This document shows, piece after piece, positions 1-64,000 of a stretch of DNA of 64,000 nucleotides. The position numbers and the translations under genes are program-made. Numbering within the stretch: the first letter of the stretch is position 1; each line of letters starts with the position of its first letter. The stretch comes from Lachnospiraceae bacterium (GTDB lineage Bacteria > Bacillota > Clostridia > Lachnospirales > Lachnospiraceae), in assembly GCA_022767285.1 (NCBI GenBank), contig JALENY010000038.1, positions 1 to 64,000 on the forward strand. Direction: 5' to 3'. The notes under the pieces are model-generated. The model ran no database searches. It had not been told where the DNA came from and saw only the letters and a program-made list of their open reading frames with translations.

Positions 1-1
1 G

Positions 2-199
2 ATGGAGCGTCCGCTTACTCTGGAGACGGACAAAGAATACGAACTTGCACTCTATATACAGGATACGATCGCCGTACTCTATGTAAACAACGATGTGGCT
101 TTTGGTTTCAGAATGTATAATTATCAGGGACGCAGTCTCGGGATCTTTGTCTCTGAGGGGAATCTGGAAGTAAAAGATGCAGTGATTATGACGGAATGA
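2..199 (+). CDS. C-terminal fragment of a GH32-like glycosidase (partial)
   Basis: The reading frame is already open at the window edge and stops at 197-199, so only the last 65 residues are visible. The pattern of short beta strands ending in a run like SLGIFVSEGNLEVKDA resembles the C-terminal beta-sandwich of family 32 glycoside hydrolases (sucrose- and fructan-splitting enzymes). No catalytic residue lies in this part, so the assignment rests on weak similarity alone. It could equally be the jelly-roll end of another glycosidase. Confidence 0.45.
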   Translation: MERPLTLETDKEYELALYIQDTIAVLYVNNDVAFGFRMYNYQGRSLGIFVSEGNLEVKDAVIMTE

Positions 200-253
200 T
201 AGACAGGAGGAAAATAAGAAGGGATATAGAGGTGATAATGAAGGGAAACATAA

Positions 254-448
254 TATTTTTGATTCAATGAAAATGTGGCGGCAAAACTGGGCGTAGATGA
301 AGAGTATGTCTATCAGGAATTTACTGAAAAGAGCGACATTCTGAACGGATATATCGTGCCGGAATATGAAGTGCTGCATACTCAGAGCCGGGAATATATC
401 GTAGACGACCTTCTTGATGTAATGAAAGAAAGAGGTGTGAAAGTATGA
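254..448 (+). pseudogene. Remnant of a DUF3791 protein, start lost
   Basis: The frame from the stop at 251-253 to the TGA at 446-448 reads as the typical end of a small DUF3791 protein (NVAAKLGVDEEYVYQEF, then DILNGYIVPEYEVLHT and a last stretch ending VMKERGVKV). There is no ATG in the frame and the usual N-terminal residues are missing; only a GTG at 275 could serve. It ends in an ATGA overlap with the next frame at 445, as intact copies of this gene set do. I read it as a 5'-truncated gene. DUF3791 proteins have no established function but are often found in small modules with DUF3990. Confidence 0.5.
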
Positions 449-570
449 TTCTCTATCATGGGATGGAAGCCATCAACCGTCTGCGATATGAAAAGCCGAA
501 CCTTCAAATTTGTTTCCACACGGAGAAGGCATTGTCTCTGCTGCATTTTGAAGGGAGTGAAATATCATGA
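445..570 (+). pseudogene. DUF3990 gene with an internal deletion
   Basis: A 41-codon frame starts MILYHG, the usual start of DUF3990 (putative ADP-ribosyltransferase-like) proteins, and ends in QICFHTEKALSLLHFEGSE, which resembles their C-terminus. The whole middle (normally well over 100 residues) is missing, so the two ends are joined in frame. It overlaps both neighbours by ATGA (445-448 and 567-570), so translational coupling is kept although the protein cannot be functional. The family assignment is from memory of the motifs and is moderately sure. Confidence 0.5.
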
Positions 571-788
571 CAGCGAATCCGATTTTACTTCAGAAAAAAT
601 ACAGCCGTGTCATTGAGTGCTTTGCTAAACAGCAGGGACTTTCACTGGATACGGCATTGGATTTCTTTTACCATTCCGAGGTCTATCAGCTGATTCGTGA
701 CGGTGTATCGGATATGCACTGCATGAGCGATGCGTATCTGGCAGAGGAACTGCAACAGGAATATGCTGAGAAAAATGTGGGATACTAA
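567..788 (+). CDS. DUF3791 family small protein
   Basis: A 73-residue protein, complete from ATG to stop, starting 4 nt inside the previous frame. The sequence (IECFAKQQGLSLDTALDFF, then SEVYQLIRDGVSDMHCMS) fits the second, shorter DUF3791-type protein that commonly closes DUF3791-DUF3990-DUF3791 modules in Lachnospiraceae. It seems intact but its partners 254-570 are decayed. No signal peptide or membrane segment. The function of the family is unknown; an accessory toxin-like or effector-like module is a guess. Confidence 0.55.
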   Translation: MTANPILLQKKYSRVIECFAKQQGLSLDTALDFFYHSEVYQLIRDGVSDMHCMSDAYLAEELQQEYAEKNVGY

Positions 789-944
789 GGAAGAAAAAAA
801 TTTTGAGGATAAGCTGAATGAGGAAGTTCTGGAAAGAGCAAAGATAATCCACATTAGTTTTGTGACAATGACTTGACATCCCCAGGGGGGCTGTGTTTGA
901 GGGATAGCATACCAATTTAAAATGCCCTTATGTGAAAAAATATA

Positions 945-974
945 TTGAATAAAACTGCCTTTTGTGAGTATAAT
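945..974 (+). promoter_or_regulatory. Promoter of the crRNA-like RNA gene
   Basis: A TTGAAT box at 945-950 and a perfect TATAAT at 969-974 are 18 bp apart, the form of a vegetative sigma-70/SigA promoter. The expected start is near 980-982, about 48 nt before the degenerate CRISPR repeat at 1029. No convincing protein gene follows, which supports transcription of a small RNA. Confidence 0.7.
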
Positions 975-1028
975 CACTTATGAAAAGCAAAAAGATGCAA
1001 TGGTTTTGGATGCGATGAAGCCATTCTG

Positions 1029-1062
1029 GTCGCTTACCCAAATGGTATGCGTGAGTAGAAAT
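1029..1062 (+). repeat. Degenerate solo CRISPR repeat
   Basis: A 34-nt copy of the 33-bp array repeat. It keeps GTC at the 5' end, a hairpin of the same form and the identical 3' tag TGAGTAGAAAT, while the loop and much of the stem sequence differ. This is the pattern of selection for Cas5c recognition and crRNA tag function rather than random decay of an old array. Confidence 0.85.
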
Positions 1063-1089
1063 GATTTTGATATGTGTTATTAAAAAGGG

Positions 1090-1136
1090 ATAGTTGCTTG
1101 CACGATACAGTTTTCATGCAAAGCAGCTATTTTTTT
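1090..1136 (+). terminator. Intrinsic terminator of the crRNA-like RNA
   Basis: ATAGTTGCTTGCA (1090-1102) pairs with TGCAAAGCAGCTAT (1117-1130), with a single bulged A and one G-U pair, followed by seven T (1130-1136). The 5' arm begins 27 nt after the degenerate repeat, so the guide is probably defined by this hairpin rather than by a second repeat. Confidence 0.8.
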
Positions 1137-1227
1137 GTTGATAAAACATTTTTAATAAGGTGACAAAACTATGCTATGGTTAAACGATTAATAATTGGTT
1201 TTTGAATATAAATGACACTAAAAATCA

Positions 1228-1249
1228 AATAACATATATCAAAATCGAG
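1228..1249 (-). promoter_or_regulatory. Protospacer-like target with PAM in the cas3 promoter region
   Basis: The plus strand reads AATAACATATATCAAAATC at 1228-1246, the reverse complement of the guide at 1063-1081 except at guide position 12 (G opposite T, a tolerated wobble). On the minus strand the bases 5' of the protospacer are CTC (complement of 1247-1249), which fits the YYC PAM described for type I-C. The matched seed is uninterrupted for the first 11 nt. Complementarity stops abruptly after 19 nt (4 of the next 15 match). The site abuts the -35 box at 1250, so a bound Cascade would occlude RNA polymerase. Confidence 0.85.
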
Positions 1250-1278
1250 TTGTAAACTGTGGAATGGAATGCTAAAAT
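1250..1278 (+). promoter_or_regulatory. Promoter of the cas operon
   Basis: TTGTAA (1250-1255) and TAAAAT (1273-1278) are 17 bp apart, giving a start near 1285 and a 5' leader of about 75 nt before cas3. It is the best-spaced pair upstream of cas3. The PAM of the protospacer-like site (1247-1249) touches its -35 box directly. Confidence 0.65.
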
Positions 1279-1359
1279 AGAAATGGAATTATGATAGTAA
1301 AAATAATTAAGGGTTTAATTTGTTACAGACAATGAGGAAAGTAGACAAAAGGGTGGATT

Positions 1360-3561
1360 ATGAAATCTGTGTATAAGGCTCATATTAATGAAAATACAAG
1401 AGAAATTCAGACTATCAAAGAACACAGTGAGAATACGGCTGATTTATGCAGGCAGTTTGCAGTGCCGGTATTAAAGGATTTTATGTATAACACTGGATTG
1501 CTGCATGATATAGGAAAATATCAGGAAGATTTTCAGCACCGACTTGATGGAAAAAAAATTAAAGTGGAACATTCTACTTGCGGAGCCATTGCGGTCAAAA
1601 AACTATATCCTGACGCTATTGGTCTGATGATGGAATATAGTATTGCCGGACATCATAGCGGCATTCCCGATGGCGGTTATAAGAATGATACGCCGGATAT
1701 GCCTACGTTGTGCGGAAGGTTAAAACGTAATTTTGAAGATTTCAGTGCATATAAAGAAGAACTAAAGCTTTTGGAAATTAACCGAATGGAAATTATAGAT
1801 TTTTTGATGCAGGACTGTGGGAAAAATAAGGAAATACTTGTGGATAAGTTCGCTTTTTTAACACGATATGCATTTTCTTGTCTTGTGGATGCGGATTCTA
1901 TTGATACCGCCCGCTTTTGCAGCGGGGAAAAAATACGTCCATTGACAGCTGATTTTCAGGCATGCCTGGAAAAGGTGAATGTAAGACTCAATTCTTTTGT
2001 CTGTACGACAACCTTACAGAAAACCCGTGCGCTTTTGCAGCAGCAGGTATTTGGAAAGACTGATGTAAACGGGGAAATCTACCTCATGAATATGCCAACC
2101 GGGAGCGGAAAGACATTGTGCAGTGTGAAATTTGCTTTGGAAAGAGCAATCCGGGCGGGAAAGAAGAGGATCATCTACATAATTCCATATAACAGTATTA
2201 TCGACCAGACGATGACCGTATTTGAAGAAATATTTGGATCTGATGCGGAGATCCTGCGCCATCAGTCAACTTTTTCCTATGAAGAAAATGATTATACAGA
2301 AGATTATCGAAAGGCAGCCAAAAGTGCGGCAGAGAACTGGGATGTGGCCTCAATTATAGTTTCTACGGCTGTTCAGTTTTTTGAATCCGTTTATGCAAAT
2401 AAGCGAGGAAAGCTTCGGAAACTACATAATATGGCAGACAGTATACTGATTTTTGATGAAGCTCATTTGATGCCTCAGAACTATCTGCAGCCATGTCTAC
2501 GTGCAATTACATATATTACAAAATATTTGAATAGTGAAGCGGTGTTTCTGACAGCAACGATGCCTGATTTTCCTAAATTACTTCGGCAGTATGCACTAGA
2601 AAACAGTCAGATTATTGACTTGATTGACGATACCTCTATGTTTTGTGCATTCCGAAAATGTAAGTATCAGACTTTGGGAAAACTTAATGCGGAAAGCCTT
2701 CTTGAAAAGGCCATGAGTTATCCGTCCTCTTTAATTATTGTTAATAAAAAACAGTCTGCAAAAAAGCTTTTTGAATTATGTGGCGGGAAAAAATATCATT
2801 TATCGACATACATGACAGCATATGATCGTGAAAAAATAATTCAGGAAATTCGAAATGAGTTGAAACAATTAGAAAAAGATTTCCCTGATTACAGAGATGT
2901 ACCACCGGGCAGACGGATTACAATCATATCCACATCTTTAATTGAAGCGGGAGTTGATTTGGATATTTACACAGTGTATCGTGAATTATCGGGACTCGAT
3001 AGTATCCTGCAGGCCGGAGGAAGATGTAACCGGGAGGGTAAACGAAACCAGGCCGATGTGTATATATTTGAGTTTGATGATCAGAACAGAATTTCACAGG
3101 ATATGAGAAGTAATATTACAGCAGGCATTTTAGATAAATATGAAGATATTTCGTGTCCGCAGAGCATTAAAGAGTATTATGACAGGCTGTTTTTTGTAAA
3201 AAGAGAAACGATAGAGGGAAAGACAATTACGCGTAATTGTTCTGACATCTATAGTATTCCTTTTGCCGAATATGCACGAGATTTTGAACTGATTGATTCC
3301 GGGACAATTCCGCTGGTTGTAGCACGGGACGAGCTGAGCAGGAAGGTTGTGGATTCATTGAAGTTTACTGGCGGCGGCCTCGGTATTGCGAGACAATTAC
3401 AAAAGTATACATGCTCTGTTTATCAGAAGGAGTTGGATGATCTGATACGACAGCATGTGGTGGATGATTTTGGAACAGGCATTTTATGTCTTACTAATGC
3501 AGATTATTACGATGAGAATACAGGCATTACATTTGAAGCAAAGGATTACTTTGTGTGTTGA
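1360..3561 (+). CDS. cas3: Cas3 nuclease-helicase, type I-C
   Basis: At 733 residues this is a full-length Cas3 with an N-terminal HD nuclease and a C-terminal superfamily 2 helicase. HD-domain metal ligands are visible at H22, H49-D50 (LLHDIGK), H71 and H98-H99. The helicase shows Walker A MPTGSGKT (K251) and DEAH at residues 366-369, with a later QAGGRCNR motif. It is recruited by Cascade after target recognition and unwinds and degrades the non-target strand in the cytoplasm. A GGGTGG ribosome site lies close before the ATG. It is the first gene of the cas operon, and the promoter upstream overlaps the target of the crRNA-like RNA. No truncation or frameshift is seen. Confidence 0.96.
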   Translation: MKSVYKAHINENTREIQTIKEHSENTADLCRQFAVPVLKDFMYNTGLLHDIGKYQEDFQHRLDGKKIKVEHSTCGAIAVKKLYPDAIGLMMEYSIAGHHSGIPDGGYKNDTPDMPTLCGRLKRNFEDFSAYKEELKLLEINRMEIIDFLMQDCGKNKEILVDKFAFLTRYAFSCLVDADSIDTARFCSGEKIRPLTADFQACLEKVNVRLNSFVCTTTLQKTRALLQQQVFGKTDVNGEIYLMNMPTGSGKTLCSVKFALERAIRAGKKRIIYIIPYNSIIDQTMTVFEEIFGSDAEILRHQSTFSYEENDYTEDYRKAAKSAAENWDVASIIVSTAVQFFESVYANKRGKLRKLHNMADSILIFDEAHLMPQNYLQPCLRAITYITKYLNSEAVFLTATMPDFPKLLRQYALENSQIIDLIDDTSMFCAFRKCKYQTLGKLNAESLLEKAMSYPSSLIIVNKKQSAKKLFELCGGKKYHLSTYMTAYDREKIIQEIRNELKQLEKDFPDYRDVPPGRRITIISTSLIEAGVDLDIYTVYRELSGLDSILQAGGRCNREGKRNQADVYIFEFDDQNRISQDMRSNITAGILDKYEDISCPQSIKEYYDRLFFVKRETIEGKTITRNCSDIYSIPFAEYARDFELIDSGTIPLVVARDELSRKVVDSLKFTGGGLGIARQLQKYTCSVYQKELDDLIRQHVVDDFGTGILCLTNADYYDENTGITFEAKDYFVC

Positions 3562-3611
3562 TTAATTGATTGAGAAATAAGTATGTTTTTAGGAAAGGAG
3601 TGAGGAATAGT

Positions 3612-4340
3612 ATGGGCTATGGTTTTAAGATAATGGTAGAAGGTGATTATGCATGCTATACAAGACCCGAGCTAAAAGTAGAAAGAGTAAGTTATGACGT
3701 TCCTACACCCGGGGCACTGGAAGGGATGCTTAAAAGTGTGTATTGGAAACCATCGATACGTTATGTGATTGATAAAATTATTGTGTTCAATGAGATTGAT
3801 TTTATCAATATCCGAAGGAATGAAGTGAAAGACAAGGTGCTTTACAGCGCAGTCAAAGGCCAGATGAATGGTAAAGGTGCAAACCCGTGTATCTATGCAT
3901 CAGAGAGCAGAAGCCAAAGAGCATCTATGATTTTAAAAAATGTAAAGTATGGTGTGGAATTTCATTTTGAATTGACGGGCCTGAAAGATGAAAAGGAAGA
4001 GGATGGGGAAAACAAACATTATAATATTATTAAACGAAGACTGGAAAAAGGCCAGTATTTCAGGTATCCATGTATGGGCTGCAGTGAATTTCCGGTAAAA
4101 AGGATGGAACTGGTAGAAGAGTTTGACGAGAATCTGATCAGCAGCAGAATCCTGGATATGGGAGATGTAGATTTGGGTTTTATGAGCTACAAAGTTGCTT
4201 TTTCTGACCAGGGAAGGCCGGTAAATGATGACTGGGAAAATCCCAGATTTTCCGATAAAGCTTCTACCATGTATTACAGGCCGCATATGGTCAATGGTGT
4301 GATAGATGTGAAAAAATACAGGGAGGAGTTAAGATGCTGA
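3612..4340 (+). CDS. cas5c: Cas5c crRNA endonuclease and Cascade subunit
   Basis: The likely start is ATG 3612 (MGYGFKIMVEGDYACYTRPE), with AGGAAAGGAG upstream; a TTG at 3570 would add 14 residues without family similarity. The 242-residue length is normal. In type I-C systems Cas5c (Cas5d) replaces Cas6: it cuts each repeat at the base of its hairpin, leaving an 11-nt 5' tag, and stays in Cascade. Tyr44 (in LKSVYWKP) sits where the family has its conserved catalytic tyrosine. The expected Lys-His pair seems to be K112-Y113 here, though I could not align it. The 3' end overlaps cas8c by 7 nt. Confidence 0.93.
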   Translation: MGYGFKIMVEGDYACYTRPELKVERVSYDVPTPGALEGMLKSVYWKPSIRYVIDKIIVFNEIDFINIRRNEVKDKVLYSAVKGQMNGKGANPCIYASESRSQRASMILKNVKYGVEFHFELTGLKDEKEEDGENKHYNIIKRRLEKGQYFRYPCMGCSEFPVKRMELVEEFDENLISSRILDMGDVDLGFMSYKVAFSDQGRPVNDDWENPRFSDKASTMYYRPHMVNGVIDVKKYREELRC

Positions 4341-6142
4341 TAAAAGCGCTTAGTGATTACTATGACATTCTCGCTGCAGAAGGGAAAATCCTTCCGGATG
4401 GGTACTCAAAAGTAAATGTACATTATATGATTTGCCTCAATGCAGAAGGGAAAATAGAAGACATCATTGATTGCCAGGAAAAAATACAGAACAAAACGGA
4501 TAAAGGAAAGATAAAGGAAAAGTGGGTACCAAGGATAGAGGAAATGCCCCAGAGAACAGAAAAAACGGGAATTGACAGCAACATAGTTGAGCATCGTCCG
4601 CTTTATATATTCGGACTGAATTGGGAGGAGGAAGGATTAACGCCGGATGATCGAACAGGAAAGGCCAGAAAATCGCATGAAGCATTTGTGAAATCAAATC
4701 TGGAATTTCTGGAAGGAATTGATTCACCAGTGGTGAATGCTTACCGTAATTTCCTGAGGACATGGAAGCCGGAGGAGGAAACAGAGAATGAAAAGCTGCT
4801 GATGCTGGGGAAAAACTACGGAAAATCATGTTTTGCGTTTTGTCTGACTGGATATCCGGATCTGCCTCTGCATAATGATAGGAAGGTCCGACAGAAATGG
4901 GAACAGGTTTACCGTGGTGGAACTTCTGAGAATAAAAAAGGATATGCTGCACAATGTGCGGTCAGCGGGGAAGAATGTGAGATAGCCCGGATTCATAATA
5001 AAATTAAAGGAGTCTATGGCGGCCTTGCCACAGGTTCGGTCCTGATTGGATTTAATAATCCTTCTGAGAGTTCCTATGGAAATGAACAGTCATTTAACAG
5101 CAATATTTCCCAGACGGTTATGAAAAAATACACGGAAGCACTGAATTTTTTGCTGGCAACTTCTAACCATAAAATTCTTTTGGATGATATGACCATTGTA
5201 TTCTGGGCGATGGACACGGGTGAGGTATATGAGGATATGATTTTGGCAATGCTCTGTGGGCAGTCGGATAAAATGAATGCAGAAGAGACAGAAGGTATGC
5301 TGAAGAATCTGCTTGCGAGCGGCAGAAGTGGAAAAGTAACAGAAGGGCGGCTTCAATCTTTGAGTATGATTGAATCGGATGTTGATTTTTATATGCTTGG
5401 GTTAAAACCAAATTCTTCAAGACTTTCTGTTAAATTCATTTTTCGAAAAAAATATGCAGATCTCCTCTGGAACATTGCGCAGTTTCAGAAGGATATACAG
5501 ATCTCCGAAGAATTATATCCGGTTTCTTTTTCCAGGATTAAAGAAGAGCTGCGATCCCCGAAGAGTACTTCGGAAAAAATAAATCCGGCATTACTGACAA
5601 AACTATTTGAGTCAGTTATTTATGGGAATATGTATCCGACGACTCTGCTTGAAACTGTGGTGCGGAGAGTAAAGACTGATCGGAAGAAAGGAGTTAACAG
5701 GGTACGAGCAGGAATTATAAAAGCGTGTATCAATAGAAATTATAAAAGGGAGGAATTTGGAGTGGCACTGGATAAAGAAAATTGTGGACAGGCATATGTA
5801 TGCGGAAGGCTGTTTGCGGTTTTGGAAAAACTGCAGAGGGATGCATCCGGTACAAAGCTTAACAGAACTATTAAAGATGCATATTTTGCATCTGCATCTG
5901 CAAAACCGGCAATGATATTTCCCAAATTGATTAAGCTGGCACAGAATCACTTAAATAAAGTAAACAGTCCAACATATTACAGCATATTATTAGGCGAGAT
6001 TATGGACAAACTGAATGGTGAATTTCCGGAGACACTTTTACTTCAGGATCAGGGGCGGTTTATTATAGGATACTACCAGCAATACCAGAGTTTTTTTGAG
6101 AAAAAAGGGAAAACAGAAAACAACGAAATGGAGGAAAATTAA
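4334..6142 (+). CDS. cas8c: Cas8c large subunit of type I-C Cascade (Csd1)
   Basis: 602 residues, the usual size of Csd1/Cas8c. In this subtype it recognises the PAM, and an internal start within the gene usually also supplies the small subunit (Cas11c), so the C-terminal third may be made separately. The start codon lies inside the end of cas5c with GGAGG 7 nt upstream. Recognition rests on position, length and the family-like start (DYYDILAAEGKILPDGYSKV). It ends 1 nt before cas7. The PAM of the promoter target (CTC) would be read by this protein. Confidence 0.93.
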   Translation: MLIKALSDYYDILAAEGKILPDGYSKVNVHYMICLNAEGKIEDIIDCQEKIQNKTDKGKIKEKWVPRIEEMPQRTEKTGIDSNIVEHRPLYIFGLNWEEEGLTPDDRTGKARKSHEAFVKSNLEFLEGIDSPVVNAYRNFLRTWKPEEETENEKLLMLGKNYGKSCFAFCLTGYPDLPLHNDRKVRQKWEQVYRGGTSENKKGYAAQCAVSGEECEIARIHNKIKGVYGGLATGSVLIGFNNPSESSYGNEQSFNSNISQTVMKKYTEALNFLLATSNHKILLDDMTIVFWAMDTGEVYEDMILAMLCGQSDKMNAEETEGMLKNLLASGRSGKVTEGRLQSLSMIESDVDFYMLGLKPNSSRLSVKFIFRKKYADLLWNIAQFQKDIQISEELYPVSFSRIKEELRSPKSTSEKINPALLTKLFESVIYGNMYPTTLLETVVRRVKTDRKKGVNRVRAGIIKACINRNYKREEFGVALDKENCGQAYVCGRLFAVLEKLQRDASGTKLNRTIKDAYFASASAKPAMIFPKLIKLAQNHLNKVNSPTYYSILLGEIMDKLNGEFPETLLLQDQGRFIIGYYQQYQSFFEKKGKTENNEMEEN

Positions 6143-6143
6143 G

Positions 6144-7004
6144 ATGGCAATTGAGAACAGATATGATTTCGTAATGCTTTTTGACGTGGAAAACGGTAAT
6201 CCAAATGGTGACCCGGATGCAGGGAATGCTCCTCGTGTAGACCCGGAAACAGGATGCGGATATATTACTGATGTATGCCTGAAAAGAAAAATCCGAAATT
6301 TTGTGGAATTATATAAAGAAGGAGATGAAGGTTATAATATTTTGATTAAACCGGACAGATATCTCAATGCAAAGTTTACGGAGGCATATGAGAAGGAAGG
6401 ATTGAAAACGAAAAATAAAGGGAAAAATGCGGATGATGTGAAGACTGCCCGCGATTTTATGTGCAGAAATTATTTTGATGTGCGGGCGTTTGGTGCAGTT
6501 ATGTCAACAGGTGAAGATCCATGCGGTATTGTAAGAGGGCCTGTTCAGATTAACTTTGCCAGAAGCTTATCTCCTATCAATATTCAGGATGTATCTATTA
6601 CCCGTCAGGCCCGCACAACGGAGGCAAGAACCGAAACAGGAGAAACTGAGATGGGAAGAAAAAGCGTTATTCCATATGCTCTTTATCGGGCGGAAGGTTA
6701 TGTATCTGCGGCACTTGCAAATAAGGTGACAAAACTGTCAGAAGACGATCTTGAGTTATTGTGGACTGCTATTGTTAATATGTTTGAAAATGACCACAGT
6801 GCAGCGAGGGGAAAAATGTGTATGAGAAAACTGTATGTTTTCAAACACAGTAATGTTTTAGGAAATTGTCCGTCACATATTTTGTTTGACAAGATACGGG
6901 TAGACTTAAAAAATCAGGAAGAGCCGCCGCGTAAGTTTGTAGATTATCAGATTACAGTGGAAGAGCAGATGCCGGAAGGTGTCGAATTGATTGAAAAGTT
7001 ATGA
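6144..7004 (+). CDS. cas7: Cas7 backbone subunit of type I-C Cascade (Csd2)
   Basis: ATG 6144, with GGAGG at 6130-6134, gives a 286-residue protein beginning MAIENRYDFVMLFDVENGNP, the normal Csd2 start; an upstream in-frame ATG inside cas8c is not needed. Several copies coat the guide part of the crRNA. The NGNPNGDPD segment and the later ITRQARTTEART stretch are typical of the family. The stop overlaps the cas4 start (ATGA at 7001-7004), so the two are probably translationally coupled. Confidence 0.95.
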   Translation: MAIENRYDFVMLFDVENGNPNGDPDAGNAPRVDPETGCGYITDVCLKRKIRNFVELYKEGDEGYNILIKPDRYLNAKFTEAYEKEGLKTKNKGKNADDVKTARDFMCRNYFDVRAFGAVMSTGEDPCGIVRGPVQINFARSLSPINIQDVSITRQARTTEARTETGETEMGRKSVIPYALYRAEGYVSAALANKVTKLSEDDLELLWTAIVNMFENDHSAARGKMCMRKLYVFKHSNVLGNCPSHILFDKIRVDLKNQEEPPRKFVDYQITVEEQMPEGVELIEKL

Positions 7005-7675
7005 GTATGATAGAAATTTCCATTCGTTCTATTCAGCATTATATGTATTGCCCGCATCGATGGGGACTGTTGGAGATTGACAAAGCATGGGCTGAAAATG
7101 CATTTGTGACAAAGGCAAATCTCATGCATGACCGAGTTCATGACCCTGAACAGAATTACATATCAAGAGGAAAAAAGGTATATACATCTGTTCCGGTTTA
7201 TAATGATTTGGATGAGTATAATTTATATGGTGTAACCGATTGTCTGGAAATGACAGAGAATAAAAATGGAATTTCAATAGACGGGAGTGAAGAAAAATAT
7301 AATATCTGCATTGTAGAGTATAAGCCGACCAAACCAAAGAATGAAGAGTACCATGGAGAAGATCTGATGCAGGTGTTTGCTCAGAAAGTTTGCGTGGATT
7401 ATGTATTTGGCGGTGATTGCGAAGCGGTTCTGTACTATGCAGATGTAAAGAAACGCATTAAGCTTCCTTTAAAAGATAACTTTGAGGTGTATGACAGACA
7501 ATTGATAGAATTACTGAAAGAAATGAGAAGTAATTTAGAGCGGGGCATGATCCCGCCAATTCGAAAAGGGCAGAAATGCAGCGGATGCTCTATGAAAGAT
7601 TTGTGTATGCCATCGATTAAAAAAACAGGCAATTTTTGGTCTGAAATCCGGAAAATTCAAGAGACAGAAGTGTAA
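7001..7675 (+). CDS. cas4: Cas4 adaptation nuclease
   Basis: 224 residues with the RecB-like nuclease motifs D80 (GVTD), E106-x-K108 (VEYKP) and Q124 (LMQVFAQK). Four cysteines that can hold an iron-sulphur cluster are at C17 and C193, C196, C202 (CSGCSMKDLC). Cas4 works with Cas1-Cas2 to trim prespacers and select those next to a correct PAM. It overlaps cas7 by 4 nt and is followed 25 nt later by cas1. All key residues are present, so spacer acquisition should be possible. Confidence 0.95.
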   Translation: MSMIEISIRSIQHYMYCPHRWGLLEIDKAWAENAFVTKANLMHDRVHDPEQNYISRGKKVYTSVPVYNDLDEYNLYGVTDCLEMTENKNGISIDGSEEKYNICIVEYKPTKPKNEEYHGEDLMQVFAQKVCVDYVFGGDCEAVLYYADVKKRIKLPLKDNFEVYDRQLIELLKEMRSNLERGMIPPIRKGQKCSGCSMKDLCMPSIKKTGNFWSEIRKIQETEV

Positions 7676-7700
7676 GTACGTTAGCTGAAGAGGAAAGATT

Positions 7701-8723
7701 ATGAGAAAGCTATTAAATACAATCTATATTACGAATGAATTGACCTATTTGACGCTGGATGGAGAGAATCTTGTATGTAAGATTGAGGGGGAAACAAAGC
7801 TACGAATTCCTTTCGAGAATATTGAAAATATTGTATGTTTTAATTATGTGGGATGCTCGCCAGCTTTGATGGGAAAATGTGTGAGCAAAACCATTCCAAT
7901 TAATTTTATCTCTCCGCAGGGGAAATTTTTAGCAAAAGTTTGTGGAGAAACGAAAGGAAATGTTTTTCTGAGAGTCGCACAGATTGACAGATTCAGAGAG
8001 TGTGGATTAACCCTTTCACAAAATACGATGGCAGCCAAGTTTAGTAATACACGTCAGCTTATCCGAAGAACGCTTCATGATAATGTGCTGTTAAGGGATG
8101 ATGAACTAATTAATAAGGTGATGGAGATACTTGCTTCTGGGATTGAGAAAGTATTTGATGCAAAAACGATTGAAGAGGTTATGGGTATTGAAGGTAATTG
8201 TGCTCAAAATTATTTTTCTGTTTTTAATAAGTTAATTACAAATCAAAAAGTTCCTTTTACGTTTGAACTTCGAACAAAGCGACCACCATTGGATCCTGTA
8301 AATGCTGTATTATCATTTGTATATACTTTGCTTACCAGTGAATTTGCGGCAGCCTTGGAAACAGTTGGCTTGGACAGCTATATTGGTTTTTGTCATGCGT
8401 TGCGTAGTGGGCGAAGTTCTCTGGCCTGTGATTTAGTGGAGGAAGCCCGTTGTATAGCGGAACGATTTGTTCTTACTCTTTTAAATTTGCAGATAGTAGG
8501 AGAAAAAGATTTTGAACGGCAAATATCAGGTGCAGTATGGTTAAATGATGAAGGACGAAAGAAAGTGCTGACTCGTTGGCAGGAAAAGAAACGTTCGGAT
8601 ATCGTCCATCCATATCTGAAACAGAAAATACCGCTTGGCCTTCTTCCATATGTACAAAGTAATTTGCTTGCAAAGTACGTAAGGGGGGAACTAGAAAGCT
8701 ATCCCCCCTATTTAGTAAAGTAG
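7701..8723 (+). CDS. cas1: Cas1 integrase
   Basis: 340 residues, the usual length for type I-C Cas1. The metal-binding catalytic triad is visible as E164 (MGIEGN), H232 (FCHALRSGR) and D244 (ACDLVEEAR). Together with Cas2 it inserts new spacers at the leader end of the array, here the side next to cas2. An AGAGGAAAG ribosome site precedes the ATG. No defect is seen. Confidence 0.96.
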   Translation: MRKLLNTIYITNELTYLTLDGENLVCKIEGETKLRIPFENIENIVCFNYVGCSPALMGKCVSKTIPINFISPQGKFLAKVCGETKGNVFLRVAQIDRFRECGLTLSQNTMAAKFSNTRQLIRRTLHDNVLLRDDELINKVMEILASGIEKVFDAKTIEEVMGIEGNCAQNYFSVFNKLITNQKVPFTFELRTKRPPLDPVNAVLSFVYTLLTSEFAAALETVGLDSYIGFCHALRSGRSSLACDLVEEARCIAERFVLTLLNLQIVGEKDFERQISGAVWLNDEGRKKVLTRWQEKKRSDIVHPYLKQKIPLGLLPYVQSNLLAKYVRGELESYPPYLVK

Positions 8724-8734
8724 GTGAATGAAGT

Positions 8735-9025
8735 ATGATGGTATTAATTAGCTATGATGTCAGTACAACAAATAATTCGGGAAAAACTCGATTACGTAAA
8801 GTAGCAAAAGAATGTCAGAATCATGCTCAGCGGGTACAGAATTCTGTGTTTGAGGCAGATCTGGATTATTCATCTTTTTTAAAATTAAAAGCCAGATTGT
8901 GTGAGTTGATTGATCCTAATGAAGATAGTTTGCGTTTTTATTATCTGGGAAATAACTGGGAGAAACGGGTAGAACATATAGGTGCGAAAAAAACATATAA
9001 TCCGGAAGGCGTAATTATAATTTGA
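8735..9025 (+). CDS. cas2: Cas2 adaptation protein
   Basis: 96 residues with the ferredoxin-like fold start MVLISYDVST and the conserved Asp8. Cas2 is the dimeric core that bridges two Cas1 dimers. The gene begins 11 nt after cas1; ATG 8735 and ATG 8738 are both possible starts. It is the last cas gene, and 242 nt separate it from the first repeat. Confidence 0.95.
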   Translation: MMVLISYDVSTTNNSGKTRLRKVAKECQNHAQRVQNSVFEADLDYSSFLKLKARLCELIDPNEDSLRFYYLGNNWEKRVEHIGAKKTYNPEGVIII

Positions 9026-9267
9026 CATGGTTGCAGAGTCATTTGCAGTGTGATAAGGAAAAGTCTGGTTTCTAATTGATTTGGGTATGAGAAATAAAAG
9101 ATCATACATTGATAATAGTCATGGCGAAGTGGTGGTGATTTGAAAAAGCCTGTAAGGTTCGCCTGAAAAATGCAGCAAAATGTGTTAAAAAGAAAGTGAA
9201 AAATAAAGGAAAAAGTCCGTCTCTCTATATTTGGTGAACGTGATCGCTGATAGCACAAAATGTAGCG
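9026..9267 (+). promoter_or_regulatory. CRISPR leader
   Basis: These 242 A+T-rich bases between cas2 and the first repeat hold no convincing gene and occupy the leader position, where new spacers are inserted. I found no well-spaced -35/-10 pair, so the array may be read from an internal weak promoter or together with the cas genes. CGCT and AGCG a few bases before the first repeat (9245-9248 and 9264-9267) could pair. Confidence 0.6.
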
Positions 9268-10435
9268 GTCACGTCCCGCGAGGGACGTGTGAGTAGAAAT
9301 ACCTGGTTCACGTATGTACTCAATCCAGCCACCAGTCACGTCCCGCGAGGGACGTGTGAGTAGAAATCCGTCGCCCTGTACATACAGGTCGATGATGGTA
9401 CGTCACGTCCCGCGAGGGACGTGTGAGTAGAAATGCTGCTTGTATAAACATCAAATCCGGCTGCTTTGGTCACGTCCCGCGAGGGACGTGTGAGTAGAAA
9501 TGTAGGAGATAGAATGAGGGCAATATCAGGTAGTTGTCACGTCCCGCGAGGGACGTGTGAGTAGAAATAAAAATAATTACGACATAACTGCAGAGATGGC
9601 AGTCACGTCCCGCGAGGGACGTGTGAGTAGAAATCTTGATGCATCTATGGATGCAGAACTAAACGGCGTCACGTCCCGCGAGGGACGTGTGAGTAGAAAT
9701 GGCAGAAAGCAATGGAGAAAAGAAAGCCCAAGGGTCACGTCCCGCGAGGGACGTGTGAGTAGAAATCCATTGACAGTGCAACACAGGCGATTCAGAAACG
9801 TCACGTCCCGCGAGGGACGTGTGAGTAGAAATTGTCCGGATGTCTGATCATACAGTTCCACGGCCGTCACGTCCCGCGAGGGACGTGTGAGTAGAAATGA
9901 CCGTATCGAAGCACAGACCATGTACACGGCATTGTCACGTCCCGCGAGGGACGTGTGAGTAGAAATCCGTTGATAGTATGGATGCGACCAACACAGTCTG
10001 TCACGTCCCGCGAGGGACGTGTGAGTAGAAATGAATTTTATTTCAATATCCTTTAGAGACCAATATGTCACGTCCCGCGAGGGACGTGTGAGTAGAAATG
10101 CAGGCGATCGTGATCTGTGCCGGATCATAATTGTCACGTCCCGCGAGGGACGTGTGAGTAGAAATCTGGCAGGAAAAGAGTCCATTGAATTATGTTTAAG
10201 TCACGTCCCGCGAGGGACGTGTGAGTAGAAATACTGATCAGTACGGAATCACTTAACCCTCCCCTGGTCACGTCCCGCGAGGGACGTGTGAGTAGAAATT
10301 TATTGGACTTGATGTATGCAACCACCTCGCTCATCGTCACGTCCCGCGAGGGACGTGTGAGTAGAAATCCGATTAACATCATAAAGACAGAAGAAGCCTA
10401 TGGTCACGTCCCGCGAGGGACGTGTGAGTAGAAAT
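9268..10435 (+). CRISPR. Type I-C CRISPR array, 18 repeats and 17 spacers
   Basis: Eighteen identical 33-bp repeats start at 9268, 9335, 9402, 9469, 9536, 9602, 9668, 9734, 9800, 9866, 9934, 10000, 10067, 10133, 10200, 10267, 10336 and 10403. Spacers are 33-36 nt. The repeat begins GTC, then a 7-bp hairpin (ACGTCCC, loop GCGA, GGGACGT) and ends in the 11-nt tag TGAGTAGAAAT. The array follows cas2 on the same strand, so the leader-proximal (newest) spacer is at 9301. The absence of any repeat variation suggests an active or recently active array. No spacer obviously matches the rest of this window, and targets cannot be named without a search. Confidence 0.98.
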
Positions 10436-10574
10436 AAAAGTACCGTCTTCATTGAACTTCATTTTTAGGTCGCGATTGCCGATAACACTTTTTCACCGAT
10501 AAAATTTGTTGTCAAAATTTTCCGATAATTAGGAAAATTCCAGAAAGAAAAAAGTTGGGCCATAGGAGGCTGAC

Positions 10575-11519
10575 ATGAGAGCATTGGTTTGTCCGAAATG
10601 TAAAGGGAAATTAAAAATTAATTATGGCGAAGGGACTGCTGTATGCGAATATTGCGATACGGAAGTTGTTTTTGAACTGAGGGAATTGGAAGAAATCAAG
10701 AAGAAAAGAGAATTAGAAGAAATTTTCAGACTAAAATCCATTCATAAATATGAAACCTGTGAGAAGAAAATGGAAAAACTGTTGAAACGGTATCCCGCAG
10801 ATTATGAAATCCTATGGGAGTATGCTTGCTGCGTGACACGGAATTTTGATGAAGCCTGGATGGGCTTTTGTGACAGAGAGAAACTTATGAAAGCTCAGGA
10901 CTGCGCGATCGATGCGGTGAAACTGGCCCCGGACGATATTGCGGATGCCATGGCAGACAAATGGACAGAGTATGCAGAGCATTACATGGAAAGGGAGAAG
11001 GAGTGGAAAAAGCAGATTGAGCTTAAAAACAGGGAAAATACGAATAAGGTCATACAGGGAGATCTCGTACAGATGCATGGAGCATATGTGGGGGAATATT
11101 CGCTTGGAAGCAATTTTACATATAAAGATGGCAGGCTTTATCTACGCGTATGCGTGAAAAACGGCGGGACCATTACCACGAGGCAATCTATCTTGAAAAT
11201 GCTTTGTCTCCGCTTATGCATGAAATCTGAAAGTTATGTCGCGCAAACGGAGCCGGGAGAATTCCTGCCATCTAAAATGGTTGAAGTCGAGCTTGACCCG
11301 GAGGGATTCTTCCGGGAGGTTACTGTGAAAAAAACTATTTTGGGGTTTCGTACAGAACGTACCAGCAGATATCTGATGATAGATGGAGCGCGGGTACAGC
11401 TTCGTGAAGTATCATATATTGATATGGAAAACGAAAGGCATTATACCTGCACGATAAATATAGGAGAAACGGAATATAAGAGCTACTATAAAGCATGTTT
11501 GCCGATTTCGGATTTTTAG
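10575..11519 (+). CDS. Zinc-ribbon protein of unknown function
   Basis: 314 residues, ATG with AGGAGG 5 nt upstream. The N-terminus has a zinc ribbon: CPKC (residues 6-9) and CEYC (24-27). A charged, probably coiled-coil stretch follows (residues about 35-60), then helical TPR-like sequence, and a beta-rich C-terminal half (from about residue 160). No signal peptide or membrane segment. It stands alone between the CRISPR array and the next gene, and it is not a known Cas protein. I do not recognise a specific function; similar zinc-ribbon/TPR proteins are common in Lachnospiraceae. Confidence 0.75.
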   Translation: MRALVCPKCKGKLKINYGEGTAVCEYCDTEVVFELRELEEIKKKRELEEIFRLKSIHKYETCEKKMEKLLKRYPADYEILWEYACCVTRNFDEAWMGFCDREKLMKAQDCAIDAVKLAPDDIADAMADKWTEYAEHYMEREKEWKKQIELKNRENTNKVIQGDLVQMHGAYVGEYSLGSNFTYKDGRLYLRVCVKNGGTITTRQSILKMLCLRLCMKSESYVAQTEPGEFLPSKMVEVELDPEGFFREVTVKKTILGFRTERTSRYLMIDGARVQLREVSYIDMENERHYTCTINIGETEYKSYYKACLPISDF

Positions 11520-11586
11520 CATAAAATCGCGCCAGCCGTTAAAAATAAAAGATAAATAATCTTAAAACGGAAGGACAGTTTGGTTT

Positions 11587-12891
11587 ATGGATTCAATCTG
11601 GAGTAAAAGTGTGGAACTTCCCCATTTCCCTTCATTGAAGGGCGATGTAAAAACCGATGTATTGATCATCGGCGGCGGAATCGCCGGAGTATTGTGCGCG
11701 CATTTCCTAAAGGTGCAGGGCGTGGATTATATTCTGGCGGAAGGCCGAAGTATCTGCTCTGGTACCACGAAAAATACCACAGCCAAGATTACGGCCCAGC
11801 ATGGACTGATTTATCATAAACTTTTAAAAAGTGCAGGTGCAGAAAAGGCAGCGCTTTATCTTCAGGCTAATCAGGATTCTGTGAAAAAATATGCTGAACT
11901 GTGCCGGGAAATAGACTGCGATTTTCAATGGAAGACATCATATGTCTATTCTCTGGATAATCGGGAAATATTGGAAAATGAGGCTGAGGCACTCAGGAAA
12001 ATCGGTTTTTACACAGAGGTATTGGACACGACCGGTCTCCCTTTTTCGGTTGCCGGAGCCGTCGCCTTTGAAAATCAGGCACAGTTCCATCCGCTGAAAT
12101 TTTTGGCTGAGACAGCAAAAAATCTGAATATTTTTGAGCATACTTTTGTAAAAGAATTAAAAGAGAACACGGCAGTCACGGATGAGGGGAGCATAGCCTT
12201 TAAGAAGGCAATTTTTGCAACACACTTTCCTATTGATAATAAACACGGCCTGTATTTTCTGAAACTGTATCAGCATCGTTCCTACGTCATTGCACTTAAA
12301 AACGCGGCTGACCTGGAAGGCATGTATGTGGATGAAGCCAGAGGCGGAATGTCATTCCGCACGTATCAGGATCTTTTGCTGATTGGCGGAGGCGGCCACA
12401 GAACCGGAAAGAAAGGCGGAAAATGGCAGGAACTCAGAGATTTTGCCTGGAAATACTACCCCCAGGCGGAAGAAGTCGGATATTGGGCTGCCCAGGACTG
12501 CATGAGTCTGGATGGGCTCCCCTATATTGGTCGGTATTCTCCTGGCATGTCGAACTGCTTTGTGGCAACAGGATTTCAAAAATGGGGGATTACGTCTTCT
12601 ATGACAGCGGCAAGACTGTTGACGGATATGATTCTGGAAAAAGAAAACCCGTATGAGGAAGTTTTTGACCCGTCAAGAAATATGATGAAACCTCAGCTGC
12701 TGCTGAATGGCTGTGAAGCCATCAAAAACCTTTTTACCATTTCCTCAAAACGCTGTCCCCATATGGGCTGTGCGCTGAAATGGAACCGGCAGGAACAGTC
12801 CTGGGATTGCCCCTGCCACGGTTCCAGGTTTGACGAGGACGGTGAAGTGCTGGACAATCCAGCAAATGGAAATATGAAGTTTTGTAAATAA
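11587..12891 (+). CDS. FAD-dependent oxidoreductase with C-terminal Rieske domain
   Basis: 434 residues. The N-terminal dinucleotide fold shows VLIIGGGIAG (glycines 29-31 and 34) followed by a DAO-type FAD-binding region. The last 45 residues carry a Rieske [2Fe-2S] motif, CPHMGC then CPCHGS, with the C-x-H and C-x2-H ligand pairs 15 residues apart. The pair probably passes electrons from an amine or hydroxy substrate to an unknown acceptor in the cytoplasm. The substrate cannot be told from sequence. Position near PEP carboxykinase does not help. Length and domains look complete. Confidence 0.85.
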   Translation: MDSIWSKSVELPHFPSLKGDVKTDVLIIGGGIAGVLCAHFLKVQGVDYILAEGRSICSGTTKNTTAKITAQHGLIYHKLLKSAGAEKAALYLQANQDSVKKYAELCREIDCDFQWKTSYVYSLDNREILENEAEALRKIGFYTEVLDTTGLPFSVAGAVAFENQAQFHPLKFLAETAKNLNIFEHTFVKELKENTAVTDEGSIAFKKAIFATHFPIDNKHGLYFLKLYQHRSYVIALKNAADLEGMYVDEARGGMSFRTYQDLLLIGGGGHRTGKKGGKWQELRDFAWKYYPQAEEVGYWAAQDCMSLDGLPYIGRYSPGMSNCFVATGFQKWGITSSMTAARLLTDMILEKENPYEEVFDPSRNMMKPQLLLNGCEAIKNLFTISSKRCPHMGCALKWNRQEQSWDCPCHGSRFDEDGEVLDNPANGNMKFCK

Positions 12892-12963
12892 TCGAATCTG
12901 TTACCTGAAAAGTCCTGCATAACCGATCCGTTTATTTGATGAATACCGATGAACAGTGCTTTT

Positions 12964-12987
12964 TAACAAAAAGTTTGTTATTTTTTT
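12964..12987 (+). terminator. Weak A+T-rich terminator
   Basis: TAACAAA (12964-12970) and TTTGTTA (12974-12980) form a 7-bp stem with an AAG loop, followed by seven T. The stem has only one G-C pair, so termination would be weak. Confidence 0.4.
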
Positions 12988-12988
12988 G

Positions 12989-13016
12989 TTGATTTTATTT
13001 TCCAAATATGTATAAT
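12989..13016 (+). promoter_or_regulatory. Promoter of pckA
   Basis: TTGATT (12989-12994) and TATAAT (13011-13016) with 16 bp between them. The leader to the pckA ATG is about 90 nt. Confidence 0.6.
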
Positions 13017-13113
13017 GTAATTTAGAAAAGTAGTAACTCTACTTCAGGATACTTTAACTCCTGCATTAGCGGGCAGTTAGCATATGATAACAAAGAAATG
13101 AGGTAAATGTAAG

Positions 13114-14718
13114 ATGGCAGAAATCAATTTAAGCAAGTATGGCATTACCGGAACTACAGAGATTGTTCATAATCCTTCTTATGAACTGTTATTTGAGGAA
13201 GAGACAAAACCGGAGCTGGAAGGATTTGAAAAAGGTCAGGTAAGTGAACTCGGTGCTGTTAATGTTATGACAGGTATTTACACCGGCCGTTCACCGAAAG
13301 ACAAATTTATCGTGGTTGATGAAAACTCCAAGGACACTGTATGGTGGACTTCCGATGAATATAAAAACGATAACCACCCTGCAAGCCAGGAAACATGGGA
13401 TGCTGTAAAGAAAATCGCTCTGGACGAGCTTTCCAATAAGAAACTCTACGTTGTAGATGCTTTCTGCGGTGCCAACAAAGATACCCGTATGGCAATCCGT
13501 TTTATCATGGAAGTGGCTTGGCAGGCTCATTTTGTAAAGAATATGTTTATCACTCCTACCGAGGAAGAACTGGCTGATTTTGAACCGGATTTTGTTGTTT
13601 ACAACGCTTCCAAGGCTAAAGTGGAAAACTACAAAGAGCTGGGTCTTAACTCTGAGACTGCAGTTGTATTCAATATCACAAGCCGTGAGCAGGTTATCAT
13701 TAACACATGGTACGGCGGTGAGATGAAGAAAGGTATGTTCTCCATGATGAACTACTATCTGCCGCTGAAGGGTATTGCTTCCATGCACTGCTCCGCAAAT
13801 ACAGATATGAACGGCGAAAATACCGCTATCTTCTTCGGCCTTTCCGGTACAGGAAAAACAACCCTTTCCACAGATCCGAAACGTCTTCTGATCGGTGATG
13901 ACGAACACGGCTGGGATGACAACGGCGTGTTCAACTTCGAAGGCGGCTGCTATGCAAAGGTTATCAACCTGGATAAAGAATCTGAGCCGGATATCTACAA
14001 TGCAATCAAACGTGACGCTCTTCTTGAGAACGTTACTCTGGATGCAGAAGGCAAGATTGATTTCGCTGACAAGAGTGTAACTGAGAATACCCGTGTATCT
14101 TACCCGATTAATCATATTGAGAATATTGTTCGCCCGGTATCTTCTGCACCGGCAGCTAAGAACGTAATCTTCCTGTCTGCAGATGCATTTGGTGTACTTC
14201 CGCCGGTATCTGTTCTGACACCGGAGCAGACACAGTACTACTTCCTGTCAGGATTTACAGCAAAACTTGCAGGTACAGAGCGTGGTATTACAGAACCGAC
14301 ACCGACCTTCTCTGCTTGCTTCGGCCAGGCATTCCTGGAGCTGCATCCGACAAAATATGCGGAAGAGCTTGTTAAGAGAATGGAAAAGAGCGGTGCAAAA
14401 GCTTACCTTGTAAGTACAGGCTGGAACGGAACCGGAAAACGTATCTCCATCAAAGATACCCGTGGTATCATTGATGCGATCCTGAACGGTGATATCAAGA
14501 ATGCACCGACCAAGACGATTCCGTACTTCAACTTTGAAGTTCCGACAGAGCTTCCGGGTGTTGATCCTGCAATTCTTGACCCGCGTGATACCTATGCTGA
14601 TGCTTCCGAATGGGAGAAAAAAGCTCAGGATCTGGCTGGAAGATTTATCAAGAACTTTGCGAAATACGAAGGCAATGCTGCCGGCAAGGCACTTGTTTCC
14701 GCAGGTCCGCAGAAATAA
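13114..14718 (+). CDS. pckA: Phosphoenolpyruvate carboxykinase (ATP)
   Basis: 534 residues, the family's normal length. It interconverts oxaloacetate + ATP and PEP + CO2 + ADP; in fermenting gut anaerobes it often runs toward oxaloacetate for succinate or propionate. The P-loop [11 protein letters not shown] (K248) and the nearby GDDEHGW metal/ATP segment are clear, as is the substrate-binding GRSPKDKF near residue 60. Codon choice is visibly more biased than in neighbours, as for a highly expressed gene. It has its own promoter (12989) and a strong terminator (14739). Single-gene transcription unit. Confidence 0.97.
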
Positions 14719-14738
14719 TTTATATTGAGTTTATGGAG

Positions 14739-14764
14739 GCGGCGCCGAAAGGCGCCGCTTTTTT
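14739..14764 (+). terminator. Strong terminator of pckA
   Basis: GCGGCGCC (14739-14746), a GAAA tetraloop and GGCGCCGC (14751-14758), then six T. Confidence 0.92.
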
Positions 14765-14836
14765 CGTGTTGGTTCGGAACTGCTTATGAAACAGTTTTGG
14801 AGCACTATTTTGGCTGGGAGCTAACTTTGCAACTGC

Positions 14837-14893
14837 CGGTTGACACATTTCCAAGCGCACTTGGTGGTTGTCAACCGTTTTTTCTGCTATAAT
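14837..14893 (+). promoter_or_regulatory. Inverted repeat and -10 box upstream of the XRE regulator gene
   Basis: CGGTTGACA (14837-14845) is perfectly repeated in inverse as TGTCAACCG (14869-14877), with an inner CCAAG/CTTGG pair, and six T follow (14878-14883). TATAAT lies at 14888-14893. The palindrome may be an operator for the XRE protein encoded downstream or an extra terminator. The only -35-like hexamer with normal spacing (TGGTTG, 14865-14870) lies inside the palindrome. Confidence 0.5.
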
Positions 14894-15013
14894 GACAATG
14901 TCGGTGGACGAAAGATACGCTAAAATGGAGCTGCCTGTCATCTGTCGGCGCGATATCGGTGATAGCTATGATCATAGAAGAATAATAATACTTTTATTGA
15001 GAAGAGGAAAAAG

Positions 15014-16012
15014 ATGATTTTAGCAGAAAAAATAACAAAGCTCAGAAAACGGAACGGCTGGTCTCAGGAGGAGCTGGCTATGAAACTGAATATTTCCAGA
15101 CAGTCCGTATCCAAGTGGGAAAGTGCGGCATCCATACCGGATCTGGATAAGGTTATCAAACTAAGTGCGATTTTTGGTGTCAGTACCGACTACTTATTAA
15201 AAGACGAACTGGATGAGGAGCCTGCAGCCGTTGTTGCCTATGATACCTGTCAGGCAGAGGAAGACGATGTAAAAGTTCGGAATGTGTCTCTTGATGAGGC
15301 AAATGCCTATATGTCGCTTGTGAAATCAGTATCAAAAAGAATTGCCGCAGGCGTCATGCTTTGTATTCTGTCACCGGTCTTACTTATTCTGCTGGGAGGC
15401 TTAGCGGAATACCGTGTGATCGGCATGACGGAAAATGCAGCGGGAGGAATCGGCTTGACGGTGCTGCTTCTTATGGTTGCCGGTGCAGTGGCTCTTTTTA
15501 TCCTGTACGGTATGAAACTGGAACGATATCAATATATGGAGCGGGAAGTTATTTCTCTGCAGTACGGTGTGGCCGGTATTGCTAAGGCAAAGAAAGAAAA
15601 ATTTGAACCGGTTTTTAAAATGTGCATTGTGATTGGCGTGACTATGTGTATCCTCAGTGCAGTTCCGCTGTTTGTTGCAGCCATCTTCGACTCGCCGGAT
15701 ATTATTTATATTTATTGTGTGGATGTTCTTCTGGTTATGGTAGCGATTGCGGTATATCTGTTTGTGTGGTCAGGAATGATTTACGGCAGCTATCAGCGGA
15801 TTCTGGAAGAAGGTGAATATGCCCGGGAGAAAAAACTGGAAAACCGCAGAAATGATAATTTGGCAAAAGTATACTGGTGTATCGTGGCCGCCATTTATCT
15901 GGGATATAGCTTCTGGACGGGTAAGTGGTATATCAGCTGGGTGATCTGGCCGGTGGCTGGTGTGCTGTTCGCAGCAGTGTGCGGAATTGCAGCCATGATT
16001 CGTGGGAAATAA
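15014..16012 (+). CDS. XRE-family regulator with C-terminal membrane domain
   Basis: 332 residues. Residues 1-66 are a Cro/CI-type helix-turn-helix (KITKLRKRNGWSQEELAMKL then ISRQSVSKWE). The rest holds about six hydrophobic segments, at roughly residues 103-125, 137-160, 197-220, 225-248 and two near the C-terminus. Such membrane-tethered XRE proteins are common in Clostridia and are thought to sense an envelope signal, but targets are rarely known. An inverted repeat at its own promoter (14837-14877) suggests autoregulation. It stands alone. Confidence 0.85.
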   Translation: MILAEKITKLRKRNGWSQEELAMKLNISRQSVSKWESAASIPDLDKVIKLSAIFGVSTDYLLKDELDEEPAAVVAYDTCQAEEDDVKVRNVSLDEANAYMSLVKSVSKRIAAGVMLCILSPVLLILLGGLAEYRVIGMTENAAGGIGLTVLLLMVAGAVALFILYGMKLERYQYMEREVISLQYGVAGIAKAKKEKFEPVFKMCIVIGVTMCILSAVPLFVAAIFDSPDIIYIYCVDVLLVMVAIAVYLFVWSGMIYGSYQRILEEGEYAREKKLENRRNDNLAKVYWCIVAAIYLGYSFWTGKWYISWVIWPVAGVLFAAVCGIAAMIRGK

Positions 16013-16126
16013 GGCCGGCTGTACATGGAATATTTTTTCTGCGCCCGGAAAAACTGCTGTTTTCCGGGTGGATGAAAGAAAAAAAGTATTCTTCAGACGT
16101 ATATGAAATGATTCTCCTGTGCCCGC

Positions 16127-16155
16127 AAAATCGGCTCCCGTTCGGGGAGCCGATT
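16127..16155 (-). terminator. Terminator for the minus-strand ThuA/Gfo genes
   Basis: An 11-bp perfect stem (AATCGGCTCCC 16129-16139 with GGGAGCCGATT 16145-16155) with loop GTTCG. Read on the minus strand it ends in TTTT. A second perfect 9-bp hairpin (CCCGGAAAA 16044-16052 with TTTTCCGGG 16060-16068) lies between it and the XRE gene without a T tract. Confidence 0.6.
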
Positions 16156-16175
16156 CATGATAAAAGCGTTTTGGT

Positions 16176-16762
16176 TCAGTCCAGAATTCCCTTTACCGGT
16201 GGATAAACCATGGGCTCTTTTTTCTCAAAAGGAGACATGATCGCTTCCCTGCAGCCGCTGATACTGCTTCGTTCAAAAGCAGTCATAACATCCAGTACAT
16301 GGTAGGTCTGTTGGCAGTCTGCACGGAAAGTCCGCCCGGAGGTAAGAGCTTTTGCCATATCGGCAAGACCTAATCCCCGGCTGTTTTCCGGGTAATCGAA
16401 CAGCAGCGGCATTTCTTTGAAGCTGCTTTCGCCCTGGCGGAGCAGGAAGACCGGTCCGCCGAAACCGTTTGGATCCGGGACAAGCAGCGTTCCTTCTGAA
16501 CCATAGATTTCAAATCTGGATTGTGTGGGGTAATGTACATCAAAAGTTGTGAACAGGGTCCCAACAGCTCCATTATCAAAATCAAGAATTCCGGTAATAT
16601 AAGTTGGTACTTCCACGTCGATCACATTGCCTGAGCGTTTGCTGCTTTTTCGGTTATGGGATCGCAGACCGCTTCTACCGCAATTTCTTTAAACATATTT
16701 GTGATGTTTTCGAGATAAATGCCGCTGATATCACCGACACCTGCCATTCCGATCTTTACCAT
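16176..16762 (-). pseudogene. Gfo/Idh/MocA oxidoreductase, internally deleted and frameshifted
   Basis: On the minus strand ATG 16762 opens a Rossmann start (MVKIGMAGVGDISGIYLENI) that runs 46 residues to a stop at 16622-16624. The C-terminal half of the same family continues in another frame (GTG 16625 to 16176), with VEVPTYITGILDFDNGAVGT and later the GRTFRADCQQTYHVLD segment. About 150 residues of the middle, including the catalytic region, are missing. The gene lies just downstream of the thuA-like gene, as is usual in sugar-catabolism clusters, so the pair once worked on a sugar derivative. It is no longer functional. Confidence 0.8.
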
Positions 16763-16778
16763 AATAATCCCCCTTTCA

Positions 16779-17504
16779 TCAATACATTTTTGCTGTATTC
16801 AAAAAGCGTTCATCCGTCAGGCTGTGCTCCAGTGCATAGGTTTTGCCTTCTCCGGCCCATAACATGCCTCTCTCCATCAGGATCTCGGCGCTGGGATACT
16901 TGTCAAATATATCATCGTGATGTCCGAGGGATGTATAAAAGACTCTTCCGTTACCCCAGAATTTTGTCCATGCTACCGGCATATCCACAGGTTTGTTGGC
17001 GATGTGATAATAAGGTACCAGGGGAAATCTTGTGGTGGCCAGTACCTCAATGGCGGGGTCTACATGCAGATAATAGTGTTCACTGCATACCTGAAAATCT
17101 TCCAGCCCCTCTACGATCGGGTTGGCGCCCTTGCAGATATTGACCGTATATTCGATACCGTCTCCGCCCGGATGGCTGACCCACTGACCGCCGGTTATGA
17201 ACTGCCATTCCGTATCCTGACGGAATGCGTCGCACATACCGCCGTGACAGCCGGCGAGGCCGACACCTTTTCCTATTGCAGCAGACAAATTTTGCACATA
17301 CTGATGGTTGATTTTATCCATGGTCCAACAGGCAACGATTAGGTCCAGTTTCATCAGCGCATCCACATCGGCCAGGCAGTCCAGTGTGTCGGAAATGGCT
17401 GCTTCATATCCGTGTTTTTCCAGTAGGCCGGCAAAGCGTTTTGAGGTCAGTTCCGGTTCGTGGCCATCCCAGCCACCCTCCAGGATCAGTGCTGTTTTGC
17501 CCAT
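16779..17504 (-). CDS. ThuA-like domain protein
   Basis: ATG 17504 (MGKTALILEGGWDGHEP), with AAAGGAGT upstream, gives 241 residues; an upstream in-frame start would add 14 unlikely residues. The class I glutamine-amidotransferase-like fold of ThuA (trehalose utilisation family) is indicated by GWDGHEP near the start, GVGLAGCHGGMCDAF and VFYTSLGHHDDIF near the end. ThuA proteins act in oxidative disaccharide or sugar-derivative catabolism with Gfo/Idh/MocA enzymes; exact reactions are mostly unknown. Its partner downstream (16176-16762) is broken, so this gene may be on its way to loss. Confidence 0.85.
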   Translation of the reverse strand: MGKTALILEGGWDGHEPELTSKRFAGLLEKHGYEAAISDTLDCLADVDALMKLDLIVACWTMDKINHQYVQNLSAAIGKGVGLAGCHGGMCDAFRQDTEWQFITGGQWVSHPGGDGIEYTVNICKGANPIVEGLEDFQVCSEHYYLHVDPAIEVLATTRFPLVPYYHIANKPVDMPVAWTKFWGNGRVFYTSLGHHDDIFDKYPSAEILMERGMLWAGEGKTYALEHSLTDERFLNTAKMY

Positions 17505-17543
17505 TATTTCTGTCACTCCTTTGCTTTTATTTTGTATTTGAAA

Positions 17544-17623
17544 CAAGATGTTCTTTCTTGAAATATAGCATTATTTGCGCTATAATGTCTGGACATACGA
17601 TATCTAAAACAAGACATCTCTTG
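17544..17623 (+). promoter_or_regulatory. lacZ promoter flanked by two CAAGA/TCTTG inverted repeats
   Basis: TTGAAA (17558-17563) and TATAAT (17581-17586) are 17 bp apart. Inverted repeats CAAGA/TCTTG flank it: 17544-17560, overlapping the -35 box, and 17610-17623, downstream of the expected start near 17593. Both are preceded by AAA. They look like a pair of operator sites for an unidentified regulator of the beta-galactosidase gene. Confidence 0.65.
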
Positions 17624-17697
17624 CGCACATAAAAATTAATTTGATAGGATAATTTGTACAGAATAAAGGCGAAAATGACGCAAGTCCGTACAGATAA

Positions 17698-20709
<3,012 letters not shown>

Positions 20710-20878
20710 ATCGCTGTTTCAAAGTACAGTTTACGAAAACCGGGAACTCGTGGTAATATATAAGAACAGGAAAATATTAAGAGAATAGTTTAGTGTTAAA
20801 AGAATTTTTCAAACGACCGGGAGTAGATCAGATTTTAGCAGCTGCGGGTTGAGTCCGGCCGGGAAAGGGGCTTAAAAC

Positions 20879-22045
20879 ATGATTTACAGTGATTTTCAGG
20901 ACAAAAAACTTTCTTTGTTGGGATTCGGAACCATGCGTTTTCCGGTGCTTGAAGATGGAACCATTGATGAGGCGCAGGTCGAAGAAATGACAAAGTATGC
21001 CATCGAGCATGGAGTGAACTATTTTGATACGGCCTATCCCTATCACAACGGTCAGTCCGAGCGCGTGATCGGAAGGGTTTTGAGCAAATATCCGAGGGAC
21101 AGCTTTTACCTTGCGGACAAGTACCCGGGTCACCAGATTTCCAAAAGCTACGATCCGAAAGCTACCTTTGAGAAGCAGCTGGAAAAATGCGGTGTCGATT
21201 ATTTTGATTTTTACCTTTTACATAATGTATATGAAAACTCTGTTCATACTTATCGGGATGAACGATGGGGAATCATAGAGTATTTCCGTGAACAGAAACG
21301 TTTGGGACGTATCCGCCATCTGGGTTTTTCTACCCATGGAAGTGTGGATTTCATCCGGGGATTCCTGGATGAATATGGCCAGGATATGGAATTTTGCCAG
21401 ATCCAGCTGAATTATCTTGACTGGACACTCCAAGAGGCAAAAGAAAAATACGAACTGCTGACAGAGCGGGGAATCCCGGTGTGGGTCATGGAGCCGGTGC
21501 GGGGTGGAAAACTGGCAAACTTGAGCGAAGCGATGACGGAAAAAATGAAGGAAGTTCGTCCTGACGAGACGGTTCCGGCTTGGGGATTCCGTTTTCTGCA
21601 GGGTCTGCCCAATGTAAAAATGGTCTTAAGCGGTATGTCGAATATGAGTCAGATGATGGACAACGTGCATACGTTCGAAGAGAGGAAAACGCTAAATGAG
21701 GATGAGACGGCACTGGTCATGTCCATTGCAGAAACACTGAAAGACAGTATCCCCTGCACGGCATGCCGATACTGCTGTGAAGGATGTCCGAAGGGACTGG
21801 ACATTCCGATGCTGCTGTCTGTTTTTAACGATATACGTTTCTTACCAACAATCAATTCCTCAATGCGCATTGAGTTTTTGCCCGAGGATAAAAAACCGTC
21901 TGCATGTATTGGATGCGGCAAATGCAAAAAGATCTGTCCTCAGAATATTGATATTCCCAAGGCCATGAAAGACATGACAGAAGCCCTGGAGAAAATGCCC
22001 AGTTGGGTAGAAGTCTGCCGTCAGCGGGAGGCTGCGCAGAAATAG
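20879..22045 (+). CDS. Aldo/keto reductase of the ferredoxin type
   Basis: 388 residues. The first 270 form an aldo/keto reductase barrel: FDTAYPYHNGQSE carries the catalytic Asp and Tyr, and LADKYPG the Lys. The C-terminus has two 4Fe-4S motifs, CTACRYCCEGCPKG and CIGCGKCKKICPQN. This architecture suggests electron flow from ferredoxin to the barrel. Natural substrates of this subfamily are largely unknown. It follows lacZ by 169 nt but has no visible shared promoter. Confidence 0.9.
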   Translation: MIYSDFQDKKLSLLGFGTMRFPVLEDGTIDEAQVEEMTKYAIEHGVNYFDTAYPYHNGQSERVIGRVLSKYPRDSFYLADKYPGHQISKSYDPKATFEKQLEKCGVDYFDFYLLHNVYENSVHTYRDERWGIIEYFREQKRLGRIRHLGFSTHGSVDFIRGFLDEYGQDMEFCQIQLNYLDWTLQEAKEKYELLTERGIPVWVMEPVRGGKLANLSEAMTEKMKEVRPDETVPAWGFRFLQGLPNVKMVLSGMSNMSQMMDNVHTFEERKTLNEDETALVMSIAETLKDSIPCTACRYCCEGCPKGLDIPMLLSVFNDIRFLPTINSSMRIEFLPEDKKPSACIGCGKCKKICPQNIDIPKAMKDMTEALEKMPSWVEVCRQREAAQK

Positions 22046-22137
22046 TGCACCCGCCACAGCTCATTTGAACATGTAGGTATAACGTCCGATAATCAGTTAG
22101 ACATTTAATCAGGAAAAAACAAAGGCAGGAAAGGATC

Positions 22138-23157
22138 ATGACAGGATTAAGTACATTGTGTTATATGGAGCACGACGGGAAATACCTCATGCTGCATAGA
22201 ACCGTGAAGAAAAATGATGTAAATAAAGATAAATGGATTGGTGTGGGCGGACACTTTGAGGCTGAGGAGAGCCCTGAGGAATGCCTTTTGCGGGAAGTAA
22301 AAGAAGAAACCGGCTACACGCTCACATCCTGGCGCTACCGCGGAATCGTAACATTTATATCCGGAAACGGAGTGACGGAATACATGTCTCTTTTTACGTC
22401 AGATGGCTTTGCGGGAACTCCCATTCCCTGTGATGAAGGCGAACTGGAATGGGTAGACATTGAGCAGGTGTGGAACCTGAACATCTGGGAAGGGGATAAG
22501 ATCTTTTTCCGGCTTCTGGACGAAAATCAGCCTTTTTTCTCTCTGAAACTGGTGTATGACGGACAGGATAAGCTGGTGGATGCGGTCCTGAACGGAACAC
22601 CCATGGAACTTTTTGACATTTTGAATGAGGACGGAACTAAAAGCGGTCTGATTCGAGAGCGCGGTGTGGCACATCGTGAGGGAAGCCTCCACGCAACGGC
22701 CCACATCTGGATTGTCCGGCCAAATGAGAAGAGCGGTTACGATGTGATGCTCCAGAAACGAAGTGAAAATAAAGATTCCAATCCGGGCTGCTATGATATT
22801 TCCTCTGCCGGACATATTTCGGCCGGCGATGAAGTGCCGGCATCCGCACTGCGGGAGCTTTCTGAAGAACTGGGTATCCGGGCGGTGCCGGAGGAACTGC
22901 ATTATGTGGGAATTGATCAGAAAAGATCAGAGGGAGTCTTCTACGGAAGGCCATTCCGCGATTATGAGCGCAGTTATGTCTATATTTATCGGCAGCCGGT
23001 GGAGATCGAAAACCTGACATTACAGGAGTCCGAAGTAGAATCGGTTTGCTGGATGGACTATGAGGAGTGCCGACAGGCAGTTATTCAGAAAACAATAAAA
23101 AACTGCATCGGAATAGAGGAATTTGAGATGATCGGAAGATATTTGGGCGTTTTATAA
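22138..23157 (+). CDS. Tandem Nudix hydrolase fusion
   Basis: 339 residues holding two Nudix domains. The first (about residues 1-150) has a full Nudix box, GGHFEAEESPEECLLREVKEE..., and reads like a MutT-type 8-oxo-dGTP diphosphatase. The second (about 165-339) has GHISAGDEV followed by ALRELSEELG and resembles isopentenyl-diphosphate-isomerase-like (YfcD-type) Nudix proteins. Both boxes keep the metal-binding glutamates. The fusion would couple two diphosphatase activities; substrates are inferred only. GGAAAGG precedes the ATG. Confidence 0.88.
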   Translation: MTGLSTLCYMEHDGKYLMLHRTVKKNDVNKDKWIGVGGHFEAEESPEECLLREVKEETGYTLTSWRYRGIVTFISGNGVTEYMSLFTSDGFAGTPIPCDEGELEWVDIEQVWNLNIWEGDKIFFRLLDENQPFFSLKLVYDGQDKLVDAVLNGTPMELFDILNEDGTKSGLIRERGVAHREGSLHATAHIWIVRPNEKSGYDVMLQKRSENKDSNPGCYDISSAGHISAGDEVPASALRELSEELGIRAVPEELHYVGIDQKRSEGVFYGRPFRDYERSYVYIYRQPVEIENLTLQESEVESVCWMDYEECRQAVIQKTIKNCIGIEEFEMIGRYLGVL

Positions 23158-23178
23158 CGGATTTTCCCTTAGTTCCGC

Positions 23179-24069
23179 TCAATCTTCCAAAACTTTTCTC
23201 ATATCCTCCGGCATTGGGGCAATAAACTCCATTTGCTTCCCGGTGATCGGATGCGGAAAACACATCCGATGAGAGTGCAGCGCCTGTCGTCCGATCAATT
23301 CCATATCCGGATTGTACAGATAATCCCCAATCAGCGGATGACCGAGATATTTCATATGAATACGAATCTGATGGGTACGTCCCGTCTCCAGACACAGGGA
23401 GACGAGACTGTGCCCGTTTTTTTCTTCCAGAACCCGATAATGGGTAATGGCCGTCTCGCCGTTCTCCCAGTCGATGGTCCGCTCGATGATGCTTCCTGGT
23501 TTACGCCCCAGCGGCGCATCAATGGTGCCGCTTTTTTCAGGCAGGCCTCCCTTTACAATGGCCAGATATTCACGATGGATTTTGCGCTCAATTACCATAG
23601 AAGCAAGAATACTGGAACTGACCAGATGTTTTGCTATCACAGTAATACCGGAAGTATCCCGGTCCAGACGGTTACAGCAGCGGAAAATAAAAGGCTTTCC
23701 CTGCTGCTCATAATACCAGGCCAGCGCGTTTGCCAGAGAATTGTAATAATTGTTCATGGACGGATGAATGGGCATATCAGCGGGCTTATTTACAACAATA
23801 ATGTCCTCATCTTCGTAAATAATGTCCAGAGGAAGCTCGCATGGCGGGATTTTTTCGGATGATTTTGTCTCACTGATGTGAACGGCCAGATGGTCTCCGG
23901 TATGAAGCTGGCAGCGCATATAGTAGTGAGTGCCATTTACCATAACACTTTGCGGCATCTGTTTGATCTCGGTAAGATTTTGCCGGGAAAAGCCGCGGCG
24001 GCGCAGAAACTGTTCTACACGCAGGCCGTCGCTGTTTTCTTCTATGGTATATTCGATGGTTCGATTCAT
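23179..24069 (-). CDS. RluA-family pseudouridine synthase
   Basis: 296 residues. An S4-like RNA-binding start (LRVEQFLRRRGFSRQNL) is followed by the RluA catalytic motif NRLDRDTSG, whose second Asp is the catalytic residue, and by the late GRTHQIRIHMKYLGHPLIGD motif. It isomerises uridines in rRNA or tRNA; which ones cannot be told. It converges on the Nudix gene with 21 nt between the stop codons and no clear terminator. Confidence 0.92.
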   Translation of the reverse strand: MNRTIEYTIEENSDGLRVEQFLRRRGFSRQNLTEIKQMPQSVMVNGTHYYMRCQLHTGDHLAVHISETKSSEKIPPCELPLDIIYEDEDIIVVNKPADMPIHPSMNNYYNSLANALAWYYEQQGKPFIFRCCNRLDRDTSGITVIAKHLVSSSILASMVIERKIHREYLAIVKGGLPEKSGTIDAPLGRKPGSIIERTIDWENGETAITHYRVLEEKNGHSLVSLCLETGRTHQIRIHMKYLGHPLIGDYLYNPDMELIGRQALHSHRMCFPHPITGKQMEFIAPMPEDMRKVLED

Positions 24070-24456
24070 GTCAGTTGCTCCTGGTCTTAGATAAATATGA
24101 AAAGTAAAACGGTAGTATTGTATTAAAAATAAGTCCTGGCGTTAAGCGGAAGCTGCAAAAGCAAAGGAAGCGCTTATGCGTGATTCCACATACCGCATGC
24201 TTTCGGCATAGTCACATTCATTATATAAGGAACATTATGAAACAGGCAAGACTAAATTATAATCACAGGATCCTTGTCGAAGAATAACGATTATCTTTCA
24301 TCGAAAAACAGCAAAGTACAGCATTGCAGGCGGATTTCACATTGAAAAGACCGGAAAGTTCCGCTATAATACTGAAAGAATGGCAGTATTTTACAGCCGA
24401 GGCAAAAGAAGAATCGGAATGTCCCGGCAAAATGGTGGAATGGAGATTAGACGAAA
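24070..24456. other. Intergenic region between divergent genes
   Basis: 387 bases between rluA-like (minus) and the transporter (plus). Only the promoter at 24342-24370 stands out. I see no protein gene or recognisable RNA in the rest. Confidence 0.5.
24342..24370 (+). promoter_or_regulatory. Promoter of the DMT transporter gene
   Basis: TTGAAA (24342-24347) and TATAAT (24365-24370) separated by 17 bp. Confidence 0.75.
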
Positions 24457-25353
24457 ATGAAAAAAGCAGCACCGGCATTGATCCTGGCCGCAGGAACTCT
24501 GTGGGGTATTATGGGAATTTTTGTGAGAAAACTGGGTACCTATGGGTTTTCTTCGATACAGATTGCATCCCTTCGTATCATATTCGGGGCATTGATCTTC
24601 TTTGCCATAACGGCAGTGGCGAAGCGGGAACTTCTGAAAATAAAAGTGCAGGATGTGGGAATTTTTATCGGAATGGGATTGATCAGTCTGCTTTTATTTA
24701 CCATTTGTTATTTTACAACGATCAATATGGCATCCTTATCTGTTGCGGCAATCTTGCTGTATACATCGCCAATCTGGGTGATGCTCATGTCTCTGGTATG
24801 TTTCAGAGAAAAGATGACGAAGCGAAAAGTGCTGGCCGTTGTCATGGCCTTTGTGGGGTGTGTTCTGGTATCGGGAATTGGCGGAGCCACACAGCTTTCG
24901 TTTAAGATCATCGGAATCGGGCTTATGTCGGCAGTGGGTTATGGCCTTTACAGCATTTTCGGTACATTTGCCCTGAGAAAATATTCACCGCTGACGGTTA
25001 CCACCTACGCATTTCTATTTGGGGCGATCGGAGCCCTGTTTGTCTGCAATCCGACGGAAATCGTGGATATTGTCTGTCGCTCGGACGAACAGAGCTTTTT
25101 AATCATGCTGATTTTGCTGACGGCTTTTATAACAGCCGTCCTGCCCTACCTTCTTTATACCATGGGACTTGCTGCTATGCGTGCCAGTTCGGCGGCGATT
25201 ATGGCTTCCGTTGAGCCTGTAGTGGCAACGATTGCGGGGGTAGTGGTGTTTCGCGAGGCGATGACGGCAGCTGCGTTTGCCGGAATATTGCTGGTAATCG
25301 GGGCCATTATAATATTGAATCTGAAACCGGAGAAGAAGCAGCCTGATGATTAA
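24457..25353 (+). CDS. EamA/DMT-family transporter
   Basis: 298 residues with ten hydrophobic segments in two EamA repeats of five (second repeat from about residue 150, ending in the loop EPVVATIAGVVVF). Members export or import amino acids, nucleosides or other metabolites by secondary transport; the substrate is not predictable. ATG 24457 follows GGAG 11 nt upstream. It ends 163 nt before a HAD phosphatase gene. Confidence 0.9.
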   Translation: MKKAAPALILAAGTLWGIMGIFVRKLGTYGFSSIQIASLRIIFGALIFFAITAVAKRELLKIKVQDVGIFIGMGLISLLLFTICYFTTINMASLSVAAILLYTSPIWVMLMSLVCFREKMTKRKVLAVVMAFVGCVLVSGIGGATQLSFKIIGIGLMSAVGYGLYSIFGTFALRKYSPLTVTTYAFLFGAIGALFVCNPTEIVDIVCRSDEQSFLIMLILLTAFITAVLPYLLYTMGLAAMRASSAAIMASVEPVVATIAGVVVFREAMTAAAFAGILLVIGAIIILNLKPEKKQPDD

Positions 25354-25516
25354 TGCGTTCTTTTCGGTAAATGGTTCAGTTAGAAAGGAAGGTAGACTGA
25401 ATTTATCGAAATATGGTATACTAATAAACGAGTAATCAGAAGGACAATTTGGGAATGCTGTATCAGCCTGCGGAATTGTTTCCGCGGCCGATTCGGCAGC
25501 GGAATGGAGCAGTAAG

Positions 25517-26416
25517 ATGATAAAAGTAATTGCAGTAGATATGGATGGTACCCTGTTGAATGATGAGCGGGAAGTATCGGTAGAGACCCTTGCCGCGATT
25601 CAGAAAGCGGAAGCCGCCGGGATACAGATGATCATTGCCACCGGGCGCGGTTTTACAAATGCCATGGGCCCTCTTCGGAAACATTCGTTTAAACGTCGAT
25701 ATTTGCTCATGAGTGGAGGAGAAATCCGGAATGAGCATGAAGAAGTAGAAAAACAGATCATTCTGGATTATGAAACTTCAAAAGCGTTGTATGATATCTG
25801 CCGAAATACGGATGTTATGATCCATTTTTGCGGAGATGAATACGACTATGGAGTTGGAACAGACGAACAGATTGACGAGGGAATCTGCCGGGAGATGAGT
25901 TCTTTTACCGGAATTCCAATGGATAAAATCGCAGAATCAGACTTTTTTCAGGAGATCCGTATGCGGATGAAACGACTGGATACGATTGAAGAACTGGAAA
26001 ATTATACGGTATTTAAGGCTTTTATCTTTTCGGATGATACAAACAGGCTGGCTGAGCTGGATGAAGAAATTCGCAGGATCCCGAACATTGCCTCTGCCTC
26101 CTCGTTCCGAACAAATCTGGAAATTACAAATATTAAAGCGCAGAAAGGACCTGTGCTGAAAGAAATGGTGGAAAACATGGGCTATGCCCTGGATGAAGTG
26201 ATGGCAATCGGCGACAGTCTGAACGACGAGTCTATGCTGGCGCTGCCGATCGGGGCAGCCGTGGCTATGGGCAATGCCCATGAAAGGCTGAAAAAAATCT
26301 GCCCTTATTGTACAAAGACCAATAAGGAAAACGGTGTGGCGTATGCCATCGAAAGAGCTCTGGACGGTAACTTGGATGAACTGAAAAATCCGGAATATGT
26401 GCGCGGGAATATATGA
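25517..26416 (+). CDS. Cof-type HAD-IIB phosphatase
   Basis: 299 residues with motif I DMDGTLLND (nucleophile Asp9), a Cof-type cap and motif IV AIGDSLNDESML near residue 235. Family members dephosphorylate sugar phosphates, FMN or pyridoxal phosphate with broad specificity in the cytoplasm. It lies just before larB, but HAD proteins of this type are too common for that to define its role. Confidence 0.9.
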   Translation: MIKVIAVDMDGTLLNDEREVSVETLAAIQKAEAAGIQMIIATGRGFTNAMGPLRKHSFKRRYLLMSGGEIRNEHEEVEKQIILDYETSKALYDICRNTDVMIHFCGDEYDYGVGTDEQIDEGICREMSSFTGIPMDKIAESDFFQEIRMRMKRLDTIEELENYTVFKAFIFSDDTNRLAELDEEIRRIPNIASASSFRTNLEITNIKAQKGPVLKEMVENMGYALDEVMAIGDSLNDESMLALPIGAAVAMGNAHERLKKICPYCTKTNKENGVAYAIERALDGNLDELKNPEYVRGNI

Positions 26417-26501
26417 AGCAAAACCGGAAAAAGGAAAATCCGGAGCGTAGGCCTGAAGGCATATGAACAACCCCCGGGCATGTGAAAGGTTGATTTATAT
26501 T

Positions 26502-27254
26502 ATGAATGAAGAACAGATCAGAGCATTACTGGAATCGGTAAAAAACGGTTCCATGGACATGGATCAGGCAGTGGCAGAGATTCGTGCCCTTCCCTATGAA
26601 GATATCGGTTATGCAAAAGTTGATTATCACCGGGAACTGCGAAACGGGTATCCGGAAGTGATATACAGCCCCGGAAAGTCGCTGGATCAGATCCGGGGTA
26701 TCGTGATGCACATGCTGGAGCATACCGATGGCAATATTCTTGCCTCCCGGGCTGATGAGAGTGTTTATGAAGCCATCCGTCAGGTGACGGATCAGGCTGT
26801 TTACTATAAAGAAGCGCGCAGTGTCGTAGTGAAGCGAAAAGAATACGGCACAACAGAAGGTTATGTGCTTGTGATGACAGCCGGCACTTCCGATATCCCT
26901 GTGGCTGAGGAGGCCGCTGTGACAGCGGAAGTAATGGGAAATCAGGTAAAACGTCTCTATGATGTCGGTGTGGCCGGTATTCACAGACTTCTGGATAAGG
27001 TAAAAGTGATTCAGGAAGCGAGGGTTATCATCGTGGTGGCCGGTATGGAGGGCGCATTGGCTTCTGTCGTTGGAGGCTTGACAAAAAGCCCGGTTGTAGC
27101 GGTCCCCACCAGTGTTGGCTATGGCGCCAGCTTTGGCGGCATCTCCGCTCTGCTTGGAATGCTGACTTCCTGCGCCAGCGGAATCGGCGTAGTAAATATT
27201 GATAATGGTTTTGGGGCTGCGTGTATGGCATCCAAGATAAATCAGTTGAAGTGA
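26502..27254 (+). CDS. larB: LarB, pyridinium biscarboxylate synthase for the nickel-pincer cofactor
   Basis: ATG 26502 (MNEEQIRALLESVKNGSMDM) gives 250 residues and matches family starts; an in-frame ATG at 26463 would add 13 atypical residues. The C-terminal half is AIR-carboxylase-like (MTAGTSDIPVAEEAA, GMEGALASVVGGL). LarB carboxylates and hydrolyses nicotinic acid adenine dinucleotide in the first step of nickel-pincer nucleotide synthesis. larC follows after about 110 nt. LarE and LarA (lactate racemase) are not in this window. Confidence 0.9.
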   Translation: MNEEQIRALLESVKNGSMDMDQAVAEIRALPYEDIGYAKVDYHRELRNGYPEVIYSPGKSLDQIRGIVMHMLEHTDGNILASRADESVYEAIRQVTDQAVYYKEARSVVVKRKEYGTTEGYVLVMTAGTSDIPVAEEAAVTAEVMGNQVKRLYDVGVAGIHRLLDKVKVIQEARVIIVVAGMEGALASVVGGLTKSPVVAVPTSVGYGASFGGISALLGMLTSCASGIGVVNIDNGFGAACMASKINQLK

Positions 27255-27364
27255 CTGCCGGCTTAAAGCAGTTATCCGTTTAAAGAGCAATGGACAAAAG
27301 TTATATAGAAAAATAATAAAAAGGACAAAGAAAGATTCATCTTGAATTGGTACGTGAGCAGAAT

Positions 27365-28522
27365 ATGAAGGCATTATATTTTGATTGTTTCTCCGGAATC
27401 AGCGGCGATATGGTTCTGGGAGCATTTTTGGATTTGGGAATTGAGGAAGAATATTTAAAATCGGAGCTGGCTAAGCTGCATCTGGATCACTATGAGATTT
27501 TTGCGGAAAAAACTGTGAAAAAGGGTATTTCCGGAACGCACTGCCATGTGATTGCAGAGGAGGAACATGTGCACCGGCATTTTTCGGATATCCGCTGTAT
27601 GATTGAGAATTCTGATCTGGACGAAACGGTAAAAAGTACGGCCATTGCTATTTTTAAGCGTGTGGCGGAGGCGGAAGGAGCGGTTCACGGTGTTCCGGCT
27701 GATCACGTGCATTTTCATGAAGTGGGTGCGCTGGATTCCATCCTTGATATTGTGGGAGCCGCCATATGTTTTCACAAGCTGGCTCCGGAAAAAGTGCTGG
27801 TATCCGGCATTAATACCGGAAGCGGCTGGGTAATGTGCGCCCATGGACGGATTCCTGTTCCGGCTCCCGCCGTGATTGAAATTCTGGCAAAAACGAAAAT
27901 CCCCATGTATTCGAAATACATTGAGGAGGAGGCAGCGACACCGACCGGTGTGGCTATTGCCGCAGAGCTGGCGGAGTATGTGCCGGAAATGCCGGAATTA
28001 AAAGTGGAAAAAGTGGCATACGGTTTCGGAACAAAAGAATTTCCGGTGCTGAACGGGCTGCGTTTGATTTATGGTGAGATAAAAGAAAAAAAGGTGCCGG
28101 ATCAAATCATTGTCCTTGAAGCCAATATTGATGATATGACCGGAGAATCAGCCGGTTATGCCATGAATCTCCTTCTGGAAGCCGGTGCAAAGGATGTTTT
28201 TTACACCCCCATTTATATGAAGAAGAATCGTCCTGCCGTCATGCTGACGGTTTTGGCCGCGGCGAATGACGAAGAAAAACTGGCGGAACTTATTCTGCAG
28301 GAAACCACCACCATCGGTATTCGCAGAAGGACTGTTGACCGCATCTGTATGAAACGGCACATTCGCACCATAGATACGCCTTACGGAGAAGTACATGTGA
28401 AAGTGTGCGACTATGGAAATGTGCACAAAGAATCGCTGGAATACTGTGATGTGGCCAGAATTGCAAAAAATGAAAAAAAATCCCATTTAGATGTCATAAA
28501 GGAATTGACCTTTTATATATAG
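27365..28522 (+). CDS. larC: LarC, nickel insertion protein for the pincer cofactor
   Basis: From ATG 27365 (MKALYFDCFSGISGDM), 385 residues; an upstream start at 27347 is possible. The His-rich stretch HCHVIAEEEHVHRHF (residues about 57-71) is typical. Unlike the frameshifted larC1/larC2 of some lactobacilli, the gene is one continuous frame. LarC inserts nickel using CTP as the final cofactor step. The customer enzyme could be a lactate racemase or another hydroxyacid racemase elsewhere. Confidence 0.92.
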   Translation: MKALYFDCFSGISGDMVLGAFLDLGIEEEYLKSELAKLHLDHYEIFAEKTVKKGISGTHCHVIAEEEHVHRHFSDIRCMIENSDLDETVKSTAIAIFKRVAEAEGAVHGVPADHVHFHEVGALDSILDIVGAAICFHKLAPEKVLVSGINTGSGWVMCAHGRIPVPAPAVIEILAKTKIPMYSKYIEEEAATPTGVAIAAELAEYVPEMPELKVEKVAYGFGTKEFPVLNGLRLIYGEIKEKKVPDQIIVLEANIDDMTGESAGYAMNLLLEAGAKDVFYTPIYMKKNRPAVMLTVLAAANDEEKLAELILQETTTIGIRRRTVDRICMKRHIRTIDTPYGEVHVKVCDYGNVHKESLEYCDVARIAKNEKKSHLDVIKELTFYI

Positions 28523-28538
28523 TGTGATACTGTAATCT

Positions 28539-28645
28539 GGTTGTGACAAACAACCGCTCAGGAGAGACTCATGAAGAATGAGAGCCGAAGGTGTACGCGG
28601 CCGGCCACAGGCCGTTAATCACTCAGGCAAAAGGATGGAGGGAGA
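28539..28645 (+). promoter_or_regulatory. Glycine riboswitch (single aptamer)
   Basis: The conserved core is present: GGAGAG (28561-28566), GCCGAAGG and CTCAGGCAAAAGGATGGAG near 28622-28640. The P2 hairpin is CTCAT/ATGAG and the variable P3 CGGCC/GGCCG. One aptamer only; a 6-bp hairpin just upstream (GGTTGT 28539-28544 with ACAACC 28550-28555) may be the ghost partner of a singlet switch. The ribosome site GGAGGGAG touches the 3' end of the aptamer, so control is probably of translation. It precedes a Na+:alanine/glycine symporter gene, the usual target. Confidence 0.9.
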
Positions 28646-28654
28646 TTACATATC

Positions 28655-30067
28655 ATGTTAGCAGAAGTTTTTAGTGCAGTTGACAAATTTATCACATGGT
28701 TCGATGACGTAGTCTGGGGACTGCCGCTTATCATTTTGATTCTGACAACCGGAATCTATCTGACAGTTCGTCTGGGGCTGCTGCAGGTACGACACCTGGG
28801 AAAGGCCCTGAAATTCATGGTGAAAAATGAAGAAGGTGGAGAAGGAGAGGTATCCAGTTTTGGTGCCCTCTGTACAGCTTTGTCCGCAACGATCGGTACC
28901 GGAAATATCGTTGGTGTGGCCACGGCTCTTTTCCAGGGGGGACCGGGCGCTTTGTTCTGGATGATCGTTGCAGCGTTCTTCGGAATGGCGACAAAATATG
29001 CGGAAGGCCTTCTGGCAGTAAAGTATCGTACCATTGACGCCGAGGGCCATGTTCTCGGCGGACCTTTCTACTATATCGAAAACGGTATGGGGAAAAAATG
29101 GAGCTGGCTTGCCAAATTATTTGCATTTTTCGGGATGTGCGTAGGCCTTTTCGGCATCGGTACCTTTACACAGGTAAATGGTATTGCTACCGCAACTACA
29201 AGCTTTTTTGACCCGGAAAAAGCATATGCCATCAGTATACTTGGCCGCAGCTATTCCTGGGCAACGGTTATTACCTGCCTGATTCTTACGCTGGTCGTGG
29301 GCCTGGTTGTCATCGGTGGTCTGAAACGAATTGCAAAAGTATCAGAAGTAGTGGTTCCGTTTATGGCGGTTCTGTATTTTGCGTTTGCGCTGATCATTAT
29401 CCTGACACATATCAGGGAGGTACCGACAGCGATTGTGACAATCGTGAAGAGTGCGTTTAATGGGAGTGCACTGTCCGGCGGTGTCATGGGAACTATGATA
29501 ATCGCCATGCAGAAGGGTATTGCGCGAGGCATTTTCTCAAATGAAGCCGGACTCGGTAGCGCACCCATAGCGGCAGCTGCAGCACAGACAAAAGAACCGG
29601 TCCGTCAGGGACTTGTGACGATGACCGGAACCTTTATCGACACTATCATTATCTGTACCATGACCGGCCTTAGCATTGTAATTACAGGAACCTGGAACAC
29701 AGGTCTGGAAGGTGTGGATATCACCAGTGCAGCGTTCCAGCAGGGACTTCCTTTTCCGGCACAGTTTTCTGCATTTATCCTTATGCTGTGTCTGGTATTC
29801 TTCGCATTTACCACAATCCTTGGCTGGGACTATTACGGCGAACGATGCCTGGAATATTTATCAAATCGTAACATGAAAGCAGTAAAAACATATCGCTGGC
29901 TGTACATTCTGGCTGTATTCATCGGCCCGTACATGACTGTAGCCGCTGTATGGAATATTGCGGATATCTTTAATGCACTGATGGCGCTGCCAAACCTTGT
30001 GGCCTTGATTGTTTTGAGCGGCGTAGTTGCAAAAGAGACAAAAGAGTATTTTGCCAAATATAAATAA
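28655..30067 (+). CDS. Sodium:alanine/glycine symporter (AGCS family)
   Basis: 470 residues with about eleven membrane segments and AGCS-type motifs (LSATIGTGNIVGVATAL near residue 75, and GIFSNEAGLGSAPIAAAAA near residue 295). It imports small neutral amino acids with Na+. The glycine riboswitch in its leader points to glycine as a physiological substrate. GGAGGGAG precedes the ATG and a terminator follows at 30162. Confidence 0.95.
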   Translation: MLAEVFSAVDKFITWFDDVVWGLPLIILILTTGIYLTVRLGLLQVRHLGKALKFMVKNEEGGEGEVSSFGALCTALSATIGTGNIVGVATALFQGGPGALFWMIVAAFFGMATKYAEGLLAVKYRTIDAEGHVLGGPFYYIENGMGKKWSWLAKLFAFFGMCVGLFGIGTFTQVNGIATATTSFFDPEKAYAISILGRSYSWATVITCLILTLVVGLVVIGGLKRIAKVSEVVVPFMAVLYFAFALIIILTHIREVPTAIVTIVKSAFNGSALSGGVMGTMIIAMQKGIARGIFSNEAGLGSAPIAAAAAQTKEPVRQGLVTMTGTFIDTIIICTMTGLSIVITGTWNTGLEGVDITSAAFQQGLPFPAQFSAFILMLCLVFFAFTTILGWDYYGERCLEYLSNRNMKAVKTYRWLYILAVFIGPYMTVAAVWNIADIFNALMALPNLVALIVLSGVVAKETKEYFAKYK

Positions 30068-30161
30068 AAATATCTGTCTGCCAAATTAATATCAGATAAT
30101 AAAACAATTAAAAAAATAAAACAAAAAGAGAAAGAGAAAACCTTACAAACCCGAGCGAATG

Positions 30162-30194
30162 GAGGACTGCTGTGCATTGCGGCGGTCCTCTTTT
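30162..30194 (+). terminator. Terminator of the symporter gene
   Basis: GAGGACTGCTG (30162-30172) pairs with CGGCGGTCCTC (30180-30190), including two G-U pairs, followed by TTTT. Confidence 0.85.
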
Positions 30195-30292
30195 AATGCT
30201 TTTAAAAAAGTCAGTAAAATATATTTGGAAAAACAGGCAAAGGTGATATAATATAGACAGATTTGTAAGAGAAAGGGAGATAACCCATCTGT

Positions 30293-30460
30293 TTTTTATT
30301 TCATAGGAAATTTCCTTTCCTATGAAATAAAAATACTCCGTGAGGATGCACAGAAACGCATATGGAAAATTGTCACTTCGTGACATGCGTTTCGCGCCAA
30401 AGTGTACAAGTCCCTCATGAGTGAGGAATATAGGGAGTTGAAGTGGACTTGTCCACTTTG
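30293..30460 (+). repeat. Composite triple-hairpin element upstream of plsC
   Basis: Three inverted repeats lie in tandem. First, an 18-bp perfect palindrome (30293-30310 with 30316-30333, loop TTTCC). Second, GAAACGCAT (30353-30361) with ATGCGTTTC (30385-30393), enclosing TGTCAC-TTC-GTGACA. Third, 16-bp arms (30398-30413 with 30445-30460, one mismatch), enclosing CCTCA/TGAGG. The structure is too elaborate for a terminator and none of the three ends in a T tract. It may be a mobile repeat of the MITE/REP kind or a structured leader RNA of the acyltransferase gene. Confidence 0.7.
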
Positions 30461-30491
30461 TTCTGGAGCGGTGTGGGTTTCGTGTGAGTGT

Positions 30492-31232
30492 ATGATACGT
30501 TTTATCTTTGGTGTCACAATTCTGGTGGGATATTTAATCCTGTTTATACCGGTGCTTCTGATATTATGGGTAGTGGGGAAATTTAATCGCAGAGCGAGAG
30601 ATATCATAAGCCTTCGCATGGTGCAGACCGCATTTAAGGCTATTATCTGGACTACCGGAGTAAAAGTGACAGTGATTGGTGAGGAAAATATACCCAGGGA
30701 TCATCCGGTGCTGTTTGTTGCCAATCACAGAAGCTATTTTGATATTCTGCTGACCTATAGCCGCGTAAAAGGGCTGACCGGATATGTGGCCAAAAAAGAG
30801 ATGGACAAGGCTCCGATTTTAAATATCTGGATGCGCTATCTGTATTGTCTGTTTCTGGATCGGGAAAACATTAAAGAAGGTCTGAAGACGATTTTAAAAG
30901 CCATTGACTACGTAAAACAAGGCATTTCCATCTGTATTTTTCCGGAGGGTACAAGAAATAAAGCGGACAGTGAGCTGGATGTGATGCCTTTCCACGAGGG
31001 AAGCTTCAAAATTGCCCAGAAGACCGGCTGCCCAATCGTGCCGATTGCGCTGAATAATACGGTTGAAATGTTTGAAAAACATTTTCCCAGATTTACGCCC
31101 TGCCATGTGGTCATTGAATACGGAAAACCGATCATTTTGTCAGAATTGAGCAGGGAAGATCAAAAACGCATTGGCGTTTATACACGAAATATTATTGTTG
31201 AAACATTAAAGAAAAACCAGGAATTGGTTTAA
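30492..31232 (+). CDS. plsC: 1-acyl-glycerol-3-phosphate acyltransferase
   Basis: ATG 30492 (MIRFIFGVTILVGYLIL) gives 246 residues with an N-terminal membrane segment; the frame stays open upstream into a hairpin element that is not likely to be coding. The acyltransferase motifs are NHRSYFD (H-x4-D) and FPEGTRNK. It adds the second acyl chain to make phosphatidic acid at the membrane. The ribosome site is weak, so the start is the least certain part. Confidence 0.88.
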   Translation: MIRFIFGVTILVGYLILFIPVLLILWVVGKFNRRARDIISLRMVQTAFKAIIWTTGVKVTVIGEENIPRDHPVLFVANHRSYFDILLTYSRVKGLTGYVAKKEMDKAPILNIWMRYLYCLFLDRENIKEGLKTILKAIDYVKQGISICIFPEGTRNKADSELDVMPFHEGSFKIAQKTGCPIVPIALNNTVEMFEKHFPRFTPCHVVIEYGKPIILSELSREDQKRIGVYTRNIIVETLKKNQELV

Positions 31233-31289
31233 TGGAGTGGGATAGGTAGAATACCTGTTCAAATTATATTAGGATACTATATGTTTAAA

Positions 31290-31328
31290 CCTGGGCCGAT
31301 GCATCCGCATCAGCCCAGGTCATTTTTT
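31290..31328 (+). terminator. Terminator between convergent genes
   Basis: CCTGGGC (31290-31296) plus GATGC pair with GCATC and GCCCAGG (to 31319), then CATTTTTTT. It lies between the stop codons of plsC (plus) and the cytidylate-kinase-like gene (minus); on the minus strand it is followed by only TTT, so it mainly serves the plus strand. Confidence 0.85.
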
Positions 31329-31340
31329 TGCACTTGTATT

Positions 31341-31961
31341 CTATTCAAAGCGGATCTTCATATAAGAAATGATCTCTTTCACGCATTTCTCAAACCCTAA
31401 TTTCCCGGAATCCAGACACAGATCATAATTTCTCGCATCTGTCCATTCTCGTCCGGTGTAATATTTGTAAAAATCTGCCCGTTCCTTATCCGTCTTTTCA
31501 ATGTATTTTTCCATCTCACGCACGGTCATGCTGTGGCGTTCCATGGCACGGTCCAGGCAGAACTGCTTGTCCGCATGAATAAATACACTGAGTACTCTCG
31601 GGTAATCTTTCAGAACGTAGTCGGCACATCTTCCGATGATAACGCAGGACTCGGTCTCTGCCAGTTCCTTCATAACCTTAGCCTGATAGTTGAACAGATT
31701 CTGATCGGAAGTAAATTCGCTGCTGTCCGGTGTGATCAGGCCGCCCTCATAGGGACGTTTCAGCGGTTTGAACCAGGATGAGATTTTCAGACGCTCATCC
31801 GTCTGTCCGAAGAGACGTTCGTTGATGCCGCTGTCCTCCGATGCCAGACGAAGAATCTCGTGGCTGTAGCAGTTGACACCCAGTCTCTTTGCCAGCATGG
31901 CACCGATGGTCTTACCGCCGCTTCCGTACTGTCTTGCAATTGTGATCACTGTGTTATCCAT
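31341..31961 (-). CDS. Cytidylate-kinase-like P-loop protein
   Basis: The likely start is ATG 31961 (MDNTVITIARQYGSGGKTIG) with GGGAGG upstream; an in-frame GTG at 31970 lies too near that site. 206 residues with a P-loop-like RQYGSGGKT at residues 10-18. This AAA_26 (cytidylate-kinase-like) family is common in Firmicutes and is probably a nucleoside or nucleotide kinase of unknown substrate. It follows livF by 13 nt and is probably co-transcribed with the liv operon, although no functional link is known. Confidence 0.85.
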   Translation of the reverse strand: MDNTVITIARQYGSGGKTIGAMLAKRLGVNCYSHEILRLASEDSGINERLFGQTDERLKISSWFKPLKRPYEGGLITPDSSEFTSDQNLFNYQAKVMKELAETESCVIIGRCADYVLKDYPRVLSVFIHADKQFCLDRAMERHSMTVREMEKYIEKTDKERADFYKYYTGREWTDARNYDLCLDSGKLGFEKCVKEIISYMKIRFE

Positions 31962-31974
31962 TTGATGCACCTCC

Positions 31975-32685
31975 CTATTCTCCCAAGTATGCTTTTTTAA
32001 TGGAATCGTTATTTAAAAGGTCATTGGCATTGCCATCCAATACGATATTTCCGGTTTCCAGAACATAGGCACGGTCTGCGATCGACAGAGCCTTTTTTGC
32101 ATTCTGCTCAACCAGAAGAACAGTAGTGCCGCTTTTGGAAACGCTCTGGATAATATCGAAAATCTCATTAACCAGAATAGGAGAAAGTCCCATGGACGGC
32201 TCATCCATCAGAATGATTTTGGGGTTGGACATAAGTGCCCGACCCATAGCCAGCATCTGTTGTTCGCCGCCGCTCAAAGTGCCGGCTCTCTGATTTTTTC
32301 GTTCTTCCAGGCGTGGAAAACGGGCATAAACCTTCTGCAGGGATTCATTGATCTCATTTTTGTCTTTTCGGGTGAATGCACCCATTTTCAGGTTTTCCAG
32401 CACACTCAGGTCAGCAAAAACGCGGCGCCCCTCCGGTACATGTGCCATGCCGAGCGATACAATCTTGTGGGCAGGAATTTTTGTAATGTCTTTACCCTCA
32501 AAGATAACGGAACCGTTTTTGGGTGAGAGAAGACCGGTTATGGTCTGCAAAATGGTGGTCTTTCCGGCACCGTTTGCGCCGATCAGTGCGATGACTTCTC
32601 CCTGGTTGACTTCGAAGGAAACACCTTTGATCGCCTGAATCACACCATAGTATACTTCCAGATCTTTGATTTCTAACATAGCCAT
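31975..32685 (-). CDS. livF: Branched-chain amino acid ABC transporter ATPase LivF
   Basis: 236 residues with Walker A GANGAGKTT, signature LSGGEQQML and Walker B ILMDEPSMGL. It pairs with LivG on the cytoplasmic face of LivH-LivM. It is the last transport gene of the operon, 13 nt after livG. All nucleotide-binding motifs are intact. Confidence 0.96.
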   Translation of the reverse strand: MAMLEIKDLEVYYGVIQAIKGVSFEVNQGEVIALIGANGAGKTTILQTITGLLSPKNGSVIFEGKDITKIPAHKIVSLGMAHVPEGRRVFADLSVLENLKMGAFTRKDKNEINESLQKVYARFPRLEERKNQRAGTLSGGEQQMLAMGRALMSNPKIILMDEPSMGLSPILVNEIFDIIQSVSKSGTTVLLVEQNAKKALSIADRAYVLETGNIVLDGNANDLLNNDSIKKAYLGE

Positions 32686-32698
32686 AGCTGTATTCCTC

Positions 32699-33463
32699 CT
32701 ATTGTCCGAGATATGCGGTGATAACCTGAGGATTATTCAGAACCTCAGCCGTGCCGCCCTGTGCCAGCACCTGACCGAAATTCAGTACCGTCAGTTTTTC
32801 GCAGATTCCGCTTACCAGTTTCATATCGTGTTCAATGAGAAGAATCGTCATGTGGAACTTGTCACGAACAAAACGGATGGTATCCATCAGTTCTGCCGTT
32901 TCGTTGGGGTTCATACCGGCTGCCGGCTCATCCAGAAGCAGAAGCTTGGGATCCGTAGCAAGGGCACGGGCAATTTCCAGTTTTCGCTGTTTTCCGTAGG
33001 GAAGATTGGAAGCCTTATACTGCGCTTCTTTGTCCAGATCAAACACCTTAAGAAGTTCCATGGCCTTTTCGGTCATTTCGTTCTCCATCTTTTTGTATTT
33101 TCCTACATGAAGGATTCCTTCTACAACGGAATAGTGGTGATGGTTGTGAAGGCCGACCTTAACATTCTCAATTACAGTCAATTCCTTAAAAAGACGGATA
33201 TTCTGGAAGGTTCTTGCGACACCGTCTTTGTTAATTTCAATAATACTTTTTCCGGTGATATCTTCACCGTCCAGAATAATCTTGCCGGCAGTAGGCTTGT
33301 ACACACCGGTCAAAAGGTTAAATACGGTGGTTTTTCCGGCACCGTTGGGGCCGATCAGCCCGTAAAGCTGCTCTTTTTCAATGGAAATGTCAAAATCATT
33401 TACGGCTTTTAAACCGCCGAAGGAAATACTCAGTCCTTTTACATCCAACATTTTTTCTGCCAT
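32699..33463 (-). CDS. livG: Branched-chain amino acid ABC transporter ATPase LivG
   Basis: ATG 33463 (MAEKMLDVKGLSISFGGLKA) gives 254 residues; the frame extends into livM but a GGGGGC ribosome site supports this start. Walker A GPNGAGKTTVF, signature LPYGKQRKLEI and Walker B LLLLDEPAAGM are present. It starts 2 nt after the livM stop, so the two are probably coupled. Confidence 0.96.
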   Translation of the reverse strand: MAEKMLDVKGLSISFGGLKAVNDFDISIEKEQLYGLIGPNGAGKTTVFNLLTGVYKPTAGKIILDGEDITGKSIIEINKDGVARTFQNIRLFKELTVIENVKVGLHNHHHYSVVEGILHVGKYKKMENEMTEKAMELLKVFDLDKEAQYKASNLPYGKQRKLEIARALATDPKLLLLDEPAAGMNPNETAELMDTIRFVRDKFHMTILLIEHDMKLVSGICEKLTVLNFGQVLAQGGTAEVLNNPQVITAYLGQ

Positions 33464-33465
33464 AA

Positions 33466-34548
33466 TTACTGAGCCCCCTTTTTCATCTTGTTTTTCAGTG
33501 CTGCAAGATTCTTTTCGCGCCACTGGATCGATTTGGGTGACCAGTTGAAGATCATCATAACAATCAGAACGATAGCGTAGATCAGCATACGATAATCAGC
33601 AAGTTCGCGAAGAAGTTCCGGAAGCAGCGTCAGGATAACCGCTGCGATCATGGAACCGCGCAGGCTTCCGATGCCGCCAAGAACGACGAATACCAGAATC
33701 ATAATGGACATGTTGTAGCCAAAATTGTTCGTATTTGCAGTCAGAGTGGACAGGTTGTGGGCATAAAGCACGCCTGCAACGCCGGCCAGTGCTGCGGAGA
33801 TGGTAAATGCCATCAGTTTATATTTGGTGATATTGATACCTACAGACTCGGCTGCAATACGGTTGTCACGGATGGCCATAATAGCCCGTCCGTCTCTGGA
33901 ATGAACCAGGCGGATGATGATAAACAGCGTCAGCAACAGTAAAAGGATACTGATGGTAAAGTTTGAGTCATTTGGGGTTCCCGTGATACCCTGGGGACCG
34001 TTAACAATGATCATGCCATCCGGTTCCAGTTTCAGGGACATGCTGTCTTTCATGGAAAAATGGAAACCGTTGCTGTCTTTTCCGATATACAGTACATTTA
34101 CCAGGTTTTTGATGATTTCTCCGAATGCCAGGGTAACGATGGCCAGGTAGTCACCCTTCAGACGCAGAACCGGGATACCGATCAGAATGCCGAAAAGAGC
34201 TGCGACTGCAGCACCGATCACCAGTGCCAGGAAAAAGCGGAGCGGTACAAGAGTAATGACATCTTTCATGCATTTTGAGAAAAATGCACTGGCAAAAGCG
34301 CCTACACACATGAAGCCCGCATGACCGAGACTCAGTTCTCCTAAAATGCCGACAACCAGGTTCAGGGAGACGGCAAGGATGGCATAAGTACATAAGGGAA
34401 CCAGCAGACCCTTCATCAGACTGGAAAGATTACCGCTGAAGATCAAAAGCTGCACGATCACGTACGCAGCAATCACAATACCGTAGGTAACTGCATTGTT
34501 TTTTGTGGTTTTGTTTATGTTTTTCAATTTTGCTGTCATATTGGTCAC
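33466..34548 (-). CDS. livM: Branched-chain amino acid permease LivM
   Basis: 360 residues with about nine membrane segments and the family motif GELSLGHAGFMCVGAF near residue 71. With LivH it forms the channel of a high-affinity importer for leucine, isoleucine and valine or related substrates. It directly adjoins the end of livH on the minus strand (34549). Confidence 0.95.
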   Translation of the reverse strand: MTNMTAKLKNINKTTKNNAVTYGIVIAAYVIVQLLIFSGNLSSLMKGLLVPLCTYAILAVSLNLVVGILGELSLGHAGFMCVGAFASAFFSKCMKDVITLVPLRFFLALVIGAAVAALFGILIGIPVLRLKGDYLAIVTLAFGEIIKNLVNVLYIGKDSNGFHFSMKDSMSLKLEPDGMIIVNGPQGITGTPNDSNFTISILLLLLTLFIIIRLVHSRDGRAIMAIRDNRIAAESVGINITKYKLMAFTISAALAGVAGVLYAHNLSTLTANTNNFGYNMSIMILVFVVLGGIGSLRGSMIAAVILTLLPELLRELADYRMLIYAIVLIVMMIFNWSPKSIQWREKNLAALKNKMKKGAQ

Positions 34549-35433
34549 CTACACTTTCTCCTGAATGTTCTTGCCGAGAAGACCGGTAGGCTTCACCAGC
34601 AGCACAATGATCAGAACTGCAAAGACGATTGCATCTGCCATCTGGGAAGATATGTAAGCTTTTCCCATGATCTCGATGATGCCGAGCAAGATGCCGCCGA
34701 TCAGAGCTCCCGGGATGGAACCGATTCCGCCAAATACGGCAGCCACAAAGGCTTTGATGCCGGGCATAGCGCCGGTGTAGGGGGTCAGACTGGGATATGC
34801 GGAACACAGCAGCACACCTGCGATCGCAGCCAGAGCAGAACCGATGGCGAAGGTAAGTGCGATAGTTCCATTTACATTGATTCCCATCAGCTGAGCAGCT
34901 CCGCGGTCTTCGGAAACGGCGCGCATAGCCTGTCCCTGCTTTGTTTTCTGAACAAATAGTGTCAGCGCAACCATGATGACAATACATGCTGCGATGGTAA
35001 TGACGGTCTCACCCGAAATATTCAGAGTACCTCCTGCAAGGGAAAAGCCTTTCCAGGCAATAGCTGTGGGGAAAGACTGTGTATTTGCACCAAAAATCAG
35101 AAGTGCCAGATTCTGAAGCAGGTAGCTGACACCGATTGCAGTGATCAGAACCGCCAGCGGTGAGGCTGCGTTGCGCAGCGGTCGATATGCCACGCGCTCT
35201 ACTGTAACACCGAGAACCGTACATATAATAACAGCAATCAAAACAGCCAGGATCGGTGAGAGACCGGCTTTTGTCATACCCATCAGTACAACATAGGCTC
35301 CGATCATAATAACATCGCCATGTGCGAAGTTCAGCATTTTGGCGATGCCGTATACCATGGTGTATCCCAGCGCGATGATTGCATATACGCTTCCCAGGCT
35401 TATTCCGTTAATTAAGTAAGAAATAAAACTCAT
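34549..35433 (-). CDS. livH: Branched-chain amino acid permease LivH
   Basis: ATG 35433 (MSFISYLINGISLGSVYAII), with GAGAGGGG 7 nt upstream, gives 294 residues; a longer frame to 35457 is less likely. Multiple membrane segments and the LNFAHGDVIMIGAYVV motif mark the family. A hairpin (35548-35575) separates it from livK, so less transporter than binding protein should be made. Confidence 0.95.
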   Translation of the reverse strand: MSFISYLINGISLGSVYAIIALGYTMVYGIAKMLNFAHGDVIMIGAYVVLMGMTKAGLSPILAVLIAVIICTVLGVTVERVAYRPLRNAASPLAVLITAIGVSYLLQNLALLIFGANTQSFPTAIAWKGFSLAGGTLNISGETVITIAACIVIMVALTLFVQKTKQGQAMRAVSEDRGAAQLMGINVNGTIALTFAIGSALAAIAGVLLCSAYPSLTPYTGAMPGIKAFVAAVFGGIGSIPGALIGGILLGIIEIMGKAYISSQMADAIVFAVLIIVLLVKPTGLLGKNIQEKV

Positions 35434-35547
35434 TTGCGTACCCCTCTCATCTTTCAATAGTATTTATATAGTATATCATAGAAGGTGTTTTTATATCAAC
35501 AGCCAATAAGACGTGAAGTGATAAATCTCTTTTGTGATAGAAACAGG

Positions 35548-35575
35548 AAAAGGGCTGCCATACAGCAACCCTTTT
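35548..35575 (-). terminator. Hairpin between livK and livH, probable attenuator
   Basis: On the minus strand AAAAGGGTTGC pairs with GCAGCCCTTTT (11 bp with one G-U). The T tract is short, so readthrough is expected, which would favour the binding protein over the membrane parts. Confidence 0.65.
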
Positions 35576-35588
35576 GTCTCTGCAAAAA

Positions 35589-36794
35589 TTACATTACTTT
35601 GTATTCACCGTTTTCGATTACAACAGCTTTTGCTTCTTTGCTGGGCTCACCGTCTGCAGACCATGTGATTCCGCTTCCGGTCAGACCATCCATAGTGATT
35701 TCGGTCATGGCAGTTTTCAGAGCATCACAAATATCGGAAACACTCATATCCGGTGTAACATTAGCAGATTCAATAGCAGCTTTGATTGCGTATACACAGT
35801 CATAAGCATCAGCAGCGAACTGAATCGGTGTTTCGCCGAATGCTTCTTCATATGCAGTAACAAATGCCTGTGTAGCATCGTCTTCTGCACCGGCGGTAAA
35901 CGGAGTCAGAAGCATAGCGCCCTCTGCAAGAGCTGCGTCAAAGTTCTCAACACCGAGGATACCGTCAAGACCGTCGCAACCGAAGAATGACGGTTTGTAA
36001 CCCATCTTGTCTGCCTGTGTCAGGATGAGAGAAGCTTCCTGATAGTAGATCGGCAGGAAGATCATATCTGCGTTTGCATCTTTTGCTTTCTGCAGCTGAA
36101 CGGTGAAATCGGTTTTGCTGTCAGCGGTAAATGCTTCTGCGGCAACGATTTCGAACGGCTGATTTTCAGCTTCAGCGGCGAAGTTTGCGTAGATACCGGA
36201 AGAATATACATCAGAGCTGTCATAGATAACAGCAATTTTTTCTGCAAGACCGTTTTCGCCTATGTATTTTGCAGACTCAGTACCCTGGTTCGGGTCAGAG
36301 AAGCAGATACGGAAAGCGTTGTCATACTGGATACTTTCTACCGCAGTGGCAGAAGGTGTTAACTGGAACATATTGTCTTCTTTTGTCTTCTCGACAACTG
36401 CGGTACACGGAGCGGATGTTACGGTACCGATGAGCAGCTGCATACCCCAGTCTTTCAGAGTATTGTAAGCATTGACTGCTTTTTCGGCATTATGCTCGTC
36501 ATCTTCGAATTTGTATTCGATCTGTTTTCCGTTGATACCGCCTGCTGCGTTGATTTCATCAACTGCCAGCTGAATACCGTTTTTAACTGCAGTACCATAT
36601 GCTGCTGCACCACCGGTCACAGGTCCGATACCACCGATTTTAAAGGTATCAGCGCCGGTGCTTTCGCTTGTTTCTGCTGCGTCCTGGCTGTCATTGGTTG
36701 CTGTGCTTTCTTCTTTACTTCCACATCCTGCAAATGAAGAAATTACAAGAACAGAAGCAAGAGCAAGACTTACAAATTTTGTAAACTTTTTCAT
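35589..36794 (-). CDS. livK: Branched-chain amino acid ABC transporter binding lipoprotein
   Basis: ATG 36794 (MKKFTKFVSLALASVLVISS) with GGAGGAG upstream gives 401 residues. A lipoprotein signal ends in SFAGC, followed by a Ser/Thr/Asp-rich linker and a Peripla_BP_6 fold (FKIGGIGPVTGGAAAYG, later DSSDVYSSGIYANF). It catches the amino acid outside the membrane for LivHMGF. First gene of the operon, with its own strong promoter. Confidence 0.95.
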   Translation of the reverse strand: MKKFTKFVSLALASVLVISSFAGCGSKEESTATNDSQDAAETSESTGADTFKIGGIGPVTGGAAAYGTAVKNGIQLAVDEINAAGGINGKQIEYKFEDDEHNAEKAVNAYNTLKDWGMQLLIGTVTSAPCTAVVEKTKEDNMFQLTPSATAVESIQYDNAFRICFSDPNQGTESAKYIGENGLAEKIAVIYDSSDVYSSGIYANFAAEAENQPFEIVAAEAFTADSKTDFTVQLQKAKDANADMIFLPIYYQEASLILTQADKMGYKPSFFGCDGLDGILGVENFDAALAEGAMLLTPFTAGAEDDATQAFVTAYEEAFGETPIQFAADAYDCVYAIKAAIESANVTPDMSVSDICDALKTAMTEITMDGLTGSGITWSADGEPSKEAKAVVIENGEYKVM

Positions 36795-36879
36795 GAGACT
36801 TTCTCCTCCTTTTTTTATCTGTACATAAAAAACCACTTTACCTGATTAACGTAATAGCGCTTTTTATGAAGATGTATTG

Positions 36880-36908
36880 ATACTACTCTTTCAGTAACAT
36901 TTTGTCAA
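36880..36908 (-). promoter_or_regulatory. Promoter of the liv operon
   Basis: On the minus strand TTGACA (36903-36908) and TAGTAT (36880-36885) are 17 bp apart. The leader to livK is about 80 nt; no T-box or leucine-rich leader peptide was seen in it. Confidence 0.8.
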
Positions 36909-36934
36909 GAAAAAACACGTATTTTCGCTTGAAA

Positions 36935-38302
36935 TCAGCGATTTTTGAGGTTTTCCACGACTTTTTCAAAGTGCATATAATGAGATGCTTTTACCAGCAG
37001 TGTATCGTTCTTCTGAACCAGCTGCGGCAGTGAATCCAGAAGTTCCGCCAAAACGGAAAAATGTATTACGTTCTGTTCGGGATTGACGCTGCGGATTCCC
37101 TCCACCAGATTTTTGCAGAGAGGTCCCACACAGAAAACACCGTCGATGTCTAAGGTGCCGGCATATTCACCCACGCTGCGGTGAAGTGCTGCTTCGTTTT
37201 CTCCCAGTTCGCCCATGTCACCCAGAATGGCGATTTTTCTGCCCAGCCCATCCTGAAGAAGTCCGAGCGATGCCTTCATGGACACGGGATTGGCATTGTA
37301 ACAGTCATCGATGATGGTAATGCCGTCATTTTCGATTATATGGAAACGCCCGCTTAAGGACTCCAGACTCTCGATGCCTTTTTTGATTTCTTCTGTCGTC
37401 AGACCGTAAAGGGTGCCCACGGCGGTTCCGGCCAGTGCATTATAGACCATGTGGCGCCCCGGAATGGGAATCAGGACTTCGAAAGAATCGGAAGGTGTGT
37501 GAATGCAGCATCTGGTTCCGCGGAGACCGCAGTTTTCAATTTTATCTGCAAAAAAGTCATTTTTTTCGTCAAGCCCGAAGAAAATCGGTGCCTGATTGTG
37601 AACTTTTGATATGGTGGACAGCTTATCATCGTCACCATTTAAAATGACCCGGCCATTTTCTTTCAGAAAGTCAAAAACCTCTGTTTTGGCCTTTAACACG
37701 CCGTCACGGTCAATCAGGCTCTCCAGGTGGCATTCCCCGATGTTCGTGATGACGCTGGTATTGGGCTTTGCGATTTTTGCCAGGCGGCTCATTTCACCGA
37801 AATGGTTGATGCCCATCTCAAGAACGGCGATTTCGTGTTCGTCCCTTAAGCGGAACACAGTGAGGGGAAGTCCCAGCTCATTGTTGAAGTTCCCCTGGGT
37901 TTTCAGTGTGTTGTAGTGCCGGGACAGGACCGATGCAATCATTTCTTTGGTGCTGGTCTTCCCGACGCTTCCTGTGATCCCGATTACCGGAATGTTCAGT
38001 TGTTCCAGATAAAATTCGGCAATATCTTTTACTGCCTGCAGACTGGAATCTACCTTTATATATGGATAGGAAGCTTCCAGTTCAATTTCAGAGAGGGTGG
38101 CAAGAGCGCCGGCTTCCATGACAGACGGAATAAATTTGTGTCCGTCCACGCGCGCTCCCCGGATCGGTACGAAAAGACCGCCCTCCGACACCGTGCGGCT
38201 GTCGGTGGTGATGGCAGTCACTACACGGTCTTTCAGAGTTTCCTCTCCATGGTAAATGCCGCCGCAGGCGGCAGCGATATTTGCAAGTGTCAGATTTTTC
38301 AT
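36935..38302 (-). CDS. murF: UDP-MurNAc-tripeptide:D-Ala-D-Ala ligase MurF
   Basis: ATG 38302 (MKNLTLANIAAACGGIYHGE) gives 455 residues, normal for MurF. The ATP-binding loop GSVGKTSTKEM (about residue 109) and the Mur ligase central and C-terminal domains are present. It adds D-Ala-D-Ala to the peptidoglycan precursor in the cytoplasm. It follows ddl, which makes that dipeptide, after a 152-nt gap on the same strand. Confidence 0.96.
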   Translation of the reverse strand: MKNLTLANIAAACGGIYHGEETLKDRVVTAITTDSRTVSEGGLFVPIRGARVDGHKFIPSVMEAGALATLSEIELEASYPYIKVDSSLQAVKDIAEFYLEQLNIPVIGITGSVGKTSTKEMIASVLSRHYNTLKTQGNFNNELGLPLTVFRLRDEHEIAVLEMGINHFGEMSRLAKIAKPNTSVITNIGECHLESLIDRDGVLKAKTEVFDFLKENGRVILNGDDDKLSTISKVHNQAPIFFGLDEKNDFFADKIENCGLRGTRCCIHTPSDSFEVLIPIPGRHMVYNALAGTAVGTLYGLTTEEIKKGIESLESLSGRFHIIENDGITIIDDCYNANPVSMKASLGLLQDGLGRKIAILGDMGELGENEAALHRSVGEYAGTLDIDGVFCVGPLCKNLVEGIRSVNPEQNVIHFSVLAELLDSLPQLVQKNDTLLVKASHYMHFEKVVENLKNR

Positions 38303-38454
38303 AATAATTTCTCCATTCTGCCGCGTTTCCACGGCATAAATAATAAGGTAAGCTTCTATATTACATTATATTGCCTTGCATGTGTTTGCCTGAAAACAGT
38401 TTTTTTCCGGGGCAGAAGGCAGAATCCTTATGCACGCTCACGGAAGAGAAAGTA

Positions 38455-39486
38455 TTATCTGTATTTCTCCAGAGATACCCGGATCAGTTCTTCGCACAGC
38501 GTCGGGTAATCCATGCCAAGCACTGCAGCTTCCTGGGGCAGCAGGCTGGTGGGGGTCATACCGGGAAGGCTGTTGGCCTCCAGACAGTAGAGGTCTTCGT
38601 TTTCATTCATCAGGAAATCCAGGCGGCCATAGGAATCCATGCTGAGAGCTTTAAAGGCCATTTCTGCATATTCCTGCATTTTCCGGGTGATTTTTTCCGG
38701 AAGGTTGGCAGGACAGGTTTCGATGGTGCTGCCCGGTTTGTATTTATTTTCATAATCGTAAAAGCCGGTGATCGGTGCGATTTCGATAATCGGAAGGGCC
38801 TTTCCGTTGATGACGCCCACGGAAAATTCGCGGCCGTGGATATAGTCTTCCACAACGATCTCATCTTCGTAAGAAAAAGCGTCTTCCAGGGCCTTTTCAT
38901 AGTCCTTCTGATTTTCCACAATGAAAACACCTACGGAAGAGCCGCCGCAACATGGCTTTACCACAACCGGAAATTTCATAGTATATGCGGAAAGTTCTTT
39001 TTTGTGGTTGCTCTTTTTCAGAGTTATACCGCGTGGAGTCGGAACGCCTGCTGCGTTCATCACCACTTTTGCCAGTCCCTTGTCCATACACAGAGCACTG
39101 CTCAAGTAGCCGGTTCCGGTATATTGGATGCCGAACAGGTCAAAAGCAGCCTGAACTTTTCCGTTTTCACCATTTTCTCCATGCAGTGCAAGGAAGACCA
39201 TATCGGCAGCCTTGCACAGGGAGAGCACATTCGGACCGAAGAAATCCCGTTTCCCTTTCTGGGCATCCACCTGATCATTGAAACTGCGGATGTACGCGGC
39301 TTCTGCGTCAACATCGTATACTTCCGGAAATGCCTGCTCCGGCTCGATCGGTTCTTTACCGAAAAAAACATCCAGAAGGATGGCGCGGTGGGACCTGGAA
39401 CGGAGCGCTTTGCATACGCCGATTCCGGAAACAATAGACACATCACGTTCGGTACTGATTCCTCCTGCTAAAACTACAATATTCAT
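38455..39486 (-). CDS. ddl: D-alanine-D-alanine ligase
   Basis: ATG 39486 (MNIVVLAGGISTERDVSIVS) with AAGGGGTG upstream gives 343 residues. ATP-grasp motifs include VVKPCCGGSSVGVF and the C-terminal EANSLPGMTPTSLLPQEA with its Mg-binding Glu/Asn. It joins two D-alanines for MurF. Its promoter lies at 39562-39590. Confidence 0.96.
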   Translation of the reverse strand: MNIVVLAGGISTERDVSIVSGIGVCKALRSRSHRAILLDVFFGKEPIEPEQAFPEVYDVDAEAAYIRSFNDQVDAQKGKRDFFGPNVLSLCKAADMVFLALHGENGENGKVQAAFDLFGIQYTGTGYLSSALCMDKGLAKVVMNAAGVPTPRGITLKKSNHKKELSAYTMKFPVVVKPCCGGSSVGVFIVENQKDYEKALEDAFSYEDEIVVEDYIHGREFSVGVINGKALPIIEIAPITGFYDYENKYKPGSTIETCPANLPEKITRKMQEYAEMAFKALSMDSYGRLDFLMNENEDLYCLEANSLPGMTPTSLLPQEAAVLGMDYPTLCEELIRVSLEKYR

Positions 39487-39561
39487 AATGGACACCCCTT
39501 TTCTTTTTGTTAAAAGCTCATATTACATGAATGGCTGATGATCGAAAAACATACTGGTATC

Positions 39562-39590
39562 ATACTATACAATTCTAAAGTGTTTGTCAA
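39562..39590 (-). promoter_or_regulatory. Promoter of ddl
   Basis: On the minus strand TTGACA (39585-39590) and TAGTAT (39562-39567), 17 bp apart, the same boxes as at livK. Confidence 0.75.
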
Positions 39591-39661
39591 TGATGCGGTG
39601 GAGCTCATTTTTTTCGGACTTTGTACATATAGTAATAAAAAGTATAGGACGAGGTGCTTTT

Positions 39662-40057
39662 ATGAGAAAAATCATGCTGCTGGCGGCAGTGTTTCTGCTG
39701 ACGGGATGCTCCCTCAGCAAAGTCGAAAATATTCGGGTTAAGGATCTGGACTATACGGTAGTAAACGAAGAAGACATTCCGGCAGAACTGGCGGAAGAGA
39801 TTGAAGAACGGAAAGCGGAGCCTTTTCAGGTCACGTTTGAAGACAGCGGATATTTGTATGTGGCCCGCGGATACGGGAAACAGGACAGCGGCGGTTACAG
39901 CATTGCAGTGTCCGATCTGTATCTCGGGCAGGGTGCAGTCTATATTCAGACCGACCTGAAAGGCCCGCGGACAACTGCAGAAAAATTGCCGGGTGTATCC
40001 TATCCCTATATTGTACTGAAACTGGAGGGGAGGACGGAACCGGTAATCTTTCAGTGA
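39662..40057 (+). CDS. PrcB-like lipoprotein
   Basis: ATG 39662 (MRKIMLLAAVFLLTGCS), with GAGGTG upstream, gives 131 residues with a lipobox LLTGC at Cys16. The remainder is a small beta-rich domain (GYSIAVSDLYLGQGAVYI, then SYPYIVLKL) that resembles PrcB_C domains, which in other bacteria stabilise a cell-surface protease. No protease gene lies beside it. Probably anchored to the outer face of the membrane. Confidence 0.75.
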   Translation: MRKIMLLAAVFLLTGCSLSKVENIRVKDLDYTVVNEEDIPAELAEEIEERKAEPFQVTFEDSGYLYVARGYGKQDSGGYSIAVSDLYLGQGAVYIQTDLKGPRTTAEKLPGVSYPYIVLKLEGRTEPVIFQ

Positions 40058-40138
40058 TGATGCCGGCGGAAGCTCCCGGTGGAGTGCGCGGTTTATAAAG
40101 GATGCAAATATTATTAAGAAAATCAGGGAGGATTTCAT

Positions 40139-41698
40139 ATGGAGTTGATGCGTACGAATGTAAGAATGTTAAAACGGGAAAAAGAAGCAGTCAGTCAGGT
40201 GACTTTTGATGAGGACTATAATGTGCCGGATAACCGGCCGGATGTGGGCCGGAACATCCAGTATAAAGGGAAAATACAGGTGGAGGAAGTGAAGGCCAGT
40301 GAAGCCCGCGTGATGATAGGTGGAAGCCTTAACTTTCAGGTATTATATGTGGCGGATGACGGGGAAGGCAGAATCTGCAGCCTGGAAGGGAAAGTGCCCA
40401 TAGAGGAGAGCATAAACCTGGACGGAATCGAGAGCGGCGATAAAATCTGTCTGAAATGGGATATGGAAGATCTGAATCTGCACCTGATCCATTCCAGAAA
40501 GCTGAATGTCCGAGCTCTCGTGACCTTTGAAGCAGCCAAAGAGCAGGCGGAGCAGATCAGCCTGACGACGGATTTTCAGTGCGAGGGAGTCAGCCTCAAG
40601 AAAAAAAATCTTCCGATTCTCGGTTTGCATTTACATAACCGGGATACGATGCGCGTCCGGGAAGAATTCAATCTGGCATCCAACAAACCGGATATCCATG
40701 AGATTTTATGGGATACGGTGGATATCCGCGGTGTGGATGTCCGTGCCGGTGAGGGAAATGCCGTGGTAAAAGGGGAGCTGTTCGTCTTTGTGCTTTATCA
40801 GGACAGCAACGGTTCCGATACACTGGAATGGCTGGAATACTCTCTGCCCTTTCAAAAAGAGATGGACTGTGAAAATGGCACGCAGGATATGATTCCGGAT
40901 ATGGATCTGACACTTCTGACGGCTTCGCTTTCCGTGAAACCCGACGCAGACGGGGAAGAACGGGTAATTCAGGCGGATATTGTTTTGGAAATGGATCTGA
41001 AAATGTATTGCGAAACAACGGTGGAACTGCTGCAGGATGTATACCATCCGGCCAGGGAGTATGTCCCGGCCCTGAGCACCCATGTGCTGGATCAGCTTCT
41101 TGTGAAAAACTACGCAAAATGCAGGGTAAATGACCGAATTGGTGTGGAAAACGGAATGGGGAAAATATTCCAGGTCTGCCACAGTGACGGGGAAGTGCGG
41201 ATCGATGACAGCCGGGTGATAGAGAACGGGATTGCCGTTGACGGGGTTGTGCAGGTGAAAGTTCTGTATATTACAGGTGATGATGATATGCCGTTTTATT
41301 CTATGGAGGCAGCGGTACCGTTTTCTCAGACAATAGAAACACCGGGCATTGATCAATCCTGTATCTGGCATTTGCATACGGATCTGGAACAGCTGTCTAC
41401 CACGATGGCAGACGGCAACGAGATCGAAATAAAAGCTATGATCAATCTGAATGTGCTGGTTCTGCGGGAATGTCGGGAAGATGTGGTCGAAAGCATCGAG
41501 GAACGGGAGCTGGACATGGAGAAGCTGAAGAAAATGCCAGGACTTGTGGGATACGTGGTGAAACCTGGGGATACACTGTGGGACATTGCAAAACGATTTT
41601 ACACATCTGTGGAAGTAATCAAAGCGGTGAATAATTTAAGCTCTGATGAAATTCGACCAAAAGATACTTTGATTCTTGTGAAAAATGTGGAAAGATAA
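40139..41698 (+). CDS. DUF3794 (SPOCS) protein with LysM domain
   Basis: 519 residues. Repeated DUF3794/SPOCS-type segments (for example residues 20-140 and 170-300) are followed by a C-terminal LysM domain (residues about 472-517, VVKPGDTLWDIAKRFY). No signal peptide. Such proteins are linked to spore coat or cortex assembly in Clostridia; LysM would bind cortex peptidoglycan. An AGGGAGG ribosome site precedes the ATG. Confidence 0.88.
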   Translation: MELMRTNVRMLKREKEAVSQVTFDEDYNVPDNRPDVGRNIQYKGKIQVEEVKASEARVMIGGSLNFQVLYVADDGEGRICSLEGKVPIEESINLDGIESGDKICLKWDMEDLNLHLIHSRKLNVRALVTFEAAKEQAEQISLTTDFQCEGVSLKKKNLPILGLHLHNRDTMRVREEFNLASNKPDIHEILWDTVDIRGVDVRAGEGNAVVKGELFVFVLYQDSNGSDTLEWLEYSLPFQKEMDCENGTQDMIPDMDLTLLTASLSVKPDADGEERVIQADIVLEMDLKMYCETTVELLQDVYHPAREYVPALSTHVLDQLLVKNYAKCRVNDRIGVENGMGKIFQVCHSDGEVRIDDSRVIENGIAVDGVVQVKVLYITGDDDMPFYSMEAAVPFSQTIETPGIDQSCIWHLHTDLEQLSTTMADGNEIEIKAMINLNVLVLRECREDVVESIEERELDMEKLKKMPGLVGYVVKPGDTLWDIAKRFYTSVEVIKAVNNLSSDEIRPKDTLILVKNVER

Positions 41699-41702
41699 CT
41701 AC

Positions 41703-41731
41703 TTGAAAAAATAAAAAACACGTTGTACAAT
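41703..41731 (+). promoter_or_regulatory. Promoter of ispE
   Basis: TTGAAA (41703-41708) and TACAAT (41726-41731) are 17 bp apart. Confidence 0.65.
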
Positions 41732-41789
41732 ACAGCATACAGAATACAAAAAACAATCCAATACAATTTTAAAAGGGCAGGAAATACGT

Positions 41790-42647
41790 ATGAAATTAAG
41801 AGCTTTGGCGAAAATCAATCTGGGTCTGGATGTGGTACGCAGAAGGGAAGACGGGTATCATGAAGTCCGTATGGTGATGCAGACTATTAATATGTATGAT
41901 CTTCTGGAACTCACGGTTACCGAGTCACCCGGGATCCGGATTCAGACGAATCTGTATTATTTGCCCTGCGATGAAAATAATCTGGTCTATAAAGCGGCAA
42001 AACTTCTGATGGATGAGTTTCAAATAACGAAAGGGCTTTATGTAAAACTGGATAAATTTATCCCTGTGGCTGCCGGAATGGCAGGGGGAAGCTCCGATGC
42101 TGCCGCCACAATGGTCGCCGTGAACCGCCTGTTTCGGCTTGGCCTTTCCCTGGAACAATTGATGGAGCGCGGAGTGAAAATCGGTGCGGATGTGCCTTAC
42201 TGCATCATGCGCGGAACAGCACTGGCAGAAGGAATCGGAGAAATCCTGAGTCCGATGCCGCCCATGCCGCCCTGTCATATTTTGATCGGAAAACCTCCGG
42301 TCAGTGTCTCGACAAAATTTGTCTATGGCAATCTGAAGGCAAATGAACTGGAGCGTCACCCGGATATTGACGGCCTGATCGAGGAAATGAAAAAGGGTGA
42401 TGTCAGAGGTATGTGCCGGAAAATGGAAAATGTACTGGAAACCGTTACCATCCCGGCTTATCCGGTGATACAGGAAATAAAGGACCGAATGATAAAATGC
42501 GGTGCTGCCGGGGCGATGATGAGCGGAAGCGGCCCTACGGTCTTCGGCGTTTTTGAGAGTAAAGAAGCCGGACTGAAGGCAAAAGAGGAACTGAGTAAAA
42601 GCGGATTGGCGCGTCAGATCTTTCTGACCACACCCTTCAACCGCTGA
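41790..42647 (+). CDS. ispE: 4-diphosphocytidyl-2-C-methyl-D-erythritol kinase
   Basis: 285 residues of the GHMP kinase family. The start LRALAKINLGLDVVRRREDG and the ATP-binding loop PVAAGMAGGSSDAAA are diagnostic. It phosphorylates CDP-ME in the non-mevalonate isoprenoid pathway. A GntR regulator follows after 14 nt and is probably in the same operon. Confidence 0.96.
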   Translation: MKLRALAKINLGLDVVRRREDGYHEVRMVMQTINMYDLLELTVTESPGIRIQTNLYYLPCDENNLVYKAAKLLMDEFQITKGLYVKLDKFIPVAAGMAGGSSDAAATMVAVNRLFRLGLSLEQLMERGVKIGADVPYCIMRGTALAEGIGEILSPMPPMPPCHILIGKPPVSVSTKFVYGNLKANELERHPDIDGLIEEMKKGDVRGMCRKMENVLETVTIPAYPVIQEIKDRMIKCGAAGAMMSGSGPTVFGVFESKEAGLKAKEELSKSGLARQIFLTTPFNR

Positions 42648-42661
42648 CGGAGGAAAGACAA

Positions 42662-43330
42662 ATGACAAGTGATTTTAATATCGACATTGATCAATATATG
42701 CCCCTGCGGGAGGTGGTTTTCACAACCCTGCGCCAGGCGATTCTAAAGGGTGAACTGAAGCCGGGAGAACGCCTCATGGAGATTTCCCTGGCAAACCGCC
42801 TGGGAGTCAGCCGGACGCCGATCCGTGAGGCAATTCGAAAACTGGAACTGGAAGGACTGGTGGTGATGGTTCCCAGAAAGGGAGCACATGTGGCAAAGAT
42901 CACCATTCAGGAACTGAACGATGTGCTGGAAGTGCGCCGGGGGCTGGAAGAGCTGGCCATTATGAAAGCCTGCGAGCGCATAACGGAGGAGGAACTGAAG
43001 GAACTGGAAACATCGGCAAGACGTTTTGAGCGGCTGCTGAGATCCGGCGATCTGATCGAACTGGCCGCAGAAGATGTGACATTTCATGATGTGATCTATA
43101 ATGCCACGCATAATCGCAGACTGATTCAGATACTGAATAATCTTCGGGAGCAGATGTATCGGTTCCGATTGGAATATCTGAAAGAGGAAGCTTCGAGAAA
43201 AGATCTGTGTGAAGAGCACATGCTGATCTGCCGGGCTCTGCGCAGCAGGGATGTGGAAGCGGCACATAGGTTTATCTGCCAGCATATTGACAATCAGCAG
43301 AAAGCAATCGAGTCGATCTTGAAGGAATAA
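42662..43330 (+). CDS. GntR-family regulator, FadR/FCD type
   Basis: 222 residues. A winged helix (residues about 15-80, LGVSRTPIREAIRKLELEG) is followed by an all-helical FCD ligand domain. Regulators of this type respond to small organic acids, usually of sugar-acid or amino-acid pathways. No operator can be assigned. It sits behind ispE and before a terminator (43355), so ispE-gntR is one unit. Confidence 0.9.
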   Translation: MTSDFNIDIDQYMPLREVVFTTLRQAILKGELKPGERLMEISLANRLGVSRTPIREAIRKLELEGLVVMVPRKGAHVAKITIQELNDVLEVRRGLEELAIMKACERITEEELKELETSARRFERLLRSGDLIELAAEDVTFHDVIYNATHNRRLIQILNNLREQMYRFRLEYLKEEASRKDLCEEHMLICRALRSRDVEAAHRFICQHIDNQQKAIESILKE

Positions 43331-43354
43331 ATAAGTTAAATATGGGAGATGCTA

Positions 43355-43382
43355 AGAGAGATACGGAGGTATCTCTCTTTTT
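43355..43382 (+). terminator. Terminator after the GntR gene
   Basis: A perfect 10-bp stem, AGAGAGATAC (43355-43364) with GTATCTCTCT (43369-43378), loop GGAG, then a run of T. Confidence 0.92.
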
Positions 43383-43533
43383 CTGTTGAAGGGCAGGGAA
43401 AAGTGCTCCGCAGAAATTGATTTCAGGCAAAACGGAAGAGGAGAGCAGAAAAACCAGAAATAAATTGCAGACAACCTGAAGCGCATTTCAGGAGAATAGA
43501 AAACGGATTTCCGGTTAAGAACGGAGGACAATT

Positions 43534-44817
43534 GTGGAGATAGACAGAAGTTTAAAAGAAAATCGAGCATATCTGGAGAAACTCTACCGGGACTGCGCGG
43601 ATGTGAACATAAGAGAGTATACCATAAAAGGACTGGGCAGCTGTCTTCTGGTCTACCTGGAGACAACAGTCAACACCTTTGAAATTTCGGATTTGAAAGA
43701 GTTGGAAACCATGGAAGAAGCCATGCGCACCCTGCTTGCCGGAAATGCGGTTCTGTTCTGCGAAGGGAAAACGGTTGCCTACAAGGTATCCAGTCAGGGA
43801 TACCCTTCCATGGGAGTTACAGAGTCTGAGATGGAGAAAGTGCTTCGGGGGTCCAGAGAAGGACTGGCAGATTCAGTAAAAACGAATGTGGCACTGATTC
43901 GAAAGCGCCTGCGCACGGCGGACATGAAAGTAGAAGAAAACTTTCTGGGGAAAAAGTCGGATACGGTGGTATCTATGATTTATTTAAAAGACCGTGTCCC
44001 GGCAGGACTGCTGGAAAACATTCGGGAACGACTGGGGCAGATTCAGGTGGACGGCATTATGGACAGCGGAATCATTGAACATCTGGCGGAAGAACCATGG
44101 TATTCCCCGTTTCCGCGTTTCCAGACAATCCAGAGACCTGACCGTGCGGCAATGGAGCTGTTAAAAGGCCGTGTACTTCTGCTGAGCGATAACTCACCGG
44201 TGGGGCTGCTGCTTCCAACTACGTTTCACAACTTTCTGGAAGCCAGTGAAGATTCCTACAATCGAAAAGAAATCGTAATCATGACAAAAATCATTCGATA
44301 TGCGGCTCTGATTCTTGCTATGATGCTGTCGGGGCTGTATCTGGCTGTCACAATTTTTCATACCCAGGTTCTGCCGACCCATCTGATTCTGTCTTTCGCT
44401 GCGGCTCGGCAGGGAGTGCCTTTTTCGGGACTGGTTGAAATACTGGTGATGGAAGCGGCATTTGAACTGATCCGTGAGGCGGGGATCCGTATGCCGGGCC
44501 CTCTGGGCGGGACCATCGGTATTGTCGGCGGTCTCATTATCGGTGATGCGGCGGTCAGTGCCAATCTGGTGAGCCCTATCGTGGTAATTATTGTAGCATT
44601 GACGGCCCTTGGTTCCTTTGCCATACCAAATGACGAGTTTGCCGCCGCTTTTCGGGTATTGAAATACGGATTTATTTTGCTGGGCGCATTCCTGGGTCTG
44701 TTCGGAATTGTGCTTGGAATCTTCGTGGTTCTGGAACATCTGGCAGGCCTGTCCAGCTTCAAGATACCCTACCTAATGCCGTATATATGTAAGGAGCACA
44801 AAGATGTTTGCAGATAA
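43534..44817 (+). CDS. Spore germination receptor subunit A (GerA family)
   Basis: 427 residues from a GTG start with GGAGGA upstream. The N-terminal soluble part (DRSLKENRAYLEKLYRDCAD) and a C-terminal membrane part with four to five segments (GPLGGTIGIVGGLIIGDAAV) fit GerAA/GerKA. It is somewhat shorter than the 450-530 residues usual in bacilli. It forms a germinant receptor in the inner spore membrane with the next two gene products. The 3' end overlaps the next gene by 14 nt. Confidence 0.9.
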   Translation: MEIDRSLKENRAYLEKLYRDCADVNIREYTIKGLGSCLLVYLETTVNTFEISDLKELETMEEAMRTLLAGNAVLFCEGKTVAYKVSSQGYPSMGVTESEMEKVLRGSREGLADSVKTNVALIRKRLRTADMKVEENFLGKKSDTVVSMIYLKDRVPAGLLENIRERLGQIQVDGIMDSGIIEHLAEEPWYSPFPRFQTIQRPDRAAMELLKGRVLLLSDNSPVGLLLPTTFHNFLEASEDSYNRKEIVIMTKIIRYAALILAMMLSGLYLAVTIFHTQVLPTHLILSFAAARQGVPFSGLVEILVMEAAFELIREAGIRMPGPLGGTIGIVGGLIIGDAAVSANLVSPIVVIIVALTALGSFAIPNDEFAAAFRVLKYGFILLGAFLGLFGIVLGIFVVLEHLAGLSSFKIPYLMPYICKEHKDVCR

Positions 44818-45922
44818 TGATGTGATTTCAGCCAGACAGCTGCTCTGTCAGCTGACACTTGGCATGCTGGGCGTTTTTTTGCTGGTTCTGCCCGGATTTG
44901 GTGAAATACAGGGGATCCGTGGAGTGCTGTGCTGTGTCGGCGGCTTCCTTCTGGTGGCCGCATACTGTTTTTTTCTGGTGCGGCTTGCGCCTGCCTATCG
45001 GCATCCGGAAAAAGTATTGGGAATTTGGGGCGCCCGCGTCATGGGAATATGGTTTCTTTCTTATTTCATTGTGACGGGAGCTTTTCTGGTCGGTCTGGTA
45101 TCGGACGTGACGGACCGATATTTTGTGACCGGGAGTTCTCCTTATGTGATCCACGGAGTTATTCTTCTGGCCTGCGCAATGGCGGGAATCCCGCAGGTTC
45201 AGCGAAGGGGCCGCATGGCGGAAGCAAGTTTTGGCGTATTGGTGGGAATTTTGCTGTTGCTTCTTGTTTTGTGTGCGTTTCAGCAGGATTGGACCTATCT
45301 GGGACAGGAGTTGGCGCAGCAGCCGACACCGGAAGCAAAACAAGAAATGATCCCGCAGGTAACGCAGAACCGGAACCTGGCAGCAGACGGGAATTTTACT
45401 GGAATCCTGATGGGAATTTATGAATACTTTGCCGCTTTTGCCGGAATTGGAGCGCTCCCTTTTCTCTTAAACAAAGTAAAAAACCATCGCTGCAAAAGTA
45501 TGATCGGAGCGGCTGGGATTTTAACTGCATTTCTGGGAATGGCACTGCTTCTTTTGCAGGGAAGCTATGGGGCAGCGCAGGTTAAGGATCGTTCATGGCC
45601 GCTGATCACGCTGATCGCGGGAATCCGGATTCCGGGGACTTTCCTGGCCCGATTTGATCCGCTGTGGATCGCTGTTTTCCTGCTGTTACTGCTTTTTGCT
45701 GTAGGCAGTACACTTTTTTATTGCAATTACATCGCAAAAAAGACAAATATTCCGGCAAAATGGTACTGGATTCTTTTCATCGTGTATGTAATCTCACTGA
45801 TGGATCTTGGAGGTTATACAGTAAAAGAGTATTATGAAATCCTGCTGCTGTATATCTATGCGCCGTCGATTCTGATACTGAATCTTGCAGTGGGATGGCG
45901 GCACAGGAGGAGCACGACATGA
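44804..45922 (+). CDS. Spore germination receptor subunit B (GerB family)
   Basis: 372 residues with about ten membrane segments and amino-acid-permease-like (APC) character, starting ISARQLLCQLTLGMLGVFLL. GerB subunits bind the germinant. It overlaps gerA by 14 nt and the gerC-like gene by 4 nt (ATGA at 45919-45922), so the three are translationally coupled. Confidence 0.9.
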   Translation: MFADNDVISARQLLCQLTLGMLGVFLLVLPGFGEIQGIRGVLCCVGGFLLVAAYCFFLVRLAPAYRHPEKVLGIWGARVMGIWFLSYFIVTGAFLVGLVSDVTDRYFVTGSSPYVIHGVILLACAMAGIPQVQRRGRMAEASFGVLVGILLLLLVLCAFQQDWTYLGQELAQQPTPEAKQEMIPQVTQNRNLAADGNFTGILMGIYEYFAAFAGIGALPFLLNKVKNHRCKSMIGAAGILTAFLGMALLLLQGSYGAAQVKDRSWPLITLIAGIRIPGTFLARFDPLWIAVFLLLLLFAVGSTLFYCNYIAKKTNIPAKWYWILFIVYVISLMDLGGYTVKEYYEILLLYIYAPSILILNLAVGWRHRRSTT

Positions 45923-46623
45923 GCAATGATAAAGTTTTGGAACGTGATACCTGGACAAAAAATATCCGGAGCAAAAATCCGCGAATCAAAATGCGATCCC
46001 GCGTTTTTCGGCTTTCTGCGGCCCTGGTTCTTGTGATAGCTGTTTTGACTGGCTTGTGCGGATGCCGTCGGGTGGAACCGGAACTGCGGGCTTATCCGCT
46101 TGCTATGGGATTCGACTGGTCAGACGGAGAGTACCAGATTTATTATGCCATGCCGGATTTAGGAACTTATACCGGAGAGGGAAAAACGGAAAAAACCACC
46201 GATCTGCTCTGGATTTACCGAGGGGCCGATTATGAGGAAATTGACCGTATGGTTAGTCAGACAAAAGAACAGTTCGTGGATCTGGGACATGTACAGGTGA
46301 TTTTGCTGGGGGATGGGCTTCTGGAAAATACGGCAGCATATGATGAGACCATGGCTTACTTGCTGCGGCAGCCGGTACTTGGCAGTGGTTCCTACCTGTT
46401 CCGGTGCGAAAAACTGGATGAAGTAATGAAGGAAAACGGGGAAATGACAGACTCATTGGGTGAGTATCTTTCGGACCTCATTCACAAGGAATACGGAAAA
46501 GAGCCTGCAGTCTTACAGGATCTGTATAATGCCTGGTATAACGGCGAGCCGATTCCAAAACTGATGATAGTTCGGGTTGCTGAAGAGGGAATCGAAGTGA
46601 GAAAACCGGAAAGTCAGGTATAG
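45919..46623 (+). CDS. Short Ger(x)C-like germination lipoprotein
   Basis: ATG 45919 with AGGAGG upstream gives 234 residues. A signal segment ends in a lipobox-like LCGC. The N-terminal GerC domain is recognisable (GFDWSDGEYQIYYAMPDL, then LGHVQVILLGDGLLE). Usual GerC proteins have 350-400 residues with a second domain; here the frame ends cleanly after the first and no remnant follows, so it is either a naturally short form or an old truncation. Confidence 0.8.
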   Translation: MSNDKVLERDTWTKNIRSKNPRIKMRSRVFRLSAALVLVIAVLTGLCGCRRVEPELRAYPLAMGFDWSDGEYQIYYAMPDLGTYTGEGKTEKTTDLLWIYRGADYEEIDRMVSQTKEQFVDLGHVQVILLGDGLLENTAAYDETMAYLLRQPVLGSGSYLFRCEKLDEVMKENGEMTDSLGEYLSDLIHKEYGKEPAVLQDLYNAWYNGEPIPKLMIVRVAEEGIEVRKPESQV

Positions 46624-46770
46624 GTATAAATCCGGGAAAAACGGGAAGAATCTTTTTATGAACGATTGTGTTGAAAAATTGCAGAGAAAAGAATCGCAGA
46701 GCTGACAATCGTAATGCAGACAATCGCGAAGCAGCAATTATTAAGCATAAATCTATAGAAAGGCTCTATC

Positions 46771-47493
46771 ATGTCTACAGACAAAAAACATATCTGCACC
46801 GATTGCAGAATCAGGAAAGATCCTAAAATGCCGAATCCATATTTGAGGAAATACAAAGCAGTAAGCAGCGCAGGGGAAAACATCTTCCTGCGTTTACTTC
46901 CTCTGCTGCTATCTGTATTGCTGGGCCTTTTTGGAACTTTTTTTCTGACCGGAACTGTGGCACAAAGAGAAATCGCAGCAGAAGTTCAACAGGGAATCGC
47001 GCAGGAAGTACTTCGTTTTCATGTGAGAGCCAACAGTGACAGTGAAGAAGATCAGCGTGTAAAAATGCTGGTAAAAGAGCAGATCGTCACTTATCTTCAG
47101 CCGATACTGGAGCAGGCAGATTCGCTGGAGGAGACCCGGGAGCTTTTGATAAAACAGCTGCAGCAGGTGGAAACTCTGGCACAGCAGATCCTGCAGGAAG
47201 AAGCGTGTGATTATGATGCACATGCGAGAATCGGCATATCGGATTTTCCGGAAAAAACATATGGCGACTGTCGGTTCCCGGCAGGAAGCTATGAATCCCT
47301 GATCATCGAACTGGGTGAAGGAAAAGGCGGGAACTGGTGGTGCATGCTCTACCCGGGACTATGCTTTTTCAGCGATACTTACGGCATTGTCGATGAAGAG
47401 GGAAAAGAGAAACTAAAAAATGTGCTGACAGAGGAAGAATTTACCTGGGTGACGGACTGGAATCGGGTGCACCTGGGTTTTAAGTGGTTTTAA
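46771..47493 (+). CDS. spoIIR: Stage II sporulation protein R
   Basis: 240 residues. One membrane segment (about residues 44-66) precedes the SpoIIR domain, with VLRFHVRANSDSEEDQRVKM and GNWWCMLYPGLCF. Made in the forespore and acting across the septum, SpoIIR triggers SpoIIGA to process pro-sigma-E in the mother cell. The 46-residue N-terminal extension with HICTDC and CRIRKD is unusual. I did not resolve the expected sigma-F promoter. Confidence 0.92.
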   Translation: MSTDKKHICTDCRIRKDPKMPNPYLRKYKAVSSAGENIFLRLLPLLLSVLLGLFGTFFLTGTVAQREIAAEVQQGIAQEVLRFHVRANSDSEEDQRVKMLVKEQIVTYLQPILEQADSLEETRELLIKQLQQVETLAQQILQEEACDYDAHARIGISDFPEKTYGDCRFPAGSYESLIIELGEGKGGNWWCMLYPGLCFFSDTYGIVDEEGKEKLKNVLTEEEFTWVTDWNRVHLGFKWF

Positions 47494-47553
47494 GGGTTGA
47501 ATTTTACGCATAGAACGGTTAGAATGGATTCAGAAAATGATTGGAGATCAACT

Positions 47554-48375
47554 ATGAATGATATAAAACAGGCGCCGATCGGTGTTTTTGACTCCGGCGT
47601 GGGCGGACTGACCGTTGTCCGTGAAATTATGCGAAATCTTCCCACGGAAAAGATCGTATATTTTGGCGATACTGCCCGTGTCCCCTACGGAAGCAAGTCC
47701 AAAGAAACGGTGCTTCGCTACTCCCGACAGATCGTGCGCTTTTTGGGAACTCAGGAAGTGAAGGCAATTGTGGTGGCCTGCAATACAGCCAGTGCTATGG
47801 CGCTGGAGGAGATAAAAGAAGAAATCGACATACCGATCATAGGAGTAGTCAGACCGGGTGCAAAAGTTGCAGCTGAGATGACGGAAAACAAGCGTGTCGG
47901 GATCATCGGAACCCAGGCGACCGTCGGCAGCCAGATTTATCGGAAACTGATCCAGGAGATTGATCCTGAGATTGAAGTGATCGGAAAACCATGTCCGCTG
48001 CTGGTCCCGCTGGTGGAAGAGGGATGGCTGAAGGACCCCATTACGGATATGGTTCTGGAGCGCTATTTGAAGGAACTTCTGTCGGAAGATGTGGATACCC
48101 TGATCCTGGGCTGTACGCATTACCCGCTTTTGCGTTCGAACGTGCGCAAACTGGTGGGCGAACGGGTGCATCTGGTGAATCCGGCCTACGAGACGGCGCA
48201 AAGCCTTGGAAAGCTGCTGCGTGAAAACGGAATTGCAAACGACGGACATGAGGAAGAAGAGTTTCCGTATCGCTTTTATGTGAGCGATATGGCAGAACGG
48301 TTTACAGATTTTGCCAGTACCATACTTCCTTTTGACGTAAGCAGCGCTAAAAAAGTGAATATAGAGGAGTATTGA
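47554..48375 (+). CDS. murI: Glutamate racemase
   Basis: ATG 47554 (MNDIKQAPIGVFDSGVGGLT) with GGAG 7 nt upstream gives 273 residues; the frame is open to 47497 but without family similarity. Both catalytic cysteines are present, in VACNTASA and LGCTHYPLL. It supplies D-glutamate for peptidoglycan. A DUF1934 gene follows 4 nt later. Confidence 0.95.
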   Translation: MNDIKQAPIGVFDSGVGGLTVVREIMRNLPTEKIVYFGDTARVPYGSKSKETVLRYSRQIVRFLGTQEVKAIVVACNTASAMALEEIKEEIDIPIIGVVRPGAKVAAEMTENKRVGIIGTQATVGSQIYRKLIQEIDPEIEVIGKPCPLLVPLVEEGWLKDPITDMVLERYLKELLSEDVDTLILGCTHYPLLRSNVRKLVGERVHLVNPAYETAQSLGKLLRENGIANDGHEEEEFPYRFYVSDMAERFTDFASTILPFDVSSAKKVNIEEY

Positions 48376-48379
48376 AAAT

Positions 48380-48817
48380 ATGACAAAAGATGTTCTGGTT
48401 ACCATAAAGGGCATGCAGTTTCTGGGCATGGATGAAGAACCGGAAGAACCCATTGAGATTGTCACTGCCGGAAACTACTATTTCCGGAACGGGAGCCATT
48501 TTGTAAAATATGAAGAGGTCTTTGAAGGAATTGAGGATACCACATCCAGTCTGGTAAAAATAAAACCGCAGTCCATTGAAGTGATAAAAAAGGGTGCAGC
48601 TAATGTACATATGGTTTTTGAACCGGATAAGAAAAATATTACTTACTATGATACGCCGTTCGGAATCATTCAGATGGGGATCGCAACAACGCGAATCGAT
48701 GTGCGTGAGAAAGAAAACCGCATTCAGGTGGAAGTGGATTATTCGCTTGATATGAATGATTCCTATGTGGCAGATTGCGTTTTAAATATGAATATTCAGA
48801 GTAAAGAAAATTCATGA
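48380..48817 (+). CDS. DUF1934 protein (YwiB-like)
   Basis: 145 residues, an all-beta, calycin-like protein with the typical start KDVLVTIKGMQF and the VHMVFEPDKKN segment. No signal peptide. Function unknown; often found near murI or cell-wall genes. It starts 4 nt after murI and is probably co-transcribed. Confidence 0.85.
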   Translation: MTKDVLVTIKGMQFLGMDEEPEEPIEIVTAGNYYFRNGSHFVKYEEVFEGIEDTTSSLVKIKPQSIEVIKKGAANVHMVFEPDKKNITYYDTPFGIIQMGIATTRIDVREKENRIQVEVDYSLDMNDSYVADCVLNMNIQSKENS

Positions 48818-48882
48818 GGCAGCGCAGACAGCTGTAGAAAGAGTGAAAGCTGAGCGGTAAGACTGCTAAAAAATACAGACAG

Positions 48883-48930
48883 AAAAAACGGGCAGACGCG
48901 TTTGCGTCCTGCCCGTTAAATTATTTTTTC
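48883..48930. terminator. Bidirectional terminator
   Basis: AACGGGCAG plus ACGC (48887-48899) pair with GCGT and CTGCCCGTT (to 48917). On the minus strand TTTTTT follows, on the plus strand TTATTTTTT. It lies between the convergent DUF1934 gene and the minus-strand membrane protein gene, overlapping the end of the latter. Confidence 0.9.
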
Positions 48931-49412
48931 TTTGCTTTTTTTGCCTGTTTTGACTGCTCTGCGGAAGCGGCTTCCACTTTTGCGCGCATACGCTTGAAAA
49001 ATCCCTGCTTTTTCTTGGGAGCTTCCAGTGAACCGCGGATGCCTTTCACGCCGGTAATATAGATGCCGGATACTTCGGCTTTTACTTCTTTTTTCACCGG
49101 AACAAGATCAAAAACGCTCTCTTCACATACCAGAGACATGATCTTCGGACCAACCTTCGCTTTTACGATGGGCATCTTGTTTCTGCGCATCAGCTTCGGA
49201 ATCTGATCGATCACCATCTGAGGAAGACCGGAATCTTTGGCGGGCATTCGTTTCTTATCGATAATCAGCATTGTCACGGTCTGTTTTGCCGCTTCAATCT
49301 GTTCTCTCTGTGCATCCTGTTTTTTCTGCATTTTCTTTCCGACAAAGTACAGTACCACAAGTGCGATCACCAGTACTGCCAGAACAATTCCCATAATAAT
49401 CCAACCGTTCAT
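48921..49412 (-). CDS. Membrane-anchored protein of unknown function
   Basis: ATG 49412 (MNGWIIMGIVLAVLVIALVV) with GGAGGGTG upstream gives 163 residues. One N-terminal membrane segment (residues about 4-23), a basic region, a compact domain of about 90 residues and a very Lys/Ala-rich C-terminal tail (ending QAKKAKKK). The PQMVIDQIPKLMRRNKMPIV stretch seems conserved in Lachnospiraceae but I cannot name a family. The tail could bind RNA or acidic surface polymers. Confidence 0.7.
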   Translation of the reverse strand: MNGWIIMGIVLAVLVIALVVLYFVGKKMQKKQDAQREQIEAAKQTVTMLIIDKKRMPAKDSGLPQMVIDQIPKLMRRNKMPIVKAKVGPKIMSLVCEESVFDLVPVKKEVKAEVSGIYITGVKGIRGSLEAPKKKQGFFKRMRAKVEAASAEQSKQAKKAKKK

Positions 49413-49603
49413 TCTTACACCCTCCTGTGTATCTTTCACACGTATTTAATTCTAGCATTGTTTATCAGAAAAGGCAATTTGTTTTTATAAAAAAGGGAAA
49501 AAACGAAAATAAAAAATCACCAGAAAAAAACAGTGTCCCGGAAGAGCAAGTATGTTATACTAGCAGAAGAAGCAATAGGTTCAACATTCAGGAAGGGTAA
49601 AAT

Positions 49604-51082
49604 ATGGGGACAACTGATAACAATCAAAGAAAAAAACCGACAAAAGCTCAGCTGGAACGCAGAAGAAGGAGAAGAAGACGGGCACTGATGCTCCGGGCTG
49701 TCTCTCTTGCGATCGTGCTGATCGTGCTGGCCGGCGGCATCTGGGCTGTTACGGCCGGAATCCGCAGAAGCAGCGAGAAAAAGGCAGCGGAAAAGGCGGC
49801 CCGGGAAGCGAAGATCAAGGCAGAAGAAAACGCGCTTCAGAGCCGGAAAAATGCGTTGGAAGAGGCGGAACGCATGGCCATGGGGTATGACTATGACGGT
49901 GCCATCGAATTGCTGCGAAGCATTGAGGGCTATGAAGAGGATGCGGATATTATTGCGGCCATAGCCGGTTATACGGCAACGAAAAGTACGTTGGTTTCGA
50001 TAGATGTGACTACTGTGCCGCACATCTTCTACCATTCCCTTATCAATGATACCGACAGGGCCTTTGACGTGAACACTCTGGGGCAGAGCACTGTGGATGG
50101 CATGAATGCCTGGATGACCACGATCGAAGAATTTGATGCCATTACTCAGCAGATGTATGACAACGGCTATGTATTTGTCAGTATTAAAGATCTGGTTGTG
50201 GAGACGGAAAATGAAGACGGTACCATCACGCTTTCCAAAAACACAAATCTGAAGCTTCCCGCAGGGAAAAAGCCGATGGTCCTGTCACTGGATGATCTGA
50301 GTTACTACCATTCTTATGAACCGGCGGGGTTTCCGAATAAACTGGTCATTGACAGCGACGGTATCGTAAGGTGTGAGTATACGGATGCTCAGGGTAATAC
50401 AACCGTGGGCGATTATGATGTGGTGGCGCGTCTGGAATCTTTCATCCGGGAACATCCGGATGCTTCTTACAAGGGTGCAAGAGGCATTATCGCGCTGACC
50501 GGTTATAACGGCGTGTTCGGCTACCGCACGGATACGGCCTATAAGACCGGTGTTGATCTGACTCCGGATCAGCAGGAATGGCTGGATAAACATCCGGATT
50601 TTAACTGGGATAAGGAAGTGGAGGAAGCTACAAAGGTGGCCAATGCGCTGAAAGAGGAAGGTTGGGAATTTGCCAGCCACACATGGGGGCATCTGAGCGT
50701 AACGGATAAAAGTGTGGATACTCTGAAGACCGACCATGAGAAGTGGAAAGCAACGGTGGAAAACATCATCGGTCCCACGGACATTATCATCTTTGCTCAC
50801 GGTGCGGATATTGGCTCCTGGCAGGGATACAGCGATGACAATCCACAGTACGCATATTTTAAAAGTCAGGGATTCAACTATTTCTGCAATGTAGACGGTT
50901 CTCAGAAAGCCTGGCTTCAGATTACTTCAGACTATCTGCGCCAGGGACGAATCAATCTGGACGGCTATATGCTGTATAAGGCAAGCCAGGGAAATACGGA
51001 TGTGACTGAGGCATTGTTTGATGCAGGGTCCGTATTTGACAGCAGAAGACCGACACCGGTTGTGGCTGTCGGTAAAGGGTGA
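49604..51082 (+). CDS. Polysaccharide deacetylase family protein, membrane anchored
   Basis: 492 residues. A very basic start (RRRRRR near residue 24) precedes one membrane segment (about residues 31-53), then a coiled Glu/Lys/Ala-rich linker. A NodB-like domain fills the C-terminal 340 residues, with LSLDDLSYY (catalytic and metal Asp) and FASHTWGHLS (metal His). It probably deacetylates peptidoglycan or another surface glycan outside the cell. Confidence 0.88.
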   Translation: MGTTDNNQRKKPTKAQLERRRRRRRRALMLRAVSLAIVLIVLAGGIWAVTAGIRRSSEKKAAEKAAREAKIKAEENALQSRKNALEEAERMAMGYDYDGAIELLRSIEGYEEDADIIAAIAGYTATKSTLVSIDVTTVPHIFYHSLINDTDRAFDVNTLGQSTVDGMNAWMTTIEEFDAITQQMYDNGYVFVSIKDLVVETENEDGTITLSKNTNLKLPAGKKPMVLSLDDLSYYHSYEPAGFPNKLVIDSDGIVRCEYTDAQGNTTVGDYDVVARLESFIREHPDASYKGARGIIALTGYNGVFGYRTDTAYKTGVDLTPDQQEWLDKHPDFNWDKEVEEATKVANALKEEGWEFASHTWGHLSVTDKSVDTLKTDHEKWKATVENIIGPTDIIIFAHGADIGSWQGYSDDNPQYAYFKSQGFNYFCNVDGSQKAWLQITSDYLRQGRINLDGYMLYKASQGNTDVTEALFDAGSVFDSRRPTPVVAVGKG

Positions 51083-51137
51083 TGGGAGAGCCCTTATCCC
51101 GCGATAGTTGATGGGAAAGAACCTATTCCGCAATAGT
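51080..51137 (+). repeat. Imperfect 29-bp tandem repeat
   Basis: Two adjacent units, 51080-51108 and 51109-51137, both starting TGATGGGA and ending ATAGT, agree at 23 of 29 positions. The first unit contains the stop codon of the deacetylase gene. The rest of the 306-base gap holds the terminator (51180) and the next promoter (51321). Confidence 0.6.
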
Positions 51138-51179
51138 GGAAGAAAATAAAATAAAGTATGGTTTCTGAATATGATTTTC

Positions 51180-51217
51180 CAGGAGCGGCCTGTTGTAATA
51201 ACAGTGCTGCTCCTTTT
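51180..51217 (+). terminator. Terminator after the deacetylase gene
   Basis: AGGAGC and CTGTT pair with AACAG and GCTCCT around loop GTAAT, then TTTT. Confidence 0.7.
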
Positions 51218-51320
51218 GCTTGCGTGCCACGGGCGCGCTCTGACCTGTGAAAGTACCGAATACGCCCGGACGACAAATTTGTGAGATATGATTAAAAAAC
51301 TTTAAATTTGTAAAAAACTA

Positions 51321-51349
51321 TTGACAATAATAAACAACGATTATATAAT
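51321..51349 (+). promoter_or_regulatory. Strong promoter of the first catabolic unit
   Basis: Perfect consensus boxes TTGACA (51321-51326) and TATAAT (51344-51349) with 17 bp spacing. Operator-like palindromes follow at once, so it must be repressed most of the time. Confidence 0.92.
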
Positions 51350-51374
51350 GAACTTAATTCACGAACTTAGTTCA
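51349..51374 (+). promoter_or_regulatory. Tandem IclR-type operator, sites 1a and 1b
   Basis: Two adjacent 13-bp palindromes, TGAACTTAATTCA (51349-51361) and CGAACTTAGTTCA (51362-51374). They begin at the last base of the -10 box and cover the start of transcription, an arrangement for repression. The same palindrome recurs at 54241 and 55340. Confidence 0.75.
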
Positions 51375-51388
51375 TAAGGAGGTTTAAG

Positions 51389-52402
51389 GTGAGAGTATCT
51401 AAGTTAACAGCGCCGAAAAAAATTGAACTCTTCGATGAGCCTATGGTCAGAGAACCTGGAACCGGCGAAGCGCGTATTAAGGTAAAAGCAGTAGGAATCT
51501 GTGGCACAGATCTGCATATTTTTTTGGGGGAAAGAAGTGATGTTGAACTGCCGAGAGTGATGGGCCATGAACTTTCGGGAATTGTTGAAAAAGTGGGAGA
51601 AGGCGTCACGAACGTAAAGGCCGGCGACTGTGTGGTTTTTGATCCGGTTGTTGCCTGCGGGACGTGCAAAACATGTAAGAGCGGTCATGAAAATGTTTGC
51701 GCTGATGTGAAGTGCTTTGGAGTGCAGATGGATGGCGGTTTTCAGGACTATATTGTTGTAGATGCGAAAAAGCTTTATAAATATCCGGACACGATTCCTT
51801 TTGAGGAAGCTGCCCTTGCAGAGCCTTTTTCTGTAGCGGCCAACATTTTGACAAGAGTAGCGGCTGCCGCCAAAGACCGCATTGTTATTATTGGAGCGGG
51901 CACAATCGGTCTGGCAATACTGCAGGCGGCAAAGGGCATGGGAGCATCTGTGCTCATATCTGATGTGGAAGATAAAAAATTGAAGATCGCGGGTGAATTT
52001 GGTGCAGATGCAACAGTCAACAGCAAAAAGCAGAATCTGGCGGAACAGGTTATGGCCTTTGCGCCGGACGGAGCGGATGTCCTGATTGATGCAGTGGGGA
52101 TTGCACCCTTGACAGAGCAGACCATCGATATGGCATCGCCGGTGGCTCGAATTGCAGTCATTGGGTTTGACAGCCATCCGATGCAACTGGCACCGGTGTC
52201 GATTACGAAGCGGGAGTTGACCCTGGTGGGTTCACGAATGAATAATGGTATGTTCCCGAAAGTAGTAGAGTGGCTGGAAAAAGGATGTCTGAACACAGCA
52301 GGTATGGTGACGAGAGCATATCCGGTTGAAGAGATTCAGCGCGCTTTTACGGACACATTGGCAAACAGTGATTCTACTGTAAAGACCATTATTAAATTTT
52401 AA
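51389..52402 (+). CDS. Zinc-dependent medium-chain alcohol dehydrogenase
   Basis: 337 residues; the start codon is GTG with AAGGAGG upstream. Catalytic zinc ligands appear in CGTDLHIF and GHELSG, structural zinc cysteines in CGTCKTCKSGHENVC, and the NAD fold in GAGTIGLAILQAA. It resembles sorbitol, L-idonate or threonine dehydrogenases. With the next gene (gluconate-5-dehydrogenase-like) an L-idonate-to-gluconate type oxidation-reduction shuttle is plausible. First gene of the unit controlled by the tandem operator. Confidence 0.88.
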   Translation: MRVSKLTAPKKIELFDEPMVREPGTGEARIKVKAVGICGTDLHIFLGERSDVELPRVMGHELSGIVEKVGEGVTNVKAGDCVVFDPVVACGTCKTCKSGHENVCADVKCFGVQMDGGFQDYIVVDAKKLYKYPDTIPFEEAALAEPFSVAANILTRVAAAAKDRIVIIGAGTIGLAILQAAKGMGASVLISDVEDKKLKIAGEFGADATVNSKKQNLAEQVMAFAPDGADVLIDAVGIAPLTEQTIDMASPVARIAVIGFDSHPMQLAPVSITKRELTLVGSRMNNGMFPKVVEWLEKGCLNTAGMVTRAYPVEEIQRAFTDTLANSDSTVKTIIKF

Positions 52403-52422
52403 AGAAGGAGGAGAGTGGTAAG

Positions 52423-53223
52423 ATGATTTTAGAACATTTCAGCTTAAAAGGCAAAGTGGCCTGGGTGACAGGTGCATCTTATGGAATTGGTTTTGCTATT
52501 GCAACTGCTTTTCATGAAGCGGGCGCTACCATCGTTTTTAATGATATCAATCAGGAACTTGTGGATAAAGGGCTTGCATCTTATAAAGAGAAAGGCATTG
52601 ATGCGTATGGCGAAGTCTGCGATGTGACGGATGAGGCTGCAGTCAGCAATTATGTACAGAAATTAGAAGAAAAATTTGGCGGAATTGATATTCTGGTAAA
52701 TAATGCTGGAATTATTCGTCGTATCCCTATGTGTGAGATGAGTGCAGAAGAATTCCGAAAAGTCATTGATGTTGATTTAAATGCACCGTTCATTGTGTCG
52801 AAAGCTGTTATTCCGGGTATGATTAAAAAAGGTCATGGAAAAATCATCAACATTTGTTCTATGATGAGCGAGCTGGGAAGGGAAACGGTTTCGGCTTATG
52901 CAGCAGCCAAGGGGGGGTTGAAGATGCTGACCCGAAATATCTGCTCTGAATATGGCGAATACAATATTCAGTGCAATGGCATTGGCCCCGGATATATTGC
53001 TACCCCTCAGACAGCACCTTTGAGAGAGCGCCAGCCGGACGGTTCCCGCCATCCCTTTGATCAGTTTATCGTGTCCAAAACTCCGGCAGCCCGTTGGGGA
53101 GATACGGCAGATCTTATGGGACCGGCTGTGTTCCTTGCTTCCGATGCATCCAATTTTGTCAACGGTCACGTTTTATATGTGGATGGCGGTATATTGGCGT
53201 ATATAGGAAAACAACCAAAGTAG
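52423..53223 (+). CDS. SDR-family dehydrogenase, gluconate 5-dehydrogenase-like
   Basis: 266 residues of the short-chain dehydrogenase family: nucleotide motif TGASYGIG (residues about 17-24), NNAG, and catalytic Y-x3-K in SAYAAAKGG. The start LEHFSLKGKVAWVTG and the end GPAVFLASDASNFVNGHVLY match gluconate 5-dehydrogenase (IdnO) best. It would interconvert 5-keto-gluconate and gluconate or a similar keto acid. It lies 20 nt after the alcohol dehydrogenase with an AAGGAGG site. Confidence 0.85.
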   Translation: MILEHFSLKGKVAWVTGASYGIGFAIATAFHEAGATIVFNDINQELVDKGLASYKEKGIDAYGEVCDVTDEAAVSNYVQKLEEKFGGIDILVNNAGIIRRIPMCEMSAEEFRKVIDVDLNAPFIVSKAVIPGMIKKGHGKIINICSMMSELGRETVSAYAAAKGGLKMLTRNICSEYGEYNIQCNGIGPGYIATPQTAPLRERQPDGSRHPFDQFIVSKTPAARWGDTADLMGPAVFLASDASNFVNGHVLYVDGGILAYIGKQPK

Positions 53224-53321
53224 ACAGACAAAGTACATAGGCAAAATAAACAACGAAAGTAAACCGTGTAAGTAAACAATCACGAAAATAACCATAATAA
53301 ATGAAACAAATTAATCAGTAG

Positions 53322-53351
53322 TTGACAGGATTGTTCAATAAAAGCTATAAT
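53322..53351 (+). promoter_or_regulatory. Promoter of the IclR regulator gene
   Basis: TTGACA (53322-53327) and TATAAT (53346-53351) with 18 bp spacing. The TGAACTTAGTTCA palindrome found at the other promoters is not seen here, so autoregulation by the same site is not supported. Confidence 0.8.
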
Positions 53352-53407
53352 TATTATGGATTCATAGTAATATTAGCCATAGGCCAATAAGTGAGAGGAA
53401 ATATCAC

Positions 53408-54190
53408 ATGAACGAACCAAACAATTACCGATTTATTGTCAAAAGTACGGAGAATACAATTAAACTTATAGAGATGATTTGCGCATCGACGGTGCCCCTC
53501 TCATTTACTGAGATTAAAGATGCCTTAAATATTCCGAAGAGCTCCCTGTCCAACCTGATGGATGACATGGAGGGATATGGGTACTTGACCAGAAATCCGT
53601 CGACACTTCGGTATTCCAAGGGAATTAAGCTGATCGAAAACAGCATGCTCTGCGTAAAAAACTCGGATATTCTTTCTGATATTGCCCTGGAACTGGATCT
53701 TGTCTGCAATCAGATTAAGGAAACCTTCCACGCAGGAGTTTTAGACGGGACAAACGTAGTCTACATCGGAAAGAGCAGCTACAGAAGTACGCTGAGTCTG
53801 ACGAGCCGTTCCGGGCTCTGTGCCCCGGCTCACAGCACGGCCATGGGCAGAGCGCTTTTGGCTCAAAAAACGGATGATGAAGTTCGCGCTATATATGAAG
53901 GAATTACCCTGGAAAGGGTGACACCCTATACTCTGACTGATCTGGAACTGTTGATTAAAGAACTTCATAAAGTCCGGGAACAGGGTTATTCGAAGGAAGT
54001 TCAGCAATCCTGTATGAATGCGTCCTGTCTCTCAGTCCCTGTGTATCGTATGGATACCGAGGAGTCCATGTTTGCAATCAGTGTAACGGTCTCATCTACG
54101 AAGCTGACACCGGAATATGAAGAGCAGCTCATTGAAACACTGCATGCATGCGCAAAGCGCCTTTCTATACGGGAGAGCGGCAACGTATAA
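53408..54190 (+). CDS. IclR-family transcriptional regulator
   Basis: 260 residues. An N-terminal winged helix (residues about 8-70; LSFTEIKDALNIPKSSLSNL) precedes the IclR ligand domain (CAPAHSTAMGRALLA, later CLSVPV). Members sense small metabolites, often sugar acids or aromatic acids, and bind palindromes as dimers of dimers. It sits between the genes whose promoters carry the TGAACTTAGTTCA palindromes, so it is the likely binder. A hairpin, TCCCTCC with GGAGGGA (54204-54221), follows its stop codon. Confidence 0.92.
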   Translation: MNEPNNYRFIVKSTENTIKLIEMICASTVPLSFTEIKDALNIPKSSLSNLMDDMEGYGYLTRNPSTLRYSKGIKLIENSMLCVKNSDILSDIALELDLVCNQIKETFHAGVLDGTNVVYIGKSSYRSTLSLTSRSGLCAPAHSTAMGRALLAQKTDDEVRAIYEGITLERVTPYTLTDLELLIKELHKVREQGYSKEVQQSCMNASCLSVPVYRMDTEESMFAISVTVSSTKLTPEYEEQLIETLHACAKRLSIRESGNV

Positions 54191-54240
54191 GATTGTGATA
54201 ATATCCCTCCTTGCGGAGGGATAAAAAGCAGAAATGACTA

Positions 54241-54253
54241 TGAACTTAGTTTG
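54241..54253 (+). promoter_or_regulatory. Single IclR-type operator, site 2
   Basis: TGAACTTAGTTTG matches site 1b at 11 of 13 positions. It lies 22 nt before the GTG start of the next gene, just ahead of its AGGAGG. No strong promoter accompanies it, so it may act on readthrough from the regulator gene. Confidence 0.6.
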
Positions 54254-54274
54254 ATAAAACAGGAGGAAAAAACT

Positions 54275-55075
54275 GTGAACGAAGCATATGTGAAAAACTT
54301 ATTCAGCTTAGACGGAAAAAAAGCGGTAGTGACCGGCGCCAGTTCAGGAATCGGCAGGGGAGTAGCCGTTTCTCTGGCGAACTTTGGCGCTCAGGTTGCC
54401 CTGATCGGCAGAAATCCGGAAGGATTGAAGGAAACAGCCAGATTAGTTGCAGAGGCCGGGGGTGCCAGCGAATCCTATATTGTTGATGTTTCCAGGAAAG
54501 AGGAGGTAGATGCCTTTTACGATACATATCTGGAAAAACATGGCGGCATTGATATTCTGGTGGCAAATGCCGGAGTGAACATCCGCGGTGAATTCACGGA
54601 CACCACGATGGAAGAGGTGGATACACTGATCAACACGAACTTTAAGGGCGTTCTGTATCATGTCCTGCGCGCGGGTGAGTGTATGAAAAAGCAGCGTTCG
54701 GGCAATATCGTTATCATGTCTTCGGTTAATGGTATTAGTGCCATGCCAAACCTGGCGATCTACAGCAGTGTAAAATATGCTCTGGAAGGACTGACGAGGG
54801 CTGTAGCGGGAAGCCTTGCGGAATTCGGTGTGCGCGTGAACAGCTGTGCGCCCGGTGTGGTACTTACAGCGATCAATGAAAAAATCTATGCGATTCAGGA
54901 AAATCTGGATAAGAAAATGGAATCCATACCTATGCGGAAAATCGGTTATCCAAAGGATATCGGAGATGTAGTCGCAACGATGGTCAGCGATGCATTCGGT
55001 TTCATGACCGGCAGCACTGTGCTGGTCGACGGCGGTGAACATTTGCGGGCAAAACAGCCGCAGAAGCAGAATTAA
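54275..55075 (+). CDS. SDR-family oxidoreductase
   Basis: The GTG at 54275 with AGGAGG 8 nt upstream gives 266 residues (the frame opens earlier at a TTG, 54251). Motifs: TGASSGIGRG, the catalytic SSVNG and YSSVKYALEG, and the C-terminal GFMTGSTVLVDGG. It resembles gluconate-5-dehydrogenase and 3-oxoacyl-reductase-type enzymes; the substrate is not determined. Second SDR of the region, so probably acts on a different intermediate. Confidence 0.86.
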   Translation: MNEAYVKNLFSLDGKKAVVTGASSGIGRGVAVSLANFGAQVALIGRNPEGLKETARLVAEAGGASESYIVDVSRKEEVDAFYDTYLEKHGGIDILVANAGVNIRGEFTDTTMEEVDTLINTNFKGVLYHVLRAGECMKKQRSGNIVIMSSVNGISAMPNLAIYSSVKYALEGLTRAVAGSLAEFGVRVNSCAPGVVLTAINEKIYAIQENLDKKMESIPMRKIGYPKDIGDVVATMVSDAFGFMTGSTVLVDGGEHLRAKQPQKQN

Positions 55076-55104
55076 TAGTTAGTCATGTTGATGAATCATT
55101 ATAA

Positions 55105-55118
55105 TGACAACGTTTGCA
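55105..55118 (+). promoter_or_regulatory. cre-like site 1
   Basis: TGACAACGTTTGCA matches the CcpA catabolite-response consensus TGWAARCGYTWNCW at 13 of 14 positions. It lies about 200 bp before the promoter at 55311. It could also be a site for another LacI-family protein. Confidence 0.45.
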
Positions 55119-55198
55119 GATGAATGGATAAAAAGCGGAATCATGAAGCGTTTCTCTGTAAAAATGGGTGCTTTTGGGGGGAACGCTTCCCGATTTCG

Positions 55199-55212
55199 TG
55201 ATAACGTTTTCG
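55199..55212 (+). promoter_or_regulatory. cre-like site 2
   Basis: TGATAACGTTTTCG shares the AACGTTT core with the site at 55105, but misses the CcpA consensus at two positions. The 335-base gap 55076-55410 also holds an 8-bp inverted repeat, GAAGCGTT (55145-55152) with AACGCTTC (55182-55189), but no gene. Confidence 0.35.
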
Positions 55213-55310
55213 AATTAAGCTCTTTTCATTTCGGCCAAAAAGAAATAGAATGAGCTCGTCTGAAAAAGCATAGATGCATGTCCGGAGCTGCGATATTGGG
55301 TATTCTGCTC

Positions 55311-55339
55311 TTGACATGCCATATGTGCAATGTTATAAT
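55311..55339 (+). promoter_or_regulatory. Strong promoter of the main catabolic operon
   Basis: Perfect TTGACA (55311-55316) and TATAAT (55334-55339) with 17 bp spacing, the same quality as the promoter at 51321 and followed by the same operator type. Confidence 0.92.
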
Positions 55340-55365
55340 TGAACTAAGTTCGGGAACGTGGTTCT
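55340..55365 (+). promoter_or_regulatory. Tandem IclR-type operator, sites 3a and 3b
   Basis: TGAACTAAGTTCG (55340-55352) followed without gap by GGAACGTGGTTCT (55353-55365), which keeps GAAC-N3-GTTC. Spacing, order and position behind the -10 box repeat the arrangement at 51349-51374 to within one base. Confidence 0.75.
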
Positions 55366-55410
55366 TTGTGTAAAATGACGATAGATTTGTGGGGATAGAG
55401 GAAAATAGCT

Positions 55411-56391
55411 ATGTTTACGAAAAAGATTGGGAATACCGATATTGAAGTCAGTGCAATGGGTATAGGTTGTTGGGCCATCGGAGGACCGGCGTTCAATCTG
55501 GATGGAACAGCCATCGGATGGGGCGATGTAAATGATGAGGATTCTGTGAAAGGTCTGCATGCTGCGATCGATGCCGGTATAACCTTGTTTGATACATCGA
55601 ACATGTATGGCTGCGGCCATAGTGAGACGCTGCTTGGAGAAGCACTCCGGGGAAGACGGGACCGTGTGGTAATCTCGACAAAGTTTGGCTGGGTCTTTGA
55701 TGCTGAAAGAAGGATGAAGCTTGGCTATGACATTAGCCCGGCCTACATTCGGGAATCTCTTGAGGGATCTCTGAAACGCCTGCAGACCGATTATATTGAT
55801 GTCTATTTTCTGCATGTGCCAACCTGCAGCACAGAGGAAACGGAAGAGGCGCGGGACACACTGAATTCTCTGGTGAGAGAAGGCAAGATCCGTACCTATG
55901 GCTGGTCAGTAGATGACGCATCGAGAGCAAAATGTTTTGCGGAAGAGAAATATTGTCAGGTCATGCAGTTCAGCGAGAATATCTTCGAAGACAATGAAGA
56001 AATGGAAAAGCTGATTGAAGAATATCAAATATCCGGATTTAACCGTTCGCCGCTGGCTATGGGTGTATTGACCGGAAAATTCAGCACCGGTTCCAGGCTG
56101 CAGAAAAATGACATTCGCGGCCGGGAAGGCGGTTCCCGTTTCTTCACCAACGGCGGAGTGGACGCAGCGTATCTGAAAAAAGTGGAGGCAATCCGCGAAA
56201 TTCTGACACAGGGCGGAAGAACACCGGCTCAGGGAGCCCTTGGCTGGGTGTGGGCAAGAAGCGGCCACAATATTCCGATTCCGGGATTTAAGAATCTCCG
56301 CCAGATAAACGATAATGTAAAAGCACTGGAATTCGGACCGCTGAGTGAGAAACAAATGCAGGAAATCAGTGTAATTCTCAAAAATCTTTGA
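55411..56391 (+). CDS. Aldo/keto reductase
   Basis: 326 residues with the catalytic tetrad visible: FDTSNMYGCGHSE (Asp, Tyr), STKFG (Lys) and DVYFLHVP (His). It is of the bacterial YajO/YhdN-like group that reduces or oxidises sugar-type carbonyls with NADP(H). First gene of the long operon starting at 55311, followed 15 nt later by the mannonate-dehydratase-like gene. Confidence 0.9.
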   Translation: MFTKKIGNTDIEVSAMGIGCWAIGGPAFNLDGTAIGWGDVNDEDSVKGLHAAIDAGITLFDTSNMYGCGHSETLLGEALRGRRDRVVISTKFGWVFDAERRMKLGYDISPAYIRESLEGSLKRLQTDYIDVYFLHVPTCSTEETEEARDTLNSLVREGKIRTYGWSVDDASRAKCFAEEKYCQVMQFSENIFEDNEEMEKLIEEYQISGFNRSPLAMGVLTGKFSTGSRLQKNDIRGREGGSRFFTNGGVDAAYLKKVEAIREILTQGGRTPAQGALGWVWARSGHNIPIPGFKNLRQINDNVKALEFGPLSEKQMQEISVILKNL

Positions 56392-56406
56392 TTTCGGAGA
56401 AAAAAG

Positions 56407-57468
56407 ATGAGCTTTGTAGACGAACAACATGGAAATAACAGGATCAAATTAAGCAACCGGATCGTTCCGACCTGCGATGACAGTTATCTGCAGTATCTGG
56501 AACAGATGGGCATGGATTGCTGCTATGCATGGGTGGACAGGGAGCAGGCAAATTATGAGTTCCTGGCGAGATTGAAAGAACGGGCGGAAAAACATCATTT
56601 GCGTCTGTTCAATATCGGAAGCCTTGAACTGGCAAAGCCGGCGGCAGTGCATCTGGGCCTTCCTGACCGGGACAGATATATCGATGAATTTAATCAGTTT
56701 CTGCATGTGCTGGGAAAAGTCGGTGTTCCCACAACAACAATCACCTGGGAACCGGATAATGTCCTTTCCACAACGATGGACGGGCACATGGCAGCGAAAC
56801 GTTCACAGAGGGGACAGGGAAATACAAAAGGTTATTATTGCACGACAACCAGAGGCTGCGCGCCTACGCGCTATGTAGATGCAGCCGTAATTGAGAGGCA
56901 GCCGCCTGTCCGCGGAGTTTACGTATCCAGAGAAGAAATCTGGGAGAATTTCAGGTATTTTGCAGACCGAAGTGTGCCTGCGGCTGAAGACAGCCGGGTT
57001 CGCATTTGCCTCCATCCCAATGATCCCCCTTTGGAAATGAATATGGGGATCGGAACTCTGATCGCATCTGCGGAGGATTATCGGAAAGTTTTTGCGTACA
57101 CCAACAGTGATTATTTTGGAATGGAATTTTGCTGTGGCTGTTGGCTGGAGGGAGGGACTGAAAAGTTTGGAGATATTTTCGACAGTATAAAAGAGTTTGT
57201 TAAAGCCGGGAAAATATCCATCGTTCATTTTCGGAATGTTTCATCCCCGCTGCCGGTATTTACGGAGACATTTATCGATGACGGCTACGCAAATATGTAT
57301 CAGATTATGAAATGTTTTGTTGAGGCAGGATATAACGGTTCTCTGCTTTATGATCATACACCGAGCATGGTGGATGAAGCCGGCCTGATGGCGGCAAATG
57401 CCTATGTAGTAGGTTATATTAAAGGTGTGCTTCATGCAGCAGAGACAGAAGTGGGATTAAGATCGTAA
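56407..57468 (+). CDS. Mannonate dehydratase-like TIM-barrel protein
   Basis: 353 residues. RICLHPNDPPLEMNMGIGTL is close to the HPDDPP motif of UxuA, and later VHFRNVSSPLPVF and LLYDHTP fit the barrel. UxuA removes water from D-mannonate to give 2-keto-3-deoxygluconate. The first 160 residues differ from typical UxuA, so it could act on another aldonic or uronic acid. It sits between two aldo/keto reductase genes, so oxidised sugars are its likely substrates. Confidence 0.75.
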   Translation: MSFVDEQHGNNRIKLSNRIVPTCDDSYLQYLEQMGMDCCYAWVDREQANYEFLARLKERAEKHHLRLFNIGSLELAKPAAVHLGLPDRDRYIDEFNQFLHVLGKVGVPTTTITWEPDNVLSTTMDGHMAAKRSQRGQGNTKGYYCTTTRGCAPTRYVDAAVIERQPPVRGVYVSREEIWENFRYFADRSVPAAEDSRVRICLHPNDPPLEMNMGIGTLIASAEDYRKVFAYTNSDYFGMEFCCGCWLEGGTEKFGDIFDSIKEFVKAGKISIVHFRNVSSPLPVFTETFIDDGYANMYQIMKCFVEAGYNGSLLYDHTPSMVDEAGLMAANAYVVGYIKGVLHAAETEVGLRS

Positions 57469-57512
57469 TGATTAGGCGTATTGAGCAAAAGAAATAAGTG
57501 GAGGAAAAAGAG

Positions 57513-58514
57513 ATGGTAAAGAAAAAGATTGGCAGTACAGGTATGGAAGCAAGTTCGATTATTCTCGGAACCTGGTCTATGGGCGGTGACGAGCAATGGG
57601 GCGAGAAAAGTGATGATCAGGCTTCGGTCGATGTCATTTTAAAAGCTTATGACAATGGAATCAACTTAATTGATACCGCTCCTGCATACGGGTTTGGCCA
57701 TAGTGAAGAAGTGGTCGGAAAAGCGCTGAAGCAGCTTCCTCGTGATAAAGTGCTGGTAGAGACAAAACATGGTATCTGGTGGCTGGATGATGAAGGCACA
57801 TTTATGCGTGAGAGAGACGGATACAGAACATATTTCAATGTAAGCCGCAGATGCGTTATGCGTGAGGTTGAAGAAAGTCTGAGACGCCTGGGTACGGATT
57901 ATATTGACATCTACATGGTACATCATCAGGCCCGTCCTCCTTTCAATACCCCCATCAGCGAGACTATGGGTGCCCTTATGGATCTTAAGAAACAGGGCAA
58001 GATCCGTGCAATCGGTGTTTCGAACTGTAATGATGAACAGCTGAAGGAATACATTAAATGTGGTGAACTTGATGTGCTGCAGGAGAGCTTCAGCATGCTG
58101 AACCAGAGCAATGTTAAGGCGCATCTGGAAATCTGCAAGGAACATAACATTTCCTTTGAAGCTTACGCACCTTTGGAGAAAGGCCTTCTTTCCGGAAACC
58201 TTCGTATGGATTATGTGATTCCGGATGATAAAAATGTAAGAAACAATGTGCCGTGGTACGCTCCGGAGCGCAGACAGAAGGTTCTTGACATGCTGGATGG
58301 CTGGAAACCCCTCTGCGAGAAATACGGATGTACACAGGCTGCTCTCTCGATCGCATGGACATCAAATTATGACGAGAATATCTTTGTACTCAGCGGCGGA
58401 CGGAAATGGAAGCATATGGAGAGTTATATTGCAGGCGGTTCCGTTAAACTGGATCCCGTGGATTTCCAGAAAATGTCAGTAGACATTAACGCACTTTTGG
58501 CACAATATGAATAA
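57513..58514 (+). CDS. Aldo/keto reductase
   Basis: ATG 57513 (MVKKKIGSTGMEASSIILGT) with GGAGG 8 nt upstream gives 333 residues. Tetrad residues lie in LIDTAPAYGFGHSE, LVETKHG and DIYMVHHQ. It is only distantly similar to the reductase at 55411, so it is probably not a recent duplicate and may handle a different step. The RbsD/FucU-like gene follows 21 nt later. Confidence 0.9.
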   Translation: MVKKKIGSTGMEASSIILGTWSMGGDEQWGEKSDDQASVDVILKAYDNGINLIDTAPAYGFGHSEEVVGKALKQLPRDKVLVETKHGIWWLDDEGTFMRERDGYRTYFNVSRRCVMREVEESLRRLGTDYIDIYMVHHQARPPFNTPISETMGALMDLKKQGKIRAIGVSNCNDEQLKEYIKCGELDVLQESFSMLNQSNVKAHLEICKEHNISFEAYAPLEKGLLSGNLRMDYVIPDDKNVRNNVPWYAPERRQKVLDMLDGWKPLCEKYGCTQAALSIAWTSNYDENIFVLSGGRKWKHMESYIAGGSVKLDPVDFQKMSVDINALLAQYE

Positions 58515-58535
58515 GAACATACGGAGGATAAAATA

Positions 58536-58949
58536 ATGCTTTTAAATAATTTAGTTAACCCGGAAATAATCGGTGCAGTTGCACGCTGCGGACACAAAGA
58601 TAAAATATTAATTTCTGCAGGTAATTTTTCCCTTCAGACAAGAGCCAATAAAGACGCAAAACATATTTATCTTTCTCTGACGAAAGGAAATCCTACTTCT
58701 ACGGAAATTCTGGACGCAATCCTCTCGGTATGTCCGGTTGAGGCAGCTACTGTGATCGGAAATAAGAATGATCCGCTGTGTGAGGCACATCAGGATTACA
58801 TAAAGAGTCTGGGCGGAATGGAACTGAATATGGTTTCACCGGATGAGTTTTATGCGCTTGCCGGAGAGTTTACCGTAAAACTTGCAATTCAGTCCGGTGA
58901 TTATCGTCCTTTCTCGAATATTATTATTCAGGTGGGATGTTCCAGATAA
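58536..58949 (+). CDS. RbsD/FucU-family sugar mutarotase
   Basis: 137 residues, normal for the family. The start LNNLVNPEIIGAVARCGHKD with its conserved His, and the C-terminal SGDYRPFSNIIIQVG, are typical. RbsD/FucU proteins speed the interconversion of ring forms (pyranose/furanose or alpha/beta anomers) of a sugar. Here it probably serves the sugar brought in by the ABC importer at the end of the cluster. Confidence 0.9.
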   Translation: MLLNNLVNPEIIGAVARCGHKDKILISAGNFSLQTRANKDAKHIYLSLTKGNPTSTEILDAILSVCPVEAATVIGNKNDPLCEAHQDYIKSLGGMELNMVSPDEFYALAGEFTVKLAIQSGDYRPFSNIIIQVGCSR

Positions 58950-58978
58950 ATTCATGAATATTTGAAAGGAAGTTGCTG

Positions 58979-59953
58979 ATGAGTTACATCATATCCGGAT
59001 ACGGAAGAACCTGTGATACTTCGGTAGCTCTGTTCGACGATGAGCATCGTATGCTGTGGAGTGATTCCATTGAATCCCCGGGCTTTGTCTGTGACGGCGG
59101 AAATTATTTTTTCGCTGTCACAGAAACCAAAACACACGCTGCGCTCCATGCTTACAGAAAGGTCGGAAACGGATATACGAGGACAGACAAGATTCCGATC
59201 GACGGCGGGCTGTTATGTCATATTTCTTTCTCGCCGAAAACGAATCTCCTTTTCGGAGCCTGTTACTGGACAGGAAATATTTTTCTGGTCCCCTTTAACA
59301 ACGGGGAATTTGGGAAGGTTCGGTATATCTGGCAAAAAAGAGATGCGGAGCTGACCAGAGCGCATTGTGTACTGCTGCGTCAGGATGTAACGGATGCGGA
59401 TTTGGAATTGCTTACAACTAATATTGCTTTGGACATGTTATACATATATAGCGTCAGGGATGGGCATATGGTTCAAAAACGGGGCATACAGCTGAAACGT
59501 GGGATTGGCCCCCGGCATATCATTTTTTCATCGGATTATACCCGCTTATACCTTGTGACAGAATATTCAAATCAGGTGCTGGTATTTGATACGGCAGATT
59601 ATACGCTTCTTCAGCAGATATCCACGCTGCCAGCAGGCTTTGTTGGGTTATCCAATTGCTCCACGCTTTGTCTCTCTGCGGATGGGCGTTATTTATATAC
59701 GGCCAATCGTTTCCATGACACCATCACAGTATTTTCGGTAGAAGAGAACGGCTGCTTGGTTTATCGGGATGAGTTCCCCTGTCATGGGAAAAATCCAAGG
59801 CATATGGTAATACATGAGGATACATTAGCAATTTGTTATTTAGATTCCGATGCGGTTTCCTTTGTAAACCTGAATCCCGAAACCGGGATGGAAGATGAGG
59901 AACTTGATCGGATCAATTTCGGCACTCCTGCAGGAATTTTCTATTTCGATTAA
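58979..59953 (+). CDS. Lactonase-family beta-propeller
   Basis: ATG 58979 (MSYIISGYGRTCDTSVALFD) with AAAGGAAG upstream gives 324 residues, a seven-bladed propeller of the 6-phosphogluconolactonase (Pgl, YkgB) family. Segments such as KRGIGPRHIIFSSDYTRLYL and PRHMVIHEDTLAICYLDSD show the repeated blades. It opens sugar lactones to acids, which fits a pathway that oxidises a sugar to an aldonic acid before dehydration. No signal peptide. Confidence 0.85.
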   Translation: MSYIISGYGRTCDTSVALFDDEHRMLWSDSIESPGFVCDGGNYFFAVTETKTHAALHAYRKVGNGYTRTDKIPIDGGLLCHISFSPKTNLLFGACYWTGNIFLVPFNNGEFGKVRYIWQKRDAELTRAHCVLLRQDVTDADLELLTTNIALDMLYIYSVRDGHMVQKRGIQLKRGIGPRHIIFSSDYTRLYLVTEYSNQVLVFDTADYTLLQQISTLPAGFVGLSNCSTLCLSADGRYLYTANRFHDTITVFSVEENGCLVYRDEFPCHGKNPRHMVIHEDTLAICYLDSDAVSFVNLNPETGMEDEELDRINFGTPAGIFYFD

Positions 59954-59981
59954 TGAGAAAACATAAAGGGGCTGTGAAAGA

Positions 59982-61544
59982 ATGAAATATATCCTGAAAA
60001 ATCAAAAAACGGCTGCGGATGCCTATGTCATTTTGGATACAAAACGGAATCCACAGCGCGTATACGGAAAAATAAATGGTGACAACTATGAATTTGAATG
60101 CGACCTGCCGCGGGCATATTTCGCAACAAAGCTTTTGATCGAGGGCTTTGGCAGCGCGATCATCTTTGCAGATAACCTGGAGGAAGGATATCTGCCGTCT
60201 GATGAACCTCTTGATTTCCTGAGAGAAGGTACAAAAAGCCATCTGAACCGTGTGGAAAAATTCGGTGAGCGGATAAAGAACGATTGGGGATTTCTGCCCA
60301 AACAGCCGGCAGACCGTATTGCACTTTCCCATGAACTCCTTTCCACAGGAAGAGAAGAGGATGTGGAAAAGGCTTTGGCAGAAGCCTGCTGGGCCGGCGA
60401 AGAACTGGTGCTTTTTGATTCTGATAATAAGATCGCGAAACGGGGGCGCCGGAATACATTTACTTTTGGCTGCTGTATGAAAGGCTTTACCGACGGCGGC
60501 GATGTGTTCAAAGATCATTTCAAACACCTGTTCAAGCAGGCCACCATCCCCTTCCACTGGGGAATCTGGGAACCGTACCGCGGGGAAACTCATTATGAAC
60601 TGATGGATGATATGCTGGACTGGCTCCGGGAAAATAACATTCCGGTCCGCGGTCATGCACTTGTCTGGTTCAGTTGCTGGTGGGAACATGAAAACTGGCA
60701 GGGAGAGCTGGAATTCCCGGAGATTAAGAAACTTCTGGTTGAACGGGCGGAGATGATTTTCAAAAAGCATCCAAACGTGTTTGAGTGTATTGATTTTAAT
60801 GAACCGCTCATGACGAATCCGTTTAATTTCACATTTGATGAGTATTTTGAAATCGTGAAGGCTGTATATGACGTACTCAAGAAATATTCACCGGAGACCC
60901 GTGTCATGATCAATCTTACAGATGAATGGCAGCTGAACTACGGTATTGATGTGAACAATATTCCTTCTCAGGTTGCATGGAGAAGACGGTATAAACTGCC
61001 GGACTACGTAGAAAATGACTACTGTGCTACGGTTCCCATGTTCATTGACCGATGCATTGCGGAAGGCATGAAAATTGATCTGATCGGGCTTCAGTTTAAT
61101 GTACAGCCCTATGACCTTTTCGGAAGCTATGAACTTCTGAACTGGTGGCATGATCGTTATGGTCTGCCGATCCACATTACGGAAACCAGCACACCTTCAG
61201 AAATGGGTAAAGCCAAGATTCGTTATGGCCTGCGTCCGGCGCCGGCCAGTGAGATGATCTGGCATCATCCCTGGACACAGTCTGTACAGGCTGAATGGTA
61301 TCGGGAATTCGGGCGACTCTTCTATGCAACGGATTATGTTGAAGTGTTTAATGTCTGGAGTCTGTCGGATGCACCTACTCAATGGGCAGATTATCTGGAA
61401 GGTCATATTAATGAAAAATTCAAACTCAATGCATGGGCTTATGACGGCATCATGGATTATGATGATAAACCGAAGGAAGTATATCATGCGATAGAGCAGA
61501 TGATCGAAAACTGGCAGCTGGACAGCTGGGAGCCGATCAAGTAA
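59982..61544 (+). CDS. GH10-family glycosidase (xylanase-like), cytoplasmic
   Basis: 520 residues. The barrel signature is NIPVRGHALVWFSCWW; E274 (DFNEP) is the expected acid/base and E401 (ITETS) the nucleophile, 127 residues apart as usual. Around 150 N-terminal residues precede the barrel and contain no signal peptide, so the enzyme is probably intracellular and would cut imported xylo-oligosaccharides or related glycosides rather than xylan. DFNEP in place of the usual DVVNE is atypical. It is coupled to sugar-acid enzymes in the operon. Confidence 0.85.
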   Translation: MKYILKNQKTAADAYVILDTKRNPQRVYGKINGDNYEFECDLPRAYFATKLLIEGFGSAIIFADNLEEGYLPSDEPLDFLREGTKSHLNRVEKFGERIKNDWGFLPKQPADRIALSHELLSTGREEDVEKALAEACWAGEELVLFDSDNKIAKRGRRNTFTFGCCMKGFTDGGDVFKDHFKHLFKQATIPFHWGIWEPYRGETHYELMDDMLDWLRENNIPVRGHALVWFSCWWEHENWQGELEFPEIKKLLVERAEMIFKKHPNVFECIDFNEPLMTNPFNFTFDEYFEIVKAVYDVLKKYSPETRVMINLTDEWQLNYGIDVNNIPSQVAWRRRYKLPDYVENDYCATVPMFIDRCIAEGMKIDLIGLQFNVQPYDLFGSYELLNWWHDRYGLPIHITETSTPSEMGKAKIRYGLRPAPASEMIWHHPWTQSVQAEWYREFGRLFYATDYVEVFNVWSLSDAPTQWADYLEGHINEKFKLNAWAYDGIMDYDDKPKEVYHAIEQMIENWQLDSWEPIK

Positions 61545-61565
61545 AGAAAGAAAAGAGGAATTACA

Positions 61566-62429
61566 ATGAAAATAGGTTTTATCGGTTTGGGCAATATGGG
61601 CGAAGGCATGAGTTCAAACATTCTGAAGAAACATGATGATAAGGTATTTGTCTATGATCTGTTAAAGGAAAAAGTGGAGCTCATGGCAGAAAAGGGTGCG
61701 GTTCCGTGCCACAGCGCCAGCGAGGTCGCCGAAAATGCGGATATTATCATCACCATGCTTCCGCGTTCCGAGCATGTGAAGTCGATTTATGATGAGATTC
61801 TTCCAAAAGTGGGAGTCGGAAAAATCTGTGTGGATATGAGCACGATTGATCCCGGCGTTTCCATGGAGATCGCTGAGCGAGTAAAGGAAACAGGTGCAAA
61901 ATTTGCGGACTGCCCCGTGCTGAAGTCAAAACTTATGGCCATTGCCGGAAAACTGGGCATATATGCCGGCTGTGATGAAGAAACATTCAAAATTCTGGAA
62001 CCGATTCTTTACTACATGGGTGAAAATGTAATGCGTATCGGTGAAAACGGAGCCGGAATTACAATGAAAATCTGTCAGAATGCACTGACTCATGAGATTC
62101 AGAATGCTGTGAATGAGACACTTACTCTGGCAAACATCTGTGGTATTGAGACGGAGCAGTTTATCAAAGCGATCAGTATCGGAGGGGCTCAGAATTATTA
62201 TTTGGAAAGCAAGGCAGATGCGCTTATTAATAATGATTTTACATGCCAGTTCCCGGTCATCTATGCCGAGAAAGATCTTAGTATCTGTAAGAGATTGAGT
62301 GAAAGCCATAATTTCCCCATGCCGGGTATTGATGTATCACTGAAAGCCCTCAAGAAGACGATTGATATGGGCTATGGTCTTGAAGACAATTGCGCCTGCA
62401 TTCTGGCGGTGCGGGACGGATTTGTCTGA
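61566..62429 (+). CDS. NAD-binding beta-hydroxyacid dehydrogenase
   Basis: 287 residues of the 3-hydroxyisobutyrate / tartronate-semialdehyde reductase family. GFIGLGNMGEG is the nucleotide-binding loop; the catalytic lysine is in GAGITMKICQN. CPVLKSKLMAIAGKLGIYAG replaces the usual APVSGG segment, so substrate specificity may differ. In sugar-acid clusters such enzymes reduce tartronate semialdehyde or oxidise hydroxyacids. It starts 21 nt after the GH10 gene. Confidence 0.88.
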   Translation: MKIGFIGLGNMGEGMSSNILKKHDDKVFVYDLLKEKVELMAEKGAVPCHSASEVAENADIIITMLPRSEHVKSIYDEILPKVGVGKICVDMSTIDPGVSMEIAERVKETGAKFADCPVLKSKLMAIAGKLGIYAGCDEETFKILEPILYYMGENVMRIGENGAGITMKICQNALTHEIQNAVNETLTLANICGIETEQFIKAISIGGAQNYYLESKADALINNDFTCQFPVIYAEKDLSICKRLSESHNFPMPGIDVSLKALKKTIDMGYGLEDNCACILAVRDGFV

Positions 62430-62518
62430 TCGGGCAGACGCAAACATTATTTCGGTTGGGTCTGTGCGGCACAGCACAGATTAACATAACAAAATTTCTA
62501 TCAAAAAGGAGGAAGAAG

Positions 62519-63874
62519 ATGAAACGAGTATTAGCAATCTTATTAACCGCTGTCATGTTAGTTGGCACACTGGCAGCATGTGGTGGATCCGGTTCGAAAG
62601 AAGATTCGAGCAAGGATGCAGCAGCTACGGACGAGTCAAAGGATGATGCCGCAGATGATGCGGAAGCGCAGGGCGACACAGCGGAAGCAGACGATGGTGA
62701 AAAAGTTAAGCTTACCATGTGGTGGGGCGGCAGCGACAGCAAAGCGGTAGCATGGTGTGAATATCTTGAAGAGACCATAGAAGCACAGTGCCCGAATATT
62801 GACATGGAAGTTACTCCGATTGCATGGAGTGAATATCCCACCAAGATCAGTGTTTCATTAGCCGGTGGAACAGGTCCGGATATTCTGGCCTGCGGATGCC
62901 TTATGCTTGCAAACTTTGATACAGTTGAGCACAACTTCATGCGTCTGGACGACAAGCTGGATGGCTGGGACGGATGGGATGATATCTATCCGAACATGAT
63001 CGAAAACGGTGTCGTTGACGGTGAATTTGTAGGATGTCTGTTCCCGGAACTTCGTCCGTTCTTCTGGAGAAAAGACCTGTTCGAGGCAGCCGGACTGGAT
63101 CCGGAAACTCCGCCTCAGACATTGGATGAGATTTACGAGTATGCTGAGAAACTTGCGGTTGTAAACGAGGACGGCATTACAACAACTGCAGGATTCCAGG
63201 TTGCAACCGCAGGTTCCTGTGATCAGCCGCTCTGGGCACTTATGAACATCAACGGTGTTGACAGCATGTGGGATGAAAACTTCAATCTGCGTCTGAATGA
63301 GCCGGAAGTAGTGGAATGCGTTGAATTCTACAATAACATCATTCAGAATAAGATCTGTGGTTTCCAGGATTCCTTTGATATTTCCGGTTCTTTCTTCGTA
63401 AACGGTATGGCAGCCATGTCTCTGAACGATTCCTGTAATACTGTAATCAATATGAAGGAAAATATGGATTGGGAAAATGTAGGTTACGCAGCACCGCCAA
63501 GTGAACTGACAGGTACATATGGTTCCTTCATTGTTATCAACAATGCAACAAAACACCCGGATGAAGCAATTGAAGCGTGGAAAGTTGTCTGCAGCGGCGA
63601 GGCTATGCTGAAGAATGCAGAAATCGTAGGCTATGTTCCGACACGTAAATCCGTAGAGGACGAATTCCTTGCAATGGATCCAGAATTCAATTCCGTTCTG
63701 CTTGAAATGCTTCCGACAGCTAAGATGTATGGAGTATCAAACTATGATTTCGTTTATTTGCGTGATACCTGTCTGAATCCGACTTTCAGCCAGATGTTCA
63801 TTGGTGAATTGACACCTCAGGAATGTATCGATCAGATTTACAGCCTCTATGAGGATGGTCGTACAATTAAGTAG
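62519..63874 (+). CDS. Sugar ABC transporter binding lipoprotein
   Basis: ATG 62519 (MKRVLAILLTAVMLVGTLAA) with AAAGGAGG upstream gives 451 residues; a longer frame from 62390 overlaps the previous gene and is unlikely. The lipobox is TLAACGG, followed by an Asp/Glu/Ser/Lys-rich linker and a family 1 solute-binding fold. It likely captures an oligosaccharide or glycoside and delivers it to the permease that begins at 63944. The gap to the previous gene (89 nt) contains a 7-bp hairpin, TCTGTGC (62461-62467) with GCACAGA (62474-62480). Confidence 0.93.
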   Translation: MKRVLAILLTAVMLVGTLAACGGSGSKEDSSKDAAATDESKDDAADDAEAQGDTAEADDGEKVKLTMWWGGSDSKAVAWCEYLEETIEAQCPNIDMEVTPIAWSEYPTKISVSLAGGTGPDILACGCLMLANFDTVEHNFMRLDDKLDGWDGWDDIYPNMIENGVVDGEFVGCLFPELRPFFWRKDLFEAAGLDPETPPQTLDEIYEYAEKLAVVNEDGITTTAGFQVATAGSCDQPLWALMNINGVDSMWDENFNLRLNEPEVVECVEFYNNIIQNKICGFQDSFDISGSFFVNGMAAMSLNDSCNTVINMKENMDWENVGYAAPPSELTGTYGSFIVINNATKHPDEAIEAWKVVCSGEAMLKNAEIVGYVPTRKSVEDEFLAMDPEFNSVLLEMLPTAKMYGVSNYDFVYLRDTCLNPTFSQMFIGELTPQECIDQIYSLYEDGRTIK

Positions 63875-63889
63875 TATAGAAATAGTCAG

Positions 63890-63918
63890 AAACGGCGGCT
63901 GTTCGTCAGTCGCCGTTT
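63890..63918 (+). other. Stem-loop between binding protein and permease genes
   Basis: AAACGGCG plus CTG pair with CAG and CGCCGTTT around TTCGT. No T tract follows, so it is more likely an RNA-stabilising hairpin that keeps binding-protein mRNA abundant than a full terminator. Confidence 0.7.
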
Positions 63919-63943
63919 GACGCTAAAATGAGGAGGTTCCTGC

Positions 63944-64000
63944 ATGAGCAATAAGAGAAAATTTCGCATCGGGCCCTATTTGTTTATCTTACCGGCTTTT
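63944..64000 (+). CDS. Sugar ABC transporter permease (start only)
   Basis: Nineteen codons are visible before the window ends: MSNKRKFRIGPYLFILPAF, a basic start followed by the beginning of a membrane segment, as in MalF/UgpA-type permeases. GAGGAGG precedes the ATG. It follows the binding-protein gene, so the identity rests mostly on context. Confidence 0.75.
   Translation, partial: MSNKRKFRIGPYLFILPAF

Follow-up and report, generated by a model that had tools for sequence, protein, structure and literature searches.

A stand-alone gene upstream of a type I-C cas operon in a Lachnospiraceae bacterium very probably encodes a CreR-type crRNA-like RNA (predicted at 981-1136), with which the type I-C Cascade, positioned beside the predicted cas3 promoter, would repress the whole cas operon. 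The evidence comes from sequence comparison within the window, by which we mean the whole stretch of 64,000 nucleotides that was analysed (positions 1 to 64,000 of contig JALENY010000038.1, assembly GCA_022767285.1), and among type I-C loci of related genomes. A preliminary description of this DNA had already proposed a crRNA-like gene whose product makes Cascade repress the cas operon that encodes it. That proposal fits the cognate target, the PAM-like flank and the mismatch at a flipped-out base described below, as well as the guide-target pairs found in 18 other loci.

The comparison also makes a broader reading likely, with less confidence than the first: type I-C systems of the Bacillota would possess a family of fast-changing, single-repeat autorepressor RNAs. 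The effective guides of this family would have a set length of about 17 nt, corresponding to three Cas7 segments (5+5+5, positions 6 and 12 being free), and would be shortened by a terminator. The PAM would be that of each clade's Cascade, and guide and promoter would be paired anew in each lineage, amounting to a natural rule for the extent of pairing that gives binding without cutting.

The type I-C locus and its crRNA-like unit

The window stands at the beginning of contig C16, with only 980 bases of the contig upstream of the crRNA-like gene; the genome measures 2.67 Mb. It holds a complete type I-C operon, cas3-cas5c-cas8c-cas7-cas4-cas1-cas2 (1360-9025), and an array with 17 spacers of 33-36 nt each (Table 1). 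A search of the same genus yielded one other genome only, which lacked Cas5c. Elsewhere in the window, a small protein at 567-788, about 160 nt 5' of the promoter-like site of the crRNA-like gene, matched DUF3791 barely above the cut-off, and a glycine riboswitch (RF00504, 28549-28648) was the only Rfam match at the gathering threshold.

Table 1. Positions of the observed and predicted features in the window
Feature	Position	Strand	Basis or remark
Promoter-like site of the crRNA-like gene, TTGAAT-18-TATAAT	945..974	+	10/12 consensus bases
Predicted CreR-type crRNA-like RNA	981..1136	+	geometry of promoter and terminator
Degenerate CRISPR repeat: imperfect hairpin, then tag	1029..1062	+	sequence; hairpin -7.6 kcal/mol
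5' tag, 11 nt, TGAGTAGAAAT	1052..1062	+	identical to the tag of the array repeat
Guide matching DNA upstream of cas3, positions 1-19	1063..1081	+	sole mismatch at position 12
Terminator-like hairpin (1089-1131) and T-run	1089..1139	+	folding; starts downstream of guide nt 26
Protospacer (target) matched by the guide, 5' of cas3	1228..1246	-	18/19 nt matched
PAM-like flank, CTC on the minus strand	1247..1249	-	flank sequence; CTY phage flanks in a related array
Predicted cas3 operon promoter, TTGTAA-17-TAAAAT	1250..1278	+	best-scoring promoter-like site within the 350 nt before cas3
cas3	1360..3561	+	TIGR01587, TIGR01596
cas5c	3612..4340	+	TIGR01876
cas8c	4334..6142	+	TIGR01863
cas7 (csd2)	6144..7004	+	TIGR02589
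cas4	7001..7675	+	TIGR00372
cas1	7701..8723	+	TIGR03640, type I-C Cas1
cas2	8735..9025	+	TIGR01573
CRISPR array	9268..10435	+	18 repeats of 33 nt, all identical

The unit is built on a single degenerate repeat located 8.2 kb 5' of the 18-copy array. The stem of this repeat is unlike that of the array repeat, yet it still pairs with one mismatch, and its last 11 nt are identical to those of the array repeat. The 11-mer tag occurs 20 times in the genome: 18 times in the array, once in the degenerate repeat and once on another contig (an exact copy at G000:C32:63567-63577, minus strand). The repeat search listed no second repeat after the unit; a CRISPR array would comprise at least two, flanking spacers of array length. 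The layout given in the preliminary description was thus confirmed: a lone degenerate repeat outside the array and 8 kb away from it, one guide-like stretch with no second repeat, an 11-nt tag at 1052 and a near-consensus promoter ahead of the repeat. Downstream of that promoter-like site, the RNA would start near 981. The intrinsic terminator, claimed in the same description, was supported by folding, which gave a stem at 1089-1131 of -17.6 kcal/mol followed by TTTTTGTT, but not by the consensus terminator scan, which has a loop limit of 8 and reported no terminators. The RNA from 981 to 1138 folded better than 200 of 200 shuffled sequences (z -3.25).

A target beside the predicted cas3 promoter

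The preliminary description named no target. By sequence comparison, we found one for the guide (1063-1081) on the minus strand at 1228-1246, directly upstream of the predicted cas3 promoter: its CTC flank adjoins the -35 box of that promoter (1250-1255), of which the -10 box lies at 1273-1278. When positions 6, 12 and 18 were left free, a search of the whole genome returned two places for the guide pattern, the guide itself and the target. The distance from guide start to cas3 is 297 nt. The unit has two of the marks by which a CreR is recognised, namely a degenerate repeat outside the array and close to the cas genes, and a guide partly complementary to PAM-flanked DNA at a predicted cas promoter, with matching at chance level beyond the paired stretch. 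Cascade is reported to flip out or kink the crRNA at positions 6, 12, 18, 24 and 30 in type I-E (PMC5965380), and the sole mismatch in the window guide coincides with one of these bases.

A scan of genome contigs with Cas3 yielded a single locus. The closest relative found was a locus from a Blautia MAG (L215) with a Cas3 85% identical to that of the window. At L215:1861-1930 it carries a very similar degenerate repeat and a guide whose seed positions 1-12 are identical to those of the window, preceded by an altered tag, TGAGTAGAGAT. No target was found within the 11.9 kb of this locus, the best other match having 4 mismatches in 15; either the unit would be decayed or orphaned, or its promoter would have been exchanged. 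Among relatives with 59-66% Cas3 identity, three of six (L104, L110 and L111) had no pair by the rules described next.

Guide-target pairs in other type I-C loci

Loci were sampled by Cas5c (TIGR01876). Scores above the cut-off were obtained for 81 of 397 genomes from the family to which the window belongs, 103 of 398 genomes of a phylum sample and 56 of 392 genomes of an order sample, the three samples overlapping. From the family sample, 80 of the 85 places besides the window were fetched (omitting G125, G148, G047 and the second places of G247 and G052). The order sample had 57 places above the cut-off, 14 of them already taken, and 40 of the 43 others were fetched (omitting G869, G1102 and G805). 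The phylum sample contributed 60 places from the upper part of its list; 11 were passed over, mostly, though not all, for too little contig room. Of these 180 loci and the window, 10 were dropped for want of a cas3 start, leaving 171. The strict rule demanded a recognisable tag, a target within 1.5 kb of cas3, a YTN flank and, over the 17 nt that follow the tag, no more than one mismatch apart from any at positions 6 and 12. The tag was required because a pair search blind to it gave too many pairs (10021, arrays included).

Sites that shared 80% or more of the repeat sequence were treated as array-like, and 96 of them were removed. This left 200 non-array tag-like sites in the 1500 nt before cas3, distributed over 100 of the 171 loci. 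Nineteen of the 171 loci, the window included, had a guide match with a YTN flank in their own region, and 152 had no pair by the strict rule; these are counts of loci that ignore kinship. Guides swapped to the regions of other loci matched in 1 of 4972 comparisons, and in none with a YTN flank. Dropping the PAM raised the number of matching loci to 22; the extra three (L051, L173 and L183) proved to be array-related matches and were rejected as pairs, also from the position-blind count given below. The first set had pairs in 15 of its 75 loci. The corresponding figure was 4 of 96 (L124, L125, L166 and L170) for the later set, which was held out for guides and targets but not for tags, the tag list having been drawn up after the array repeats of all loci had been viewed.

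For further comparison, a set of 23 loci was assembled from the 19 strict pairs and four from a looser search (L054, L055, L102 and L107); L164, found in the search with the position-blind rule, is not part of it. The 23 guides are unrelated to one another (on average 5.8 of 17 positions identical, at best 12), so that guide and target would have changed together or arisen anew; the same unrelatedness limits the concern that shared ancestry inflates the counts. Targets lie on the plus strand in 15 of the 23 and on the minus strand in 8. Distances are relative to a cas3 start that is an estimate in every locus, and two targets are far from it (L039 at -681 and L170 at -787).

Two loci have a tandem arrangement. 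In L106, a guide at -253 matches two tandem sites 23 nt apart (-137 and -160 from cas3), both flanked by CTT, possibly forming a double operator. In L062, two tag-like sites lie 17 nt apart, at about -208 and -225 from cas3, and only the second has a matching guide, its target being beside a promoter-like site.

The other parts of the unit recurred as well. A hairpin before the tag, ending 11-13 nt before the guide, was present in 18 of the 23 loci, with 6.6 expected from shuffling. A terminator-like hairpin (-13 kcal/mol or lower) began 14-44 nt downstream of the first guide base in 18 of 23 as compared with 8 of 148 random places. By those thresholds, five of the 23 have no repeat hairpin and five no terminator. 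The promoter test covered 19 of the 23 loci, the four with targets beyond -320 being omitted. The best promoter, picked blind to the target, was touched by the 37-nt R-loop footprint, allowing 10 nt of leeway, in 12 of the 19 (4.5 expected; P 3e-4); it was away from the target in L045, L052, L100, L107, L108, L124 and L166.

A mismatch rhythm of six nucleotides

Freeing positions 6 and 12 gave pairs in 19 loci, whereas each of the ten alternative phases of this six-position spacing gave 6-9 loci. A position-blind rule (at most 3 mismatches in 17, with a YTN flank) was passed by 22 sites, and by swapped guides in 2 of 2984 comparisons. In the 22 sites, mismatches fell at position 6 in 12 and at position 12 in 16, together 28 of 44 cells; the other 15 positions accounted for 16 mismatches in 330 cells, seven of these 16 at position 17 (Fisher P 6e-20 for positions 6 and 12 versus the rest, with cells taken as independent). 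Identity over positions 18-34 was 27% (101 of 374), the level of chance after position 17. This rhythm over 22 loci points to the involvement of Cascade; together with the match of about 17 nt, it would be the mark of selection for Cascade binding over about three Cas7 segments.

PAM evidence

The apparent PAM goes with the repeat class. All six paired loci with a TAGAAA tag, the class of the window (the window, L102, L103, L106, L107 and L108), have CTC or CTT at the target; of the 17 others in the 23-locus set, 16 have TTN, and L057 has CTC. For comparison, the PAM consensus of the Bacillus halodurans type I-C system is NTTC (PMC6546366). Matches to six spacers of the L103 array were present in two small phage records that lack annotation and come from human faeces (L216 and L217), with 0 to 5 mismatches each and five of the six in one record; their flanks are CTT, CTT, CTC, CTT, TTC and CTC, i.e., CTY in five of six. 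Eight of the 17 window spacers (1-4, 6-8 and 11) were searched against viral contigs using the first 26 nt with positions 6, 12, 18 and 24 free, and each returned 0 matches. Neither the window array nor that of L110 had a match in phages, and in view of this result for its own spacers the PAM of the window is assigned by analogy with its clade. A resemblance of the L215 array to one record (66%, 10 places) was taken as noise.

Proposed mechanism

We propose that the RNA would be transcribed from its own promoter (945-974), cut by Cas5c at 1051/1052 and loaded into Cas8c-Cas7-Cas5c. The complex would then form an incomplete R-loop at 1228-1246, about 17-19 nt in length, and by crowding the adjacent -35 box (1250-1255) would be a steric obstacle to RNA polymerase. 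With pairing ending after about three Cas7 segments, Cascade would stay on the site without calling Cas3; such an early end of pairing, by not recruiting Cas3, is proposed to spare the cell from cutting its own DNA. By analogy with described CreRs (PMC12737573), the crRNAs of the array would be competitors of this RNA for Cas proteins, and a loss of Cascade, e.g., by the action of an anti-CRISPR, would release the brake.

Alternative explanations

The unit might be an inert relic, a stray repeat-spacer unit whose spacer came by chance from the DNA upstream of its own cas3, and the L215 unit, with a repeat and a guide seed but no target, has the look of such decay. A self-derived spacer, however, would match its source from end to end (33-36 nt here) without mismatches placed at positions 6 and 12, whereas over the 22 pairs identity is at chance after position 17; the guides are also unrelated between loci, and terminator-like hairpins follow the guide in 18 of 23. 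We consider a relic very improbable. An RNA of the proposed kind could also lead Cascade to activate or switch the promoter rather than repress it, given that the paired part is upstream of the -35 box in the window and at many plus-strand targets. In 12 of 19 loci, the 37-nt footprint nevertheless touches the promoter core or lies no more than 10 nt from it, and the CreRs described are repressors (PMC13131331), so that activation is also very unlikely. The targets on both strands speak against yet another reading, plain antisense action on the cas mRNA, even though the plus strand is the one to which the guide is complementary. Transcription of that mRNA is predicted to start downstream of the target (-10 box at 1273-1278), which makes pairing with that mRNA an unlikely mode of action, and the mismatches keep the rhythm of Cascade; antisense action is exceedingly improbable.

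Two further alternatives retain a crRNA-like RNA and assign it another role. As a CreA-type antitoxin, it would repress a small toxin gene on the cas3 promoter, with cas repression as a side effect. CreTA modules employ the same kind of RNA (PMC9458426), and an open frame of 14 codons (1291-1335, seen by eye) follows the predicted promoter in the cas3 leader. The corresponding place in L215, however, again judged by eye, has no such frame, no frame of at least 60 aa lies between target and cas3 in the window, and, whereas CreA acts on a toxin-gene promoter, the target here adjoins the best-scoring promoter-like site upstream of cas3. Such an antitoxin is therefore highly unlikely. The unit could also stem from a phage or plasmid as a Racr, an anti-CRISPR RNA with a solitary repeat; such repeats are often preceded by promoters and occur for type I-C too (PMC10651486). 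The unit nonetheless adjoins the host's own cas operon, with a guide start 297 nt from cas3 where a Racr would be phage- or plasmid-borne and away from cas genes; its guide has a target there, and the same layout with other guides recurs in other loci. We give this origin almost no credence.

Relation to known RNAs

A natural RNA that makes a CRISPR effector repress its own operon is the long tracrRNA of type II-A, which differs from the RNA described here in being specific to Cas9 and another RNA altogether. Shmakov et al. 2023 (NAR) reportedly surveyed repeat-like units in CRISPR loci that often pair partly with cas promoters, mostly in type I. These standalone-repeat crRNA-like elements are like the unit described here in having a repeat-like unit and partial pairing to the cas promoter, and the survey may already include I-C examples.

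The preliminary description suspected that the arrangement lacked precedent, which was too strong: CreR autorepression has been reported for I-B, I-E and V-A (PMC13131331), and CreR has been called widely distributed in type I (PMC12737573). In these accounts, as in the window, a crRNA-like RNA near the cas genes pairs partially with a cas promoter (PMC13131331, PMC12737573); the unit described here differs in belonging to type I-C, in which Cas6 is absent and Cas5c cuts, and in having a single repeat and a terminator soon after a short guide. CreA of CreTA shares degenerate repeats and the use of Cascade as a repressor (PMC9458426), but CreA mostly has two repeats, and the target in the window is beside the cas3 promoter with no toxin gene seen. 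Racr RNAs (RacrIC1) share the solitary repeat but are encoded by phages or plasmids and inhibit Cas proteins, and the portion of that report used here describes no cas promoter target (PMC10651486). For type I-C systems, a candidate structured RNA named CRISPRCas_18 has been noted some 300 nt 5' of cas3, and the portion of that report used here gives it no guide (PMC9067536). In our literature search, no description of a type I-C CreR was recognised among the matches listed. The CreR kind is already known; the part most likely to be new is the rule of 17 nt and a 6-nt rhythm over many natural pairs.

Biological meaning

Type I-C is among the commonest subtypes and has a minimal Cascade (PMC7684278). 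If our reading is true, it has a built-in brake by which it would tune its own level, and phage anti-CRISPRs would be linked to higher Cas production. The natural guide-target pairs form a data set that shows which positions of the guide are important when Cascade binds in the cell, and they suggest what length of pairing is tolerated without self-destruction.
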